A stretch of DNA of 64,000 nucleotides from an uncultured Bacteroidales bacterium. GTDB taxonomy: Bacteria; Bacteroidota; Bacteroidia; Bacteroidales; Muribaculaceae. Shown in pieces: positions 1 through 64,000 of this stretch (position 1 is the stretch's first letter; each line of letters opens with the position of its first letter). The notes beneath the pieces were generated by a model. It did not search any database, had not been told where the DNA came from, and was given only the letters and a program-made list of their open reading frames with translations. The DNA lies in the NCBI GenBank assembly GCA_947176235.1, contig CAMWPM010000002.1, positions 1 through 64,000 on the forward strand, given 5' to 3'. Position numbers and translations under genes: made by a program.

Positions 1-4
1 AGTG

Positions 5-36
5 CAAAGGTAGTAACTTTTCCCCACTCCACCAAA
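5..36 (-). promoter_or_regulatory. Outward-facing Bacteroidetes promoter at left edge
   Basis: Read on the - strand, a TTTG element (33-36) is followed after exactly 20 bases by TACCTTTG (5-12). This matches the Bacteroidetes primary-sigma consensus (TTTG, 19-21 bases, TAnnTTTG). Transcription would start just outside the window and run leftward, so the neighbour on the left is probably a - strand gene. Its identity cannot be seen. Confidence 0.7.
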
Positions 37-533
37 TATTTTTACAACTATTTTTCACTCAAACCCCAACCTTCTCTACGCACCCCTAATTATCAAATGA
101 TTACAATAATATTTTTTCGCGCCATACGATCAACGTCTAACATTAAACAACCCATGACAAACCAACCACCAAGCCCGCGATAAAACCTCTTAAATACTAT
201 CGACCAATCATCTCCACCTTAGAAAATAAAACATCACACCCCTCATTCTTAAGGAATAGCATATAAACCTGAACAAAAATCACATTAAAATTATGAAAGA
301 AAATGCATTCGACAACCTCTGCTCCATCTAAAACAGAAGTCTGTCTCTGATTTTTTTGAAAATCCTGCAATACCGACCAAATAAACATTCCCCCCTGACA
401 ATCCTTCTTTTGGCTGTGGCAGCCTGCCTCTCATTCGCCCATACCAACCCAATTCTAAGTATATTTATACCATAATTAACTTTTCTTTTGCGGCTTTATT
501 GAAAAAGAATGAGATAAATCCAAAAAAAATGAC
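37..533. other. AT-rich intergenic region, no gene seen
   Basis: About 600 bases precede the first gene. The stretch is AT-rich with many stops in all frames. The only open frame of note (197-388, - strand) has no recognisable start context or family resemblance, and I do not call it. No tRNA, repeat or DnaA-box cluster is visible. Confidence 0.6.
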
Positions 534-541
534 TACCTTTG
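534..541 (+). promoter_or_regulatory. -7 box upstream of the GT5-like gene
   Basis: TACCTTTG matches the Bacteroidetes -7 consensus TAnnTTTG. No good TTTG element lies 19-21 bases upstream, so the -33 half is weak. A start near 548 would give a leader of about 85 bases before the ATG at 634. Confidence 0.5.
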
Positions 542-633
542 CAAATCTTTAGGCTACAATTGCCCTCGCATTTGTACCCAACTTTTCGGGCAGGGAATAT
601 TCCCTTTGCCTCTTATCTATAACCACTTTATTA

Positions 634-1452
634 ATGAGTAAAGGAAAGATTCTCTACATTTCTCAGGAAATCACACCCTACCTCCCTGCCAACGTTATAT
701 CTTCGTTAGGGCAGAAACTTCCGCAGTCTCTTCAAGAGCGCGGATACGAGGTGAGAACATTCATGCCGAAATATGGATGCATCAACGAGCGCCGGAATCA
801 GCTCCATGAAGTAATCCGCCTCTCTGGTATGAACCTAATAATTGATGACACCGACCACCCGCTCATCATTAAAGTGGCGACTCTCCAGCCGTCAAGAATG
901 CAGGTCTACTTCATCGATAGTGACGATTATTTCGTACATCATGGAACTCCGGAGCTTGAAATCAACATCAGTCCTGAGGATAATGACGAGCGTATAATGT
1001 TTTTTGCACGTGGCGTCATAGAGACCGTTAAAAAATTGCGTTGGGAACCGGCACTCATCCACTGCACTGGTTGGGTTACCGCGCTCGCACCGCTCTATCT
1101 CAAGAGCAAATACAGCGACGACCCCTCTTTCCGCAACTCCAAGATAGTCCTCTCATTAATTGATGACGATTTTGACGGCACCCTCGATCCCCGTATGCTC
1201 GAAAAGCTCAAGATGGACGGACTTTCCGATTCTCAGCTTTCAGCCATAGCCGACAATCCCGTCAACGCCATCGCGCTCAAAAAACTCGCTGTCGATCATT
1301 CCGATGCCATCGTAATCAGTTCAAAAGACATTCCTCTGGAACTCGCTGAATACGTTCACGCTTCTGGAAAACCTGTTCTTGAGGCACCGACCGACAACGA
1401 AGATTTCATCGAGCTTCACGCAAAGTTCTATGAGTCGTTATTCAACGATTGA
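634..1452 (+). CDS. Glycogen synthase-like protein, N-terminal (GT5) domain only
   Basis: This 272-residue protein begins like the N-terminal half of bacterial glycogen synthase: a KILYISQEITPY beta-strand, then EVRTFMPKYG, and later an HCTGWVTALAPLYLK segment matching the region around the catalytic HDW motif. It is about half the usual family length (roughly 480) and has no C-terminal GT-B domain. The KxGGL motif that binds ADP-glucose is replaced by LPANVIS, and HDW has become CTGW. It is therefore unlikely to be an active synthase; a regulatory or other role is inference. Short proteins of this type are widespread in Bacteroidales. The stop at 1450-1452 lies 8 bases before the lipoprotein gene, so the two are probably co-transcribed. 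Confidence 0.75.
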   Translation: MSKGKILYISQEITPYLPANVISSLGQKLPQSLQERGYEVRTFMPKYGCINERRNQLHEVIRLSGMNLIIDDTDHPLIIKVATLQPSRMQVYFIDSDDYFVHHGTPELEINISPEDNDERIMFFARGVIETVKKLRWEPALIHCTGWVTALAPLYLKSKYSDDPSFRNSKIVLSLIDDDFDGTLDPRMLEKLKMDGLSDSQLSAIADNPVNAIALKKLAVDHSDAIVISSKDIPLELAEYVHASGKPVLEAPTDNEDFIELHAKFYESLFND

Positions 1453-1460
1453 TTTTCATC

Positions 1461-2840
1461 ATGAAACTGTCACTCATCCATCTTCTTCCCATCGGAGGGC
1501 TCATTTCTCTCGCCATTTCATCATGTGGCGACACTTCCAACATAGGTAGCTCTCTTATTTCCGACGAAGTCAGCATTATTGTCGACTCTTCTTTCGTGGC
1601 AACCGGTCGAACCGCCGACAATTCCCAAGTTCAGGCACGCACGATAACTCAGCTTCTTGGCATAATTAATGCCGGCGAATACGGCACGCTATCTTCCGAT
1701 TTCGTCACACAGTTCATGCCGGCTGGAAGCATCGACACAACCGGCATCACTTCTGATAATATCGACTCCGTTAAGCTTATTTTCTCTATTCCTAACGGAG
1801 CTTATGTTGGTGACTCCCTTATTCCTATGGGGCTAAAAGTGTTCCCGCTCACCAAATCCCTCCCCTCGCCCATCTACAGCGACTTCGATCCATCAGACTA
1901 TTATGATCCTTCCGCTCCGCTTTCAAGCAAGATCTATGCATGTAACGCTCTGGGTGAAAAGGACTCTGTAGCGGCCCTTGACGCCCGATACATTTTTGTA
2001 GATCTGCCCGCCTCACTCGGAAAGCGACTCTACGATGCCTACGTTTCGGATCCCGCTGTCTACCAGTCCCCCATATCATTCTCCAGGATTTTTCCCGGTT
2101 TATACGTTTCCAACAGTTACGGTTCAGGACGTGTCGTAAAGATTCAGAATACACTGCTCCGTCTCTACTACCACCGTACTTTCCACAAAGCCGATAAAGA
2201 TAGTACGGCGCGCTATTACGGCAACTATTATGCCGTAACCCCGGAGATAATCTCCAACAATATCATTGACTATAAGATGAGCCAGCCTCTCTCCGATCGT
2301 ATTCGGAGCGGAGAACAGATTATTATTGCTCCTGCAGGAACTGACATCGACGTGGAATTCCCCGCAAAGGACATTATCAACTTCTACAAGGCTAATTCCG
2401 GACCTCTTTCCGTCATCAATTCATTGTCTTTCAGTATTCCGGCTGAATATTTGACAAATAATTACGGAATCCTTCCCCCCGACAATCTCCTCCTCGTCCT
2501 CAAAAATAAAAAGGACAAATTCTTTGCCGATAACCTTGTCAACGATAATGTTTCGTCATTCTATGCCACTTTTGACCGTGAGAAGATGTGCTACACTTTC
2601 TCCGACATGCGTGGCTACATTCTCGACGTCCTCGGTAAAGATAATCTGACCCCCGACGACTACACATTCTCTCTCACCCCTGTAATCGTCACAGTTTCAA
2701 CCAACCAGACTTCATATTACCAGACATCAACCTACGTAAGCGATATTTCTCCCTACATGGAGACACCCGCAATGGTAAAACTTTCTGTAGAAAAAGCAAA
2801 AATTATCTTCACATATAGCAAACAATCCATAAAAAATTAA
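1461..2840 (+). CDS. DUF4270-type lipoprotein
   Basis: The protein has 459 residues from the ATG at 1461. I prefer this start because it places a normal lipoprotein signal (hydrophobic stretch, then AISSC) directly at the N-terminus; the open frame extends a few codons upstream. The mature part starts with GDTSNIGSSLISDEV followed by long beta-rich sequence, as in the DUF4270 family common in Bacteroidales. The function of the family is unknown. The signal predicts an outer-membrane or periplasm-facing lipid-anchored protein. Only 8 bases separate it from the GT5-like gene, and that pairing recurs in Bacteroidales (from memory), which suggests a shared envelope-related role. Confidence 0.8.
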   Translation: MKLSLIHLLPIGGLISLAISSCGDTSNIGSSLISDEVSIIVDSSFVATGRTADNSQVQARTITQLLGIINAGEYGTLSSDFVTQFMPAGSIDTTGITSDNIDSVKLIFSIPNGAYVGDSLIPMGLKVFPLTKSLPSPIYSDFDPSDYYDPSAPLSSKIYACNALGEKDSVAALDARYIFVDLPASLGKRLYDAYVSDPAVYQSPISFSRIFPGLYVSNSYGSGRVVKIQNTLLRLYYHRTFHKADKDSTARYYGNYYAVTPEIISNNIIDYKMSQPLSDRIRSGEQIIIAPAGTDIDVEFPAKDIINFYKANSGPLSVINSLSFSIPAEYLTNNYGILPPDNLLLVLKNKKDKFFADNLVNDNVSSFYATFDREKMCYTFSDMRGYILDVLGKDNLTPDDYTFSLTPVIVTVSTNQTSYYQTSTYVSDISPYMETPAMVKLSVEKAKIIFTYSKQSIKN

Positions 2841-2848
2841 TATCTTTG
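2841..2848 (+). promoter_or_regulatory. -7 box for tRNA-Thr
   Basis: TATCTTTG (consensus TAnnTTTG) lies about 37 bases before the mature tRNA 5' end, overlapping the end of the DUF4270 gene. No clear -33 TTTG is present. Confidence 0.5.
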
Positions 2849-2884
2849 CACTGTCGTTAGCCAATAGGGCTGTCGATATAATCA

Positions 2885-2957
2885 GCCGCAATAGCTCAGT
2901 CGGTAGAGCATTTCATTCGTAACGAAAAGGTCGTGGGTTCGAGTCCCACTCGCGGCT
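2885..2957 (+). tRNA. tRNA-Thr, anticodon CGT
   Basis: The 73-base cloverleaf has a D-stem GCTC/GAGC, a T-stem GTGGG/CCCAC with loop TTCGAGT, and anticodon loop TTCGTAA with CGT at 2918-2920, reading ACG (Thr). CCA is not encoded. By eye the acceptor stem has one A.C mismatch (position 6-67) and the anticodon stem one A.C mismatch (31-39). All other pairs are good and the consensus bases are in place. It is probably functional, and stands alone rather than in a tRNA cluster. Confidence 0.9.
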
Positions 2958-2963
2958 CAACAT

Positions 2964-2997
2964 AATAAGCTGGAGATCAATCGATTTCCAGCTTATT
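2964..2997 (+). terminator. Strong hairpin after tRNA-Thr
   Basis: Perfect 11-base arms (2964-2974 and 2987-2997) extend inward to about 15 pairs with a four-base loop. The T-run that follows is poor, so this may be a terminator or processing hairpin that separates the tRNA from the downstream acyltransferase gene. Confidence 0.55.
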
Positions 2998-3036
2998 GAA
3001 TATTTGATGTGTTCATCAGCTTACAAAATCGGGACC

Positions 3037-3930
3037 ATGAACATAACGAACGAAACTACTCCTATGCGAATCGATGTCGATGCCGTGCTCCGCCAGCGAC
3101 TCGGCACCAAATACCGCCGTATCCCACGGTTTGTCATCCGGGCTCTCGAAAAGATAGTCTGTCAGGATAAACTTAACAGGCTTCTGAAAGAAAATGCACA
3201 ATTTCAGGGAGCCGACTTCTGCCACGGCGTTTTATCCTCTCTTGGCATCACAGTTTCGGTAAGTCACCCGGAGCGACTTCCGAAAGCACCTGACTCTGAC
3301 ATGCGATGCATTTTTGCCTGCAATCATCCCCTTGGAGGACTCGACGGCATGGCTCTCATCGACTACTTTACATCCATATCACCCACCGGTCGGGTATGGT
3401 TTGTTGTCAACGATCTCCTTATGGCTGTCACACCGCTCCGTTGCGTTTTTCTCCCCGTCAATAAGCATGGCAGGCAGTCACGTGAAGCAGCCTTACGCAT
3501 TGAAGAAGCGTTCAGCGGACCCGATCCAATCCTTGTTTTCCCCGCAGGACTCGTATCACGGAAGCAGAAAGGCGGGATATTTGACCTCGCCTGGAACAAA
3601 ATGTTTATCCAGAAAGCCATCCAGTACCGTCGCGACATTATTCCTTTGCATTTTAGTGGGCGTAATTCATCTTTTTTTTATAACTTTGCCCTTGCGCGCA
3701 AACGTCTCGGTATTAAATTCAACATTGAGATGATTTTGCTCCCGCGCGAAATATTCAACAACACCGGCGCACGTTTCATCGTCACTCCTGGCGATCGCAT
3801 CCCCTGGCAGGAGCTCGTGGGTGGATCTGACGCCGCTAAAACGGCCTCCTCCATAAGGCAAAAGGTATATCAACTCGCTGAAGATGAACCAACAACCGAT
3901 CATCCCTCCCGTTCCCACTCACCTGCTTGA
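3037..3930 (+). CDS. glsA: Lyso-glycine-lipid O-acyltransferase (GlsA-like, PlsC superfamily)
   Basis: This 297-residue acyltransferase carries the LPLAT signature NHPLGGLDG (His97 and Asp103, a one-residue-longer form of HX4D) and the later FPAGLVSRK block. This form is typical of hemolysin/OlsA-like acyltransferases of Bacteroidetes. It probably transfers a second acyl chain onto an N-acyl glycine (or related amino acid) to make the membrane glycine lipid, acting at the cytoplasmic membrane. The main support is the overlapping downstream gene, an OlsB-like N-acyltransferase, which mirrors the glsA/glsB pair of Bacteroides. The ATG at 3037 is chosen over an in-frame ATG at 3004 because the upstream residues look like non-coding leader next to the tRNA hairpin. 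Confidence 0.75.
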   Translation: MNITNETTPMRIDVDAVLRQRLGTKYRRIPRFVIRALEKIVCQDKLNRLLKENAQFQGADFCHGVLSSLGITVSVSHPERLPKAPDSDMRCIFACNHPLGGLDGMALIDYFTSISPTGRVWFVVNDLLMAVTPLRCVFLPVNKHGRQSREAALRIEEAFSGPDPILVFPAGLVSRKQKGGIFDLAWNKMFIQKAIQYRRDIIPLHFSGRNSSFFYNFALARKRLGIKFNIEMILLPREIFNNTGARFIVTPGDRIPWQELVGGSDAAKTASSIRQKVYQLAEDEPTTDHPSRSHSPA

Positions 3931-4822
3931 AGCTGAGCTTACCCAGGAGCGCTTCCTTCGTGTCACTAACAAAGGTAGCAACCTCATATTTGTTGTCGAC
4001 GCTTTCAATGCCCCTAACGTTATGAAAGAAGTCGGTCGACTTCGCGAAATCGCATTCCGGCATGGTGGCGGCGGCACAGGACTTGAATGTGACATCGATG
4101 AGTTCGATACCATGCAGCCACCTTGCAAGCAGCTAATAGTTTGGGATCCGGAAGAAAAAATGATTCTTGGCGGTTATCGCTTTATCCTCGGGAAAGACAT
4201 TGTTATCCGTCCTGACGGCTCTCCGCGCATTGCCACTGCCCATCTATTCCACTTCTCCCAACGCTTTATCCGAGACTATCTGCCCTACACCATTGAGCTC
4301 GGCAGATCATTCGTCCGGCTCGAATTCCAATCCTCTCGCGCAGGCAACCGTGGTAAGGCGATTTTCGTCCTCGATAACCTTTGGGACGGGCTGGGCGCGC
4401 TCACCGTTCTCCACCCCGAAGTCAAGTATCTTTTTGGCAAAATGACGATGTATCCCAATTACAACGCTGACTGTCGCAACATGATCCTGTATTTCCTGAT
4501 GAAATACTTCCCCGACAGCGATGCACTCGTCACCCCTCTCACTCCACTCGCCACCGGTATGGATCTCAATGAAATGGCGAAAAACTTCACAGCAGATAAT
4601 TTCAAAGGTGATTACCGCATCCTCAACACTCTCATCCGAGAGTATGGCATCAACATTCCCCCTCTCGTCAACGCCTATATGAGCCTCTCTCCCACCATGA
4701 AAGTATTCGGGACCGCTATCAATCATGAGTTTGGCGAAGTAGAGGAAACCGGAATTTTCCTTGCTATTTCCGACATTTTCGAAGATAAGAAGCAGCGCCA
4801 CATCGGCACCTTCGTCCACTGA
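3884..4822 (+). CDS. glsB: Glycine N-acyltransferase (GlsB-like, OlsB/GNAT family)
   Basis: This 312-residue protein resembles OlsB-type acyl-ACP-dependent N-acyltransferases (Acetyltransf_5 fold): NLIFVVDAFNAPNVM, a conserved LREIAFRHGG stretch, and ELGRSFVRLEFQ near residue 145. It is expected to acylate the amino group of glycine with a 3-hydroxy fatty acid, the first step of glycine-lipid synthesis, giving the substrate for the upstream O-acyltransferase. Its start overlaps the end of that gene by 47 bases, which indicates translational coupling. The specificity for glycine rather than ornithine or serine is inferred from Bacteroides and is not visible in the sequence. Confidence 0.78.
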   Translation: MNQQPIIPPVPTHLLEAELTQERFLRVTNKGSNLIFVVDAFNAPNVMKEVGRLREIAFRHGGGGTGLECDIDEFDTMQPPCKQLIVWDPEEKMILGGYRFILGKDIVIRPDGSPRIATAHLFHFSQRFIRDYLPYTIELGRSFVRLEFQSSRAGNRGKAIFVLDNLWDGLGALTVLHPEVKYLFGKMTMYPNYNADCRNMILYFLMKYFPDSDALVTPLTPLATGMDLNEMAKNFTADNFKGDYRILNTLIREYGINIPPLVNAYMSLSPTMKVFGTAINHEFGEVEETGIFLAISDIFEDKKQRHIGTFVH

Positions 4823-4855
4823 TTTTCATCTCATCACCTCAATCCATCCCTCCCC

Positions 4856-6400
4856 ATGTTTCCCACGCTGACCGCCCGCACACTTCGCGTATCAATATTT
4901 TCGGCACTGACAGTCCTTGCATCAATGCCGGTTTTTGCTCAATTGCCGGTCGAGACGCAGTTTTCCCTCTCTGCCGGAGCCGGTAGCAGCGATTTCGCCC
5001 CCTACTACATAGCCTCCAACCGCCATGCCACAGTCACGCAATCCGGCAACACTCTGCTGCAGGCTGCCGCACGCCACAGCATGGATTCCACATCGCGTTT
5101 CAGCTGGGGTGCCGGAATTGAACTTTGGGGCGGATGGACATCGACTGCTGATTATCAGCGCTATAATCCTGAAGGAATTAAAGTTGTCAACCCTCAGCAC
5201 CCGGGTCGTGTGTGGCTTCAGCAGCTTTACGGTGAAGTCAAGTGGCGTTCACTCTTCTTCTCTCTGGGTATGAAGCAACGGGAATCGGCACTGCTCAACT
5301 TTGCCCTCTCAAGCGGCGACTTGGTTGAAAGTGGAAACGCACGCCCCATTCCCCAGGCACGTGCCGGATTTATCGATTTTCAGGACGTCCCTTTCACTAA
5401 AGGATGGCTTCAGATTCAGGGTGAATTGGCTTATGGTAAGTATGCCGACAACAAGTGGCTTGAAAACCACTATAACTACGATAACTGGCATCTTAATAAA
5501 GGAGCTTTCTACGTCTATCGGCGTCTCTATTTCCGCGTCGCCCCCCGTCGTCGTCTCTCCCTCACCCTCGGCATGCAGGCTGCCGGACAGATCGGAGGTA
5601 ACACGTCCTGGTGGAATAAAGGTGGCTGGGTATCAGGCGTAAAAAACAAAGCCTCACTTTTTGATCTCATCAAAATGGCTGTACCCGTCGGAGGTAACAA
5701 TGGCGGGAGTGAATACTATGATGGCAACAATCTTGGATCGTGGGATATTTTGGCACGCTACAAGTTTACCTCCGGCCATGTCCTCAAAGCCTATCTCCAG
5801 AAACCCTGGGAAAAAGGTTCAGGAATAGGATGGGCTAACGGCTTTGACGGCGTTTGGGGACTGGAATATAAATCTCCTGCGGCATCCTGGATTGACGGAG
5901 CCGTTATCGAATACATTGATTTCACCAATCAGTCCGGACCAATCCATTGGTCTCCCGGTGATTCACCCGGCACCACAATCACCACCAACTCCAATGGTGG
6001 TGAGCAGTACTACAATAACAACATTTACAACTCCTATGCCAACTACGGCATGTCGATCGGTACCCCTTTCCTCCCCGCGCCCATCTACAATCTCGATGGC
6101 TATATGGCGTATGTCGACAACCGTGTTCGCGGATTTCATATCGGCGTCAACGGCACCATCATGCCCCGCCTCACCTATCGCATCCTCGCATCTTTCCGTA
6201 AAAGTTGGGGCGACGGACGAGTTCCCCGTTCCCATGCCGTCGATTGCACTTCCTGGATGATCGAAGGATCCTATCTTCTTCCACGCATCCCCGGGCTCTC
6301 TGTCAATCTTCAGTTGGCGATGGATCGAGGCAACATGTTGGGTGACAGATTCGGCACTCTCATTACATTCCGTTATAACCGTATTTTCGATAAAAAATGA
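4856..6400 (+). CDS. Wzi-like capsule assembly outer-membrane protein
   Basis: This 514-residue protein has a clear signal peptide ending in MPVFA/Q near residue 28. The rest is typical outer-membrane beta-barrel sequence: alternating aromatic strands, short turns and a strand-like C-terminus (TFRYNRIFDKK). The pattern (RVWLQQLYGEVKW, LSSGDLVESGNARPIPQ, NYDNWHLNKGAFYVYRR) fits the Wzi family, which helps surface polysaccharide adhere to the outer membrane. It follows the glycine-lipid genes by 33 bases and overlaps the next lipoprotein gene by 4 bases (ATGA), so the group may be one envelope operon. No capsule cluster is visible nearby. Confidence 0.7.
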   Translation: MFPTLTARTLRVSIFSALTVLASMPVFAQLPVETQFSLSAGAGSSDFAPYYIASNRHATVTQSGNTLLQAAARHSMDSTSRFSWGAGIELWGGWTSTADYQRYNPEGIKVVNPQHPGRVWLQQLYGEVKWRSLFFSLGMKQRESALLNFALSSGDLVESGNARPIPQARAGFIDFQDVPFTKGWLQIQGELAYGKYADNKWLENHYNYDNWHLNKGAFYVYRRLYFRVAPRRRLSLTLGMQAAGQIGGNTSWWNKGGWVSGVKNKASLFDLIKMAVPVGGNNGGSEYYDGNNLGSWDILARYKFTSGHVLKAYLQKPWEKGSGIGWANGFDGVWGLEYKSPAASWIDGAVIEYIDFTNQSGPIHWSPGDSPGTTITTNSNGGEQYYNNNIYNSYANYGMSIGTPFLPAPIYNLDGYMAYVDNRVRGFHIGVNGTIMPRLTYRILASFRKSWGDGRVPRSHAVDCTSWMIEGSYLLPRIPGLSVNLQLAMDRGNMLGDRFGTLITFRYNRIFDKK

Positions 6401-6882
6401 AACGCCTCTCCACCTTCCTCCCCCGCCCCCTCTTCGGTCTGCTTCTTGTCATCACGTTGCTTGTCACGCCCTCATGCACTCATAATGGCGGCGACCTTGA
6501 TGGACTGTTCGGCACTTGGCATCTTGACCGCATAACGATCGACGGACAGCCCGACAAAGCCTATGACGGCACAATAATCTGGAAATTTCAGTTCGATGTT
6601 GTTGCCATGATGCCCACAGATGATGCTCAGCATCAACGTTTCGAGGGATGGGGTACATGGAGTTTTGCTCCGGACGACCACAAAGTTCTTCTGCTCCATT
6701 ATATCCATTACGACGATAAGCGGGAGCCGGGCGATCCATTCTACTCTCCCTTACCCGCCACTCACCTCCCCGCGGGAGAACTTGCTCTGGACATTGATCA
6801 CCTCGGGTCATCAGGAATGCAACTCACCTATCATGACCCGTCGACTTCCACCGCCTACACGTATTATTTCACGAAATGGTGA
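6397..6882 (+). CDS. Small lipocalin-like lipoprotein
   Basis: The protein has 161 residues with a lipoprotein signal (LLVITLLVTPSC, Cys27). The mature part starts with DGLFGTWHLDRITIDG and contains evenly spaced beta-strands (ATGWGTW-like WGTWSF, VLLLHYIHY). This resembles the small lipocalin-like lipoproteins of Bacteroidales, but I cannot name a specific family. It overlaps the Wzi-like gene by 4 bases and is therefore probably translated with it. Function unknown. Confidence 0.65.
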   Translation: MKRLSTFLPRPLFGLLLVITLLVTPSCTHNGGDLDGLFGTWHLDRITIDGQPDKAYDGTIIWKFQFDVVAMMPTDDAQHQRFEGWGTWSFAPDDHKVLLLHYIHYDDKREPGDPFYSPLPATHLPAGELALDIDHLGSSGMQLTYHDPSTSTAYTYYFTKW

Positions 6883-6941
6883 TCCTCCTCAACATTTTGC
6901 CACTCGTCTCCCGTCATTCTTAGATATTTGTATGTTCCTCC

Positions 6942-6965
6942 CAACATTATCCGTTATTAATGTTG
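6942..6965. promoter_or_regulatory. Inverted repeat overlapping the carA promoter
   Basis: Arms CAACATTA (6942-6949) and TAATGTTG (6958-6965) are perfect complements with an 8-base spacer. The right arm contains the TTG used as the -33 element of the carA promoter. There is no T-run after it. The position suggests an operator rather than a terminator; the regulator is unknown. Confidence 0.4.
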
Positions 6966-6993
6966 CGGAGGACATCGTTTTTTTGTACCTTTG
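6963..6993 (+). promoter_or_regulatory. carAB promoter
   Basis: TTG (6963-6965) and TACCTTTG (6986-6993) are separated by 20 bases, matching the Bacteroidetes consensus. A start near 7000 gives a leader of about 90 bases before carA. Confidence 0.65.
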
Positions 6994-7089
6994 CATGATT
7001 TTAAGCAGACGTATCTGTTTCAGTGCTATTTACTGCTTAAAAGTCAGCAACTTATCTCATTGTAATCAATTATCACCAATCAATTCGAT

Positions 7090-8169
7090 ATGCAGCAGTT
7101 GCGACGCGCTCTCCTCATTCTTGAGGATGGCACCACATTTGAAGGTAAATCGTTCGGTCACGAATCCTCCACAGCCGGCGAAGTAGTTTTTAACACCGCG
7201 ATGACCGGTTACCCCGAGAGCCTAACCGATCCCTCCTATGAAGGGCAGATTCTCGTCACCACCTATCCCATCCTTGGAAATTATGGCGTACCGCCGCGAC
7301 GCGAAAAAGATGATGTCAGCGAATTTTACGAAAGCGACCACATCCACTGCAAGGCGATAATCGCACAGGACTATACCCCCGACCATTCTCACTGGCAGGC
7401 GAATCGTGCACTTGGCGAGTGGCTTAAGGAAGAAAAGATACCAGGAGTATTCGGAATCGACACTCGAGCCCTCACAAAGCACCTTCGTGAAAAAGGATCG
7501 ATGCTTGGGAAAATTATTATCGGCGATCATGTCGATCCCGACTCAATCCCATTCTACGATCCGAACAAGGAAAACCTGGTCGGGAAAGTTAGCTGTAAGG
7601 ACGTCGAGGTCCACGGTGAGGGTGAAAAGACAGTCGTACTTGTCGACTGCGGCACCAAACATAATATTATCCGTTGCCTCACACGCCGAGGTGTCAAAGT
7701 GATTCGTGTCCCCTGGAATTACGATTTTACATCAATCCCTTACGACGGTCTGTTCATCTCCAATGGACCCGGCAATCCCGATATGGCTGAAGAGACCGTC
7801 ATCAATATCCGTAAGGCAATTGAGCTTGGCAAACCAATCTGTGGCATCTGCATGGGCAACCAGCTTCTATCTAAGGCTGCTGGCGCCAGAACCTACAAGC
7901 TGAAATATGGTCACCGCAGCCACAACCAGCCCGTTCGTAAGGTTGGCACCGACACCTGCTTTGTCACTTCTCAGAACCACGGCTTTGCCGTCGATTCCGC
8001 CACACTTCCTGACGATTGGGAACCACTCTTCATCAACATGAACGACGGTACGAACGAAGGGATTCGCCACAAATCCCGCCCCTTCTTCTCTGCCCAGTTC
8101 CACCCCGAAGCGAGCAGCGGTCCCAAGGACACTGAATTTCTCTTTGACGATTTCATCAAAATGCTCTAA
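7090..8169 (+). CDS. carA: Carbamoyl-phosphate synthase, small (glutaminase) subunit
   Basis: This 359-residue protein hydrolyses glutamine and passes ammonia to CarB, to make carbamoyl phosphate for pyrimidines and arginine. The N-terminal domain (RALLILEDGTTFEGKSFG) is followed by a class I glutamine amidotransferase domain. It shows FISNGPGNP, the nucleophile Cys254 in GICMGNQ (usually GICLGHQ) and the His338/Glu340 pair in HPEASSGP. Length is normal for the family. carB follows after 23 bases. The promoter and operator-like inverted repeat upstream suggest control by pyrimidine or arginine supply. Confidence 0.97.
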   Translation: MQQLRRALLILEDGTTFEGKSFGHESSTAGEVVFNTAMTGYPESLTDPSYEGQILVTTYPILGNYGVPPRREKDDVSEFYESDHIHCKAIIAQDYTPDHSHWQANRALGEWLKEEKIPGVFGIDTRALTKHLREKGSMLGKIIIGDHVDPDSIPFYDPNKENLVGKVSCKDVEVHGEGEKTVVLVDCGTKHNIIRCLTRRGVKVIRVPWNYDFTSIPYDGLFISNGPGNPDMAEETVINIRKAIELGKPICGICMGNQLLSKAAGARTYKLKYGHRSHNQPVRKVGTDTCFVTSQNHGFAVDSATLPDDWEPLFINMNDGTNEGIRHKSRPFFSAQFHPEASSGPKDTEFLFDDFIKML

Positions 8170-8192
8170 TCCACCTTTTTCTGCTTACAATT

Positions 8193-11100
8193 ATGAAGGA
8201 TAATAATATTAAGAAAGTATTGCTCCTCGGTAGCGGCGCACTCAAGATTGGTGAAGCCGGTGAATTTGATTACTCAGGCTCACAGGCGCTGAAAGCGATG
8301 AAAGAGGAAGGAATCGAGACGGTCCTTATCAATCCTAATATCGCAACTGTGCAGACCTCCGATGGTTTCGCCGACAAAATCTATTTCCTCCCGGTCACCC
8401 CGTACTTTGTTCAGAAAGTTATCGAAAAGGAGCGTCCCCAGGGCATCCTGCTTGCGTTTGGTGGTCAGACAGCCCTTAACTGTGGTGTGGCTCTTTACGA
8501 ACAGGGAATACTGGAAAAATATGACGTCAAGGTACTCGGCACCCCAGTGCAGGCAATTATGGACACCGAGGATCGCGAACTATTTGTCAGAAAGCTTGAT
8601 GAAATCGGCGTAAAGACAATCAAAAGCGAAGCTGTCAACACCGTCGGCGATGCACTTAAGGCAGCCGCTCAGCTTGGCTACCCCGTCATCGTGCGCGCCG
8701 CCTACGCGCTGGGCGGACTCGGCTCCGGATTCTGCGACAATGAGCAGGAACTCATAGCTCTTGCTGAAAAGGCTCTTTCTTTCTCCCCGCAGGTACTTGT
8801 CGAGAAATCCCTCAAGGGCTGGAAAGAAGTTGAATATGAAGTGGTGCGCGACCGTTTCGACAACTGTATTACAGTCTGCAACATGGAGAACTTCGACCCC
8901 CTCGGCATCCACACCGGTGAAAGCATCGTTGTTGCACCCTCACAGACTCTTTCCAACGAAGACTATCACTACCTCCGCAAACTCGCCATCCGTATTATCC
9001 GACACATTGGTATCGTGGGTGAATGTAACGTACAGTATGCTTTCGACCCCGAGTCGATGGACTATCGTGTCATCGAGGTAAATGCTCGTCTTAGCCGATC
9101 ATCAGCCCTTGCTTCCAAAGCTACAGGTTATCCCCTCGCTTTTGTTGCCGCCAAACTTGGTCTTGGCTATGGACTTTTCGATCTCAAGAACTCTGTGACC
9201 AAAGAGACCTCAGCTTTCTTCGAGCCGGCACTTGATTATATCGTATGCAAGATTCCGCGTTGGGATCTCGGCAAATTCCATGGTGTACGCCGAGAGATTG
9301 GCTCATCCATGAAGTCAGTGGGTGAGGTGATGGCAATTGGACGTACCTTCGAAGAAGCAATTCAGAAGGGTCTGCGCATGATCGGACAGGGCATGCACGG
9401 ATTTGTCGGTAATAAGGAAATCAACATCCCCGACATTGACCATGCCCTGAAGGATCCTACCGATAAGCGCATATTTGTCATTTCAAAGGCTATGCAGCAG
9501 GGATATACCATCGACACCATTCACGATCTCACCAAGATCGACAAGTGGTTCCTCCACAAGCTCCACAACATCATTGTTACCGAGCGTGAACTTGATCAGT
9601 TTGACACTGTCGATTCCCTCCCGGCTCCACTGCTTCGCCTTGCCAAGCAACAGGGTTTCAGCGACTTCCAGATAGCCCGTTCTATCCTTAAAGGTACTAT
9701 GCAGGATCCTACCGTAGCCAACAAGCTCGTGCGTGATTATCGTAAGAGCCTCGGCATAGTTCCGGTCGTAAAACAGATCGACACCCTTGCTGCCGAATAT
9801 CCTGCTCAGACCAACTATCTCTATCTGACATACAACGGATCCGAGAACGATGTCCGTTATCTCCACGACCATCGTTCCATTGTTGTCCTCGGTTCGGGAG
9901 CCTACCGTATCGGAAGCTCTGTCGAATTTGACTGGTGCTCTGTCAATGCACTTATGACCGTCAAAAAAGAAGGTTGGCGCTCGGTGATGATCAACTACAA
10001 TCCCGAGACCGTGTCAACCGACTACGACATGTGCGATCGCCTATACTTCGACGAACTCACATTCGAGCGCGTCATGGACATTCTTGACCTTGAGCAGCCT
10101 CATGGTGTCATCCTATCGGTAGGAGGTCAGATCCCCAACAATCTTGCCACCCGACTCGACGACGAAAAGATCAACATTCTCGGCACATCGGCAACAAGCA
10201 TTGACAACGCTGAGGACCGCCACAAATTCTCGGCTATGCTTGACCGCCTCGGAATCGATCAGCCACGCTGGCGCGAACTCACAAGCTTCGAGGACATCCA
10301 CAAGTTCATCGACGAAGTCGGCTTCCCGGTTCTGGTTCGCCCCAGCTATGTCCTTTCAGGTGCCGCTATGAACGTCTGCTCCAACAACGAGGAGCTTGAG
10401 CGATTCCTGCGCCTCGCCGCCAACGTCTCCAAGCAGCATCCCGTCGTTGTCACAGAGTTCATTCAGCATGCCAAGGAGATCGAAATGGACGCTGTGGCAT
10501 CCAACGGCGAGATTATAGCCTATGCTATCTCCGAGCACATTGAGTTTGCGGGCGTTCACTCCGGCGATGCCACGATCCAGTTCCCGCCACAGAAACTTTA
10601 CGTCGAGACGATGCGACGCATCAAGAAAGTGTCCGGTGCCATCGCTAAGGCACTCAACATTTCTGGTCCGTTCAACATTCAGTATCTTGCAAAAAACAAC
10701 GATATTAAGGTAATCGAATGTAACCTCCGGGCATCCCGATCATTCCCCTTTGTTTCAAAGGTGCTGAAGATCAACTTCATCGAACTCGCCACCAAAGTAA
10801 TGCTCGGTTTGCCGGTCGAAAAACCCCACAAGAACGCCTTCGACCTCGACTATGTCGGCATAAAAGCCTCTCAGTTCAGCTTCTCCCGTCTGCAGGGAGC
10901 TGACCCCGTGTTGGGAGTCGACATGTCATCCACCGGTGAGGTCGGATGTATCGGAGTTGACACCGATGAGGCCATCCTTAAGTCAATGCTCTCTGTTGGT
11001 TACCAGATTCCCCGCCGTTCGGTTCTGCTCTCCACTGGATCCCCAAAACAGAAAGCCGACATGCTCGATGCCGCTCATCGTCTTCACAACAATGGGTTCC

Positions 11101-11417
11101 GGCTCTACGCCACAGGTGGTACTCATCAGTTCCTCACTGACAATGGTATTCCGGCTGTAAAAGTCTACTGGCCCAGCCAGAGTGACTGTCAGCCCCAGGC
11201 TATCGAGCTCCTGCATCAGAAGGAGATCGATTTGGTTGTGAATATTCCCAAGAATCTCACTTCCACCGAGTTGAGCAACGGATATAAGATTCGGCGCGCT
11301 GCCATTGACCTCAACGTCCCCCTCCTCACCAACGCCCGACTCGCATCAGCATTCATCCACGCTTTCACCACACTGCCCATCGACGACATTGAGATCAAGA
11401 GTTGGGATGAATACTAA
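8193..11417 (+). CDS. carB: Carbamoyl-phosphate synthase, large subunit
   Basis: This 1074-residue protein has the two homologous ATP-grasp halves of the family. The first starts at KKVLLLGSGALKIGEAGEFDYSG and the second near residue 560 at SIVVLGSGAYRIGSSVEFDW. Each half has EVNARLSRSS- or ECNLRASRSF-type metal-site motifs. A C-terminal MGS-like allosteric domain (from about residue 945, ATGGTHQFL) is the binding site for effectors such as UMP or ornithine in the family. It combines bicarbonate, ammonia from CarA and two ATP. It is complete and directly downstream of carA. Confidence 0.97.
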   Translation: MKDNNIKKVLLLGSGALKIGEAGEFDYSGSQALKAMKEEGIETVLINPNIATVQTSDGFADKIYFLPVTPYFVQKVIEKERPQGILLAFGGQTALNCGVALYEQGILEKYDVKVLGTPVQAIMDTEDRELFVRKLDEIGVKTIKSEAVNTVGDALKAAAQLGYPVIVRAAYALGGLGSGFCDNEQELIALAEKALSFSPQVLVEKSLKGWKEVEYEVVRDRFDNCITVCNMENFDPLGIHTGESIVVAPSQTLSNEDYHYLRKLAIRIIRHIGIVGECNVQYAFDPESMDYRVIEVNARLSRSSALASKATGYPLAFVAAKLGLGYGLFDLKNSVTKETSAFFEPALDYIVCKIPRWDLGKFHGVRREIGSSMKSVGEVMAIGRTFEEAIQKGLRMIGQGMHGFVGNKEINIPDIDHALKDPTDKRIFVISKAMQQGYTIDTIHDLTKIDKWFLHKLHNIIVTERELDQFDTVDSLPAPLLRLAKQQGFSDFQIARSILKGTMQDPTVANKLVRDYRKSLGIVPVVKQIDTLAAEYPAQTNYLYLTYNGSENDVRYLHDHRSIVVLGSGAYRIGSSVEFDWCSVNALMTVKKEGWRSVMINYNPETVSTDYDMCDRLYFDELTFERVMDILDLEQPHGVILSVGGQIPNNLATRLDDEKINILGTSATSIDNAEDRHKFSAMLDRLGIDQPRWRELTSFEDIHKFIDEVGFPVLVRPSYVLSGAAMNVCSNNEELERFLRLAANVSKQHPVVVTEFIQHAKEIEMDAVASNGEIIAYAISEHIEFAGVHSGDATIQFPPQKLYVETMRRIKKVSGAIAKALNISGPFNIQYLAKNNDIKVIECNLRASRSFPFVSKVLKINFIELATKVMLGLPVEKPHKNAFDLDYVGIKASQFSFSRLQGADPVLGVDMSSTGEVGCIGVDTDEAILKSMLSVGYQIPRRSVLLSTGSPKQKADMLDAAHRLHNNGFRLYATGGTHQFLTDNGIPAVKVYWPSQSDCQPQAIELLHQKEIDLVVNIPKNLTSTELSNGYKIRRAAIDLNVPLLTNARLASAFIHAFTTLPIDDIEIKSWDEY

Positions 11418-11483
11418 ACTTTGATCCTTTCGATATCCATTATATCTGACTGAAACGTTTTCATTCAATCGCACCACAGCTAT

Positions 11484-11532
11484 CAGCTGCCTCCCCTTAT
11501 ATTATCAACTTACTATAACGGGGAGACAGCTG
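11484..11532 (+). terminator. Terminator after carAB
   Basis: Arms CAGCTGCCTCCCC (from 11484) and GGGGAGACAGCTG (11520-11532) pair with one wobble around a 23-base loop, followed by TTTTCG. This ends the carAB transcript before the GH115 gene. Confidence 0.6.
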
Positions 11533-11577
11533 TTTTCGTATCAAGAAAATATTGTCTTACCATAATCAACTCCATTC

Positions 11578-14142
11578 GTGAAAAAACTAAAATTTATTCT
11601 GCCACTGTTACTGGGTATTGTGGCTTTTCAAGCATCAGCTAACACTCCACACGATAGCTTTATTATTTCCCATGATGGTCATTCATCTCCCATTGTTGTT
11701 GACTCCGCTGATTGGAAAGGCGTACTTATTGCCGCCGGAAATCTCGCTGAGGATATTTCAAAAGTTACTGGAATTAAGCCCGACGTTTTTCATCATACTC
11801 TCCCTCCCGACGGTCAGATAATAGTTGGTACAATCGGACGGTCAGCGGTGATTGATTCAATCGTAGCATGTGAAAAGCTTAATGTTGACTCTGTAAAGGG
11901 ACAATGGGAATCCTACGTTATCGATGTCGTGGATGGTAACCTTGTCATTGCTGGAAGCGACAAGAGAGGTACGATCTACGGTATCTATGAGATCAGTAAA
12001 CACATTGGTGTTTCCCCCTGGCATTTTTGGGCTGACGTTCCTGTTTCTCTCCGCGATGAACTTGTTTATAATAGTGGTAGACATATTCAGCCCTCGCCTA
12101 AAGTAAAATATCGTGGTATTTTCATAAATGACGAATGGCCTTCATTTGGAGGGTGGTCTACCCGATACTTTGGTGGAGTCAATTCCGGGCTTTATTGTTC
12201 TATTTTTGACCTCCTTCTTCGCCTGAAAGCCAACTATATGTGGCCCGCTATGTGGGATTCTCGGTTCAATGAGGATGACCCGCAGAGTCCCGTACTTGCC
12301 GATGAATACGGTATCGTGATGGGCACCAGCCATCACGAGCCTATGATGCGTGCACATAAAGAGTATGTATATCGAAAGGATTCTATTGGTCCCTGGGACT
12401 ATTCAACTAATAAGGAAAACCTCGACAAATTCTTTCATGAAGGTCTTTATCGCAACCGCAATTTTGAAAATCTCGTGACTATTGGCATGAGAGGTGACGG
12501 CGACGTAGCCATGGGACGTGGTGACGACGAAGAAAACATTCGGGTTCTTCGTGACGTGATTGACGGACAGCGATCCATTATTTCCGACGTGTATGGAACC
12601 GAGGACGGAGTGCCGCAGCTTTGGGCGGTTTTCACCGAGGTCCAGCGCTACTACGATGCCGGATTCACTGTCCCCGACGACGTCACGGTTCTTCTATGTG
12701 ACAATAATTGGGGATATATACGGAGGAAAGCGCCGGGTGTGAAGCGTAAAGGAGGATATGGCATGTATTATCATATTGATATGAATGGTGGCCCGTGGAA
12801 CGATCGTTGGGTCAACACCTCCCCTCTTCCCAAAATCCGCGAGCAGCTTAATCTCGCATATAAGTCGGGAATTGACAATATATGGATTATCAACGTAGGT
12901 GATCTGAAACCCAAAGAATTGCCAATCGACTTCATTATGAATTATGCCTGGAATCCCGATTCAATTGGTCCGGGCGATGAAAAAGAATTCCTCCATAATT
13001 GGGCTGCTGACATTTTTGGTGGTCAGTATGCTTCTGAAATCGCGGATATTCTTGCTAAATACCCCAAATACAATCTTTGGCGTAAAGCTGAAGTGCAGAT
13101 TCCCGGGATATTTAGCGTTGACAACTATGGAGAGATCGATCGAGTCGATTCTTTATGGAACGAATTGATAAATCAGGCAGATAAACTTCGTGAAAATATA
13201 CCAGCACATCTCGACAATGCGTTTTATCAGCTCGTTTATTATCCTGCCGTAGCTTCGGCTAATGTATCACTGCTCTACAACGCCGTGACACGCAACAGAC
13301 ATTATGGCAAACTTGGCGACCCTCGCGCAAATCAATTTGCTGAGAGGGCGAAGGAGCTGTTTATCCGCGATTCGCTCCTGACCGATTACTATAATCATGT
13401 CATGGCTGATGGTAAATGGAATGGCATGATGCAGGATAAGCATATTGGTTATAGCCAATGGTTTATGCCCGACGACAACATTCTCCCCGCTCTTACTTAT
13501 GTTGCACGGGACTCTGTTTCGGTAATCGATTCGCCGGTTAAGATTTCCGACGAATTTGCAATCGATGCCATTCATTATTCTCGCAATATTCCCGCTGGGA
13601 ATCTCTCATGGGTTCTGCTGCCCGACCTTGGTCGTGGTGAGGGTTGCATGGGTATAAGTGATGTGACTGCCCCAAGTATGCCCAATGGCAATGGACCCAC
13701 ACTCGAGTATGACATTCTTCTGCCGGAATCCGTTGACTCTGTCCTTACGATTGCTGTTGGAATCCTGCCCACTCAGGATGTATGCCCTTCACGTGGACTT
13801 CGTATTGGTTTTTCCATTGATAATGACGACCTCCTCATCGTTGATGCCCGTCAGGGGCTTGTTGATACATTTGATGAATACACTCCGGAAAATCTCTCAC
13901 GTTCTAAGGTCCTCTCTCCCCTTCCTGTACCCTCCCGTCTGACTCTAAGCGGATATCGTATGCCAATGCGAAATGAAGTCTTTGATAATATGCGTTGGCT
14001 TGAAATTACTCTACCTCCGGCTGCTCCCGGTCACCATACCCTGCGGCTCACGATGATTGACCCGGAGATCGTTTTGGAAAAAATTATCGTGAATCCCGAC
14101 AATTCAGTCTACAGTTATTTTGGACCTCCATCCGAAAAATAA
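11578..14142 (+). CDS. Secreted GH115 alpha-1,2-glucuronidase
   Basis: This 854-residue protein starts at GTG (11578), which places a normal signal peptide (KKLKFILPLLLGIVAFQASA) at the N-terminus. It matches glycoside hydrolase family 115 along its length: an N-terminal alpha/beta domain to about residue 170 (GSDKRGTIYGIYEIS), then the core beginning KVKYRGIFINDEWPSFG with LKANYMWPAMWDSRFNEDDP and GTSHHEPMMRA. A beta-rich C-terminal domain ends the protein. GH115 enzymes remove glucuronic acid or its 4-O-methyl form from internal xylose of glucuronoxylan. The gene lies 15 bases before a GH2 gene, which indicates joint action on hemicellulose in the periplasm or at the cell surface. No SusC/SusD pair is present next to it. 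Confidence 0.88.
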   Translation: MKKLKFILPLLLGIVAFQASANTPHDSFIISHDGHSSPIVVDSADWKGVLIAAGNLAEDISKVTGIKPDVFHHTLPPDGQIIVGTIGRSAVIDSIVACEKLNVDSVKGQWESYVIDVVDGNLVIAGSDKRGTIYGIYEISKHIGVSPWHFWADVPVSLRDELVYNSGRHIQPSPKVKYRGIFINDEWPSFGGWSTRYFGGVNSGLYCSIFDLLLRLKANYMWPAMWDSRFNEDDPQSPVLADEYGIVMGTSHHEPMMRAHKEYVYRKDSIGPWDYSTNKENLDKFFHEGLYRNRNFENLVTIGMRGDGDVAMGRGDDEENIRVLRDVIDGQRSIISDVYGTEDGVPQLWAVFTEVQRYYDAGFTVPDDVTVLLCDNNWGYIRRKAPGVKRKGGYGMYYHIDMNGGPWNDRWVNTSPLPKIREQLNLAYKSGIDNIWIINVGDLKPKELPIDFIMNYAWNPDSIGPGDEKEFLHNWAADIFGGQYASEIADILAKYPKYNLWRKAEVQIPGIFSVDNYGEIDRVDSLWNELINQADKLRENIPAHLDNAFYQLVYYPAVASANVSLLYNAVTRNRHYGKLGDPRANQFAERAKELFIRDSLLTDYYNHVMADGKWNGMMQDKHIGYSQWFMPDDNILPALTYVARDSVSVIDSPVKISDEFAIDAIHYSRNIPAGNLSWVLLPDLGRGEGCMGISDVTAPSMPNGNGPTLEYDILLPESVDSVLTIAVGILPTQDVCPSRGLRIGFSIDNDDLLIVDARQGLVDTFDEYTPENLSRSKVLSPLPVPSRLTLSGYRMPMRNEVFDNMRWLEITLPPAAPGHHTLRLTMIDPEIVLEKIIVNPDNSVYSYFGPPSEK

Positions 14143-14157
14143 TTATCGAATCTCACC

Positions 14158-16173
14158 ATGAAAATATCTTTCAAGACCTCTGCGATTGCATTCATTCTCT
14201 CGGTCCCACCCGTTGCAATGTCTGCTTCTGATGTAATCCCGCTCAACGAAGGCTGGAAATTCCATCGCGGATTTCAAGCTTCCGAACACGAGATTGAGAA
14301 CATTTCACTCCCGCATACGTGGAATCGTATGGATGCAATGTTCGGTAATAAGGACTACTACCGTGGACTGGCGAATTACATCCACACCCTGCCGGCTGGA
14401 TTACGTGACGGCAATAATCGAGTATTCCTCAAAATTGGTAGCGCCCAGACAGTAGCAGATCTGTTTGTTGACAGCAAATTCGTGACTCAGCATCGTGGAG
14501 GTTACACAGCTTTTGTCACCGAACTGACCGAATTTCTTAAGCCTGATAGCGAAAGTAAGCTTGAGATTCGCGTCAGCAATGCTCCTACGCTTGACATCGC
14601 ACCTGTTTGCGGCGATTTCAATATCTATGGAGGTCTGCCTCGCGGAGTCGAACTTATTGTCACCGGACCGGTAAGCATCGCTCACGATTTTTATGCTTCC
14701 GATGGAGTCTTTTTCACTCAGCGCGACGTCAACGACGAGAAAGCTCAACTTGACGTTCGCACCATTCTATCAGTTGCTCAGGATGCGTCTCTTAATGGAC
14801 ATGAACTCGAAGTATCTATCCTCGATGGTTCTGATGAAATCTGTAGCGGGACGATCCGACTCACTGATGGAATGACGGATATATCCGTGCCCTTGACAGT
14901 TGACAATCCCATTCTTTGGAATGGCACTGATTCTCCGCACCTCTATTTAGGCAAAGTACGCCTGCTGCGTAATGGCATCGAGATTGATTCACGCCAGACA
15001 CAAATAGGGTTTCGCTTTTTCAGTGTCGATCCCGACAAGGGGTTTTTCCTCAACGGCACCAGCTACCGCCTCAACGGCGTCAATCGGCATGAAGATACAG
15101 CGGCACGAGCTTCTGCGCTCACATCTGCCGACCATAAAGAAGATGTAGCGCTGATACGCGAACTCGGGGCAAAGGCGGTTCGTCTTAGCCATTATCCCCA
15201 ATCTCATGAATTTCTTGATCTCCTTGATGCCGAAGGGCTGATTGCATGGGTTGAGATTCCGTTTGTCAACGTCTATGTCAACAATCCTGCATTTGATGAA
15301 AATCTCAAGCAACAGCTCACGGAGATGATTTATCAGAACTACAATCATCCGTCCGTCATATCCTGGGGTCTGTTCAATGAGATCAATTCTGGGTGGCTCG
15401 ATCGACCCTCAGCCATGGTTGTGACTCTCGATAGCATTGCCCATTCGCTTGATCCCACACGACTCACGATGGGTGCGAGCAATCAGAATGATGATTTCAA
15501 CGGTTTAACCGACATCATCGCATTCAACAAATACTTTGGATGGTACGGTGGCGATCCCACGGAAATGGGGCGTTGGCTTGATGCGGAAAAAGAAGCCCAC
15601 CCTGAAAGAAAAATCGGCATTAGTGAATATGGCGCCGGTGGCAGTGTTCTTCAGCAATCCGACTCACTGGCTCATCCTGAACCATGGGGACATTGGCATC
15701 CCGAGAACTGGCAGACTTACTACCACATCGAAAACTATCGGCAGCTTGCTGAGCGCCCCTGGCTATGGTGTAATCTGATATGGTGCATGTTTGACTTCGG
15801 AGTTGCATCCCGTAATGAAGGTGACACACCCGGACGCAACGACAAAGGTCTCGTCACCTACGATCGCAAGACGAAAAAGGATGCTTTCTATTTCTATAAG
15901 GCTAACTGGAACGATTCTGAGCCATTCGTATATATAGCAGGTCGCCGATCGCCTGTTAAGGGAGATATGATGAACGTTATGGCTTTCACCAACGACCACG
16001 GTGACGCAGAATTATTTGTCAACGGACACAGCGTTGGTAGCCGCACGCCCGACGAAGTCAACGTTCTCACCTGGCACGACGTAAAGATTCTTAATGATGG
16101 CGAAAACATCATTGAAGTTCGCACGACGCATGCATCTGATTCAATTAAAGTCCTTCCTTGCAAATCACTCTGA
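14158..16173 (+). CDS. Secreted GH2 glycoside hydrolase
   Basis: This 671-residue protein has a signal peptide (ISFKTSAIAFILSVPPVAMSA). Its GH2 layout is a jelly-roll sugar-binding domain (NEGWKFHRGF, SLPHTWNR), an immunoglobulin-like domain, and a TIM barrel starting near GFFLNGTSYRLNGVNRHED. The acid/base is Glu408 in WGLFNEI and the nucleophile Glu490 in ISEYGAGG. GH2 covers beta-galactosidases, beta-glucuronidases and related enzymes; the exact substrate cannot be read here. Because it follows the GH115 gene by 15 bases it may act on a sugar exposed by or released with glucuronic acid. Confidence 0.88.
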   Translation: MKISFKTSAIAFILSVPPVAMSASDVIPLNEGWKFHRGFQASEHEIENISLPHTWNRMDAMFGNKDYYRGLANYIHTLPAGLRDGNNRVFLKIGSAQTVADLFVDSKFVTQHRGGYTAFVTELTEFLKPDSESKLEIRVSNAPTLDIAPVCGDFNIYGGLPRGVELIVTGPVSIAHDFYASDGVFFTQRDVNDEKAQLDVRTILSVAQDASLNGHELEVSILDGSDEICSGTIRLTDGMTDISVPLTVDNPILWNGTDSPHLYLGKVRLLRNGIEIDSRQTQIGFRFFSVDPDKGFFLNGTSYRLNGVNRHEDTAARASALTSADHKEDVALIRELGAKAVRLSHYPQSHEFLDLLDAEGLIAWVEIPFVNVYVNNPAFDENLKQQLTEMIYQNYNHPSVISWGLFNEINSGWLDRPSAMVVTLDSIAHSLDPTRLTMGASNQNDDFNGLTDIIAFNKYFGWYGGDPTEMGRWLDAEKEAHPERKIGISEYGAGGSVLQQSDSLAHPEPWGHWHPENWQTYYHIENYRQLAERPWLWCNLIWCMFDFGVASRNEGDTPGRNDKGLVTYDRKTKKDAFYFYKANWNDSEPFVYIAGRRSPVKGDMMNVMAFTNDHGDAELFVNGHSVGSRTPDEVNVLTWHDVKILNDGENIIEVRTTHASDSIKVLPCKSL

Positions 16174-16222
16174 TTTTGCACATTACTTTTCAATCCAAAT
16201 AATCCGGTTTTCACTTTTGTTA

Positions 16223-16256
16223 AAGGGGCTTCTCAGCTTGAACCTGAGGAGCCCTT
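16223..16256 (+). terminator. Terminator after GH115-GH2 pair
   Basis: An AAGGGGCTTCTCAG arm (from 16223) pairs with CTGAGGAGCCCTT with one bulged G, followed by a T-rich stretch. Confidence 0.65.
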
Positions 16257-16332
16257 CTTATGTTATAAAGTAAAAACAACCCTTAACGAGTATTAAACAA
16301 CACACAATCCTCTCATATCCTCCGATTACGTC

Positions 16333-16794
16333 ATGAAACACACACTTCGCCATCTCCTCATCTTCTTCGCTATGATAGCCATGTTCGGCGCATGCTCTTC
16401 CAACTCACAGATTTGGGATGAGATGCCTGCTCCCATCACCAAGTTCATCAATCGCTATTTCCCAAACCTCGCCATCGATACATACGATCACAATGATAAC
16501 ACCTACTACGTTAAGCTGCGTGGTTCCGATGCCATGACATTTGGTCGTGATTTCGCATGGGAAAGCATCGACGGACTCGGCGAGAAGCTGCCGCAGATTT
16601 TTCTGTTCGATCAGCTCCCCCCTGCCTTCTACGAGTATCTTCAGAGCATCGAGGCAACTGACGGTGTCTACTCCGTAATGCGTGATTCCCGCACCTACAA
16701 CGTCATGCTCCTCAACGGTAGCCTGACCTACAATATTGAGACCGGCAATATCACCGGATCCCCTGTAATTGCTCGCGCGAATATCTCAAGGTAG
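16333..16794 (+). CDS. Small PepSY-like lipoprotein
   Basis: This 153-residue protein has a lipoprotein signal ending in FGAC (Cys21). The mature part (PAPITKFINRYFPNLAIDTYDHND, then YYVKLRGSD) resembles the PepSY-like putative beta-lactamase-inhibitor-like proteins (DUF2874 group) common in Bacteroidales. These are usually secreted, and their ligands are unknown. The gene stands alone after a terminator. Its 3' end overlaps the convergent gene on the other strand by 44 bases (16751-16794). Confidence 0.65.
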   Translation: MKHTLRHLLIFFAMIAMFGACSSNSQIWDEMPAPITKFINRYFPNLAIDTYDHNDNTYYVKLRGSDAMTFGRDFAWESIDGLGEKLPQIFLFDQLPPAFYEYLQSIEATDGVYSVMRDSRTYNVMLLNGSLTYNIETGNITGSPVIARANISR

Positions 16795-17764
16795 CTTTCT
16801 CAAGCGGCATTGTTACTGTCAGTATTCCCAGACTTAAGTTTATCTCCCCCGAAGCGTCTTCACTGACCTTTTCCATCATCGCGTCCATCCATTCCAGATC
16901 GTAATGGTCGACGAATATGGTAGGTCTAAGTCGCCCCTTTATCATACCGCTTTTCCATTTCTCTCCGTTGACCTGAGCTCCGGAAAGATAGAGAATCACA
17001 TATCCTCCTTCACCATCACTCACCGTAGCTAACCTGTATTCCCCGCCGGGACGCGCCACGCCAGCATCTACGTCACGGTCAAGATATCGCCATATTCCTT
17101 CATGTCGGTCAGTGCTGTGGTCCAGGTATCGTTGTAACTCTTCTTCACCTCGTCCTGTCCATTCTGTTGTGAGCCTCGAGGCTGGATTTTCAAGCGTCTC
17201 TACGAGAAAATATTCGACATTTATCTTTCTGTTTGCATGCAATTCCACTCTGTCAGGCATTCCGTAAGGCACAGCTATCGTCCCGCACTCTTCCGGCACA
17301 TGCTCTCCAATCCAAAGTCTCATGATTCCTTCGCCCACTTCGGTCACCAGCGAGTTATATCCCCTGCCCTTCGCCACGTTTTTATCTATCGTCGCAATGT
17401 CTGTTTCTTCTCCGTCTATTATGGCTACCAACCTTATTTGCTGACGTTCACTTTCCGTGTCCGCCCATTCCGTATCTGTTGCCAATCCCACTTCCACTGT
17501 CTGTGCCCCCCACGTAACCACAATAGACCAGTCCGCATTTCCCCGCCTCGCGCTCCTTCTTTGTGTATTCTCGCAGCGTGCTTCCACAAGCAGATGGTCC
17601 GACTCATACTCGGTATCACCCACGACGGCTGTAACCGATCTCTTTCCTTTCAGTTCAATATCCGACACGATTGTCTTTCCATTGCACGGTAAAGGGATTA
17701 ATGTTACCAATAGGGAAACGGCATAAACCGCTATGCTTGTGAAAATGCTTGTCCTCATCTGCAA
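16751..17764 (-). CDS. Unrecognised secreted protein
   Basis: This 337-residue protein has a likely signal peptide (hydrophobic SIAVYAVSLLVTLIPLP, then CNG/KT near residue 30). The mature part is acidic and rich in beta-strand patterns (SVTAVVGDTEYESDHLLVEARC, DWSIVVTWGAQTVEVGL) and ends in a charged region. I recognise no family or catalytic motif. It is the last gene of a - strand run and lies 9 bases after miaA, so it may be co-transcribed by position only. Its end overlaps the convergent lipoprotein gene by 44 bases, so one of the two 3' ends may be less constrained. Confidence 0.6.
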   Translation of the reverse strand: MQMRTSIFTSIAVYAVSLLVTLIPLPCNGKTIVSDIELKGKRSVTAVVGDTEYESDHLLVEARCENTQRRSARRGNADWSIVVTWGAQTVEVGLATDTEWADTESERQQIRLVAIIDGEETDIATIDKNVAKGRGYNSLVTEVGEGIMRLWIGEHVPEECGTIAVPYGMPDRVELHANRKINVEYFLVETLENPASRLTTEWTGRGEEELQRYLDHSTDRHEGIWRYLDRDVDAGVARPGGEYRLATVSDGEGGYVILYLSGAQVNGEKWKSGMIKGRLRPTIFVDHYDLEWMDAMMEKVSEDASGEINLSLGILTVTMPLEKATLRYSREQLQGIR

Positions 17765-17773
17765 TCTGAATCT

Positions 17774-18697
17774 TTATTGGTCGCCAAGCAGACGTTTCAC
17801 AGATTCCACAAATTCCTCGCGTCCCATATCCCACGGCAGTCTGTGAAGTACGTGCCCACGACGTTCCATTCCACGGAACCATGTTTCCTGGCGTTTCGCG
17901 AACTGATGGATCGCAATCTGGAGTTGCTCCGACATCACCCTTGCCGAAAGCTGACCGGTTACGTACATCGTGACATACTTATATTCCAGCCCATAGTACA
18001 TCAGGGCTTCCGGCGAGACTCCTGAAGCTATCAGATTCTCCACTTCTTTCGTCATCCCCTCATCCATACGTCGTTCAAGGCGTTCGGTTATTCGTCTGCG
18101 TCTCTCCTCTCTTGGAATGTCCACCTCCACTATCACGTATCGTTCCTTTTCATCCTTGCTCGCTTTATTCGATGCAGGATCAAGGTCCGGATGATCGAGA
18201 TAGTACTTCTGTATTTCTATTGCTCGTATAGCTCTTTTGGCTGTGTCCACGTCTGTCACGTTGTGAAGAGTCTTCATCCCCTTCAGTATTTCCGTAAGTT
18301 CCACCAGATTTTTGCCGGAAAGCTCTTCGCGCAATTCCCTGTTTTCAGGGACTTCCGGGAGCGCCAGACCATTTATCGCAGACTCGACATACATCCCGGT
18401 TCCCCCACACACCACAATCCTCCTGCCGCGCCCTTCTATGTCCGACACTGCGGCACGGTAATCTCTAAGGTAGTTGTACAGATTGTATTTTTCACCGGCG
18501 TCTGCTATATCAATGAGGTGATACTTTACGTCACCGTATTCATCGAGATCTTTTCCTGTGCCTATATCCATTCCGCGGTACACCTGACGAGAATCGGCGC
18601 TGATTATTTCAGCGCCGATGGCTCTTGCCACATCCACCGCCCTTCGGGTCTTGCCCGAGGCGGTAGGTCCCACTATCACCGCGATCTTTTTTTGCAC
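17774..18697 (-). CDS. miaA: tRNA dimethylallyltransferase
   Basis: This 307-residue protein transfers a dimethylallyl group to adenosine 37 of tRNAs reading UNN codons. It has the P-loop GPTASGKT (residues 10-17), the SADSRQVYRGMDIGTGK block, the GGTGMYVESAINGL motif and a QETWFRGM-like tRNA-binding region near the C-terminus. Length is normal. It lies in a - strand run between an unrecognised membrane protein and an unrecognised secreted protein. Some Bacteroidetes carry two miaA paralogues; only one is seen here. Confidence 0.95.
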   Translation of the reverse strand: MQKKIAVIVGPTASGKTRRAVDVARAIGAEIISADSRQVYRGMDIGTGKDLDEYGDVKYHLIDIADAGEKYNLYNYLRDYRAAVSDIEGRGRRIVVCGGTGMYVESAINGLALPEVPENRELREELSGKNLVELTEILKGMKTLHNVTDVDTAKRAIRAIEIQKYYLDHPDLDPASNKASKDEKERYVIVEVDIPREERRRRITERLERRMDEGMTKEVENLIASGVSPEALMYYGLEYKYVTMYVTGQLSARVMSEQLQIAIHQFAKRQETWFRGMERRGHVLHRLPWDMGREEFVESVKRLLGDQ

Positions 18698-18735
18698 GGA
18701 TTTTTTCTTTTACAGTTAATGATCTTGACGGCGCA

Positions 18736-20088
18736 TCACTTCACGTCCTGCACTCCATCTTTGATATAGCGTTGCCAAAGCCGGCGGAGTCTGTAGAACG
18801 GCTTATCCTGATTGACGTTGGCAACCGCAAGCCACTTGAAGTCGTTATAGTCTACATCCCAGTTCCTTATGTCGCGGATTCTGAAAGTAGGCTTATAGTT
18901 TTTGATTTCGTACAGACGCTTCCCTGTTGGCGTGTATGTCTTCCAGGTGATTGCTATAGTGTAGATTCTGCGCATTTCCGAGTTGAAAATCTCTGAAATT
19001 CTCCCCTCGCGCCCATATTCGTGAATCTTTCCGAGCGTGAGCCATTCGCCGCCGCCAATCTTCGAATTATCAATGGTTTCTGGTGAATCAAAGAATGTGA
19101 GATAATGAAATATGTTGCTCATCGTCGCATAATCTCTGTTCATGTAGGCGAATCGGATCTTGTCAGGCTTTACTCCCGCGATTTTCTCGAATTTCTCTTC
19201 CGCATCCTCTAGTGAATACCTGTCGGTGTACTTTATCACGGTACGCGCCGGTGTATCCATGCCGCTCTTTTCAAGAAGCTGATCTATAAGCAGATCATTG
19301 TCCGGATTTGATATATACACCGTATCCCCGGAGAAGATCAGGTAACGGAGGCGTGTCACGAAAGCTCCTGCCTCGCTCTCAAGCACCTCATTGTTGCAGT
19401 AGTAGCTCCACATGTTGTAATAGCGTATTCCGAGATAGACTATCGCAAGGATATACACTGCCGCGGGCATTATCGAGAAGAAGAAAAAGTCCGGACTGTT
19501 AAGATTGACGTTGATGTAGTATTTGTAATAGTACCACCAGTCCACTCCTGCTATTGCAGTCGATAACAAGCAGATCAATTGCAGCTGGTAGCGTGACTCC
19601 GTCGAATAGATCTTTCCGAGGAAACCGCTTTCAAAGTGCTCGCCGTGAATCGAAACGCAGAGCTTGCAGGTCGGCACCTTGCGGTCGAAAAGCAGATACC
19701 ATCCGGCCACAACTGCCGACACGGTAGATAATATCAGTGCCGTGATGTAGGGGATGTGCACGTTGTGCGGTTGGTCTTTCAGTATCATGAAATCCCATGT
19801 AGAGTTTACCACATTAATCACTATCATTACTACCAGTGAGATGAAGCAGATCATGGCACCGCAAGCCGAAATCCTGTAGCAACGCGGTATATTAAGTTTG
19901 CTCTGGTTGCGTGAGAGAGCAAGCAGGATTCCCTGAAGAATGAATACCGGCAGGGGAAACCATTTTTTTGATATGAATGGTGAGAGCACCACAAGTAAGG
20001 CAAACACACCCAGCGTGATCGCCCATGTTCGCCACAGGCCCATGAAGCCTATCGACAGGCGTTCTTTTCTTTTTCTTGTTGTGGTCAT
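18736..20088 (-). CDS. Unrecognised polytopic membrane protein
   Basis: The protein has 450 residues. About six hydrophobic segments can be seen in the first half (roughly 20-38, 43-58, 74-94, 113-134, 168-188 and 202-223), followed by a soluble C-terminal half of about 230 residues. A CKLC pair occurs near residues 141-144 in a loop. The soluble part is charged and rich in Tyr and Asp, with no motif I recognise. The start overlaps the stop of the upstream peptidase gene by 4 bases, a sign of translational coupling. I cannot assign a function. Confidence 0.7.
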   Translation of the reverse strand: MTTTRKRKERLSIGFMGLWRTWAITLGVFALLVVLSPFISKKWFPLPVFILQGILLALSRNQSKLNIPRCYRISACGAMICFISLVVMIVINVVNSTWDFMILKDQPHNVHIPYITALILSTVSAVVAGWYLLFDRKVPTCKLCVSIHGEHFESGFLGKIYSTESRYQLQLICLLSTAIAGVDWWYYYKYYINVNLNSPDFFFFSIMPAAVYILAIVYLGIRYYNMWSYYCNNEVLESEAGAFVTRLRYLIFSGDTVYISNPDNDLLIDQLLEKSGMDTPARTVIKYTDRYSLEDAEEKFEKIAGVKPDKIRFAYMNRDYATMSNIFHYLTFFDSPETIDNSKIGGGEWLTLGKIHEYGREGRISEIFNSEMRRIYTIAITWKTYTPTGKRLYEIKNYKPTFRIRDIRNWDVDYNDFKWLAVANVNQDKPFYRLRRLWQRYIKDGVQDVK

Positions 20089-22286
20089 TTCAAAGTCGAG
20101 TTAAAGTGATGCAGTAAGTTGCTCCAGACGAGCTGCGTGGCATTACAGCCGTAGATGCTGTGGTCTTTGTTGGGGAAAATCATCAGATTACAGAGTTTTC
20201 CCGATCCCTGCAGGCGTGCAAGATATTCCACCGTATTGCTGAAATGCACGTTGTCGTCTGCAGTTCCCGACATGATGAGAAGTCTGGAATTCATATCATC
20301 TGTCAGATTGACCGGTGAAGAGTTCTGATAGCCATCTGTATTTTGGGCAGGAGTCAGCATGTAGCGCTCAGTATAAATTGAGTCATAATATCGCCACGAA
20401 GTCACCGGTGCGATTGCCACTCCGGCAGCGAACGGTGAATTTTTCCCTGACACCGACATCAGTGTCTCGTAGCCGCCGTAGCTCCAGCCGGCTATACCGA
20501 TTCTGTTGCCGTCGATGTACGGAAGCTGGGCGAAATAGCGCGCTGCGTTTGCCTGATCGATCGTCTCGTTAACGCCGAGATGGCAGTAGACCGACGTCAT
20601 GAACGCCTCTCCGCGTCCGCCCGTTCCGCGCGGATCCACACATGCTACAATGTAGCCCTGATTCAAGGCTTCCTGCATCCAGTCGATTCCGAATTGGTTC
20701 AGCACCTGCTGAGAGCCTGGACCGCTGTATTGCCACATGATCAGAGGATACTGCTTTGAGGCGTCGAAATTCCTCGGCTTAAGCATATAGGCATTCAGTT
20801 GCAGGCCGTCGCTCGGCACTGTGATAAACTCTTTCGCGGGTAGGGAAGCCATCCGTGCGGTAAGTGCTTTGTTATCTTCAAGCACTCTCACCTCTTTGTT
20901 CTTCGAGTTAAAGAGTGTGTACACCGGGGCGATCTTGGCGGTCGAGTGGCGAAGCACATAGAAATTATGGGCTGGCGAGAATGTTGCGGATGCCACTCCC
21001 TCAAGCGGAGAGAGATGTTTCACAATGCCTTTCTTGTCGACCATCGACACCACTTTATTAATCGCACCGTTGCAGGTCGATTGATAATAGTGGTTGCCGA
21101 GAGCATCCCCGCCGTAGTAAGCCGTGACGTCAAAGTCTCCGTTGGTAATTTGCCGGAGAAGCTGACCGGTGTAGCTGTATTGATAGAGGTGTGTGTAGCC
21201 GCTGCGGGTGGAATAAATCACGAAATCATTATCATTGTATGTGATCTGTTCGTAAGCTTCCGGAATGATCCATGCCTTCGCTTTGTCCACCACTATTGAC
21301 TTCACCACCGTGGATTTCGGATTGACGGTGTAAATTTCAAGGCGGTTCTGGTCACGGTTAAGCGTCGTGACAATCAGACGGTCCGACCCTACTCCGCCGA
21401 ATGCGATGCGGGGAATATATTCGATTTGAGAATCGCTGAATGTGATATCCTTTGTTTTTCTTGTCTCGATGTCATAGCTGTGGAGTGTCACTATGGCATT
21501 GTTTACTCCCGGAAGGGGATATTTGTAACTGAATTCTCCCGGATAGAGCGCATATTCCTCACGGGCGGGGCACACTCCCTCATAAAGCGAGAACGTAAAC
21601 ATCGGGACTTCACTCTCATTGTATTTCAGATAGCAGAGTGTTGTGTTATCCGGCGACCATGCCATTGAAGTAGTGGTTTCAAACTCCTCCTGATATGTCC
21701 AGTCCGGCACACCGTTGATTATTGAATTGACCTTACCGTCAGTCGTGACGGCAACCTCTGTGTTATAGTCAAGCTTTTTCAGATAGATATTATTTCCTGC
21801 TACGAATGCCACCATTCTCGAATCCGGCGAGAACACCGGTGATTCCTGTTTTTCATGGTTCGTGGACAGTTCACGGAGAATATTCCTCTTCACCTCGAAA
21901 ACGTAGTATTTTGCTCTGAACGACCAGCGGTAGATTCCTTCGGCGTCAGTGTAGATAAGCATTTTGGACGCGTCAGGACTCAGACTGAACCCGCTGATTC
22001 TTTCTATCGTTGATTCTCGTGTGTGACTCACATCGATCACGGTTTCAATCTCTTTCCCTGTTGCAGTATCGTATTTCACGATTTTCTTGCCACCGTCCGT
22101 CATCACGAGATAGCTTTGTCCATCAGGCATATAAGTGAACATCACAGGTGACTTGGCACGCACATCACGTCCCATATAATCACTCAGTCCGGGGAAGATA
22201 CCCGGGGCATCCGCATTTGCGGATGGTGTAATTGTCAAAGTCGTCAGCCCCACTACGGCTGCTGCAAGAAATGATTTGATATTCAT
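20085..22286 (-). CDS. Dipeptidyl-peptidase IV-like S9 serine peptidase
   Basis: The protein has 733 residues from the ATG at 22286. This is chosen over one four codons upstream because it puts a signal peptide (NIKSFLAAAVVGLTTLTITPSANA) directly at the N-terminus. An N-terminal beta-propeller carries PDWTYQEEFETT, the double-Glu motif that holds the free N-terminus of substrates in DPP-IV. The C-terminal alpha/beta-hydrolase domain has the nucleophile Ser602 in GWSYGG, Asp in GTADDNVHF and His in NKDHSIYG. It is expected to remove X-Pro or X-Ala dipeptides in the periplasm, feeding peptide use. It overlaps the following membrane-protein gene by 4 bases. Confidence 0.9.
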   Translation of the reverse strand: MNIKSFLAAAVVGLTTLTITPSANADAPGIFPGLSDYMGRDVRAKSPVMFTYMPDGQSYLVMTDGGKKIVKYDTATGKEIETVIDVSHTRESTIERISGFSLSPDASKMLIYTDAEGIYRWSFRAKYYVFEVKRNILRELSTNHEKQESPVFSPDSRMVAFVAGNNIYLKKLDYNTEVAVTTDGKVNSIINGVPDWTYQEEFETTTSMAWSPDNTTLCYLKYNESEVPMFTFSLYEGVCPAREEYALYPGEFSYKYPLPGVNNAIVTLHSYDIETRKTKDITFSDSQIEYIPRIAFGGVGSDRLIVTTLNRDQNRLEIYTVNPKSTVVKSIVVDKAKAWIIPEAYEQITYNDNDFVIYSTRSGYTHLYQYSYTGQLLRQITNGDFDVTAYYGGDALGNHYYQSTCNGAINKVVSMVDKKGIVKHLSPLEGVASATFSPAHNFYVLRHSTAKIAPVYTLFNSKNKEVRVLEDNKALTARMASLPAKEFITVPSDGLQLNAYMLKPRNFDASKQYPLIMWQYSGPGSQQVLNQFGIDWMQEALNQGYIVACVDPRGTGGRGEAFMTSVYCHLGVNETIDQANAARYFAQLPYIDGNRIGIAGWSYGGYETLMSVSGKNSPFAAGVAIAPVTSWRYYDSIYTERYMLTPAQNTDGYQNSSPVNLTDDMNSRLLIMSGTADDNVHFSNTVEYLARLQGSGKLCNLMIFPNKDHSIYGCNATQLVWSNLLHHFNSTLK

Positions 22287-22349
22287 GATTGGTAACACTT
22301 TATTGTGTGCTGATTTATTGTTGCGGTACTCTGCTTTTCATTATTTTCG

Positions 22350-23795
22350 TCACCAGAGCGATGTCTGTGCCGGATTTTCCGGTCTTGAAGGCTTCTTTGT
22401 CGGTTCCTTGTATCCGAAATCCTCAAGTTCTACTTTCGGAGCAAGGGAAGTTCCTGCCGGGGGGGTCGACACAAGCCAGTCAGTATCATTAAGGGTTTCG
22501 TCTATCGCCGTTATCTTCGGACTCATTTTCAGCCCTCTTCTTTTTCGTTTCGGTGTATCCTTTGGATCTTCCGCAGCTTCGTTAGCGTATTCCGCCACTG
22601 TTTCAGAAGTTACAGATGCCGCGGTCAATTGCTCTTTGACTGCCGACAGCTCTGACATAAGCCGTTCGTTCAGATCCTTAAGTTCTTGATTCTCATCTGT
22701 CAGTCGTGAAATGCGGTCTGCATCTTTCTTCTTGGCTTCCTCAAGTTTATCAAGCTCTTCCGAAATTTCGTTTAGGACTTCAAACTGTCGGTTGGATTCC
22801 TCAACCTGTGAGGTGAGTTCCTCGACTTGCGAAGCGGCTTCCTGGACTTGCGAGGTTAATTCCTCGATTTTTTTGGAATCCTCAGCGGTCCGGCTTTGAT
22901 AATCATTTATCATCGCGTCACTCACGTCATTTTTGACCCTGAGATTATCATTCGCCTGACGAAGTTCTTCATTTTCAGTCCTTGCTGACGCGATTGCCTG
23001 CTCAAGGGAAGCAACCTGCTCCTGTAATGCATCGATTTTTTCTCGCAGAGTGGCATCCTCCGATGTGTTGGCAGTCTCTGGTTCTGTTGTGTCTGCTGAT
23101 GGGTTTATTGCACCAGCACGCATCCTGCTGAGCTCGGCACGCATGTTGTTCAGCTCTTCCTTTAAGGCTTCGTTATCACCTTCCTGCACGGTTAGTGCCC
23201 TCACCTTGTTCACCAGACTTTTATTTTCAAGGTCAAACTGCTCTCTCTCTGCTTCGAAATGCGCTACTTGCGATTCAAGATCATGCACTCTTTCACTCAG
23301 GGCGCGTTTCTGTCGTTCCGCACTTAGGCGTTGTCTTGTCGATTCCTCGTTTGCCTCCTCCACTCTCCGTGATTTGGCTCTCAGATTCTCGATTTCTGTC
23401 TTCATTTTCGAGCGTTCGTCACTCACTGCCATCCGTTGCTTCATCGCTTCGTAGGACATCAGACGGTCAAGATATTCCTTTACCGAGGAATCAAGACGCT
23501 CAAACAACAGTTTCCGTTCGGATTCTTCGTTCAGACACTCTTTGACAAATTCAGGCATGTGGCGGTTGATGACCTCCACCACTCCTTCAAAAATTATTGA
23601 TGTATCCCGTTCCACGCTTTCAGGGCAACTGATGTCTGAGCATCCTGTATTCCTCGGCTCTTCATCATCTGTGGCATAGGACGTTGCAGCATTTTCGCTG
23701 TAATTCTCCCCCGCCTCTTCCTGATTGTAGTCGTTATACTCATCGGCGTCCGGAGCTAATCCGAATGCTCTTTTCATTGCACTGAAGAAGCTCAT
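22350..23795 (-). CDS. Long coiled-coil protein coupled to the receiver-PPDK gene
   Basis: The protein has 481 residues. A short N-terminus (FFSAMKRAFGLAPDADEYND) and an acidic linker precede a long heptad-rich coiled coil from about residue 95 to 390. This includes near-repeats of EELTSQV. The tail is basic (KRKRRGLKM) and then Pro-rich. There is no signal peptide or membrane segment, so it is probably cytoplasmic. The start overlaps the stop of the upstream gene by 4 bases, which makes a partnership with that protein plausible. Low-complexity coiled coils match many proteins weakly, so I do not assign a family. Confidence 0.65.
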   Translation of the reverse strand: MSFFSAMKRAFGLAPDADEYNDYNQEEAGENYSENAATSYATDDEEPRNTGCSDISCPESVERDTSIIFEGVVEVINRHMPEFVKECLNEESERKLLFERLDSSVKEYLDRLMSYEAMKQRMAVSDERSKMKTEIENLRAKSRRVEEANEESTRQRLSAERQKRALSERVHDLESQVAHFEAEREQFDLENKSLVNKVRALTVQEGDNEALKEELNNMRAELSRMRAGAINPSADTTEPETANTSEDATLREKIDALQEQVASLEQAIASARTENEELRQANDNLRVKNDVSDAMINDYQSRTAEDSKKIEELTSQVQEAASQVEELTSQVEESNRQFEVLNEISEELDKLEEAKKKDADRISRLTDENQELKDLNERLMSELSAVKEQLTAASVTSETVAEYANEAAEDPKDTPKRKRRGLKMSPKITAIDETLNDTDWLVSTPPAGTSLAPKVELEDFGYKEPTKKPSRPENPAQTSLW

Positions 23796-26767
23796 TTTTT
23801 CTCTTTGTTTTGGGGTTTCTTGACTACGCCCACGCCTTTTCTTCCATTGATTCCGATCGTTAGCGGTTCGTCGAACTTCACGATCCTCACTGACTCACTT
23901 TCATAGACGGCTGGCTGGGCATTGAGGAAATCGATGTCGAAAATTCCGTCATGGCTTGAAGGATTGATCGTAAAGTATCCTACCCCGAATGAAGTAAGAT
24001 TTTGGAAGAAATGAGTGCCCTGACTCGGTTCTATCCGGTAATTGCTCAATGACGACTCCACAATCAGTTTCGCCGACGAAATATGAGGCCATTTCACGGG
24101 TATTCCCAACGCGGTATCGCTTGATCCCCAGCGTCCTGGACCCACAAGCACGTAATTTTCCCCCCGCGCCGTAAACTCCCTGTTCAGATCTTCTATCTCT
24201 CTGGCTATCATTGGGTTGTTCATCGACGAGAAGTTCTCCGGTCGCACGTAAACGATTGTGCTGACGTTTTCTATATTACCATGTCCGAGAGCAGTGTTAC
24301 TCTTCATGATCAGGTCTTCGTCAGGGATATTGAGAATCGTGTCATCCACAAGCTCCTTACGGTCGATTATCGGTCTTATCTGGAGCCAGTAGATGTGCCC
24401 TTTTGACTCTCCGCTGTAAGGCTGAATCATTCCGGCAAACTCTATCTCCACAGGTCTTCTCATAGCCTCCTGTCCTTTCTTAAGCATAAAGTCAATGGCA
24501 GGAGCCAGCGGATAGACTCCGTGCGAAAGAACATTTGCGAATGTCACGACCTTGCGTCCTTTTCCTTGATCTGTATCTCGGATCATCTGATCAATTGGAT
24601 CGAAAGTCGAGACCATGTACTTCAGTACACCCGAATTAGCAAAGTCCTGAATACGCTTTTTCGTGACATTGAAGCCGTCATCGACCTTGAATGTCTCGTC
24701 CATTTTGCTCATGTCGAGCGCATAAAGTCGCGTTTGCGTATCACGAAGAGCGAGATCAAGGGTTGATGTTTGTAGCACTTTATCTGCATGACGCGGGGAG
24801 AAACGGAGCGCCAGACCGCCATCCACTATATACTTGCCGAGTCCGATGGCTATTTCAGCCACACCGTCCTCCGGCTCTTCATCATTGATAGGATAATAAT
24901 TGAGTGAGCGGCCTACTCCTGAGAACGACGGGAAATAGAAACCTTCCGTCTGCTTACCCACCACTTCCTGAATTATCACAGCCATCTTTTCCTGGTCTAT
25001 GACATTCGACGTAGCTGTCATATAAGCCTTGCTGTCAGCATAGAACACCGAAGCGTACACGCCTTTGATCGCGTCGCCAAGAAGTTTAAGCATCTTCTGA
25101 CGGTCTTTCACCGTCGGTATCATATATGTCGAATAGATTCCTGCAAACGGCTGATAATGAGAGTCCTCAAGCAGACTCGAACTTCTCACGGCAAGCGGGC
25201 GATCCACCACCTCAAAGAGTGCGAGAAGATCCTCCTTTAATCGTTCCGGCAGTTGGGCTTCAAGGAATCTGGCAAGAATCTCTTCATCCGGAGCATCGCT
25301 GAGCGCCAGAGGATAGAGATCGTTGGTCGCCATGAATTCATCGAAAATATCCGTACACAGCACCACCGTACGCGGTATCGAGATCGTTACACCGTCAAAA
25401 TTGTCACAGATTGGATTCTTCTTGATGATGGAGTCAATGAACGCCAGGCCACGACCTTTTCCGCCAAGCGATCCCTGCCCTATTCGGGCGAAATTTGAGT
25501 AATAGTCGAATCTATCCTTACGGAAAACGGCTACCACACCGCGGTTTTTCATCTTGCGATACTTGACGATGAGGTCAAACACCAGCTGCTTTACGGCTGC
25601 CGCCTCGTCGATTGAAGTGAAGCGGTGGGCTTTCATCACTTCGGCGATCGGGAACATCGCACGTGAATACAGCCATCGTGAGATGTCATTATGCTGCGCG
25701 TGATAGTAGAGAGTCTCATCAGGCACCTTGAAAATTGCCTTCTGAAGCTCGTTGAGCGACTTGATTCTGCCTATTTCTTCTCCCGTTGAGGGATTGAGGA
25801 GCACGAAATCACCGAAACCGAAGTTTCTCATGATTTCCTTACCTAAATCCACCGGAAGTTTCTTCGACGTCTTGTCCAGAAATATTCCCCCGAAGTGATT
25901 CACTTTCTCGCGGTTGGTCGATTCCGTCGACTCCACGATGATCGGAAGATAAGGATCTTGTGATCTCAGGTACTCGCTAAGCTTTATGCCTGCCTGACTG
26001 TCCTTTTTTCCATCCTTATGAAATGAGACATCGGTAATGACACCGAGCACATTTTGTCCATATTTCTCATAAAGTGCCACGGCTTCCTCATAGTCTCTGG
26101 CAAGCATTACTTTGGGGCGTCCGCGCATTCTAAGCATCTTCTCATGCTCATTGAGAGCTTCAGTCGAAAAGACCATCGATTGCTTGAGAAGGAATTTGTA
26201 GAGATGCGGCAGGATTGACGAGTAGAATCTCACCGAGTCCTCCACCAGAATTATCGTCTGTACTCCGACATCAAGAATATCGTTGTCGGCGTTCATCTTG
26301 TCCTCAAGGAGTTTGATGATTGCCAGGAGAAGGTCGACGTTTCCAAGCCAGCTGAACACGTAGTCGATACCCGACAGATCTTCATGGCTGAGTCGGCGTG
26401 ACACCTCCTTGCTGAAAGGCGTAAGCACTACGATGGGTATGTTCGGATAAAGACCTTTGATCTCCTTCGCACCATAAAAAGTCTCGCTCAGATCGCCGCC
26501 TGGCATCGCTATGATAAGGTCAAACGACTTTTGAGCAAGCATCGCAAGCGCCTCGCTTATGTGGCTCACACGGGTCACTCGGGGAGGCGAACTCAGATGA
26601 AGCGACACGTATTCAAAGTAAAGTTGCTCCTCCACTCGTCCGTCCTCCTCCATCATGAAGGCATCGTAAGGCGACGCGATAAGAAGCACGTTGAAAATGC
26701 GTCGTTGCATCAGGTTCTGAAACGCCGTGTCTTTTAGATATAATTGACTGAGTGACTCCTCGTTCAT
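23792..26767 (-). CDS. Tandem receiver / pyruvate-phosphate-dikinase-like fusion protein
   Basis: The protein has 991 residues from the ATG at 26767. The open frame continues 51 residues upstream to 26920, but homologous Bacteroidales proteins, as I remember them, begin at MNEESLSQ-like sequence. Residues 1-150 look like a degenerate receiver (LIIAMPGGD where the phospho-Asp should be). Residues about 165-320 are a second receiver with LVEDS, ITDVSF (likely phospho-Asp) and a DKTSKK lysine. Residues about 430-850 are a PPDK/PEP-synthase ATP-binding domain: IGQGSLGGKGRGLAF, VRSSSLLEDSHYQPFAG and YWLQIRP. The phosphohistidine and PEP-binding domains of true PEP synthase are absent. A signalling or kinase role is inference. 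Confidence 0.75.
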   Translation of the reverse strand: MNEESLSQLYLKDTAFQNLMQRRIFNVLLIASPYDAFMMEEDGRVEEQLYFEYVSLHLSSPPRVTRVSHISEALAMLAQKSFDLIIAMPGGDLSETFYGAKEIKGLYPNIPIVVLTPFSKEVSRRLSHEDLSGIDYVFSWLGNVDLLLAIIKLLEDKMNADNDILDVGVQTIILVEDSVRFYSSILPHLYKFLLKQSMVFSTEALNEHEKMLRMRGRPKVMLARDYEEAVALYEKYGQNVLGVITDVSFHKDGKKDSQAGIKLSEYLRSQDPYLPIIVESTESTNREKVNHFGGIFLDKTSKKLPVDLGKEIMRNFGFGDFVLLNPSTGEEIGRIKSLNELQKAIFKVPDETLYYHAQHNDISRWLYSRAMFPIAEVMKAHRFTSIDEAAAVKQLVFDLIVKYRKMKNRGVVAVFRKDRFDYYSNFARIGQGSLGGKGRGLAFIDSIIKKNPICDNFDGVTISIPRTVVLCTDIFDEFMATNDLYPLALSDAPDEEILARFLEAQLPERLKEDLLALFEVVDRPLAVRSSSLLEDSHYQPFAGIYSTYMIPTVKDRQKMLKLLGDAIKGVYASVFYADSKAYMTATSNVIDQEKMAVIIQEVVGKQTEGFYFPSFSGVGRSLNYYPINDEEPEDGVAEIAIGLGKYIVDGGLALRFSPRHADKVLQTSTLDLALRDTQTRLYALDMSKMDETFKVDDGFNVTKKRIQDFANSGVLKYMVSTFDPIDQMIRDTDQGKGRKVVTFANVLSHGVYPLAPAIDFMLKKGQEAMRRPVEIEFAGMIQPYSGESKGHIYWLQIRPIIDRKELVDDTILNIPDEDLIMKSNTALGHGNIENVSTIVYVRPENFSSMNNPMIAREIEDLNREFTARGENYVLVGPGRWGSSDTALGIPVKWPHISSAKLIVESSLSNYRIEPSQGTHFFQNLTSFGVGYFTINPSSHDGIFDIDFLNAQPAVYESESVRIVKFDEPLTIGINGRKGVGVVKKPQNKEKK

Positions 26768-26956
26768 CTTGAAAGTATATGATTGCACTGACTGCTCCGG
26801 CAATGTTGCTTTCACAGCCAATTTATTGGTTCCAAGGGCATTACACTCCGCCACTCCCATTGTTACCGATTCCTTGCGGCCGTTCTTTGCCGGATGGCAC
26901 GGCGGCAGGTTGCTTAACATGAGTAGTTTGCGAATGTCTATACCTCTTCAAATTCC

Positions 26957-26964
26957 CAAAGTTA
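26957..26964 (-). promoter_or_regulatory. -7 box for the receiver-PPDK gene
   Basis: Read on the - strand, TAACTTTG matches TAnnTTTG. The start would be near 26950. The leader would be about 180 bases to the chosen ATG (26767), or about 30 bases to the upstream in-frame ATG (26920), so this site is relevant to the start question. The -33 half is weak. Confidence 0.4.
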
Positions 26965-27059
26965 GTAAATATTTCCCGTTCCCACATGCTAATTTCGCAA
27001 AAAAATTCTCCCACCACTTTTTTTTACTCGCTATTAGTGCTTTTCTTCCAACTTTTCAC

Positions 27060-27067
27060 TAAATTTG
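27060..27067 (+). promoter_or_regulatory. -7 box for efp
   Basis: TAAATTTG matches TAnnTTTG. The start would fall near 27074, about 78 bases before the efp ATG, which lies downstream of an in-frame ATG that I therefore do not use as the start. The -33 half is weak. Confidence 0.45.
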
Positions 27068-27151
27068 CACTGCTCTTTATGTTGCCGGATGTACGGCGAC
27101 TTTCGAGCCACCTCTTTTCACGATATCAATAAATCAAATCTTTTATTTACA

Positions 27152-27718
27152 ATGGCAACTACAGCTGATTTCAAAAATGGTATGTGCCTCGACATCGATG
27201 GCAACTACTTCTTCATCGTCGAGTTTCTCCACGTTAAGCCCGGTAAAGGTCCCGCTTTTGTCCGCACCAAGCTTAAGAACGTCAAGACCGGTCGCGTAAT
27301 TGACAAAACCTGGAACTCCGGCGTGAAAGTTGATGAAGTGCGCATTGAGCGTCGTCCCTACCAGTACTCTTATAAAGATGATATGGGCTACCATTTCCTC
27401 CACACCGAGACATGGGAAGAAATCGTTCTCCCCGGCGAAAGCATCGAAGGTGTCCAGTTCCTCAAGGAAGGTGACATCTGCGAAGCTATGGTACACGCTG
27501 CTTCCGACACCGTCCTTACTTGCGAGATGCCCACAAGCGTTATCCTTGAAGTCACCTACACCGAACCCGGAATCAAGGGCGACACTGCCACCAACACCCT
27601 CAAACCCGCTACTGTCGAGACTGGTGCTGAGGTGCGCGTTCCCCTCTTCGTCAATATCGGCGACAAGGTTAAGATCGACACTCGCAACGGTGCATACGTT
27701 GAGCGCATGAAATCCTGA
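27152..27718 (+). CDS. efp: Translation elongation factor P
   Basis: This 188-residue protein helps ribosomes through polyproline stretches. The ATG at 27152 gives the standard N-terminus ([15 protein letters not shown]) and normal length. An upstream in-frame ATG would add 29 unrelated residues. The tip loop [10 protein letters not shown] has Lys32 at the position modified in many species. Three beta-barrel domains follow, ending in [16 protein letters not shown] see no EF-P lysine-modifying gene nearby. A good terminator follows. Confidence 0.96.
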
Positions 27719-27742
27719 TTTCAGTTGTTTCTGACACATTTG

Positions 27743-27776
27743 GCAGGTCATCAGTCCGATGGCCTGCTTTTTTTTT
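27743..27776 (+). terminator. efp terminator
   Basis: Arms at 27743-27752 and 27758-27767 form ten pairs (one wobble) with a five-base loop, followed by nine T. A textbook intrinsic terminator. Confidence 0.85.
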
Positions 27777-27807
27777 GACCACCACAGACTATACCGGATA
27801 AAGATAA

Positions 27808-27843
27808 AGGGCGCAGTGTCACAAAATCGTGCCACTACGCCCT
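27808..27843 (-). terminator. Terminator of the arginine operon
   Basis: Arms AGGGCG-AGTG and CACT-CGCCCT pair with a single internal mismatch. Read on the - strand the hairpin is followed by TTTATCTTT. It lies just past the argC stop. Confidence 0.7.
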
Positions 27844-27870
27844 AATTTTCGAAAAATAGGATATCTATGA

Positions 27871-28842
27871 TCAGAATGCCGATGGTTTCAGATTAAGTCC
27901 GATACGCTCCTGCAGTCCGAATAGCAGATTCATATTATGGACTGCCGTGCCCGACGCTCCTTTCAGCAGATTGTCAATTACAGACGTTATGAGAAGCTTG
28001 TCTCCCACCTTATCAAGATGCAGAATACATTTGTTGGTGTTAACCACATCCTTCAGATCCGGAGCCTTATCTGTCACAAACGTGAAGTTGTGATCGTCAT
28101 AATAGTCCTCATACAGTTTTCTCACTTCCTCAAGCGATACAGGACAATCCACGTACACCATAGCAAAAATTCCGCGCGAGAAGCATCCTCTCACAGGCAG
28201 GAAATTGATTTCTGCCGAAAAGCTGTTTTGAAGCGTTTTCAGCGTCTGCTTTATCTCTGCAAGATGCTGATGTTTGAACGGCTTATAGACTGATATATTA
28301 TCATTTCTCCACGAATAGTGAGTGGTTGCGCCTGGTTTTACCCCCGCACCCGTACTTCCCGTGATAGCCGTGACATGAACATCGCTGTTGAGCAGCAGAT
28401 TCTTTGCCAGAGGAAGCAGTGCAAGCTGAATTGCCGTAGCGAAGCATCCGGGATTTGCCACTCGCGTCGCCCCTCGCACGATGCGTTTGCGGTTCAGCTC
28501 AGGCAGACCGTACACGAAATCATGTGTCCCGTCCTCTATCCTGTAGTCAGTCGACAGGTCGATGATCTTCACATCTGCGGGGACTTCATGCTTCTTCATG
28601 AATTCGCGGGTGGCGCCGTGCGGAGTGCAGAAAAACACCACATCCGTATCCGTCCAGTCCACTTTGTCGGTAAGCGTCAGATCCGTCTCTCCTATAAGTC
28701 CCTGATGCACGTCGCTCACGCGGTTCCCCGCATTGCTCGTGCTGTGGATCCATTTAAGCTCCACGTCAGGATGATTTACGAGAAGGCGAGTCAGTTCTCC
28801 CGCCGTATAGCCTGCGCCGCCGATTATGCCTGCCTTAATCAT
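27871..28842 (-). CDS. argC: N-acyl-gamma-glutamyl-phosphate reductase
   Basis: This 323-residue protein reduces N-acyl-glutamyl phosphate to the semialdehyde in arginine synthesis. It has the Rossmann start AGIIGGAGYTAGEL, the catalytic Cys133 in NPGCFATAI, and an STGAGVKPG block. In Bacteroides the pathway uses N-succinyl rather than N-acetyl intermediates (established for B. fragilis), so the real substrate here may be succinylated. It is the last gene of a GNAT-argG-argC operon, 15 bases after argG, and is followed by a terminator. Confidence 0.95.
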   Translation of the reverse strand: MIKAGIIGGAGYTAGELTRLLVNHPDVELKWIHSTSNAGNRVSDVHQGLIGETDLTLTDKVDWTDTDVVFFCTPHGATREFMKKHEVPADVKIIDLSTDYRIEDGTHDFVYGLPELNRKRIVRGATRVANPGCFATAIQLALLPLAKNLLLNSDVHVTAITGSTGAGVKPGATTHYSWRNDNISVYKPFKHQHLAEIKQTLKTLQNSFSAEINFLPVRGCFSRGIFAMVYVDCPVSLEEVRKLYEDYYDDHNFTFVTDKAPDLKDVVNTNKCILHLDKVGDKLLITSVIDNLLKGASGTAVHNMNLLFGLQERIGLNLKPSAF

Positions 28843-28857
28843 GATGTTCTTTTGTGA

Positions 28858-30060
28858 TTATTTCTTGTTGCGGTTTTGCACGTCGTGATAGATCTTCATC
28901 TGATTGCCCATGATCTTGGTGAAGCCTTTCACGTCATCTGCCGTCCACGCACGGCTTAATTCACCGTACTCGCCAAACGAAGTCTTCATCAGGTCATAGT
29001 CGCTCTCCACGCCCACGAGCACGTAGCTGTAGGGACGGAGCTTGATTATCACACGGCCTGTCACGTTTCGCTGTGACTCGTCAAGGTAAGCCTCTATGTC
29101 ACGCATCACCGGCTCAAGATATTCAGCCTCATGCAGGAACATTCCGTACCAGTTGCCGAGCTGTTCCTTCCAGTACTGCTGCCACTTTGTCAGTGTGTGC
29201 TTTTCCAGAAGCTTGTGAGCGGCGATAATCACAAGCGGAGCGCCGGCTTCGAAGCCCACACGCCCTTTGATTCCGATTATCGTATCGCCCACGTGCATGT
29301 CGCGACCGATAGCGAAGGTTCCAACAATCTCCTCAATTTTCTGGATTGCTTTCACCTTATCATCCATCCTGACGCCGTTGACAGCCACGATTTCGCCCTT
29401 TTCAAAGTCGATTGTAAGCTCCTCTGGTTCTGTCTTGGTAAGCTGTGTCGGATAAGCCTCTTCAGGCAGGGTAGTTGCGCTGTTAAGGGTTTCCTTTCCA
29501 CCTACGCTCGTACCCCACAATCCCTTGTTGATCGAGTATTCCAGCTTCTTGAAGTCTGCTTCAAAACCATGCTTCTTGAGATAATCAATCTCATATTCTC
29601 TGGTAAGATTCATGTCGCGGGTCGGAGTGATGATTTCGATTTCCGGGGCAAGAATCTGGAAAGTCAGGTCAAAACGCACCTGATCATTGCCTGCGCTGGT
29701 TGAACCGTGTGCCACGCAATGCGCACCGATCTTCTTTGCATACTCGATAATGGCGATAGCCTGGAACGTACGCTCCGAGCTTACGGAGATAGGATAAGTG
29801 CCCCCGCGCAGGATATTTCCGAAGATCATGTACTTGATGCTCTTGTCGTAGTACTCCTGGGTGATGTCGAGCGTAGCATGCTCTTTGGCGCCGAGCGCAA
29901 GAGCGCGCTCCTCTATCTTTTTGAGTTCCTCGGGTGAGAAGCCGCCTGTATTGGCGATCGCTGTGTATACTTCATATCCGCAGTCCTCAGTGAGGTATTT
30001 CACTGCAAACGATGTATCGAGTCCGCCGCTGAATGCGAGCACTACTTTTTTCTTTTCCAT
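28858..30060 (-). CDS. argG: Argininosuccinate synthase
   Basis: This 400-residue protein joins citrulline and aspartate using ATP. It has the PP-loop AFSGGLDTS (residues 9-17), HGSTSAGNDQVRF-type substrate motifs and RNVTGRV towards the C-terminus. Length is normal. The start overlaps the end of the upstream GNAT gene by 19 bases, so they are translated together. argH and the other arginine genes are not in the window. Confidence 0.96.
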   Translation of the reverse strand: MEKKKVVLAFSGGLDTSFAVKYLTEDCGYEVYTAIANTGGFSPEELKKIEERALALGAKEHATLDITQEYYDKSIKYMIFGNILRGGTYPISVSSERTFQAIAIIEYAKKIGAHCVAHGSTSAGNDQVRFDLTFQILAPEIEIITPTRDMNLTREYEIDYLKKHGFEADFKKLEYSINKGLWGTSVGGKETLNSATTLPEEAYPTQLTKTEPEELTIDFEKGEIVAVNGVRMDDKVKAIQKIEEIVGTFAIGRDMHVGDTIIGIKGRVGFEAGAPLVIIAAHKLLEKHTLTKWQQYWKEQLGNWYGMFLHEAEYLEPVMRDIEAYLDESQRNVTGRVIIKLRPYSYVLVGVESDYDLMKTSFGEYGELSRAWTADDVKGFTKIMGNQMKIYHDVQNRNKK

Positions 30061-30740
30061 GTCTCTAAGAATTTTTCAAGTTCATCTAAAAGTTGTTCTT
30101 TACGGGCTTCCTCATCAATGGGAGCGTCCGGTTTATTCTCCGCGGCAGTGCTGTCATTTTCTGCTTTCTCGCGCAGTTCTGGGTGATATTTCACTTCAGC
30201 TGGATCGTAAAGCAGACCCGTGCAAAGGCATTTGTGCCCGCCGTTACGCTGTAGGATGTCGTAGTTCACACAGCTTTCGCATCCGCGCCAGAATGCCGGA
30301 TCAGTCGTGAGCTGGTCAAAAGTTACCGGACGATAACCCAGTTCGAAGTTCATCTTCATCACTGCCGCACCCGTTGTCAGAGAGAATATCTTGGCTTGGG
30401 GAAACATTTCGCGCGACAGCTCAAATATTCGTCGCTTGATTCGGGTGGCAAGCCCCATCCCTCTGAATTTGTTGGCGACTATAAGACCTGAATTGGCAAC
30501 AAACTCCTTGTTGCTCCAGCTCTCGATGTAGCTGAAACCCGCAAACTCGCCCTTATCGCTCAGTGCGATGACGGCTTTGCGTTCGAGCATCTTCTGGCGC
30601 ACGTAGTCCGGCGAGCGCTTCGCTATGCCCGTGCCGCGCACCTTTGCTGCCCTGTTGATCGTGTCGAGTATCTCATCGACATACCCGACATGGGCTTCCG
30701 AGGCCACGACGACTTCAACGACCGGTGAATCTTCGTTCAT
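30042..30740 (-). CDS. GNAT acyltransferase, probable N-acylglutamate synthase
   Basis: This 232-residue protein has an N-terminal GNAT fold: AGFSYIESW, then VANKFRGMGLATRIKRR as the acyl-CoA loop. The C-terminal extension has four Cys and one His in a CESCVNYD...GGHKCLC arrangement that could bind a metal. It heads the argG-argC operon and overlaps argG by 19 bases, which strongly suggests the first step of arginine synthesis (acylation of glutamate). From memory, a related Bacteroides thetaiotaomicron gene was assigned by mutant fitness as N-succinylglutamate synthase; succinyl-CoA use fits the succinylated pathway of this phylum. The donor is not visible in the sequence. Confidence 0.75.
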   Translation of the reverse strand: MNEDSPVVEVVVASEAHVGYVDEILDTINRAAKVRGTGIAKRSPDYVRQKMLERKAVIALSDKGEFAGFSYIESWSNKEFVANSGLIVANKFRGMGLATRIKRRIFELSREMFPQAKIFSLTTGAAVMKMNFELGYRPVTFDQLTTDPAFWRGCESCVNYDILQRNGGHKCLCTGLLYDPAEVKYHPELREKAENDSTAAENKPDAPIDEEARKEQLLDELEKFLETWKRKK

Positions 30741-30762
30741 TATTTCTCAGATGTGAAGTGTG

Positions 30763-30790
30763 TAACTGTTGGTAATGATGTTGTTAGTTA
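30763..30790. promoter_or_regulatory. Repeated motif in the arginine-operon leader
   Basis: TAACT (30763-30767) and AGTTA (30786-30790) flank two similar TGTTG-type copies. The site lies 23-50 bases before the first ATG and vaguely resembles the inverted repeat at carA. It could be an operator, but the support is weak. Confidence 0.25.
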
Positions 30791-30897
30791 TTCTTTTTTG
30801 CTTTTTCGACTTGAATTGACAGTATGCCTTGTCCTGTTATATCAGCACTTCAATGGCAGTGTAAGCAATTCTCCTCGAATTTTATGAAAAATTTCCG

Positions 30898-30905
30898 CAA
30901 AGATA
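30898..30905 (-). promoter_or_regulatory. -7 box for the arginine operon
   Basis: On the - strand this reads TATCTTTG. Transcription would start near 30891, giving a leader of about 150 bases. No TTTG element is seen at the proper distance. Confidence 0.45.
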
Positions 30906-30928
30906 TATCTTTTTCTCGAAATCTGCCA

Positions 30929-32167
30929 TCATTTTCTCCAAATATCTCTCCAGATGATGTCAGTTGCCCCGATATTTTCTTTGATATACGCTCCTGCCAC
31001 GTCTCCCGCGCTCTTCAGTGCCTGGTCATCGTCAAGCAGTCGGTGCATCACGCTGTCAAATTCCTGCTCGTCCGATATGCTGAATGCGCCTCCTCTCTCC
31101 ACCAGATCCCGCGCCTCTTTAAACTTCTGATACTTCGGACCGAACACCACCGGCACGCCGTACACAGCCGCCTCGTTTATATTATGGATTCCTACGCCAA
31201 ATCCCCCGCCTACGTATGCGATGTCACCGTAACGGTAGATGCTCGCAAGCTTCCCGTAGCAGTCCACTATCACGCAGTCAGTCTCTTCGGCATTATCCAT
31301 TGTGAGCTCCGACAGACGCGTACATTTCCGTCCGGTTTTCTTCATTATTTCCTCCACATGATTTCCTTCCAGCACATGCGGGGCTATCACCATCTTCACG
31401 TCCTTTCTCTCGTCAAGAAGTTTCAGTAACAGTGCCTCGTCAGGCTGCCACGTACTGCCTGCCACGATGAATTTTCCGGCACAGCTTCTCTTCACAGCCT
31501 CAATCTCAGGCATGTCCACGGTCTGAGCCATGATCTGGGTCACGCGATCAAAGCGTGTATCGCCCGCCACGGTCACATTCTCAACTCCTATCCCATCCAG
31601 AAGTTTGCGCGACGGCTCGTCCTGCACATAAAGATGATCGAAGCAGTCAAGCATTTTACGGAATTCTCCTCCCCAGGGCTTAAAAAAAGCCTGTCCTTCG
31701 CGGAATATTCCTGAGATGAGATAAGTCGGGATATTTCTTTTTTTCAACTCGTTGAGATAGTTCCCCCAAAATTCATATTTAACGAATACGGCAATCGACG
31801 GATTGATGGCGTCAATCATCCGCTTCGCATTTTTCGGCGTGTCAAACGGCAGATAGACCACGGCATCAGCCTTATCATAGTTCTTCCTCACCTCATAACC
31901 CGAAGGTGAGAAAAACGTCACCACAATCTTATACTCCGGATGTTCCTCTCGAAGACGCTCTATCAGCGGGCGACCCTGCTCAAACTCTCCAAGAGATGCA
32001 GCATGAACCCACATCACCTTCTTGTCGTCGGCATCGATTGCTTCACGCACCTTTGCTTCCGATTCCTTGTGCCCGGATGTCATCTTCCTCACCTTCTCGC
32101 TCTTCAGCGAGGCAACACGGGCAGCGCCAGCGTAGAGTGAGATAGCTAAGTTGTAGAGTGGTGTCAT
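30929..32167 (-). CDS. kdtA: 3-deoxy-D-manno-octulosonic acid (Kdo) transferase
   Basis: This 412-residue enzyme adds Kdo to lipid A at the inner face of the cytoplasmic membrane. The N-terminal membrane-associated helix is followed by WVHAASLGEFEQGRPL and VVTFFSPSGYEVRK, hallmark motifs of the family. Further on are FVKYEFWGN and the C-terminal donor-binding part VGGGFGVGIHNINEAAVYG. Length is normal. It follows an outer-membrane protein gene by 43 bases, and with gltX forms a three-gene - strand group. Confidence 0.94.
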   Translation of the reverse strand: MTPLYNLAISLYAGAARVASLKSEKVRKMTSGHKESEAKVREAIDADDKKVMWVHAASLGEFEQGRPLIERLREEHPEYKIVVTFFSPSGYEVRKNYDKADAVVYLPFDTPKNAKRMIDAINPSIAVFVKYEFWGNYLNELKKRNIPTYLISGIFREGQAFFKPWGGEFRKMLDCFDHLYVQDEPSRKLLDGIGVENVTVAGDTRFDRVTQIMAQTVDMPEIEAVKRSCAGKFIVAGSTWQPDEALLLKLLDERKDVKMVIAPHVLEGNHVEEIMKKTGRKCTRLSELTMDNAEETDCVIVDCYGKLASIYRYGDIAYVGGGFGVGIHNINEAAVYGVPVVFGPKYQKFKEARDLVERGGAFSISDEQEFDSVMHRLLDDDQALKSAGDVAGAYIKENIGATDIIWRDIWRK

Positions 32168-32210
32168 TTTATTTTGATCGTAGCCTTACCGGCAATTTTT
32201 TATGTAAATA

Positions 32211-33290
32211 TTAGAGGTAGTACGACGGTAATTTCCCCCGTTTTTCACTCTTCTTCTTGAATATGTCCTGGTCGAGATATACTCTCACCACCAGTCGCTG
32301 ATAAAATGTGAAATTATCTTTTGCCACATTGAAATCAAGCGCTCCCTGAAGATTCACGAATTCATTTCGGAGAAAAGTGAAGAACACCGTAGCCCTTTCA
32401 TAGTATTTCGATGCATAGAATGGCTCTCCCTGATCGAGGAGCGCCCCATGTTCCGAATAATAGGGAAATAGTCTGCCTCCATAGTAGAAAGTATTCTTAA
32501 GTCCGATCCAGCGCCATGCCAGATTTGCCTCCAGCCACGCTCCCGCAGGAGTGCGCCAGCGGTCATCCGCACGGTTACGGGTCAGCGACGACAGCACGCC
32601 CACCTTCACCACCAGTGAGTCAAGTCCTGTATCACGGCTCAGATTCACTCCGATTGTGGGATTCACTATGAAATTATCCACTATGTGCTGATCCTCCGGC
32701 GAGCCCTCGCTTAGAGCGAAATGATTCATCATCGCCACTCCGCCCACAAGCAGACGCATCGAGCTTTCCGGCCACCATTCGCCCTGTGCGATGATGTTGA
32801 AAGCTTCCCTTCGTGATTTCGATTGTAGTCCGCGCCAATCGAGCACACCTTCGAAGAAACCATGTTCTCCTTCCGTGGTCAGCATTGCGCCGCTTATGTT
32901 ACGCTGCGAATAATAAGTGGAATCATTCCAGATGTAGTTAGGTAATCTACGCTTCAGTTGCGTGCGCGGAAACATTCCGAAAGCGAATTTCACTTTCCGC
33001 GTGTCATAGCGGTAATAGACAGTTGGAGCTACCTTATGTCCCGCCCAGTCACTGTCAAACGGCTGTGTCCACACCACTCCTGCGGCGATACTGTGCGTCC
33101 CGTCCATGATCGACAGCCCGATTTCCGGAGCAAGCTGCGTCTGTAGGAACGTTTTTGTATCCGTATAGCGGCTGTCGCCCTCTCTGTTGTCAAAGAGAGC
33201 GTTCATGTCCACGCTCCATGTTACTTGCTGGCAGAGTGCCGTTGCAGCTGATGCGACGATCGCGAGTAGTGCAAGACCGATACGTTTCAC
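32211..33290 (-). CDS. Outer-membrane beta-barrel protein, unrecognised
   Basis: This 359-residue protein has a signal peptide (KRIGLALLAIVASAATALC/Q). The body is typical barrel sequence with alternating aromatic strands (HKVAPTVYYRYDTRKVKFAFGMFPR, WLEANLAWRWIGLKNTFYYGGRLF). The strand NFTFYQRLVVRVYLDQDIF lies near the end. I cannot name the family. It lies 23 bases after gltX and 43 bases before kdtA; with kdtA this suggests an envelope role, but the grouping may be incidental. Confidence 0.7.
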   Translation of the reverse strand: MKRIGLALLAIVASAATALCQQVTWSVDMNALFDNREGDSRYTDTKTFLQTQLAPEIGLSIMDGTHSIAAGVVWTQPFDSDWAGHKVAPTVYYRYDTRKVKFAFGMFPRTQLKRRLPNYIWNDSTYYSQRNISGAMLTTEGEHGFFEGVLDWRGLQSKSRREAFNIIAQGEWWPESSMRLLVGGVAMMNHFALSEGSPEDQHIVDNFIVNPTIGVNLSRDTGLDSLVVKVGVLSSLTRNRADDRWRTPAGAWLEANLAWRWIGLKNTFYYGGRLFPYYSEHGALLDQGEPFYASKYYERATVFFTFLRNEFVNLQGALDFNVAKDNFTFYQRLVVRVYLDQDIFKKKSEKRGKLPSYYL

Positions 33291-33313
33291 GTGATGCTGG
33301 TAGTAGGAGGTGA

Positions 33314-34846
33314 TTACTCGGCGGGCTTTATTCTCTCGATTCCGAGTTCAATGCGGCGGATTGTCTCGTCCTTGCCCATGAGCTCAGTGATGTCAAACAT
33401 GTGCGGACCCTTGCACTCGCCCACCACCGTCAGGCGGAAAGCGTTCATCACGTTACCTGTGTGATAGCCATTTTCGGCGATCCAGCCCAGAATTTCCTGC
33501 TCAAGAACATTTGAGGTCATGTCAGGAGCCTTTTTGAGTTCTTCCACGAGTTCACCCATGATTCTCGGCATATCGGCATTCCAGCGCTTTTTCACGTCCT
33601 TGGCTGCATATTCAGTTGGCTCTACGAAGAAGAATTTCGCCTGATCCCAAAGGTCTTTCACGAAGTTTATGCGTCCTTTCACCATGCCTACTGCCCTGGC
33701 GATATAGTCCATACCGTAATCATCCGGATTGACTCCGTTGGCTTTAAGTATAGGCACAAACATTTCTGCGAGCTTTTCGTCGCTCACCTCCTGCAGATAC
33801 TTATGGTTGAACCACTTTCCCTTCTCAAAATCAAACCGTGCTCCTGATCGCGAGCAATGCTCGAGTGTGAATTTTTTGATAAGTTCCTCCATATTCATGA
33901 TCTCGGAGTCATCGCCGGGATTCCAGCCCAAAAGGGCGAGGAAATTCACCACGGCTTCCGGAAGATAACCGGTTTCGCGGTAACCGGATGAAATTTCTCC
34001 GCTCTTAGGATCATGCCATTCAAGCGGGAATACCGGGAAGCCCAGCCGGTCGCCGTCGCGCTTGCTCAGCTTTCCCTTTCCGTCGGGTTTGAGCAGAAGC
34101 GGAAGATGCACGAAGTCCGGACGTGTATCGCCCCACCCGAATGCCTCATAGAGCAGAACGTGCAGGGGAGCCGACGGGAGCCACTCCTCGCCGCGAATCA
34201 CGTGCGACACCTCCATCAGATGGTCGTCAACAATGTTGGCGAGATGATATGTAGGCAGATCATCGGCACTTTTGTAGAGCACCTTATCGTCAAGCACGCT
34301 TGAATTGATCGTCACGTTGCCGCGCAGGAGGTCGTTCACCACCACGTCGCGCCCCGGCTCGATCTTGAAGCGCACCACGTACTGCGCGCCCTCGTCAAGT
34401 AGTCGTTTCACCTCATCTGCCGGAAGCGAAAGGGAGTTGCGCATCGACATTCTCGTCGATGCATCATACTGGAAGTTCGGGCGCGTAGCTCGTGCCTCTT
34501 CAAGTTCTGCGGGAGTGTCAAACGCCATATACGCCTTCCCGTTGTCAAGTAGCATCTTCACATGCTCGCGGTAGATGTCACGACGTTCGCTCTGCTTGTA
34601 GGGCCCGTATTTGCCGCCTTCCCTCACACCCTCGTCAATCTTGATTCCGAGCCATTTCAGCGACTCGTTTATGTAGTCCTCCGCACCGGGCACGAATCGC
34701 TGGGAATCCGTGTCCTCGATGCGCAGGATCATATCGCCGCCGTGCTGACGGGCAAAAAGATAGTTATAGAGTGCCGTGCGCACGCCTCCGATATGAAGGG
34801 GACCCGTGGGCGACGGAGCGAATCTCACGCGTACTTTTCTTTCCAT
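33314..34846 (-). CDS. gltX: Glutamyl-tRNA synthetase
   Basis: This 510-residue class I synthetase has [18 protein letters not shown] with the HIGH motif in its HIGG form (residues 18-21) and the KMSKS loop as [10 protein letters not shown]-terminal anticodon-binding domain follows. Length is normal. It charges tRNA-Glu in the cytoplasm. Whether it also charges tRNA-Gln depends on genes outside the window. It is first in a group with an outer-membrane protein and kdtA. Confidence 0.97.
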
Positions 34847-34897
34847 AATTATGTCAATCTGTTTATTGTTATTTTTCGGAAGTTTGCATTAATCCTG

Positions 34898-34905
34898 CAA
34901 AGATA
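34898..34905 (-). promoter_or_regulatory. -7 box for gltX
   Basis: On the - strand this reads TATCTTTG, about 52 bases before the gltX ATG. No matching -33 element. The region lies between divergent gltX and the ClC gene. Confidence 0.5.
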
Positions 34906-35074
34906 CAATTTTTTGTCTACACCTCCCCCTTTTCCTTCCACTTTTTCCCGCTTCATCACCAAGTATTTCCAGTTTCATTTCCAGTTTCATTTATTATGGT
35001 GTTTTGTGCTAAACCATCCGACACCCCGTAGCGTTGTTTATTCGAGAGTCTCACTTAATTATTCCTCGGATAAT

Positions 35075-36352
35075 ATGAATCTGAAACCGCGCATATATTT
35101 TATTGCCGCACTCGTCGGCGTTCTCGCCGGACTATTCTGTTTCGGGCTGAAGACCGGAATTAGATGGGTGGCACAGCTCGCCACCTATGGCATCGACTGG
35201 TCAGCATCCGACTGGCGGTTGATCTTTCTTCCTGTTGTCGGCGTCATTCTTGCTGATCTCTACGCCACCCATATTGCCCGTCGTCAGCTTGCCCATGGCA
35301 CACATATCGTGGAGTCACATCTCGACAGTGGCAACTACGTTCTCCCCGCAGGAACGACCTATCAGCCTCTCGTCGGCACGGTTATTACTCTCGGATTAGG
35401 CGGATCGGCAGGAGCCGAGGGTCCTATAGCTCTTGCCGGTGCCGCTATCGGCAGCAATGTCGGGCGAAGATTTGGCTTTGATTCTTCACTGATGCGCCTT
35501 TTCGTTGCATGTGGTGCCGGTGCCGGTATTGCCGCAGTGTTCAAGGCTCCGATTGGAGGATTTCTCTTCACTCTCGAGGTTCTCGGAATGCAGTTTGCCA
35601 CGGCAGCCGTAATGGCGGTATTTGTCGCCACACTCATGGCTGCGCTTACCATGGAGATGCTCACCGGTTTTTCTTTCTCATTCTCCTACCCCGACATAAT
35701 CTTTCCCGAGTGGTCGTTCCTGCCTTGGGTTCTTTTGCTCGGTATTGTGGTCGGTGTCTACACCCTCTTCTACCGCAAGTCGATCCATTGGATTATCTCT
35801 CTTCTCTCCCGCTTTTCCTCACATTGGGTACGCAACATCGTATCCGGACTTATAATCGGCATCCCGCTATTCATTTTTCCCTGTATCTACGGCGAAGGTT
35901 ACCCGGCGATGAATGGGGTACTCGAATCTGACTTCACGGCTGTAACAAAGGGATCTCCCCTTGCCTCTCTCATATCCTCTCCATGGATACTCCTTGCATT
36001 CGTCGGCGGTATTGCACTGCTGAAAGGCATTGTGACCTCATCAACCAACAATGGAGGCGGCGTGGCTGGCATTTTCGCACCCACTCTCTTCGCAGGTTGT
36101 TTCGTCGGACTTTCATTCGCGTTACTCATCAAGCTTCTTTTCCCGGTTTCTCTCCCTGTGGCTCCATTCGCATTCATGGGAATGGCTGGGGTGATGTCTG
36201 CCCACATCAAGGCACCTTTCATGGCTATGTTCCTAACATCGGAAATGTGTGGCGATTTCCGTCTTTTCCTCCCGTCTGCCGTCGTGAGCCTGGTAGCCTA
36301 CGGCTTCGTATGGTACGTCAACCATCGCCGTCCCGCGCTCAACCACTGCTGA
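35075..36352 (+). CDS. ClC-family chloride channel or transporter
   Basis: The protein has 425 residues from the ATG at 35075, chosen because a membrane helix begins directly (NLKPRIYFIAALVGVLAGLFCFG). The frame runs further upstream but over the gltX promoter and gene. The core signatures are present: GGSAGAEGPIALAG (the GREGP motif with its gating Glu), APIGGFLFTLEVLGMQF, and NGGGVAGIFAPTLFAG (GxFxP). About ten membrane segments are visible and there is no CBS domain. By eye, the position of the internal proton-path Glu (E203 of the E. coli protein) is Val, while the preceding Glu is kept. Whether it is an antiporter or a channel is therefore uncertain. Confidence 0.88.
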   Translation: MNLKPRIYFIAALVGVLAGLFCFGLKTGIRWVAQLATYGIDWSASDWRLIFLPVVGVILADLYATHIARRQLAHGTHIVESHLDSGNYVLPAGTTYQPLVGTVITLGLGGSAGAEGPIALAGAAIGSNVGRRFGFDSSLMRLFVACGAGAGIAAVFKAPIGGFLFTLEVLGMQFATAAVMAVFVATLMAALTMEMLTGFSFSFSYPDIIFPEWSFLPWVLLLGIVVGVYTLFYRKSIHWIISLLSRFSSHWVRNIVSGLIIGIPLFIFPCIYGEGYPAMNGVLESDFTAVTKGSPLASLISSPWILLAFVGGIALLKGIVTSSTNNGGGVAGIFAPTLFAGCFVGLSFALLIKLLFPVSLPVAPFAFMGMAGVMSAHIKAPFMAMFLTSEMCGDFRLFLPSAVVSLVAYGFVWYVNHRRPALNHC

Positions 36353-36420
36353 TTTCCTTCTTATTGATTTGTCAGAAGTGTACTTATTACACTTTTTAAC
36401 AAAAAAGTTGTGTTCTTTAC

Positions 36421-36451
36421 TTGCACAACCCAAATATTACTTCTACCTTTG
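36421..36451 (+). promoter_or_regulatory. Promoter of a candidate small RNA
   Basis: TTG (36421-36423) and TACCTTTG (36444-36451) are separated by exactly 20 bases. No gene start follows before the terminator at 36608-36650. Confidence 0.6.
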
Positions 36452-36457
36452 CACCCG

Positions 36458-36650
36458 ATAAGAAATTTCATGCATTCACCATAATGTCGTTATGATTGTG
36501 GCTGTGAAGTTCCGATCCTCGGCATGAATGTATTTTGGAATGTAAGTATGATATAATCTCATCGTTTGATTTAACTTTTAATCACAAATCATGCCTCATG
36601 GCATTAGTCCGTCAATCCTCTGCTGAAGAGCGCTGACGGATTTTTATTTT
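36458..36650 (+). ncRNA. Candidate small non-coding RNA, about 190 bases
   Basis: A good promoter and an intrinsic terminator bracket about 190 bases with no plausible reading frame. The terminator pairs TCCGTCA (36608-36614) with TGACGGA (36634-36640), contains an inner CTCT/AGAG stem, and is followed by TTTTTATTTT. Inside, ATGATTGTG (36492-36500) can pair with 36583-36592, closing a region of about 80 bases that includes a CCGA/TCGG hairpin. This length and a closing stem around an AT-rich middle fit a 6S-like RNA, but I cannot confirm the family. It could equally be an unrelated small RNA. Confidence 0.45.
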
Positions 36651-36693
36651 CACCCCACTAAATAAGTCTCTCCACTCCCAAAACTCCACTCCC

Positions 36694-36780
36694 AACACCT
36701 AACTCCTAACTCCTAACTCCCAACTTCCAACTCTTAACTCCTAACTCCTAACTCCTAACTCCTAACTCCCAACTCCCAAC
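36694..36780. repeat. Heptanucleotide tandem array 1
   Basis: Twelve consecutive 7-base units in perfect register (36694-36777): mainly AACTCCT with AACTCCC and single variants AACACCT, AACTTCC, AACTCTT, then AAC. A degenerate fore-part starts near 36672. The last bases encode the C-terminus of the - strand gene ending at 36762. Confidence 0.95.
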
Positions 36781-37322
36781 TTAATAACTCTCATCCCCAG
36801 TGCTCCTTTCTGCACATGGATTTCTCTCATCGAGCCCGTCCGGGTTCTGTTATACGTCTTTAGAGGAACCGACACTTCCTTCTCCTCGCCGTCCTCAAGC
36901 CTGAGCATCAGATGATAAGTGTAGTAATGACCGTCTGCCACTCTCGTCCGTCTCGACACCCTCCTGTACCGCGTATGCGATTTCTGAAACTTTTCCACCA
37001 CTTCAGCCTTTTCAGCCACATCCGTTCCCGCATCGGCACACCAGAAGTTAACTCCCAGGAAAAGAAAATATCCCACCGATCCCGCCACGAACACATGGCA
37101 AAGCATGTTGACCCAATTGGACGATACTCCGGTCAGCACATCCCATTTATTATAGAACGCCGGAAGCGTAGCTATGGCGGCTACCGCTCCCGGAATCACA
37201 GGTATCCACCACTTTGTGAGCGTAAGATGATAAAGAGCTATTCCTCCGGCAAGCATCATAAATGCTGCACCCATCACCACTATAAGTAATACAGTCGAAA
37301 ATTTTGAATCTTTGAATGACAT
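36762..37322 (-). CDS. Unrecognised membrane protein with repeat-derived C-terminus
   Basis: This 186-residue protein has about four hydrophobic segments in the first 110 residues (VLLIVVMGAAFMMLAGGIALY; WWIPVIPGAVAAIATLPAFY; MLCHVFVAGSVGYFLFLGV). A basic soluble tail of about 75 residues follows (KSHTRYRRVSRRTRVADGHYY). I recognise no family. The last six residues (KLGVGS) and the stop are read from the heptanucleotide array, so the original stop was probably lost or moved when the array formed. A terminator and its own promoter separate it from the ABC exporter genes. Confidence 0.65.
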   Translation of the reverse strand: MSFKDSKFSTVLLIVVMGAAFMMLAGGIALYHLTLTKWWIPVIPGAVAAIATLPAFYNKWDVLTGVSSNWVNMLCHVFVAGSVGYFLFLGVNFWCADAGTDVAEKAEVVEKFQKSHTRYRRVSRRTRVADGHYYTYHLMLRLEDGEEKEVSVPLKTYNRTRTGSMREIHVQKGALGMRVIKLGVGS

Positions 37323-37341
37323 GACATTTGGCTTTTGTCTG

Positions 37342-37371
37342 CAAAATTACTCAAATTCCTCGATAGGCAAA
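37342..37371 (-). promoter_or_regulatory. Promoter of the 186-residue membrane protein gene
   Basis: On the - strand, TTTG (37368-37371) is followed after 18 bases by TAATTTTG (37342-37349). Spacing is slightly short. The start would lie about 10 bases before the ATG at 37322. Confidence 0.5.
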
Positions 37372-37377
37372 TAAAAA

Positions 37378-37409
37378 AGGCGACATGTCAAATTCCCGAC
37401 ACGTCGCCT
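37378..37409 (-). terminator. Terminator after the ABC exporter operon
   Basis: AGGCGACATGTC (37378-37389) and GACACGTCGCCT (37398-37409) pair with one A.C mismatch. On the - strand TTTTTAT follows. Confidence 0.75.
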
Positions 37410-37439
37410 GTTTCATCATTATTGTATGGAAGCTGTTTT

Positions 37440-38759
37440 TTATTTGTATCTTGCCCAGCGGATCAGATCCTTTATTGTCGGCTTCTTACCGTACATGAAG
37501 ATGCCCACTCGGTAGATCTTTCCTGCCAGCCACACCATCAGTGCAAATGATGCGAAAAGCACCACAATCGAAACGATGATTTCCCACATCGGGATTCCGA
37601 ACGGTATGCGTGTCATCATCACCATCGGCGACGTGAACGGTATGATCGAAAGCCACGTTGCCATGGTCGACATCGGCGCATTTGCTATTGATGTGGAGCA
37701 GATTAGAGCGATGATGATAGGAATCATCGCAAACGAGGTCAGCTGTGAGGCATCCTGCACATTGTCAACGGCTGAACCGATAGCTGCGAATATCGAGGCA
37801 TAGAGCAGGAATCCACCCAGAAGGAAAATCGTTGTATATACCAGCATTTCTACGATAAATCCTACGCTCGTCAGAGATGAAAGCGTGCTGATCAATTCAT
37901 AATTGTCTGCCGTCACATCCATTGTGCCTGCCTGATACGATGCCATCTCCGCCATTGCGGTCTCCGGCATTACCATCGGAACCACAAACGCAGCCATCAG
38001 GGCTAACAGCACACCCCAGATAAGTACCTGCGTCACTGCCACAAGCCCTACACCGAGGATCTTGCCCATCATCAGCTGGAAGGGACGTACCGACGTCACT
38101 ACAAGCTCAAGCACTCGGTTGTTCTTTTCCTCGATGATGCTCGTCATCACCATTTGCCCGTACATGATCAGGAACATATAGAGCACGAATGCCATTACCA
38201 GTCCGATTGCAAAGCTTATCGAGCCTGACATCGTCTCGGCATTGTCAGCCTTGTCCGTGCGCTGTGTGATAAGCGTCACGTTGGCTTTTACGTTGTCAAG
38301 TATCTCTTGAAGATTGTTGATGTCGTAGCTTTGAAGTCTGACGGTCTCGATTGCTTTGCTCACCTGACCGGTAAGGTATTGCTCCATCTCCATCGTCGTC
38401 GGACCATCCATGAAGAGTCTGATTGCCGTTGACTGAGGATTCACCACCGCGTCTTCGCCGATGATCAGGTAGCCTGAGCAACTACCGCCTGTAGCTCCTG
38501 CCTTTATCGAATCCACGGGGAGGTCACTGTTCACGAGCTGAATGTTTTCGCTGCTTTCAAGAAGAGGGAACAATACTCCTGTACGGTCGATCACACCGAT
38601 TGTTTTTGCTTCCTGAGTCGTGAAGTTCATGATCAGGGCGGGTGCCACCATCATCAGCAGCATCAGCACCGGCATCAGGATTGTTGTGATGATAAAGCTC
38701 TTCTTGCTTACGCGCTCGGCATACTCGCGCGATATGATTATTCCGATTTTATTCTTCAT
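37440..38759 (-). CDS. ABC transporter permease (NatB-like, ABC-2 type)
   Basis: This 439-residue protein has an N-terminal membrane helix (SFIITTILMPVLMLLMMVAPALI), a large non-cytoplasmic domain to about residue 170, and five or six helices in the rest. The VLELVVTSVRPFQLMMGKILGVG cytoplasmic loop contacts the ATPase in this family. NatB-type permeases export sodium or other small compounds; the substrate is unknown here. It overlaps the upstream ATPase gene by 11 bases and the pair ends at a terminator. Confidence 0.85.
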   Translation of the reverse strand: MKNKIGIIISREYAERVSKKSFIITTILMPVLMLLMMVAPALIMNFTTQEAKTIGVIDRTGVLFPLLESSENIQLVNSDLPVDSIKAGATGGSCSGYLIIGEDAVVNPQSTAIRLFMDGPTTMEMEQYLTGQVSKAIETVRLQSYDINNLQEILDNVKANVTLITQRTDKADNAETMSGSISFAIGLVMAFVLYMFLIMYGQMVMTSIIEEKNNRVLELVVTSVRPFQLMMGKILGVGLVAVTQVLIWGVLLALMAAFVVPMVMPETAMAEMASYQAGTMDVTADNYELISTLSSLTSVGFIVEMLVYTTIFLLGGFLLYASIFAAIGSAVDNVQDASQLTSFAMIPIIIALICSTSIANAPMSTMATWLSIIPFTSPMVMMTRIPFGIPMWEIIVSIVVLFASFALMVWLAGKIYRVGIFMYGKKPTIKDLIRWARYK

Positions 38760-39717
38760 TTTTTCGTTGACGGTTATTGCGTTCTACGGTTTCTATAAAG
38801 ATGTTGTCCATCGACGGAACAAGCGGATTGAACGACGCTATTTCCACTCTTTCATTCGCTGCTGCGATCACGTCACGGGGCGTCACACCCTCGTTAAGTT
38901 TCAGCGCGAGGGTTGTGGAAGGAAGCGAGATGCCCGTTGACGGATCTGTGCCTGGAGCCACTGTTTCCACTCGTGCCATCTTGTCAAGCATCTCCTTTAG
39001 CTCGGTTCCGTCTCCGTTGAAAGCAAGTGTGTAACGTCCCTGACCGAATTCTCTGCGCAGATCGGCCACATTGCCCGACAGGATATTTCTTGACTTGTTG
39101 ATTAGCGTGATATTGTCACAGAGAGTCTCTACGCTCGACATGTTGTGGGTCGAGAATATGATCGTCGTTCCCTCGTCCCTGAGTTTCAGCATCTCCGATT
39201 TCAGCAGATTGGCATTGATTGGATCAAAACCGGAGAATGGTTCGTCGAAGATCAGCAGGCGGGGATGATGGAGTACCGTGACGATAAATTGCACTTTCTG
39301 CGCCATGCCTTTTGAAAGCTCCTCCACTTTGCGGTTCCACCAGTCAGCTATTCCGAAGTGGTCAAACCACTGTTTGAGCTGACGCGTTGCATCGGCTCTC
39401 GAAAGTCCTTTCAGACGCGCGAAGAAGATTGCCTGTTCGCCTACCTTCATCTTCTTATACAGTCCGCGTTCTTCCGGAAGATAGCCGATATGATCCACAT
39501 CTGCTCCCGTCAGGGCATGTCCGTCAAAAAGCACTTCGCCTGAATCTGGAGCAGTGATATGATTGATGATACGGAGAAGCGTGGTCTTGCCAGCTCCGTT
39601 TGGTCCTAACAGACCGTACACTTTACCCTCCGGAACGTTCAGACTCACGTCGTCAAGGGCTAAATGATTCGTGAACGCTTTGCTCACGTTTTTCACTTGT
39701 AGCAGATTTTTATCCAT
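38749..39717 (-). CDS. ABC transporter ATP-binding protein (NatA-like)
   Basis: This 322-residue protein has Walker A GPNGAGKTT, signature LSKGMAQKVQ, Walker B LLIFDEPFSGFDP and a switch His in FSTHNM. A C-terminal DUF4162-like extension of about 90 residues follows. It powers the overlapping NatB-like permease. Substrate not visible. Confidence 0.9.
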   Translation of the reverse strand: MDKNLLQVKNVSKAFTNHLALDDVSLNVPEGKVYGLLGPNGAGKTTLLRIINHITAPDSGEVLFDGHALTGADVDHIGYLPEERGLYKKMKVGEQAIFFARLKGLSRADATRQLKQWFDHFGIADWWNRKVEELSKGMAQKVQFIVTVLHHPRLLIFDEPFSGFDPINANLLKSEMLKLRDEGTTIIFSTHNMSSVETLCDNITLINKSRNILSGNVADLRREFGQGRYTLAFNGDGTELKEMLDKMARVETVAPGTDPSTGISLPSTTLALKLNEGVTPRDVIAAANERVEIASFNPLVPSMDNIFIETVERNNRQRKNEE

Positions 39718-39844
39718 TGCTTTGGTTTTGTTCTCTTCTTATTGATTAAGGGGTAGCCTCGTTGCGTCACTGATTATCCTTTTATTATTTGCCTTTGGCT
39801 GACCTTTTTTATCATTTGACGCTCATCCCCCCGATTAGTTTCAT

Positions 39845-40387
39845 TCATCCCTTATTTTTTTTCAAAAAATCTATTTTGGGCTCATAATTGGCTGTAGTTT
39901 CATTGAGCAATCTGCGCATGGTTCGCGACGTCGTGTCACTCTCCACAATCTCCCGCACCCCTTTCAGCACCCGGTCGAGCTGATAATTGGAGTCGGCATA
40001 ATCCATAAGTCCGTCAAGCGACTTCCCCAGCCCGCGGTAGAGCGTTTCGCTGAAATAGAGCGCACTCTCAGTCACCGCCGCGTATTGAAGCATATAGAGC
40101 CATAGTTCGATCACCCACTCGCTTCCCGGATCAAGCATCCTGAATTGTTTCAGATGTCCGTTCACCACACTGATTCTTGCCTTCGAGCGTCTGCCATACT
40201 TTGCTCTGCTCAGTTCTTTGCTGACGGCTTGCTTGAATTTTTCCAGAAGCTTCTCCACATCCGGATTGAGGAAGAACTCATAGTATTGCTTCACCTCGCT
40301 TGAAATCCCGTAGGTATTCAGTATCAGCTCTATCAGCTGCTCCTGAGTCAGATTTGCAAGCTCTTTTTTCAGTTGTGCCTTGGACAT
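39845..40387 (-). CDS. DUF6155-like protein
   Basis: This 180-residue protein is mostly helical and charged, beginning KAQLKKELANLTQEQLIELIL and with QYYEFFLNPDVEKLLEKFK. The pattern matches a family I recall as DUF6155, with no known function. There is no signal peptide or membrane segment, so it is probably cytoplasmic. It starts 1 base after the folK stop and is the last gene of a tex-folK-DUF6155 operon. Confidence 0.65.
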   Translation of the reverse strand: MSKAQLKKELANLTQEQLIELILNTYGISSEVKQYYEFFLNPDVEKLLEKFKQAVSKELSRAKYGRRSKARISVVNGHLKQFRMLDPGSEWVIELWLYMLQYAAVTESALYFSETLYRGLGKSLDGLMDYADSNYQLDRVLKGVREIVESDTTSRTMRRLLNETTANYEPKIDFLKKNKG

Positions 40388-40388
40388 T

Positions 40389-40814
40389 TCAGCGTTTCTC
40401 AGTCTGTTTGAATCCTATTGTGAAGTAGTCTCTGTTCATCTCATTCGGGCGCAAAGCCTTTCCGTCCCATATCACTATGTCAAGATCTATCGGCACGAGC
40501 CCGCTCCTTCTTGCTTCATCATCACGTCCGTGTTCGGTCTCATATTTTTTTAGCAATTCGTTTAAAGTTTCTAAAGCAAGAGGAGTTTCCAGTTTTGCCA
40601 CGGCATTTCGGTAACTGTGGCAGCTCTCCGGGTTTCCCCATGGCTTTGTTTCGTAGATATCCGAAGTCACCATGTTTCTGCCGGTCTGGCGGAGCCACTC
40701 CAGCGCTTCTTCAATAGCCCTTCTTCGCTGCCCTGCCACATTGCTCCCGAGTCCTATCACTGCTTGGTGCAATGTTGGATTCTGTTCATTCCGCCTACTC
40801 CGCATCCTGAGCAA
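40389..40814 (-). CDS. folK: 6-hydroxymethyl-dihydropterin pyrophosphokinase (HPPK), divergent
   Basis: This 141-residue protein is short for the family (about 160). It keeps AVIGLGSNVAGQRRRAIEEAL at the N-terminus, the ETKPWGNPESCHSYRNAVAKLET block and the metal-binding DLDIV. It transfers pyrophosphate from ATP to the pterin in folate synthesis. The usual GPRxxDLD is replaced by LVPIDLD, so the substrate-binding Arg is missing at that place. This looks like a lineage variant, but weakens the assignment slightly. The start overlaps the end of tex by 20 bases. Confidence 0.8.
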   Translation of the reverse strand: MLRMRSRRNEQNPTLHQAVIGLGSNVAGQRRRAIEEALEWLRQTGRNMVTSDIYETKPWGNPESCHSYRNAVAKLETPLALETLNELLKKYETEHGRDDEARRSGLVPIDLDIVIWDGKALRPNEMNRDYFTIGFKQTEKR

Positions 40815-42942
40815 CTTCTTTCATTGATAGCGATATTCGCTGTTTGTGGGTATCGACGTCCAGCACCTTCACCATCACGTGTTGATTAAGCTTCACCACT
40901 TCTCTGGGGTTATTTACTCTTTTTATAGCCATCTGCGACTTATGCACAAGTCCCGACTGATGCACGCCTATGTCAACGAATGCTCCAAAATCCGTGATAT
41001 TGTTCACGATGCCTGGTAGCACCATCCCCGCACGCAGGTCGTCTATGCTGTGTACAGTCTCGTCAAATTTGAATTCCGAGAATGTCTGTCGCGGATCTCT
41101 CCCCGGTTTCTCAAGTTCTTTGATTATGTCCTTCAGCGTCGGAAGTCCGCACTCATCCGTCACGTATCGGTCCAGATCGAGCTTATGCAGTCTGTCTTTA
41201 TCTTCCACAAGTTCCTTCACTGTGCAGCCAAGATCTTTTGCGATTCGCTCCACTATGTCATAGCGTTCCGGATGCACTCCTGTATTGTCGAGCAGATTCT
41301 CCGCTTCCGGTATGCGCAGAAATCCCGCACACTGCTCGAACGCTTTAGCTCCGAGTCGGGGCACTTTCATCAACTGCTTTCTTGACGTGAATGGTCCGTT
41401 TTGCGCTCTGTAATCCACTATGTTTTTGGCTATCGTGTCTCCGATACCCGACACGTACGAGAGCAGTCGCGCGGATGCAGTGTTCAGATTCACCCCCACG
41501 CTGTTCACGCAAGCCTCCACAGTGTAGTCAAGCGAAGCTTTTAGCGCAGTCTGGTCCACGTCATGCTGGTATTGTCCCACTCCTATCGACTTCGGATCTA
41601 TCTTCACAAGCTCGGCAAGAGGATCCACGAGCCGGCGGGCTATCGACACCGCCCCTCTCACCGTCACATCCTCGTTCGGAAATTCCTCACGGGCTATAGC
41701 CGACGCTGAATAGACGGAAGCTCCGTTCTCGTTCACCACGTTCACGCTCACTTCGTGAGGATAGCGCAGACGCCGTAGGAATTGCTCGGTCTCTCGGCCT
41801 GCGGTTCCGTTGCCCACCGCAATAGCTTCCACTCCGTATTTTTTCACGAGATTAAGCACCGTTTCCTCCGCTCCTTCCCTGTCATTGTGAGGAGGCGTCG
41901 GATAAATCACGTCATGATGTAGAAGCGATCCCGATTCATCTATCACCACCACCTTGCAGCCCGTGCGGTAGCCGGGATCCACTCCCATCACCCGCTTCGG
42001 TCCCAATGGAGCGGCCATCAGGAGTTGGCGTAGATTGTCAGCAAATGCTTCTATCGCCACACGGTCCGCTTCCGTGCGTGTTGTGGCTGCCACCTCGTTC
42101 TCGATTGAGGGACGAAGCAGGCGGCTGTATCCGTCTGCCACGGCATCCTCCAGTATCTCGCGGTGACGTCCCTGTGTCCGGCTCCTGACAAATCGCCTGT
42201 TCAGCCTTTCCACAGCCTCTTCATTGTCAATTTCTATCGACACCCTGAGCAATCCTTCGTTCTCCCCGCGCCTCATTGCCAGATAGCGGTGCGAGCTGCA
42301 GCGGTTGAGCGGTTCGGTGAACTCATAGTAGTCGGCGTATTTCACCGCATCCTGCTCTTTGGCTTTCACCACCTTTGATGTAATCTTGGCAGTTCTCTTG
42401 AATCTACCTCTCACGTCATTTCTTGCTTCAATATTTTCGCTCACTTTCTCAGCGATTATGTCAGAAGCTCCCGCAAGGGCGTCATCCACATCCTTCACCT
42501 CCGACGTCACGAATTTCTTGGCTTCTGCCGGATTGAAATCATTACGTTGGTCAAGGATTTTTTCTGCCAGCGGTTCCAGTCCTCTCTCGCGTGCCATCTG
42601 CGCACGTGTCCTTCGTTTCGGTTTGTAGGGCAGATAAAGATCTTCCACGGCTGCCATATCCTCAGCTGCTTCTAATGCTTTCTCAAGTTCAGGAGTGAAC
42701 TTGCCGAGCGATGTAATCACGTTCGTCACGTATTCTTTTCGATCCGCAAGTTCCTGTACGCTTTCTGCAGCAGTCTTTATAGCGAGTATCGCAACTTCGT
42801 CAAGCGACCCCGTCACTTCTTTTCGGTATCTTGCGATGAAAGGTATTGTTGCTCCGTCGGCAAGAAGATCAAGCACCGCCTTTACTCTGGCAGGAGCATA
42901 GCCGAGCCGGGCTGATACGGTTTTTGCAATATCAGTGGACAT
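40795..42942 (-). CDS. tex: Tex-family RNA-binding transcription accessory protein
   Basis: This 715-residue protein has the full Tex layout: N-terminal helical domain, YqgF/RNase H-like domain (MGVDPGYRTGCKVVVID near residue 315), helix-hairpin-helix motifs (GIGDTIAKNIVDYR, MKVPRLGAKAFEQCAGFLR) and a C-terminal S1 domain (LPGIVNNITDFGAFVDIGVHQ). Tex binds nucleic acids and affects transcription and stress tolerance in other bacteria. It is first in an operon with folK and the DUF6155-like gene. Confidence 0.93.
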   Translation of the reverse strand: MSTDIAKTVSARLGYAPARVKAVLDLLADGATIPFIARYRKEVTGSLDEVAILAIKTAAESVQELADRKEYVTNVITSLGKFTPELEKALEAAEDMAAVEDLYLPYKPKRRTRAQMARERGLEPLAEKILDQRNDFNPAEAKKFVTSEVKDVDDALAGASDIIAEKVSENIEARNDVRGRFKRTAKITSKVVKAKEQDAVKYADYYEFTEPLNRCSSHRYLAMRRGENEGLLRVSIEIDNEEAVERLNRRFVRSRTQGRHREILEDAVADGYSRLLRPSIENEVAATTRTEADRVAIEAFADNLRQLLMAAPLGPKRVMGVDPGYRTGCKVVVIDESGSLLHHDVIYPTPPHNDREGAEETVLNLVKKYGVEAIAVGNGTAGRETEQFLRRLRYPHEVSVNVVNENGASVYSASAIAREEFPNEDVTVRGAVSIARRLVDPLAELVKIDPKSIGVGQYQHDVDQTALKASLDYTVEACVNSVGVNLNTASARLLSYVSGIGDTIAKNIVDYRAQNGPFTSRKQLMKVPRLGAKAFEQCAGFLRIPEAENLLDNTGVHPERYDIVERIAKDLGCTVKELVEDKDRLHKLDLDRYVTDECGLPTLKDIIKELEKPGRDPRQTFSEFKFDETVHSIDDLRAGMVLPGIVNNITDFGAFVDIGVHQSGLVHKSQMAIKRVNNPREVVKLNQHVMVKVLDVDTHKQRISLSMKEVAQDAE

Positions 42943-42953
42943 TGGTAATTATT

Positions 42954-44195
42954 TCATTTTTTTGCTCTCAGCGTTATGATGGTAAGCTCGGGGGTGGCAC
43001 CGAGTCTGAATGGCACGCCCACCGTTCCCGCGCCTATGTTCACGTACAGTTGGTGTTCGCGCTCATTGCCGTTTCTGTCAGCAAGGTTGCCCATCCCGCC
43101 GTTATAGTCTTTGTCTTTGTCACTGTAGAGTCCTCCCCACGTCTCATATCTCAGGGAAGCAGGCGAATGTCCTCCCACCTCTATCTGCATGGCATGGGTG
43201 TGACCTGAAAGAGTAAGTGCCACATTCACATCCGGATTTCCCGCTATCGAGTCATCCCAGTGCCGGGGATTATGTGAGAGCAGGATTTTTGTGGTTTCGT
43301 CATCGAGTTTCGGATATGAAGCATCGAGTGATCCGTAGGTATTGAACGGAGGCTCGCCGATATTCTCCACACCGATCAGAGCGATCGAATCACTCCCCCG
43401 CCTTAGCATCACGGTCTCGTTTCGCAGAAGACGCATGGGCGTACGGGAATAGAGAGCTTCAAGTGTATCCATATTTGCCTTCTTGGCTTCGGCTGAGGGC
43501 CATATATGATAGTCTCCGTAATCATGATTACCGAGTATGGCATAGCAGCCGTCCTTGGCGTGCATCTTGGCGAGGGCTTCCACATGCGGTCTCAGCTCTT
43601 CGCTCTGGCTGTTCACGATATCGCCCGTGAACACTACCGCATCAGCCTCCGCTTCGTTGATTTTTCCTACCAATCTGTTGATATGTAAGTTGCTCTTTCC
43701 GTAGGTCCCGGTATGGAGATCGCTTATCTGCGCTATTCTGTAACCGTCAAAAGCCTCCGGAAGCCCGGCTATCTCTACTTCTTTCTCCACCACGTCGACA
43801 CTGAGGCGGTTGATGGTCGCCGCCCACCACATTGTGGCGAACACTATTAACGCAATCGTACCACCCGTAACGTCCATCCATCCCCACGCCTTTCCTTTCC
43901 ATAGGCGTGGTATCGACGCTACAGCATCAAAAATCAGGAAAATGAATTTCGGAAAGTAGATGGAGAAATAAGCGTAAAGCCCCCACATCACCACCTGCAT
44001 CACGCTCTCCCCTCCGCTCTCTCTCGGCAGAAGGACTATCACACCGAGTGCCACATTTGCAACTATGGCGGACCATATCACAGCACGTCTCGGTAGTTTA
44101 CTCTTGAATCGTGCTTTGCACACATAGTATATTCGCCAATCAATCAACAGATTGATAGCTACCACTATAAAAAGTAAATAAAGATGAAGTCGCAT
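42954..44195 (-). CDS. Membrane-anchored metallophosphoesterase
   Basis: This 413-residue protein has about four N-terminal membrane helices (to residue 130) and a calcineurin-like phosphoesterase domain. The motifs appear in order: QISDLHTG, FTGDIVN, LGNHDYGD, LSHNPRHW and SGHTHAMQ. Proteins of this layout (YkuE/YaeI-like) are thought to act on membrane lipids such as UDP-diacylglucosamine-type or other phospholipid substrates. The substrate cannot be read. It lies 11 bases upstream of tex on the same strand. Confidence 0.88.
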   Translation of the reverse strand: MRLHLYLLFIVVAINLLIDWRIYYVCKARFKSKLPRRAVIWSAIVANVALGVIVLLPRESGGESVMQVVMWGLYAYFSIYFPKFIFLIFDAVASIPRLWKGKAWGWMDVTGGTIALIVFATMWWAATINRLSVDVVEKEVEIAGLPEAFDGYRIAQISDLHTGTYGKSNLHINRLVGKINEAEADAVVFTGDIVNSQSEELRPHVEALAKMHAKDGCYAILGNHDYGDYHIWPSAEAKKANMDTLEALYSRTPMRLLRNETVMLRRGSDSIALIGVENIGEPPFNTYGSLDASYPKLDDETTKILLSHNPRHWDDSIAGNPDVNVALTLSGHTHAMQIEVGGHSPASLRYETWGGLYSDKDKDYNGGMGNLADRNGNEREHQLYVNIGAGTVGVPFRLGATPELTIITLRAKK

Positions 44196-44264
44196 GCTGT
44201 GTTATTTTGGAGTGAGAGTGCGTCAGCTGTAAGGATCGGTATCCTGTCAGCTATATTTTTGGCA

Positions 44265-45434
44265 TTAGGCGTGTACGGCTTCTACTGTCAGCTTGTTTTT
44301 TAGCGGGTTGGCATACATGGTCCACATTTTTTCAATCATGAACTTGTAGTCCTCATCGCTCACTGGATCGGGTAGTTCTTTAGCAACCTTTGCAAGCTGA
44401 CTTTCCACGTATTCGTCCACCTTCTTAACGTCGTCGTCAGTGTAGAACTGGCTGAATTCTTCAGTACCGTTCAGGCGGTCGTAAGCGATGTAGTTTATCG
44501 GGTAGATATGGAAGCCTGCATGTATCGTATTGTCTATCACAGCGCAGATTGCTCTCACAAGCTCATTCTTGTCGGTGATGTCGCTGAGGCGCTCAAGCTG
44601 AGGATTGATGCACTCGCCGATACTGAAATGTACGCGTCCCTTGTTCCCTACCAGACCGGTCTCCATGCTGAACAGATCATCTCGCTGACTTTTCTTGAAG
44701 TCCGGGTCCTTGCTCCTCAGCAGGAACTCTCTTGCCTTCAGATAATCATTCGGGTCATATTCGTAGGAGATTGCCGTTGGCATAAGCTTCACCTCCATCA
44801 CGTTCTGCAGCATATCGCCTTCGCCTGCGAGCGCCATCATCTTGATGAGACTTTCTTGCGTGTGATCACTCGAATCTTTTGAGCGGCCCTCGCGTTGAGC
44901 TATCCACACTGACTGGTTTTTCTCCGTGATGCAGTAGTGGATATAGGCGGAAAGCTGTTTGGCGGCCTCAAGTGCCTGACGCATTTCCAGATTTCTCTTC
45001 ACAATGAAACTCTTGTTGAGCTTCACCAGATCCTCGATCCACTCGTATATCAGCAGATTGTTACCGATAGCGATCTCGCTTGTCGGGATTTTGGCTCTGA
45101 TAAGGCAAAGGTTGAGAAACGATGCATCGAGCACGATGTCTCGGTGATTGGTAATGAATGTCCCGACGCCCTTGATGTTGCTGATGCCGTTCGACGTCAC
45201 TCCGTCTGTGAATCGGCTTGCGAGCATCTCAAGGAAGGGATACATGATCTTTAGCTGAAATTCTTCCTTATTATGCACCGAAAGCATGTCGGCTTTCAGC
45301 TTGTCATAATCCGTTGTAGGCATCATGTAGCGCACTGCGTGCTCGAATCCCGGCTCTTTCACCAGGGATTGCATTTTCGCGTCGAAGTCCGCGTCATCTA
45401 TTGGGGCTATATCTTTGAATTCTTCTTTTGTCAT
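44265..45434 (-). CDS. Phospholipid acyltransferase-like protein (LPLAT family)
   Basis: This 389-residue protein contains the acyltransferase motif NHRDIVLDA (His and Asp four residues apart), then the IAQREGRSKDSSDHTQ block that fits the family's substrate-binding motif. Conserved aromatic segments follow. There is no membrane helix or signal. It probably acylates a glycerolipid or a related substrate at the membrane surface. It stands alone with its own promoter. It is not the glsA-type enzyme seen at the left of the window. Confidence 0.78.
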   Translation of the reverse strand: MTKEEFKDIAPIDDADFDAKMQSLVKEPGFEHAVRYMMPTTDYDKLKADMLSVHNKEEFQLKIMYPFLEMLASRFTDGVTSNGISNIKGVGTFITNHRDIVLDASFLNLCLIRAKIPTSEIAIGNNLLIYEWIEDLVKLNKSFIVKRNLEMRQALEAAKQLSAYIHYCITEKNQSVWIAQREGRSKDSSDHTQESLIKMMALAGEGDMLQNVMEVKLMPTAISYEYDPNDYLKAREFLLRSKDPDFKKSQRDDLFSMETGLVGNKGRVHFSIGECINPQLERLSDITDKNELVRAICAVIDNTIHAGFHIYPINYIAYDRLNGTEEFSQFYTDDDVKKVDEYVESQLAKVAKELPDPVSDEDYKFMIEKMWTMYANPLKNKLTVEAVHA

Positions 45435-45470
45435 GATGGTTCCATTCGTGTCACAGTCTGCAAAGATAAC

Positions 45471-45478
45471 TATTTAAC
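45471..45478 (-). promoter_or_regulatory. -7 box for the acyltransferase gene
   Basis: On the - strand this reads TATCTTTG, about 37 bases before the ATG at 45434. No matching -33 element. Confidence 0.5.
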
Positions 45479-45527
45479 CGATGAAAGTAAAGAGGAATCC
45501 GATATATTATCGTTTTGTTAAATAAAT

Positions 45528-45764
45528 TTAAGAGTTAGCATAACTCAGCACCGTCGGCGATTCCACGTCCACACCGTATTCTTTTGCTTTGGCAAGAATT
45601 GCACGGGCGAGCTTCGGTTTCAGATCCTCCGGACAGTAACGGAAATATGCCTCAGCCGCTCTCACGTGCGCTGCATCTGGCATCGGATACTCTCTTCTTT
45701 CAGGAAGTCCGAACACGCTGTCGGGCAACTCTTTCTTCTCTTCGTACGTCAGTCGGTCATTCAT
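45528..45764 (-). CDS. Small protein resembling DUF6582 / phage head-protein tails
   Basis: The protein has 78 residues and begins NDRLTYEEKKELPDSVFGLPERREYPMPDAAHVRAAEAY in sense, then RYCPEDLKPKLARAILAKAKEYG. The pattern "P-D-S-x-F, R-x-Y-P-x-P-D-x-x-H-V" recurs at the C-terminus of some phage prohead proteins and in stand-alone DUF6582-like proteins (from memory). Here it is a chromosomal single gene with no phage neighbours. Function unknown. Confidence 0.55.
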   Translation of the reverse strand: MNDRLTYEEKKELPDSVFGLPERREYPMPDAAHVRAAEAYFRYCPEDLKPKLARAILAKAKEYGVDVESPTVLSYANS

Positions 45765-45948
45765 AATCTTTTCTGTTTGGGCATGTGGTTAATTATAGTT
45801 TCGTTTGGATTTATAACGTTTCCCCGGGCTCTAAGGGTCATTTTGTTTGCATTGTTTCACGCATAGCCGCATTATTTCAAAAAAAATAACTAACTTTATC
45901 CCCCGATAAAATTTTGTATCCAAATTTTCAACTTCAGGATTGTCATTT

Positions 45949-46776
45949 ATGCAGCAAGATAATGATGCCCCGCAGTATAGTCTCGGTGTCGCTCTTAGTG
46001 GCGGCGGGGCTCGGGGATTCGCACATCTCGGCGCTCTGAAAGCCTTGGATGAGACCGGTTTTAAGCCTGATTTGCTCGCCGGTGTCAGTGCCGGTTCGGT
46101 TGCGGCTGTCATGTATGCCGCCGGGCTGTCTCCCGAGGAAATCATCGATCGTTTCGCCTCCGCCAAATTTTCCAATTTCACCAGATTCAGTCTCGGAAAG
46201 GCTGGACTTTTTGACCTCGGCAGATTCAAGAAATTCCTCCTCGACGCCATTGCACCCTACAAATATCTTGAGGAGCTCCCCATCCCCACCTACGTCGGTG
46301 CCACCGATTTTGACCACGGTCGTTCCGTGGCATTCAACACCGGACGTATCGGTGAACGCGTCATTGCTTCCTGCAGCATCCCCATCGTATTCCCTCCCGT
46401 CCGGATCGAAGGGACCAACTACGTCGACGGTGGCGTCCTCCGCAATCTCCCCTCCTGGATCATCCGTCCCTACTGCTCCCGGCTTATCGGCATCAACTGC
46501 AGTCCGCTCGTGCGTGAGCGTTACAACAAATCGTTGCTCGACATCGCCCTCCACACCTACAATCTCATGGCTAAGGCTAATCAGGCAGCCGACATGGAAA
46601 TGTGCGACCTCAACGTCATCATGCCCGACATCGCCCACTACAAAGTCTTCAACCTCAAGCAGGTACGAAGCGTGTTCATTAGCGGTTTCGGGGCTATGCG
46701 TCATGCTCTCCGTCAGGCTGATTGGCTCGAAGGCGATGTCACCACCACCGACACGTCCTCAATCATTGTCCAGTAA
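45949..46776 (+). CDS. Patatin-like phospholipase
   Basis: The protein has 275 residues from the ATG at 45949; a TTG three codons upstream is not preferred. It has the oxyanion motif SGGGARGFAHLG, the nucleophile Ser47 in GVSAGS and the catalytic Asp160 in DGGVLRN. This is the RssA/YchK-like class without an outer-membrane barrel. It has no signal peptide, so it acts in the cytoplasm, hydrolysing acyl esters; the substrate is unknown. The GH13 gene follows after 23 bases. Confidence 0.88.
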   Translation: MQQDNDAPQYSLGVALSGGGARGFAHLGALKALDETGFKPDLLAGVSAGSVAAVMYAAGLSPEEIIDRFASAKFSNFTRFSLGKAGLFDLGRFKKFLLDAIAPYKYLEELPIPTYVGATDFDHGRSVAFNTGRIGERVIASCSIPIVFPPVRIEGTNYVDGGVLRNLPSWIIRPYCSRLIGINCSPLVRERYNKSLLDIALHTYNLMAKANQAADMEMCDLNVIMPDIAHYKVFNLKQVRSVFISGFGAMRHALRQADWLEGDVTTTDTSSIIVQ

Positions 46777-46799
46777 TACCAAAAGAATATTTCCCAGAA

Positions 46800-48557
46800 A
46801 TGAACGATACCAAACCCGTTATCTACCAGCTCCTCCCCCGCCTTTTCTCTAATTACAACGAACATTGCGTCCCGGGTGGTTCAATCCAACAGAACGGCTC
46901 GGGAAAGATGAACGACATTACGCCCCGTGTCCTTGATGCCATTCGAGAGCTCGGCGTCACCCACGTCTGGTACACCGGCGTGATCGAACATGCCCACGCC
47001 ACCGACTATTCTGACTTCGGTATCATCCCCGACAATCCTCATGTTGTCAAAGGAAAGGCTGGATCCCCCTATGCTATCAGCGACTACTACGACATTGACC
47101 CCGACATCGCTGTCGATGTCCCGTCACGCCTTGATGAATTTCAGGCGCTCGTCGATCGCACTCACCGGGCTGGAATGAAAGTGATCATCGACTTTGTCCC
47201 CAACCACGTTGCCCGACGCTATCACAGCGACGTCGCCCCCGATGGTATCGAGGATTTCGGTAAAGGTGACAACACTGACATGTTCTTCTCCCCGGTCAAC
47301 AATTTCTACTACATCACCCGACAGATGTTCGTCCCCTCGGTCGATCTCGGATCCGGCGACGACGCCTATGTCGAATTCCCCGCTAAAGCTTCCGGCAACG
47401 ACTGCTTCACGGCATTCCCCACCGCCAACGACTGGTATGAGACCGTTAAGCTTAATTATGGCGTCGACTACGGCAACGGCTCACGTCATTTCTCCCCCAT
47501 CCCCCCCACATGGTTCAAGATGCTCCACATCCTACGTTACTGGGCATCAAAGGGCGTCGACGGGTTCCGTTGCGACATGGCGTTCATGGTTCCGATAGAA
47601 TTCTGGCAGTGGGCTATTCCCACAGTTAAGGAACGCTACCCCGACATCATCTTCATTGCCGAGATCTACGATGTCGCCATGTATCGCGACTTCATTAACA
47701 TCGCTCATTTCGACTACCTCTACGACAAAGTCAACCTCTACGACACCCTTCGTGGAGTCCAGTGCTGCAACGTCTCCGCCGCATGTATCACCAACTGCTG
47801 GCAGACGGTCGAGGGCATTTCTCACAACATGCTCAACTTCCTCGAAAATCACGATGAGCAACGCTTCGGATCCGAATTCTACGCCGGCGACCCCGCCCTC
47901 GTCATCCCTTCCCTTGTAGTTAGTTCGATGATAGGCACGGGACCCGTCATGATCTATGCCGGTCAGGAGCTCGGAGAACAGGCACTTGACGCCGAAGGTT
48001 ACAGCGGTTACGATGGTCGCACCACCATCTTTGACTATTGGAGCATCCCCACCCTGCGCCGTTGGCTCAATCAGGGACTTTGCGACGGTAAGCGTCTCAC
48101 TGCCCGCGAGCGCTGGCTCCGTCAGCAGTATCGGCGCATCCTCACGCTCTGCAACTCCGAGGACGCAATCTCCCGCGGGCGTTTCTTCGACCTCATGTAC
48201 GTCAACTACGACAACCCTACCCTCAACCCCCACCGTCAGTACGCCTTCATCCGGTCCTACGATGACACGGCACTCATCATCGCCGTAAACTTCGACAGCC
48301 GGTCTGCCGATATGCTCATCAACATCCCCCGCCACGCCTTCGATCTCCTTTCCCTCCCCGAAGGTGAAGTTGAGTGTCACGAGCTCCTGTCAGGTAATGC
48401 AACCACCCTCACGCTTTCCGACTCAAGCCCATTCCCCGCTTTCGTGAGTCCTTACGGAGCCGTAATCTGGAAAGTCCGTAAGGCAACCCCGAAGCCGGCG
48501 AAAACGGCTAAGAAATCCACCCGCGCATCCCGCCCCGCATCCTCTCAAAAAAGCTGA
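46800..48557 (+). CDS. GH13 alpha-amylase-family enzyme, cytoplasmic
   Basis: The protein has 585 residues from the ATG at 46800; the frame extends upstream into the patatin gene, where no good start exists. The family motifs are DFVPNHV, GFRCDMAF (nucleophile Asp259), FIAEIYD (acid/base Glu288) and LENHDEQR (Asp352). There is no signal peptide, which suggests action on internal glycogen or imported maltodextrin. The C-terminal tail is Lys/Pro/Ala-rich and low-complexity (about 25 residues). The start follows the patatin stop by 23 bases. Confidence 0.9.
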   Translation: MNDTKPVIYQLLPRLFSNYNEHCVPGGSIQQNGSGKMNDITPRVLDAIRELGVTHVWYTGVIEHAHATDYSDFGIIPDNPHVVKGKAGSPYAISDYYDIDPDIAVDVPSRLDEFQALVDRTHRAGMKVIIDFVPNHVARRYHSDVAPDGIEDFGKGDNTDMFFSPVNNFYYITRQMFVPSVDLGSGDDAYVEFPAKASGNDCFTAFPTANDWYETVKLNYGVDYGNGSRHFSPIPPTWFKMLHILRYWASKGVDGFRCDMAFMVPIEFWQWAIPTVKERYPDIIFIAEIYDVAMYRDFINIAHFDYLYDKVNLYDTLRGVQCCNVSAACITNCWQTVEGISHNMLNFLENHDEQRFGSEFYAGDPALVIPSLVVSSMIGTGPVMIYAGQELGEQALDAEGYSGYDGRTTIFDYWSIPTLRRWLNQGLCDGKRLTARERWLRQQYRRILTLCNSEDAISRGRFFDLMYVNYDNPTLNPHRQYAFIRSYDDTALIIAVNFDSRSADMLINIPRHAFDLLSLPEGEVECHELLSGNATTLTLSDSSPFPAFVSPYGAVIWKVRKATPKPAKTAKKSTRASRPASSQKS

Positions 48558-48599
48558 CGTGTCCCCCACGCCTTTTTTAACACAAAAATCTGCACGGCT

Positions 48600-48633
48600 T
48601 TTGCTGTTATGTAATATAAAAATTGTAATTTTG
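48600..48633 (+). promoter_or_regulatory. prs promoter
   Basis: TTTG (48600-48603) and TAATTTTG (48626-48633) with a spacer of 22, slightly long. The start would fall near 48640, about 20 bases before the ATG. Confidence 0.55.
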
Positions 48634-48659
48634 CGGCACAAAACAGTCATCATACCCCA

Positions 48660-49604
48660 ATGAGCCAATTGTTACCCCCCTTCAAGGTTTTCTCCGGCAC
48701 ACGCTCTCGCTATGTTGCCGAGGAAATTTGTAAAGACCTCGGCGTTGAGCTTGGAAACATGAACATCCAGCACTTTGCCGACGGCGAGTTTGAAGTCTCT
48801 TTTGAAGAGTCCATTCGCGGTTGCGAGGTTTATCTCGTACAGTCCACGTTCCCCAACAGCGACAACCTCATGGAGCTTCTCCTCATGATCGACGCAGCAA
48901 AGCGTGCATCCGCCAAGTCCATCATCGCCGTTATCCCCTACTTCGGTTGGGCACGTCAGGATCGCAAGGACAAGCCCCGCGTTTCCATTGCCGCAAAGCT
49001 TGTGGCTGACCTCCTAAGTGCTGCCGGTGTCAACCGCGTAATCACCATGGATCTCCACGCCGATCAGATTCAGGGATTCTTCGACATTCCCGTCGATCAC
49101 CTCTACGCTTCTTCCATCTTTATCCCCTACATCCAGTCGCTCGGGCTTGAGGACATGGTTATCGCCACTCCCGATGTTGGCGGTGCAAAGCGTGCCAACA
49201 ACTACGCGAAATATCTCAATCTCCCCCTCGTTCTCTGCCATAAGCAGCGTGCCAAAGCCAACGTCGTGGCTAACATGACCGTGATCGGCGACGTGAAGGA
49301 CAAGAACGTGATTCTCGTCGACGACATGGCTGACACTGCCGGCACAATCACCAAAGCTGCCGACCTAATGCTCTCTCAGGGCGCCAAGACCGTCCGCGCC
49401 CTCTGCTCCCACGCCATCATGAGCGATCCCGCAACCGAGCGTGTCAACAACAGTGGACTCACCGAAATGATTTTCACCAACTCCATTCCCTACAACAAGT
49501 ACTCTCCCAAGGTGACTATCCTTTCCGTTGCCCGTCTGTTCGCCGACACAATTCGTCGCGTCCACACCAACGAGTCCATCTCCTCACAGTATCTGATCAA
49601 ATAA
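48660..49604 (+). CDS. prs: Ribose-phosphate pyrophosphokinase
   Basis: This 314-residue protein makes PRPP from ribose 5-phosphate and ATP, feeding purine, pyrimidine, histidine and NAD synthesis. It has FADGEFEVSFEESIRG, the YFGWARQDRKDKPR loop and the PRPP-binding motif VILVDDMADTAGT. Length is normal. A strong terminator follows. Confidence 0.96.
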   Translation: MSQLLPPFKVFSGTRSRYVAEEICKDLGVELGNMNIQHFADGEFEVSFEESIRGCEVYLVQSTFPNSDNLMELLLMIDAAKRASAKSIIAVIPYFGWARQDRKDKPRVSIAAKLVADLLSAAGVNRVITMDLHADQIQGFFDIPVDHLYASSIFIPYIQSLGLEDMVIATPDVGGAKRANNYAKYLNLPLVLCHKQRAKANVVANMTVIGDVKDKNVILVDDMADTAGTITKAADLMLSQGAKTVRALCSHAIMSDPATERVNNSGLTEMIFTNSIPYNKYSPKVTILSVARLFADTIRRVHTNESISSQYLIK

Positions 49605-49647
49605 ATCTCCCCGGGCATCAGCTCGGCATGATTTCCTGTTATCGAAT

Positions 49648-49694
49648 AAAGGCTGAGTCGTGATAAATTCCTCGACTCAGCCTTTCCTTTTTTT
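49648..49694 (+). terminator. prs terminator
   Basis: Perfect 13-base arms (49648-49660 and 49673-49685) around a 12-base loop, followed by CC and seven T. Confidence 0.88.
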
Positions 49695-49730
49695 GACACA
49701 CAATCCAACACATCTATATCCACTAACTAA

Positions 49731-50876
<1,146 letters not shown>

Positions 50877-50896
50877 TCCCCCCTCATTAAGCCATC

Positions 50897-50930
50897 AAAG
50901 GCACGGTGTCACATCCGGCACCGCGCCTTT
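50897..50930. terminator. Shared terminator of the esterase and ABC-F genes
   Basis: AAAGGC/GCCTTT and CGGTG/CACCG arms with one opposed mismatch, followed on the + strand by TATTTTATT. It lies between the convergent genes, but only the + side has a good T-rich tail. Confidence 0.65.
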
Positions 50931-50934
50931 TATT

Positions 50935-52731
50935 TTATTCTTTCTCCGACAGCTCCAGCCATCGCATCTCCTTCTCGTCAAGCCCCACCTTCACCGCCTC
51001 ATATCGAGCCGCTTTCTCCGCAATGTCCGTAATTGCATCTCCGCTGTTGAACGTAGCTTCAAGTGCGGCCTTTTCAGCTGTCAGAGCTTCTATTTCAGCG
51101 GTAAGTTGCTCGAATTCCTTTCGCTCCTTGAAGGTCATTTTCTCCTTTCGGTTGTCGCGTCTGCGGTCCTGATTCTTGGCATCCTTCTGTGTTTTATCAC
51201 CGTTGGCGTTCTGTGATTCCTTTGCCTGCCGGTCCATAAATTCACGGTATTCCGAGTAATTTCCTGGGAAATCCTTCACCACTCCATCCCCCTCCATCAC
51301 GAAGAGATGATCCACTATCGAATCCAGGAAAAACCGGTCGTGCGACACCACGATCACGCATCCCTTGAAATTGGCGAGATATTCCTCCAGGATTCCGAGA
51401 GTCACTATGTCCAGATCATTTGTCGGCTCGTCGAGGATAAGGAAATTCGGCGAGCGCATCAGCACTGCTGCCAGGTGTAGTCGCGCCTTCTCTCCTCCGC
51501 TGAGTGTATGGATATATTTCTGCTGGTCAGCTGGTGAAAAGAGGAAATGCTGAAGGAATTGCATCGGTGAGTAATGCACTCCGTCATTCACCACTATGTC
51601 CTCCGCAATTTCCGTTACGGCATCTATCACTCTCTTCTGCTCGTCAAACTGTATTCCCTCCTGACGGTAATATCCGAACTTCACTGTCTCACCTACCGTC
51701 CACGTCCCGCAGTCCGCTTCGATTAATCCCTGGAGCATTTTGATGAAAGTTGACTTCCCCACGCCGTTCCTTCCCACTATTCCCACCTTGTCGTATCTTG
51801 CGAAATTATAAGTGAAGTCATCAAGAATCACTTTGTCGCCGAATCGTTTCCCCACTCCATCTGCCTCGAATATTTTCGATCCGATGTAGCTCGATTTCAC
51901 GTCAAGATTCACATTCTTCTCTTTCAGATTCACCTGGCTCCGCCGTTTCAGATCATGAAATGCATCTATTCTGTACTTTGCTTTGCCTGCACGCGCCTGT
52001 GGCTGACGGTTCATCCAGTCCTGTTCCTTTCTTAGTGTGTTCTTCACCCTTGCCAGTTCCTCGCTCATCGCCGCGATGCGATCGGCTCTTCTGCGCAGGT
52101 AATAGGCATAGTTGCCATCGTGTGTGTAGGTGGCGCCTCGGTCCATCTCGATGATTTTGTTGCACACGTTGTCAAGAAAATAGCGGTCGTGAGTCACCAT
52201 AAGCAACGTGATTCTCGAACGTCTCAGATAATTTTCAAGCCATTCCACCGTCGTTATGTCCAGATGGTTGGTTGGCTCGTCAAGCAGCAACAGCTTCGGA
52301 TGCTTCACTATCACTTCCGCAAGTGCGATGCGCTTTGTCTGACCTCCCGACATTTGAGCCAGGGGACGGTTGAAGTCGGTTATATCCATCTGGTGGAGCA
52401 ATCGCTTCATTTCCTCCTCACGCTCCCAGCGTTCCGTTGGATCTTCCACTTTTTCAGCCACTCTGCGGCATATTGTCAGTGGAGTGGCGCCGTCCGGAAA
52501 TTCTGGCGTCTGTGCAAGCATTGCCACATCCACGTCATTCTGGTACGTGATTTTTCCCGAATCTGCTGAGATTTCTCCCGTCAGGCAGCGGAGAAGTGTA
52601 GTTTTTCCTGTGCCGTTCTTGGCTACTATACCGATTTTGTCTCCTTCGTTCACGCCGAATGTCACGTCCGCGAACAGAACGCGGTCTCCCACGCTCTTCG
52701 TCAGTTCTTCCACCTGTAGATATATTCCCAT
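50935..52731 (-). CDS. ABC-F family ATPase
   Basis: The protein has 598 residues from the ATG at 52731; an in-frame ATG 11 codons upstream gives an implausible charged extension. It has two ABC domains in one chain: KNGTGKTT, MSGGQTKRIALAE and LLDEPTNHLD, then RNGVGKST, LSGGEKARLHLAA and LILDEPTNDLD. A linker with TYTHDGNYAYYLRRRADR lies between, and a C-terminal coiled coil (KMTFKERKEFEQLTAEIEAL) of about 90 residues ends it. There is no membrane part. ABC-F proteins such as Uup work on ribosomes, and the C-terminal coiled coil is Uup-like. Some relatives give antibiotic resistance, but nothing here shows that. Confidence 0.92.
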   Translation of the reverse strand: MGIYLQVEELTKSVGDRVLFADVTFGVNEGDKIGIVAKNGTGKTTLLRCLTGEISADSGKITYQNDVDVAMLAQTPEFPDGATPLTICRRVAEKVEDPTERWEREEEMKRLLHQMDITDFNRPLAQMSGGQTKRIALAEVIVKHPKLLLLDEPTNHLDITTVEWLENYLRRSRITLLMVTHDRYFLDNVCNKIIEMDRGATYTHDGNYAYYLRRRADRIAAMSEELARVKNTLRKEQDWMNRQPQARAGKAKYRIDAFHDLKRRSQVNLKEKNVNLDVKSSYIGSKIFEADGVGKRFGDKVILDDFTYNFARYDKVGIVGRNGVGKSTFIKMLQGLIEADCGTWTVGETVKFGYYRQEGIQFDEQKRVIDAVTEIAEDIVVNDGVHYSPMQFLQHFLFSPADQQKYIHTLSGGEKARLHLAAVLMRSPNFLILDEPTNDLDIVTLGILEEYLANFKGCVIVVSHDRFFLDSIVDHLFVMEGDGVVKDFPGNYSEYREFMDRQAKESQNANGDKTQKDAKNQDRRRDNRKEKMTFKERKEFEQLTAEIEALTAEKAALEATFNSGDAITDIAEKAARYEAVKVGLDEKEMRWLELSEKE

Positions 52732-52761
52732 GGATTTTTCTTCTTTTTCCGTTCTTTTCTG

Positions 52762-52769
52762 CAAAATTA
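52762..52769 (-). promoter_or_regulatory. -7 box for the ABC-F gene
   Basis: On the - strand this reads TAATTTTG, about 30 bases before the ATG at 52731. No matching -33 element. Confidence 0.45.
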
Positions 52770-52822
52770 CTTTAAAGCAACTAAATTTCCCTATATTCGC
52801 CTGATTATTCTACTTTTTTTAT

Positions 52823-52830
52823 TATTTTTG
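52823..52830 (+). promoter_or_regulatory. -7 box for the galactose operon
   Basis: TATTTTTG matches TAnnTTTG. The leader to the GH2 ATG at 52933 would be about 95 bases. The -33 half is weak. Confidence 0.45.
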
Positions 52831-52932
52831 CAGATACATGCATGCCACCTTATCGTGTGTGACATTTTTCTGACCTTTTTCTTTTACCTTATTCTCTCCC
52901 CGACCTGACCTTATTCTTTTAGTATCCGAATT

Positions 52933-55350
52933 ATGAAGAAATTTATCATAGCCGCCCTTTTTGCTGCTCCGCTTGCCATCTCTCTGTCGGCGCAGCGTTC
53001 CGTTTCCACCCTGACCGATGGTTGGAAATTCAGCAAAGGCACGTCCCTTGAGGGTGCCGTTCCAGTATCCGTTCCCCACGATTGGGCGATCTACGGTCCT
53101 TTTGACCGCGACAACGATCTCCAGATTGTCGCCGTCGAGCAGAATGGAGAGACGGAAAAGACAGTCAAGACCGGACGCACCGGTGGTCTGCGATATTTCG
53201 GCAATGGCATTTACGCCACCACGTTTGAGCTCCCCGACACAGTTGGTCGCCATTTCGAACTCCTCTTCGACGGAGCGATGTCCCATCCTCGTGTGTCTGT
53301 CAATGGTCAGGATGTCGGCGGCTGGGCTTACGGCTATAATTCATTCCATCTTTCACTCGATGGTGCCGTGAAGCCTGGGCTCAACACTCTTGAGGTTTCG
53401 CTGGAAAACAAGCCTCAGTCATCCCGTTGGTACCCCGGGGCTGGTCTGTTCCGCAACGTCCATCTCATCTCCACCGACAAGGTTCACATCCCGGTTTGGG
53501 GTACCAGTGTCACCACTCCCTACGTCAAGGATGGTTTTGCCTCCGTCCGTCTCGTCACCGACATTGCCGGTACTTCCAAAGGTCAGCCGGTCGATGTCGT
53601 GAGTCGCATCATCGCACCCGACGGCTCTGTCGTTGCCACCAACTCTTCTCGCCACATTTCCCACGGTCAGCCCGAGATTCAAAATTTCCTTGTTGAAAAT
53701 CCATTGCTTTGGTCTCCCGAATCTCCGAATCTCTATTCCATTGTGACTACTCTTTTAGTCGACGGAAAGGAAGTCGACTCCTTCACGACTCCCCTCGGTA
53801 TCCGTACTATTGAGTACATTCCCGAAAAAGGATTTTTCCTCAACGGCACGCCCACTCAGTTCAAGGGCGTTTGTAATCACCATGACCTCGGCCCGCTTGG
53901 CGCGGCTGTCTCTGAAGCCGCTCTCCGCCATCAGCTCGAAATGCTCAAGGACATGGGGGTCAATGCCATCCGCACCGCCCATAACATGCCTGCGCCGGAG
54001 CTTGTACGCCTCTGCGACGAAATGGGATTCATGATGATGGTTGAGCCGTTCGACGACTGGGCTTTCCGCCCCAAGAGCCCCAACGGCTACGGCACCCTGT
54101 TCAACGAATGGGCGGAGCGTGACGTTGTCAACATGATTCGCAACTATCGCAACAATCCCTCTGTCGTAATGTGGAGCATCGGCAACGAGGTTCCCAGCCA
54201 GTGGGGACCTGATGGCGTGGCTGAACTCACCTTCCTACAGGACATCGTTCACCGCGAGGATCCCACCCGTCCCGTCACTTGCGGTATGGATCAGCTCGGC
54301 GTGATTCTCGACAACGGATTTGCCGCAGCTCTCGATATTCCCGGCTTAAATTATCGCGTCCCTTACTATCAGGAAGCCTACGCGAAGCTGCCTCAGCAGC
54401 TCATCCTCGGCTCCGAGACAGCCTCCACCGTCTCTTCTCGTGGTGTCTATCATTTCCCCGTTGAAATCGGAAAAGGCATCCTTCACCCCGACAATCAGTC
54501 CTCTTCCTACGATGTTGAGGCTTGCTCATGGTCCAATCTCCCCGACTACGATTTTGCCGCAAGCGACGATCTCCCCTACATGCTCGGTCAGTTCGTCTGG
54601 ACCGGGTTTGACTATCTCGGCGAACCCACCCCCTACGACACCGACGCATGGCCAAGCCACTCAAGTCTGTTTGGCATCATCGACCTCGCTTCGCTTCCAA
54701 AGGACCGCTACTGGCTCTATCGCTCAAAGTGGAACACTGATAGCGCGACGCTTCACGTTCTCCCTCACTGGAACTGGAAGGGTCGTGAAGGCGAGACCAC
54801 CCCTGTCTTTGTCTACACATCTTATCCCTCTGCCGAACTCTTCATCAATGGAAAGAGTCAGGGAATCCGCGAGAAAAATGACTCCACCGTCCTCCATCGC
54901 TATCGCCTGATGTGGAACGAGACTGTGTATGAGCCTGGCGAACTCCGCGTAGTCGCCTTCGACGCAGACGGCAACCCTGCTGCTGAAAAGACTGTCCGCA
55001 CTGCTGGAAAGCCTCACCATCTCGTTCTCACCCCCAATCATTCTTCCATGAAAGCTGATGGAAAGGATCTGATCTATGTTACCGTTCAGGTAGCGGACAA
55101 GGATGGGAATATCGTCCCGACCGACTCCCGCATGGTTCGCTTCGATGTCAGTGGCGCTGGATCTTTCCGCGCTACGGCAAATGGTGACCCGACATGTCTC
55201 CTCCCATTCCACGAGCCGCGCATGAACCTCTTCAGTGGTGCATGCACAGCCATCATTCAGGCATCCGACGTCCCCGGCGATGTCACTCTCACGGTCACTG
55301 CTCCTGGAGTCCGCAAGGCTTCTCTCACTCTCCCTGTGGTTGATGACTGA
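52933..55350 (+). CDS. Secreted GH2 beta-galactosidase-type enzyme
   Basis: This 805-residue protein has a signal peptide (KKFIIAALFAAPLAISLSA/Q). The GH2 domains are in order: sugar-binding jelly roll (TDGWKFSKGT, VPHDWAIYGPF), immunoglobulin-like, TIM barrel starting KGFFLNGTPTQFKGVCNHHD, then two more beta domains at the C-terminus. The acid/base is Glu419 in WSIGNEVP and the nucleophile Glu495 in ILGSETAST. The galK-galM genes right after it indicate galactose release from oligosaccharides, which makes beta-galactosidase the best guess within GH2. It is the first gene of the operon. Confidence 0.88.
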   Translation: MKKFIIAALFAAPLAISLSAQRSVSTLTDGWKFSKGTSLEGAVPVSVPHDWAIYGPFDRDNDLQIVAVEQNGETEKTVKTGRTGGLRYFGNGIYATTFELPDTVGRHFELLFDGAMSHPRVSVNGQDVGGWAYGYNSFHLSLDGAVKPGLNTLEVSLENKPQSSRWYPGAGLFRNVHLISTDKVHIPVWGTSVTTPYVKDGFASVRLVTDIAGTSKGQPVDVVSRIIAPDGSVVATNSSRHISHGQPEIQNFLVENPLLWSPESPNLYSIVTTLLVDGKEVDSFTTPLGIRTIEYIPEKGFFLNGTPTQFKGVCNHHDLGPLGAAVSEAALRHQLEMLKDMGVNAIRTAHNMPAPELVRLCDEMGFMMMVEPFDDWAFRPKSPNGYGTLFNEWAERDVVNMIRNYRNNPSVVMWSIGNEVPSQWGPDGVAELTFLQDIVHREDPTRPVTCGMDQLGVILDNGFAAALDIPGLNYRVPYYQEAYAKLPQQLILGSETASTVSSRGVYHFPVEIGKGILHPDNQSSSYDVEACSWSNLPDYDFAASDDLPYMLGQFVWTGFDYLGEPTPYDTDAWPSHSSLFGIIDLASLPKDRYWLYRSKWNTDSATLHVLPHWNWKGREGETTPVFVYTSYPSAELFINGKSQGIREKNDSTVLHRYRLMWNETVYEPGELRVVAFDADGNPAAEKTVRTAGKPHHLVLTPNHSSMKADGKDLIYVTVQVADKDGNIVPTDSRMVRFDVSGAGSFRATANGDPTCLLPFHEPRMNLFSGACTAIIQASDVPGDVTLTVTAPGVRKASLTLPVVDD

Positions 55351-55403
55351 TCCGATACAGAATTTTCAAAAACAACAATATTAAATCCCTAACCTAAAAT
55401 CCA

Positions 55404-56540
55404 ATGACAATGGAAGCTAAAATCAAGAAAGAATTTGAGAAACGTTTCGGCTCCGAAGGCACCATCTATGCCTCCTCCGGCAGAATCAACCTTATCGGCG
55501 AGCACACCGATTATAATGGTGGATTCGTCTTCCCCGGCGCTATCGACAAGTGCATCATGGCGGAGATTAAGCCCAACGGTACTGACAAAGTTCGCGTTTT
55601 CTCTATTGATATCGACGAATATGTCGAGTTCGGTCTCAAGGAAGAGGATGCCCCTAAGCAGCAGTGGGCGCGCTACATCTTCGGCGTTTGCCGCGAGATT
55701 ATCAAGCGTGGCGGAAAAGTTGAAGGTTTCGACGCTGTTTTCGCCGGCAACATTCCTCTCGGGGCTGGTCTCTCATCTTCAGCTGCCCTCGAGAGCTGCT
55801 TTGCTTTCGCACTTAATGATCTATTCAACGATGGTAAGATCGAGAAGTTCGAGCTTGCACGCATCGGACAGTCCACTGAGCACAACTACTGTGGCGTCAA
55901 CTGCGGTATCATGGACCAGTTCGCATCTGTATTCGGCAAGAAGAACAATCTCATGCGCCTCGACTGCCGTTCCGGTGAATTTGAATATTTCCCCTTCGAG
56001 CCCAAAGGCTACCAGCTTGTCCTCGTTGACTCTGCTGTTAAGCACGAGCTCGTTGATTCTCCCTACAACAAGCGTCGTGAATCATGCGAGCGCGTAGCCC
56101 GTCGTCTCGGTGTCGAGACTCTCCGCGATGCCACTATGGAGATGCTCGATGCTGCCAAGTCCGACATTTCCGAGGAGGATTACATGCGTGCCCGCTACGT
56201 AATTGGCGAGAAGCAGCGCGTCCTCGACGTCTGCGACGCTCTTGTCCGTGGCGACTACGAGACCGTTGGCGAACGTATGTATCAGACTCACGAAGGTCTC
56301 TCAAAGGATTACGAGGTATCTTGCGAGGAACTCGACTTCCTCAACGACGTTGCCCGTGAATGTGGTGTCACCGGATCACGCATCATGGGTGGTGGTTTCG
56401 GCGGTTGCACCATCAACCTTGTCAAGGATGAGCTTCACGACAAGTTTATAGAGACCGTTAAGGCTCGTTTCGCCGAGAAGTATGGTCACGAACCCAAAAT
56501 CTACGACGTTGTCATCTCCGACGGCGCCCGCAAATGCTGA
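55404..56540 (+). CDS. galK: Galactokinase
   Basis: This 378-residue GHMP kinase phosphorylates galactose to galactose 1-phosphate. It has the galactokinase signature GRINLIGEHTDYNGG, the ATP loop PLGAGLSSSAALES and IMGGGFGGCTI near the C-terminus. Length is normal. It lies 53 bases after the GH2 gene and 12 bases before galM. Confidence 0.95.
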   Translation: MTMEAKIKKEFEKRFGSEGTIYASSGRINLIGEHTDYNGGFVFPGAIDKCIMAEIKPNGTDKVRVFSIDIDEYVEFGLKEEDAPKQQWARYIFGVCREIIKRGGKVEGFDAVFAGNIPLGAGLSSSAALESCFAFALNDLFNDGKIEKFELARIGQSTEHNYCGVNCGIMDQFASVFGKKNNLMRLDCRSGEFEYFPFEPKGYQLVLVDSAVKHELVDSPYNKRRESCERVARRLGVETLRDATMEMLDAAKSDISEEDYMRARYVIGEKQRVLDVCDALVRGDYETVGERMYQTHEGLSKDYEVSCEELDFLNDVARECGVTGSRIMGGGFGGCTINLVKDELHDKFIETVKARFAEKYGHEPKIYDVVISDGARKC

Positions 56541-56552
56541 TTCCATGCTGTT

Positions 56553-57605
56553 ATGAAAGTAGATCGTCACACTGTCCCTTCACCCAAGGGCGACATCACC
56601 ATCTTCCGCCTCACCAACGATAACGGTGCATGGGTCGAACTCTCTTCTCTCGGAGCTGGCATCCTCGGCGTCGGTGTCCCCGACCGCGACGGCAACATCG
56701 AAAACGTAGCCCTCGCCTATGCCGATCCCGCTGCTTATCTCTATGATGGTCCCTGCATGGGCAAGACCCCCGGACGTTTCGCCAACCGCATCGCCGGAGC
56801 GCGCTTCTCTCTTGATGGAAAAGTCTGTCTGCTCGACCCCAACCAGGCTCCTAACGCCCTTCATGGTGGAAAGGAAGGCTTCCAGAATCAGATCTGGGTT
56901 GCCGATACCCGTGGTCACTCCACTGTCGTATTCTCTCGCCTCAGCCCCGATGGCGAGGAAGGCTATCCCGGCACTCTCGAAGCTCAGGTAGCTTACACTT
57001 GGGACAACGAAAATCAGCTCACCATTAAGTATTCCGCTGTCACCGACGCCCCCACTGTGGTCAATCTCACCAACCACGCCTACTTTAACCTTGCAGGCGA
57101 AAACTCCGGCACGGCGCTTGACCACACTCTCCGTCTCAATGCTTCGCACTATCTCCCCACCGACGCCACCCAGATTCCAACCGGCGAACTCGCGCCCGTC
57201 GCAGGCACTCCGATGGATTTCACAGCTCCCGTTCCCCTCGGTGCTTCAATCCGTGCCGACTTCGAGCCGCTCCACATCGGCAAGGGATATGACCATTGCT
57301 GGGTAATCGACGGTTGGCAGAAAGGCACCGTCTCACCGGTTGCTCTGCTTGCCGATCCTAAGTCCGGTCGAGTCCTTGAAGTCGAGGCCGACACACCCGG
57401 TGTTCAGGTCTACACCGGCAACTGGTTTGGGGGTGAGACAGCCCTCAATCCCGAGGGACGTCCCTATCTCGACAACGAAGGAGTGGCTATCGAATGTCAG
57501 TATTTCCCCGATGCCCCTAACCATCCCTCTTTCCCGTCAACTGTTCTTCGCCCCGGCGAGAAGTTTAATCAGACAATCATCTATCGTTTTAAAGTAGAAA
57601 AATAA
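56553..57605 (+). CDS. galM: Aldose 1-epimerase (mutarotase)
   Basis: This 350-residue protein interconverts alpha- and beta-galactose so that galactokinase gets its preferred form. It has GKTPGRFANRIAGARFSLDG, the catalytic His in NLTNHAYFNLAG and the Glu in AIECQYFPDAPN. No signal peptide, so it acts in the cytoplasm. Its stop overlaps the next start by one base (TAATG). Confidence 0.94.
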   Translation: MKVDRHTVPSPKGDITIFRLTNDNGAWVELSSLGAGILGVGVPDRDGNIENVALAYADPAAYLYDGPCMGKTPGRFANRIAGARFSLDGKVCLLDPNQAPNALHGGKEGFQNQIWVADTRGHSTVVFSRLSPDGEEGYPGTLEAQVAYTWDNENQLTIKYSAVTDAPTVVNLTNHAYFNLAGENSGTALDHTLRLNASHYLPTDATQIPTGELAPVAGTPMDFTAPVPLGASIRADFEPLHIGKGYDHCWVIDGWQKGTVSPVALLADPKSGRVLEVEADTPGVQVYTGNWFGGETALNPEGRPYLDNEGVAIECQYFPDAPNHPSFPSTVLRPGEKFNQTIIYRFKVEK

Positions 57606-58519
57606 TGTCAGAACCTATCAAACCCACCCTTTTCGTCCTCGCTGCCGGTATGGGTAGCCGCTACGGCGGTCTCAAGCAGCTCGACCCGCTTGGTCCCCAT
57701 GGCGAGACTATCATGGACTACTCAATCTACGACGCCATGCAGGCAGGTTTCGGTAAAGTTGTTTTCGTAATCCGCAAGGACTTCGAGAAAGACTTCCGCG
57801 AGAAAATCCTCTCGAAATATGAAGGACACATCCCCGTTGAAGTCGTTTTCCAGTCTGTCGACGCACTTCCTGAAGGCTACACATGTCCTCCCGATCGCTC
57901 AAAGCCCTGGGGCACCAACCACGCCGTCCTCATGGGTAAGGATGTCATCAGCGAGCCCTTCGCTGTCATCAATGCCGACGACTTCTATGGTAGAGATGCT
58001 TTTGAGGTTATAGCCAAAGAACTTCAGCGCCCCCGCGACGGAAAGGGCGACTACTGTATGGTTGGCTTCCGTGTCGGCAACACCATGACCGAAAACGGTT
58101 CCGTTGCACGTGGAGTCTGCGAAAACCGTGACGGCAAACTCACATCAGTTGTCGAGCGCACAGCCATATCCTATGACGACGACCACCGCATCGTATTCAC
58201 CGACGAGAACGGCAACGTGCAGACACTCGACCCCGCCACACCTGTTTCCATGAACCTCTGGGGATTCACCCCCGACTACTTCGACTATAGCGAGCGTGAG
58301 TTCCGTCATTTCCTTGACCGTGACATCAACACTCCCAAAGCCGAATTCTTCATCCCCCTTGTCATCGACACGCTCATCAACAGCGGCGAAGCAACAGTTA
58401 AGGTTCTCGACACTGATTCCAAGTGGTTTGGCGTCACCTATGCTGCCGACCGTCCCGGAGTTGTCGAGAAATTTGCCGAGCTTCACGCTTCCGGACTATA
58501 TCCCGAAAAACTCTTCTGA
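57605..58519 (+). CDS. Sugar-1-phosphate nucleotidyltransferase
   Basis: This 304-residue protein has the nucleotidyltransferase start LFVLAAGMGSRYGGLKQLDP, a Lys-Asp metal/phosphate region (VINADDFYGRDAF) and KPWGTNHAVLMG. It is related to UTP- or dTTP-dependent pyrophosphorylases. It is translated with galM (TAATG) in an operon with galK and no galT, so it may make UDP-galactose or UDP-glucose directly from sugar 1-phosphate. The sugar and the nucleotide are inference. A strong terminator follows. Confidence 0.85.
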   Translation: MSEPIKPTLFVLAAGMGSRYGGLKQLDPLGPHGETIMDYSIYDAMQAGFGKVVFVIRKDFEKDFREKILSKYEGHIPVEVVFQSVDALPEGYTCPPDRSKPWGTNHAVLMGKDVISEPFAVINADDFYGRDAFEVIAKELQRPRDGKGDYCMVGFRVGNTMTENGSVARGVCENRDGKLTSVVERTAISYDDDHRIVFTDENGNVQTLDPATPVSMNLWGFTPDYFDYSEREFRHFLDRDINTPKAEFFIPLVIDTLINSGEATVKVLDTDSKWFGVTYAADRPGVVEKFAELHASGLYPEKLF

Positions 58520-58582
58520 TCTGCTCCCGTCTGCGGAATTCATCCACAGGACATAGCTGATCACCCCCCGCATTGACCATCC

Positions 58583-58620
58583 AAGTCGCTGTGTCAGATT
58601 TCGACACAGCGACTTTTTTA
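58583..58620 (+). terminator. Galactose operon terminator
   Basis: Perfect 13-base arms (58583-58595 and 58603-58615) with a seven-base loop and a T-run. Confidence 0.88.
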
Positions 58621-58798
58621 TGTTTCGATAGTATCCGTAGGACTAATTAAACCCTTCGTCTAATCTATGCGCTTTTGTGTGAGATCCTCCTCTCAAATTC
58701 CAAAATTTCAATGTTCTCTTTTATCGGACATGTCCGACACCGCAAAATTACAACCGAAAACACCCCCACCACCTGTCAAAAAAGCACATTCTTTCACC
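58621..58798. other. Intergenic, no gene seen
   Basis: About 180 AT-rich bases between the galactose terminator and heptanucleotide array 2. No promoter pair, hairpin or reading frame of note. Confidence 0.5.
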
Positions 58799-58889
58799 AA
58801 CTCCCAACTCCTAACTCCTAAAACCTAACTCCTAACTCCCAACTCCTAACTCCTAACTCCTAACTCCCAACTCCTAACTCCTAACTCTC
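58799..58889. repeat. Heptanucleotide tandem array 2
   Basis: Thirteen units in unbroken 7-base register: mostly AACTCCT and AACTCCC, with AAAACCT once and AACTCTC last. It ends about 50 bases before the -33 element of the rpoD promoter. Confidence 0.95.
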
Positions 58890-58941
58890 CTTAATTTTCC
58901 CTAAATCCGTTATATTACCCTAATTCACCCCGCAAAAAGAT

Positions 58942-58972
58942 TTTGCCGTTTGTTATTTTTATTGTAACTTTG
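58942..58972 (+). promoter_or_regulatory. rpoD promoter
   Basis: TTTG (58942-58945), 19 bases, TAACTTTG (58965-58972). The start would be near 58979, leaving a short leader of about 22 bases. Confidence 0.75.
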
Positions 58973-59000
58973 CAAGCCGCATAAAATATAGCATACTGAC

Positions 59001-59861
59001 ATGAGACAACTTAAGATAACGAAATCAATTACCAACCGTGAAAGTGCTTCCCTCGACAAATACCTCCAGGAGATTGGACGTGAGGACCTTATCACTGTTG
59101 AAGAAGAAGTAGAACTTGCCCAGCGTATCCGCGAAGGAGATCAGGCAGCTCTCGAAAAACTTACTCGCGCCAACCTCCGTTTCGTCGTTTCCGTAGCTAA
59201 GCAGTATCAGAATCAAGGTCTTTCTCTCCCCGACCTAATCAACGAAGGAAACCTTGGTCTTATCAAAGCGGCACAGAAATTCGACGAAACTCGTGGTTTC
59301 AAATTTATTTCCTACGCCGTTTGGTGGATCCGTCAGTCCATCCTTCAGGCGCTCGCCGAACAGTCACGTATCGTCCGACTCCCCCTCAATCAGGTGGGAT
59401 CTCTCAACAAAATATCCAAGGCGCTCTCCAAATTCGAGCAGGAAAACGAGCGCCGTCCTTCTCCCGAAGAGCTTGCCGAGACCCTCGACGTTCCCGTAGA
59501 GAAGATCGCCGACACCCTCAAGGTTTCCGGTCGTCACATCTCCGTCGACGCCCCCTTCGTCGAAGGAGAGGATAACTCGCTCCTCGACGTCCTCACCAAT
59601 GAAGACTCCCCCATGGCCGACTCCTCCCTCAATCAGGAGTCCCTCTCCAAGGAAGTTGATCGCGCTCTTCATCAGCTTCACGAGCGTGAGCGCGAGATCC
59701 TCAAGATGTTCTTTGGAATCGGATGCCAGGAGATGACCCTCGAAGAGATCGGAGCAAAATTCGACCTCACTCGCGAGCGTGTCCGTCAGATCAAGGAAAA
59801 GGCGATCCGTCGCCTCAAAGGACAGAAGAGCCGACTGCTCAAGACCTACCTCGGTCAGTAA
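59001..59861 (+). CDS. rpoD: Primary sigma factor (RpoD/SigA)
   Basis: This 286-residue protein is the short primary sigma of Bacteroidetes, lacking region 1.1. It starts [24 protein letters not shown] (region 1.2). It then has [27 protein letters not shown] with [14 protein letters not shown] (region 2), [17 protein letters not shown] (region 3) and [27 protein letters not shown] (region 4). It recognises the TTTG/TAnnTTTG promoters seen throughout the window, including its own. Confidence 0.95.
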
Positions 59862-59920
59862 GCGCTCTTAATATTGGCGAAAGCCCGGTCCACCTCACAT
59901 CACACCATTTCAGGCCTAAC

Positions 59921-62032
59921 ATGCCACGCCGACCAATCAGGATTCTTGTAGCCCTACTTGCCGTCATCGCTTTATCGTGGCAGCAGGCAGATGCTCAGCG
60001 TGCAGCATCGCGACCCACCGGTCGCACCGGCTCCTCTCGCTCATCCTCTGGTTCCCGATCCTCATCCTCTTCTCAGTCATCCTCAACCTCAACCCCCAAG
60101 ATTGAGATCGGACCCTCCTACGCCTGGAAAATAGTCCCGCCCCTCGGGCTACGCGAACCGGCTACCATCGACACGCTCTACCTCAACTACGCCCGGCAGT
60201 CAGTCCCCTCATTCTCTTCCCCCGCCTACGCCACCACCGGCAACCTCGGAGGTCCCGGGCAGACTATGATTTGGATGGATCGTGAGCCGATGAACTCATT
60301 CTTTTTCTCCGACGCCGTCCGTCAGTGGATTCCATCTCTTTCCACCATGCGGTTCTACAACACCCGCGTCCCGATGACCCTCCTTAGCTACAACACCGGA
60401 GGCTCACGCATCAACACACAGGACCGTCTCTCCGCCACCTTCTCTGGCAACATCAACGCCCGTGCACAGGTTGGCGCCATGCTTGACTATCTCTACTCCA
60501 AAGGCTCCTACGACAAGCAGGCTGCCAAGGACATAATTGCCGGAGCATCAGGATCCTATATGGGCGATCACATCGAATTTCAGGGATTTCTCACCCACTA
60601 CGACGTCCTTTTCAAGGAGAACGGCGGTATCACCGACGATCTCTACATCACTGACCCCGCCCAGCTTCAGGGTGGTAACGGAACGATTGACTCAAAGTCC
60701 ATACCTGTCAATCTCGCCAACGCCCATTCCCGCGTAAAGGACCTGAATCTCTACCTCAACACCCGCTACAAACTCGGATTTTGGCGCGAGGAATCCCCAT
60801 CCGACACCATCCCCCTCGACGAAGTCCCCGACTCCCTCCGCATTCAGCGCTTCGTCCCCGTTTCAGCAGTCACCTGGACGTTCGACCTCCACAACGGCTC
60901 CCACATGTTCCGCAACGATCCCTCCTCCGCCGATAAGACCGACTTCTTCCGCAATTCCTACATCACCACAGGAAAGATGGAGGATCTTATGCACTACACC
61001 TCCGTCCGCAACACCGTCGGGCTCTCCCTCCTCGAAGGCTTCAACAAATACGCTCAGGCTGGTCTTTCTGCTTACATCGCCCACGAGTACCACCGCATCA
61101 CCCAGACCACCGACACCATCCTCCGCATCCCCCCCGACGAGCGACCCGAAGGTCTCACCCCCTACGACGGCACACTCCCCGCCCATCGCGGTTCCGAGAA
61201 TGGTCTGTTTATCGGCGCACAGCTTGTCCGCGCACAGGGACGCATCCTCAACTATGATGCCACGGCTGAGCTGGGTCTCACCTCCCGTTGGGCTGGCGAC
61301 GTGAAGATCGACGGCAACGTCTACACCCGCTTCCGCCTCGGACGCGACTCCGTTTCCGTTCGTGCTTATGCCCGATTCCGCAATCAGGCTGCACCCTACC
61401 TGATGGACAACTACATCTCCAACCACTTCATCTGGCACAACAGCTTCTCCAAGACCCGCCGTCTCCGACTCGGTGGTGAGATTTCCGTCCCCTTCACCCG
61501 CACACGCCTCAGCGCAGCCGTGGAGAACGTCCAGAATCTCATCTACTTCAACGAGGACTGTCTCCCGGTCCAGCACGGCGGCAACGTTCAGATCGTCAGC
61601 GCCACCCTTCGTCAGGACCTCGCATGGCGCGCCCTTCACTGGGACAACATTGTCATCTTCCAGAAGTCAAGCAACTCCGACGTTATCCCCCTCCCATCCC
61701 TCGCCGTCAACTCCAACCTCTACGTCACCTTCAAGGTAGCCCGCGTCCTCTCCGTCCAGCTTGGAGTCAACTGCGACTGGTACTCCCGCTACTACGGCGT
61801 CGATTATCAGCCCGCCACCATGACATTCTACAACCAGCGTTCCGTCAAGGTCGGCAACTATCCCTTCATGAACGCCTACGCCAACTTCCGCCTCTCCAAG
61901 ACTCGCTTCTTCGTAATGATGTCCCATGTCAATCAAGGCGTTATCGGTGGCGACGACTATTTCTCCATTCCCCACTACCCGCTTAATCCCCGGCGCTTCC
62001 AGATGGGACTCTCCATCGACTTTGCCAACTGA
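59921..62032 (+). CDS. Large putative porin (PF14121-type)
   Basis: The protein has 703 residues from the ATG at 59921; the open frame extends upstream only over rpoD. The signal peptide (ILVALLAVIALSWQQADA) is followed by a Ser-rich stretch of about 30 residues and then a long beta-barrel. It has SYAWKIVPPLGLREPATIDTLYLNY and GGPGQTMIWMDREPMNSFFF near the start, features of the large Bacteroidetes "putative porin" family. The last residues (FQMGLSIDFAN) fit a terminal strand. Outer membrane; cargo unknown. The substrate-binding protein gene follows after 11 bases. Confidence 0.82.
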   Translation: MPRRPIRILVALLAVIALSWQQADAQRAASRPTGRTGSSRSSSGSRSSSSSQSSSTSTPKIEIGPSYAWKIVPPLGLREPATIDTLYLNYARQSVPSFSSPAYATTGNLGGPGQTMIWMDREPMNSFFFSDAVRQWIPSLSTMRFYNTRVPMTLLSYNTGGSRINTQDRLSATFSGNINARAQVGAMLDYLYSKGSYDKQAAKDIIAGASGSYMGDHIEFQGFLTHYDVLFKENGGITDDLYITDPAQLQGGNGTIDSKSIPVNLANAHSRVKDLNLYLNTRYKLGFWREESPSDTIPLDEVPDSLRIQRFVPVSAVTWTFDLHNGSHMFRNDPSSADKTDFFRNSYITTGKMEDLMHYTSVRNTVGLSLLEGFNKYAQAGLSAYIAHEYHRITQTTDTILRIPPDERPEGLTPYDGTLPAHRGSENGLFIGAQLVRAQGRILNYDATAELGLTSRWAGDVKIDGNVYTRFRLGRDSVSVRAYARFRNQAAPYLMDNYISNHFIWHNSFSKTRRLRLGGEISVPFTRTRLSAAVENVQNLIYFNEDCLPVQHGGNVQIVSATLRQDLAWRALHWDNIVIFQKSSNSDVIPLPSLAVNSNLYVTFKVARVLSVQLGVNCDWYSRYYGVDYQPATMTFYNQRSVKVGNYPFMNAYANFRLSKTRFFVMMSHVNQGVIGGDDYFSIPHYPLNPRRFQMGLSIDFAN

Positions 62033-62043
62033 TTCCCGCCACC

Positions 62044-62868
62044 ATGCGCCCGCTTAAGCCCGTTCCCCGCTCCCGCCTCTCCCTCTACATCCTTCTCCTT
62101 GTCCTGACGCTCATCACCATCTTCTTCGTCCGTCAGTGCACCACACCCCGCCCCGCCCCACTCGCCGACCGTCGCGCCGGAGGCGACACCCTCAACGTAG
62201 CCATCGAACTCTCCCCCATGACCCTCTCCGTCAGCTCCGACACCCTCTCCGGCTTCAGCTACGACCTCATGCGCGCCATCGCTGCCATCCATCATCGCCC
62301 CGTTGTGTTCAACGGCTTCACAAATCTCCCCCGCACCATGCAGCGCCTCCTTGATGGTCGCTACGATATTGTCATCGCCGACATGCCCGTCACCTCCACC
62401 ACGCGCCGCGACTACCTTTTCACCGATCCCATCTACCTCGACCGCGCAGTCCTTGTTCAGCTCCCCGACTCCACCGGCATTCTCCCAATCCCCGGACAGC
62501 AGGCACTCGCCCGACGCGAAGTCTGGGTTCCCGCAGGAACTCCCCTCACACGCCGCCTCCACGCACTCGGACGTGAGATCGGCGATACCATCTACGTCCA
62601 TGAGGATCCCGACTATTCCGAGGAACAACTTATCATGCTGACAGCCGTCGGCGAACTTCCCTGCGCCGTCGTCAACTCCCGCGTCGCCCGACAGCTTGCC
62701 CGCGAATACCCCCGTCTCGACCTCTCCGTCGAGATCTCCTTCAACCAGTTCAAGGCATGGGCGCTCGCACCCCGCGACTCCGCCCTCACCGACACCCTCA
62801 ACTCCTGGCTTGCCGCCTTCCGCACCACCCCCGCCTACGCCCGCCTCTCCAGCCGCTACTCCCTCTGA
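62044..62868 (+). CDS. Membrane-tethered solute-binding-type protein
   Basis: This 274-residue protein has one N-terminal membrane helix (LYILLLVLTLITIFFV) and then a bacterial extracellular solute-binding family 3 fold: LNVAIELSPMTLSV, FSYDLMRAIA, GRYDIVIADMPVT and YLFTDPIYLD. The fold resembles the N-terminal domain of MltF but the lytic transglycosylase domain is absent. It is probably periplasmic and anchored in the inner membrane, binding a small ligand such as an amino acid or muropeptide. Coding is unusually C-rich. It is 11 bases after the porin gene, so the pair may sense or import together. Confidence 0.75.
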   Translation: MRPLKPVPRSRLSLYILLLVLTLITIFFVRQCTTPRPAPLADRRAGGDTLNVAIELSPMTLSVSSDTLSGFSYDLMRAIAAIHHRPVVFNGFTNLPRTMQRLLDGRYDIVIADMPVTSTTRRDYLFTDPIYLDRAVLVQLPDSTGILPIPGQQALARREVWVPAGTPLTRRLHALGREIGDTIYVHEDPDYSEEQLIMLTAVGELPCAVVNSRVARQLAREYPRLDLSVEISFNQFKAWALAPRDSALTDTLNSWLAAFRTTPAYARLSSRYSL

Positions 62869-62921
62869 TCCCCTTTGTTCCCTATCTTTTGCCATGTTAC
62901 TCTGCGCATTAGCGAGCGTCA

Positions 62922-63033
62922 GGGGTGTCATCACCCCAAGTCACTTGTGCCGGAGGCACAACCCCCTTGTTAACCGCGGGCAGTAATGCCCGTGGTAATA
63001 GTCCCACATACATCCCCAGCCCCTGCGGGGCTG
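62922..63033. repeat. Cluster of four short palindromes
   Basis: The palindromes are GGGGTG/CACCCC (62922-62937), TTGTGCC/GGCACAA (62945-62961), ACCGCGGGC/GCCCGTGGT (62973-62996, one wobble) and CAGCCCC/GGGGCTG (63017-63033). Loops are 3-6 bases. They lie in a non-coding gap and have a base composition unlike the AT-rich sequence around them. Confidence 0.75.
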
Positions 63034-63051
63034 CACCATCACTCCCTGCGC

Positions 63052-63079
63052 AAGTCCTAACTCATAACTTCTAATTCTA
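63052..63079. repeat. Decayed heptanucleotide copies
   Basis: Four 7-base units in register (AAGTCCT, AACTCAT, AACTTCT, AATTCTA) resemble arrays 1 and 2. They end four bases before the -33 box of the next promoter. Confidence 0.5.
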
Positions 63080-63082
63080 AAA

Positions 63083-63114
63083 TTTGCGCATATCGTACCT
63101 AACCACTATCTTTG
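63083..63114 (+). promoter_or_regulatory. Promoter of the small barrel gene
   Basis: TTTG (63083-63086), 20 bases, TATCTTTG (63107-63114): a full consensus match. The start would be near 63121, about 44 bases before the ATG. Confidence 0.75.
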
Positions 63115-63164
63115 CCATTACCAAAACATTTTTATACTCTAACAAATCAATTTCATTTATCACT

Positions 63165-63842
63165 ATGAGAAAACGTTATCTCATTTCCGCACTCCTCGCA
63201 GTCGCAGCCGCACTGCCATCTCTCGCTCAATCCACCATTTTTTCCAACCCCTCCAACCGCGCCTACTTCGGTGTCCGTGCCGGCGTTGACATCACATCCC
63301 CTGGCGCCATCACCATCGAGGATGTTAGTCTTGACGTATTCAAAAACGGCGCAGGCTTTGAATTTGGCGGAATCTACAACATCCCCATCGTTGCCAACTT
63401 CTACATCGAGCCCGGACTCAAACTCTTCTTCTCCAACTATTCCATCAAGGACGATTTCGTCCACGCTATGGAGGATGACATCATCTACGACGCCATGTCC
63501 ATCCACAAGTTCGGAATGCGCGTACCCGTCTTGGCTGGCTACCACTTCGATTTCACCCCCGACATCCGCGTCTCCATCTTCACAGGTCCCGAATTGCAGA
63601 TCGGATTCAAAGGCGATCTCACAATTAAAAGCGGCAACTCCGAAAACTCAAGCAGCATCTTCGGCGACGACGGCGTCATGAGCCGCTTCAACCTTCTTTG
63701 GGGCATCGGAGCCGGCGTTGAATGGCGTCACATCTGCTTCAACGTCAACGGAGGCATCGGCATAATCAACACCCTCCGCGACTCCGGACCCGTCACCCTC
63801 CGCGAAAACCACCTCACCCTCTCCCTCGGCTACAACTTCTAA
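63165..63842 (+). CDS. Small outer-membrane beta-barrel protein
   Basis: The protein has 225 residues from the ATG at 63165, placed directly before a signal peptide (RKRYLISALLAVAAALPSLA/Q). The frame is open further upstream but crosses the promoter. The body matches the 8-stranded OmpA/OmpX-like barrel pattern (AYFGVRAGVDITSPG, FEFGGIYNIPI, MRVPVLAGYHFDF) and ends LTLSLGYNF, the usual C-terminal strand with Phe. Function unknown. Confidence 0.8.
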   Translation: MRKRYLISALLAVAAALPSLAQSTIFSNPSNRAYFGVRAGVDITSPGAITIEDVSLDVFKNGAGFEFGGIYNIPIVANFYIEPGLKLFFSNYSIKDDFVHAMEDDIIYDAMSIHKFGMRVPVLAGYHFDFTPDIRVSIFTGPELQIGFKGDLTIKSGNSENSSSIFGDDGVMSRFNLLWGIGAGVEWRHICFNVNGGIGIINTLRDSGPVTLRENHLTLSLGYNF

Positions 63843-63880
63843 TCCCTAATCTCCCCGCACTTTACAGGATATAAGATAAT

Positions 63881-63906
63881 CATCCCGGGCATTCACGCCC
63901 GGGATG
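63881..63906 (+). terminator. Hairpin after the small barrel gene
   Basis: Perfect 10-base arms CATCCCGGGC/GCCCGGGATG with a six-base loop. It is followed by CCTTCTTTC, only weakly T-rich. It may be a terminator, or another copy of the palindromes at 62922-63033 (compare GGGCA and GCCCG arms). Confidence 0.55.
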
Positions 63907-64000
63907 CCTTCTTTCATAATCTTATAAATATCATTAATTGAGTATCGTGTATTGTGTTATCGCCTCTGGCGATTAGCCCTGCTAAGAATTCTGCATCCGT

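Follow-up and report, generated by a model that had tools for sequence, protein, structure and literature searches.

Array 1 and its surroundings

Array 1 occupies positions 36687..36781 (plus strand) of the window, by which we mean the whole 64,000-nucleotide stretch of DNA that was analysed. Before it come a gene for a ClC-type channel and a hairpin resembling a terminator. A DUF2500-like gene, on the opposite strand, overlaps the array by its 3' end. The hairpin and its T-run (36606..36650, plus strand, upstream of the array) fold as RNA with a predicted energy of -16.5 kcal/mol (z -3.0), the T-run being read directly from the sequence. The DUF2500-like gene (36762..37322, minus strand; its match to Pfam PF10694, E = 0.00039, falls short of that family's cut-off) takes its final five residues, LGVGS, and its TAG stop codon from array 1; DUF2500 homologues end at ...VIK or a few residues beyond. 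No known RNA family was matched near array 1 in Rfam, the sole match in the window being a tRNA.

Some further features of this neighbourhood may be recorded. Within 36400-36650, a promoter-like motif, TACCTTTGC (recognized by eye), and a good terminator lie about 180 nt apart; the segment between them has neither a noteworthy ORF nor an Rfam match and is a possible small RNA. Downstream of a DUF2500 homologue in another genus (genome G025, locus L269) there is a 9-bp tandem repeat of the TCAGAGTTC type. Other tandem repeats of the window have periods of 21 (22796-22867) and 12 (34965-34992).

The array comprises 13.4 units of AACTCCY in a single register, with the C-rich strand as the plus strand. 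By Tandem Repeats Finder, the array spans 36688-36781 at period 7, with 13.4 copies, 88% matches and 0% indels, and a direct pattern scan gives consecutive units from 36687, again in one register. To the left lies a degenerate edge, read directly (36666..36686, plus strand; CTCTCCACTCCCAAAACTCC), which is repeat-like, yet out of register, and hence there is an indel at the left edge of the array as it was first read, from 36672. The original prediction had described twelve heptamers running in one register across 36672-36780: the single register and the lack of indels are borne out, but there are 13-14 units, at 36687-36781, and the first 15 bases of the earlier span (36672-36686) fall outside the register. 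The base variation that it noted is evident in six variants, namely, AACTCCT, AACTCCC, AACACCT, AACTTCC, AACTCTT and CACTCCC. Chance is excluded, as the window holds 26 matches to the two-unit pattern, whereas shuffled sequence gives 1.3 ± 1.2 and never more than 5, and as the genome has 112 exact matches to the three-unit pattern, against 0 for the reversed control; array 1 is thus confirmed as a real tandem repeat. Its clean register, which had been taken to suggest recent or ongoing slippage or selection for the period, is not proof of youth, and the register does not extend into the left flank; for array 1 itself, recent slippage is plausible.

Heptamer arrays elsewhere in the window and genome

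Array 2 (58799..58889, plus strand; 58799-58887 by Tandem Repeats Finder) has approximately 12.7 units of AACTCCY and lies upstream of a sigma-70 family gene, with a nucleotidyltransferase-like gene on its other side; like array 1, it is situated beyond a terminator-like hairpin. A degenerate third array (63052..63072, plus strand; AAGTCCTAACTCATAACTTCT) has hairpin modules beside it: at 62930-63075 the modules GTGCCGGAGGCAC, GTTAACCGCGGGC...GCCCGTGG and CAGCCCCTGCGGGGCTG adjoin the degenerate heptamers, and this composite is of the same kind as those found near other arrays.

The genome assembly (2.48 Mb in 100 contigs, 85% complete) was surveyed for arrays over 0.70 Mb (approximately 28%), chosen around arrays and supplemented by small contigs. 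This yielded 48 arrays and hence at least 48 in the genome; together with the 112 three-unit matches, this bears out the suggestion, made from arrays 1 and 2, of a dispersed heptamer family. Arrays occur at the ends of contigs C29, C30, C51 and C87, so the assembly probably misses some. Of the 36 arrays with at least three units, none has its centre in a called gene, with 76% of the sequence coding, where genes were called by a simple codon-usage script and start positions are approximate. The main unit is AACTCCY, and other arrays are ACTCTCC-like or AATGCAY-like. The second heptamer family, AATGCAY/GATGCAC, is seen at L030:5461-5532, L044:5814-5868 and L051:39-117.

The period itself is special, as it stands far above every other. 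Among periods of 4 to 13, this genome has 44 arrays of period 7 and no more than 2 of any other; the corresponding figures are 95 and at most 5 in relatives, and 146 and at most 12 in cyanobacteria.

Similarity between flanks links 22 of the 48 arrays; part of this similarity may stem from low complexity or from heptamers of other kinds. Near arrays, hairpin modules, a TGCGCC repeat and GGGGCGCG modules are enriched relative to random intergenic points, and the modules beside arrays almost always keep the same orientation (5/5, 10/10, 7/7, 10/10, 17/18 and 5/5). Array 1 was also considered as part of a shared cassette, and this was rejected, its flank being common to no other array. In only one array, other than array 1, is there a clear higher-order repeat, of 35 bp (7/7 matches at lag 5; uncorrected p 0.007), which suggests block duplication. 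A RAYT transposase was considered as the spreading enzyme and rejected, as the family genomes show no association (9/15 versus 107/183). REP/RAYT elements combine a palindromic unit with a Y1 transposase, whereas here the array RNA has no predicted fold, and no match to PF01797 turned up when the genome, 85% complete, was searched for the Y1 transposase.

Distribution and turnover

The three-unit pattern is present in 15 of the 198 genomes (species) of the family, probably Muribaculaceae of the order Bacteroidales, representing 11 of 30 genera. In a sample of the phylum it was found in 7 of 296 genomes, six of which are outside the family, five of these with a single locus. Across the GTDB species genomes there are at least 116 stretches of (AACTCCT)x5, which, among the matches listed, are chiefly from Nostocales and also from other Bacteroidota, Desulfobacterota, Gammaproteobacteria and Clostridia. 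The likeness to cyanobacterial heptanucleotide repeats that had been remarked upon is therefore literal: the exact (AACTCCT)x5 recurs in Nostoc, Calothrix, Richelia and Plectonema. Heptamers of the CATAATT, CATAATG and CATAACT types are likewise common, occurring in 33 of the 198 family genomes.

Turnover is evident within one related genus, where genomes have between 0 and 57 matches to the two-unit pattern. Two of its genomes, G179 and G192, are distinct species (approximately 85% DNA identity at one locus), and one of the 12 array loci fetched from G192 matches an array locus fetched from G179; at two further G179 array sites, G192 has no array. At one orthologous gap of this genus, AACTCC-type units stand in runs of 3-8 in G179, G544 and G522; G192 and G524 have CTAATCW heptamers in their place, and G163 has none. 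The original prediction would have been undermined by arrays present only here and fixed in copy number; their occurrence in 15 of the 198 family genomes and the variation at this gap in another genus show otherwise. At L230:15400-15475, a period-10 repeat of the TCTAGATAAT type adjoins the heptamer slot; repeats of this type are scattered through the genomes of several species in the genus, array-free ones included.

Strand orientation and polarity

Of the 25 tandem-gene gaps that hold arrays in this genome, 24 have the C-rich strand as the sense (mRNA) strand (24:1). The main rival to the reading that we prefer builds on this bias: the G-free C-rich RNA, with YC every 7 nt and, by RNA folding, zero predicted structure, would allow Rho to load, or an S1/cold-shock-type protein to land, at gene ends or before starts. 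Indeed, S1/Csp binding was proposed by MacGregor for TAACTGA repeats (PMC4679880). Part of the bias, however, follows from a general avoidance of G on the sense strand of the gaps, which in tandem gaps of 40-80 nt is 10.8% G and 29.9% C; G-free runs of at least 20 nt in the gaps of this genome are themselves distributed 150:53 by strand, a roughly 3:1 bias that the 24:1 of the arrays nevertheless exceeds. Moreover, orientation is not conserved: pooled relatives have the G-rich strand as sense in 26 cases and the C-rich strand in 14 (G-rich-sense 10:2 in G179 and 5:0 in G015), and cyanobacterial arrays are split 18:17. Such differences among relatives argue against one conserved RNA function, and a strand rule or RNA function of general validity was rejected because orientation flips between genomes. 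Both of the main arrays of the window also lie beyond a terminator-like hairpin. Overall, we consider an mRNA role to be unlikely.

The frequent contact between arrays and gene ends, with gene stop codons inside arrays in many species, invites a different reading, namely, that arrays are all-frame stop barriers. Each unit with CTAA supplies a stop on either strand, TAA or TAG, and a period of 7 would thereby stop all six frames within 21 bp. In relatives, six of 11 independent other units carry two-strand stops (2.4 expected, p 0.011), and CTAA-type arrays occur in 46 of the 198 genomes; the control core CATA is likewise common, however (33/198), none of the six other independent units in this genome qualifies, cyanobacteria provide 5 of 22 units against 3.3 expected, and the AACTCCC and ACTCTCC units contain no stop. 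Selection for six-frame stops, suggestive in relatives and unsupported in this genome, was accordingly rejected as an explanation, and we regard stop barriers as distinctly improbable.

Outside this genome, the arrays are also polar with respect to their neighbours. An ORF lies closer on the 5' side of the G-rich strand in relatives (41:10), cyanobacteria (52:9) and other genomes (22:3), and the same polarity is seen for non-AACTCC heptamers in cyanobacteria (33:10), although p-values for polarity and strand are descriptive, as several loci share a genome and the tests were picked after looking. This genome does not show the polarity (12:20). In relatives, 28 of 54 arrays start with AACTCC and end with AACT. 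Slippage alone accounts neither for this phase, nor for the polarity outside this genome, nor for one exact unit in distant phyla. Four observations would recommend, in place of plain slippage, a polar process with a sequence preference by which 7-bp units are added or copied at the borders of genes: arrays in relatives start and end at a fixed phase, the G-rich strand points outward from ORFs of either direction, distant phyla share the identical unit, and one heptamer has taken the place of another at one gap. We nonetheless hold such a process to be very unlikely. Finally, the RGGAGTT strand might form a G-quadruplex, or a related structure in the DNA, that regulates neighbours or replication (compare the GGGNATC repeats). 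This would fit the GGGNATC-type polarity (PMC4692102) of relatives, cyanobacteria and others, but is very unlikely, as most units offer only GG, AACTCCT could form two tetrads at best and the polarity is missing in this genome.

Origin and persistence of the arrays

We conclude that array 1 is one of many dispersed intergenic heptanucleotide repeats, which have probably spread partly in cassettes, been reshaped by slippage or recombination and been tolerated at gene ends. Seeds would reach new gaps partly through the duplication of composite intergenic cassettes, in which hairpins, the TGCGCC repeat and heptamers would be held in fixed order and orientation, and some seeds may arise in place. 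Replication slippage or recombination would then allow arrays to grow, shrink and homogenize by multiples of 7. Presumably, arrays persist because they leave coding sequence unharmed and, in this genome, the G-poor intergenic mRNA as well; a specific regulatory role would be unnecessary.

Comparison with known heptanucleotide repeats

Heptamer repeats have been noted in scattered bacterial lineages since at least 2007, with no cause having gained acceptance. The AACTCCY arrays are best read as a new member of this known class of dispersed intergenic heptanucleotide repeats (the LSSR class; PMC4679880, PMC4692102), as they have 7-bp tandem units beyond chance at many loci, an excess of period 7 and intergenic over-representation. 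We found no description of the AACTCCY unit in Bacteroidales in the searchable literature, the string AACTCCTAACTCCT included. The heptamer-rich long simple sequence repeats of Mrazek et al. (2007; cited by both PMC4679880 and PMC4692102) and the cyanobacterial STRR heptamers resemble the present arrays in their excess of 7-bp units in scattered lineages, and a slippage origin was proposed for them.

TAACTGA direct repeats are known from Beggiatoaceae, cyanobacteria and five Bacteroidetes (MacGregor 2015, PMC4679880). Like the arrays described here, they have a 7-bp unit with TAACT, are dispersed and intergenic, often abut gene ends and are patchily distributed in the same phyla. The unit here, however, is TAACTCC/CAACTCC (AACTCCY), and whereas the TAACTGA repeats of the type genome are mostly short sets just before starts (PMC4679880), AACTCCY arrays are longer, often lie just after stops and follow another strand rule.

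The GGGNATC heptameric repeats of Xanthomonas and Nostoc, for which an ORF-proximity polarity was reported (Rehm 2015, PMC4692102), are also intergenic heptamers that avoid divergent gaps and overlap stop codons; they vary in length and sequence among relatives, as is seen here at one orthologous gap of a related genus. Their polarity is reproduced by AACTCCY arrays in relatives and cyanobacteria, but fails in this genome, and the present unit has no G3 tract, GGG arising from AACTCCC only. To these systems the present analysis adds a gut-type family of Bacteroidales, in which close species range from none to dozens of arrays, and an orthologous gap at which the heptamer itself has been swapped. 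Moreover, the polarity described for Xanthomonas and Nostoc is found again, across phyla, in arrays of an unrelated unit, and the causes of this polarity and of period 7 can now be tested by comparing array-rich with array-free sister species.
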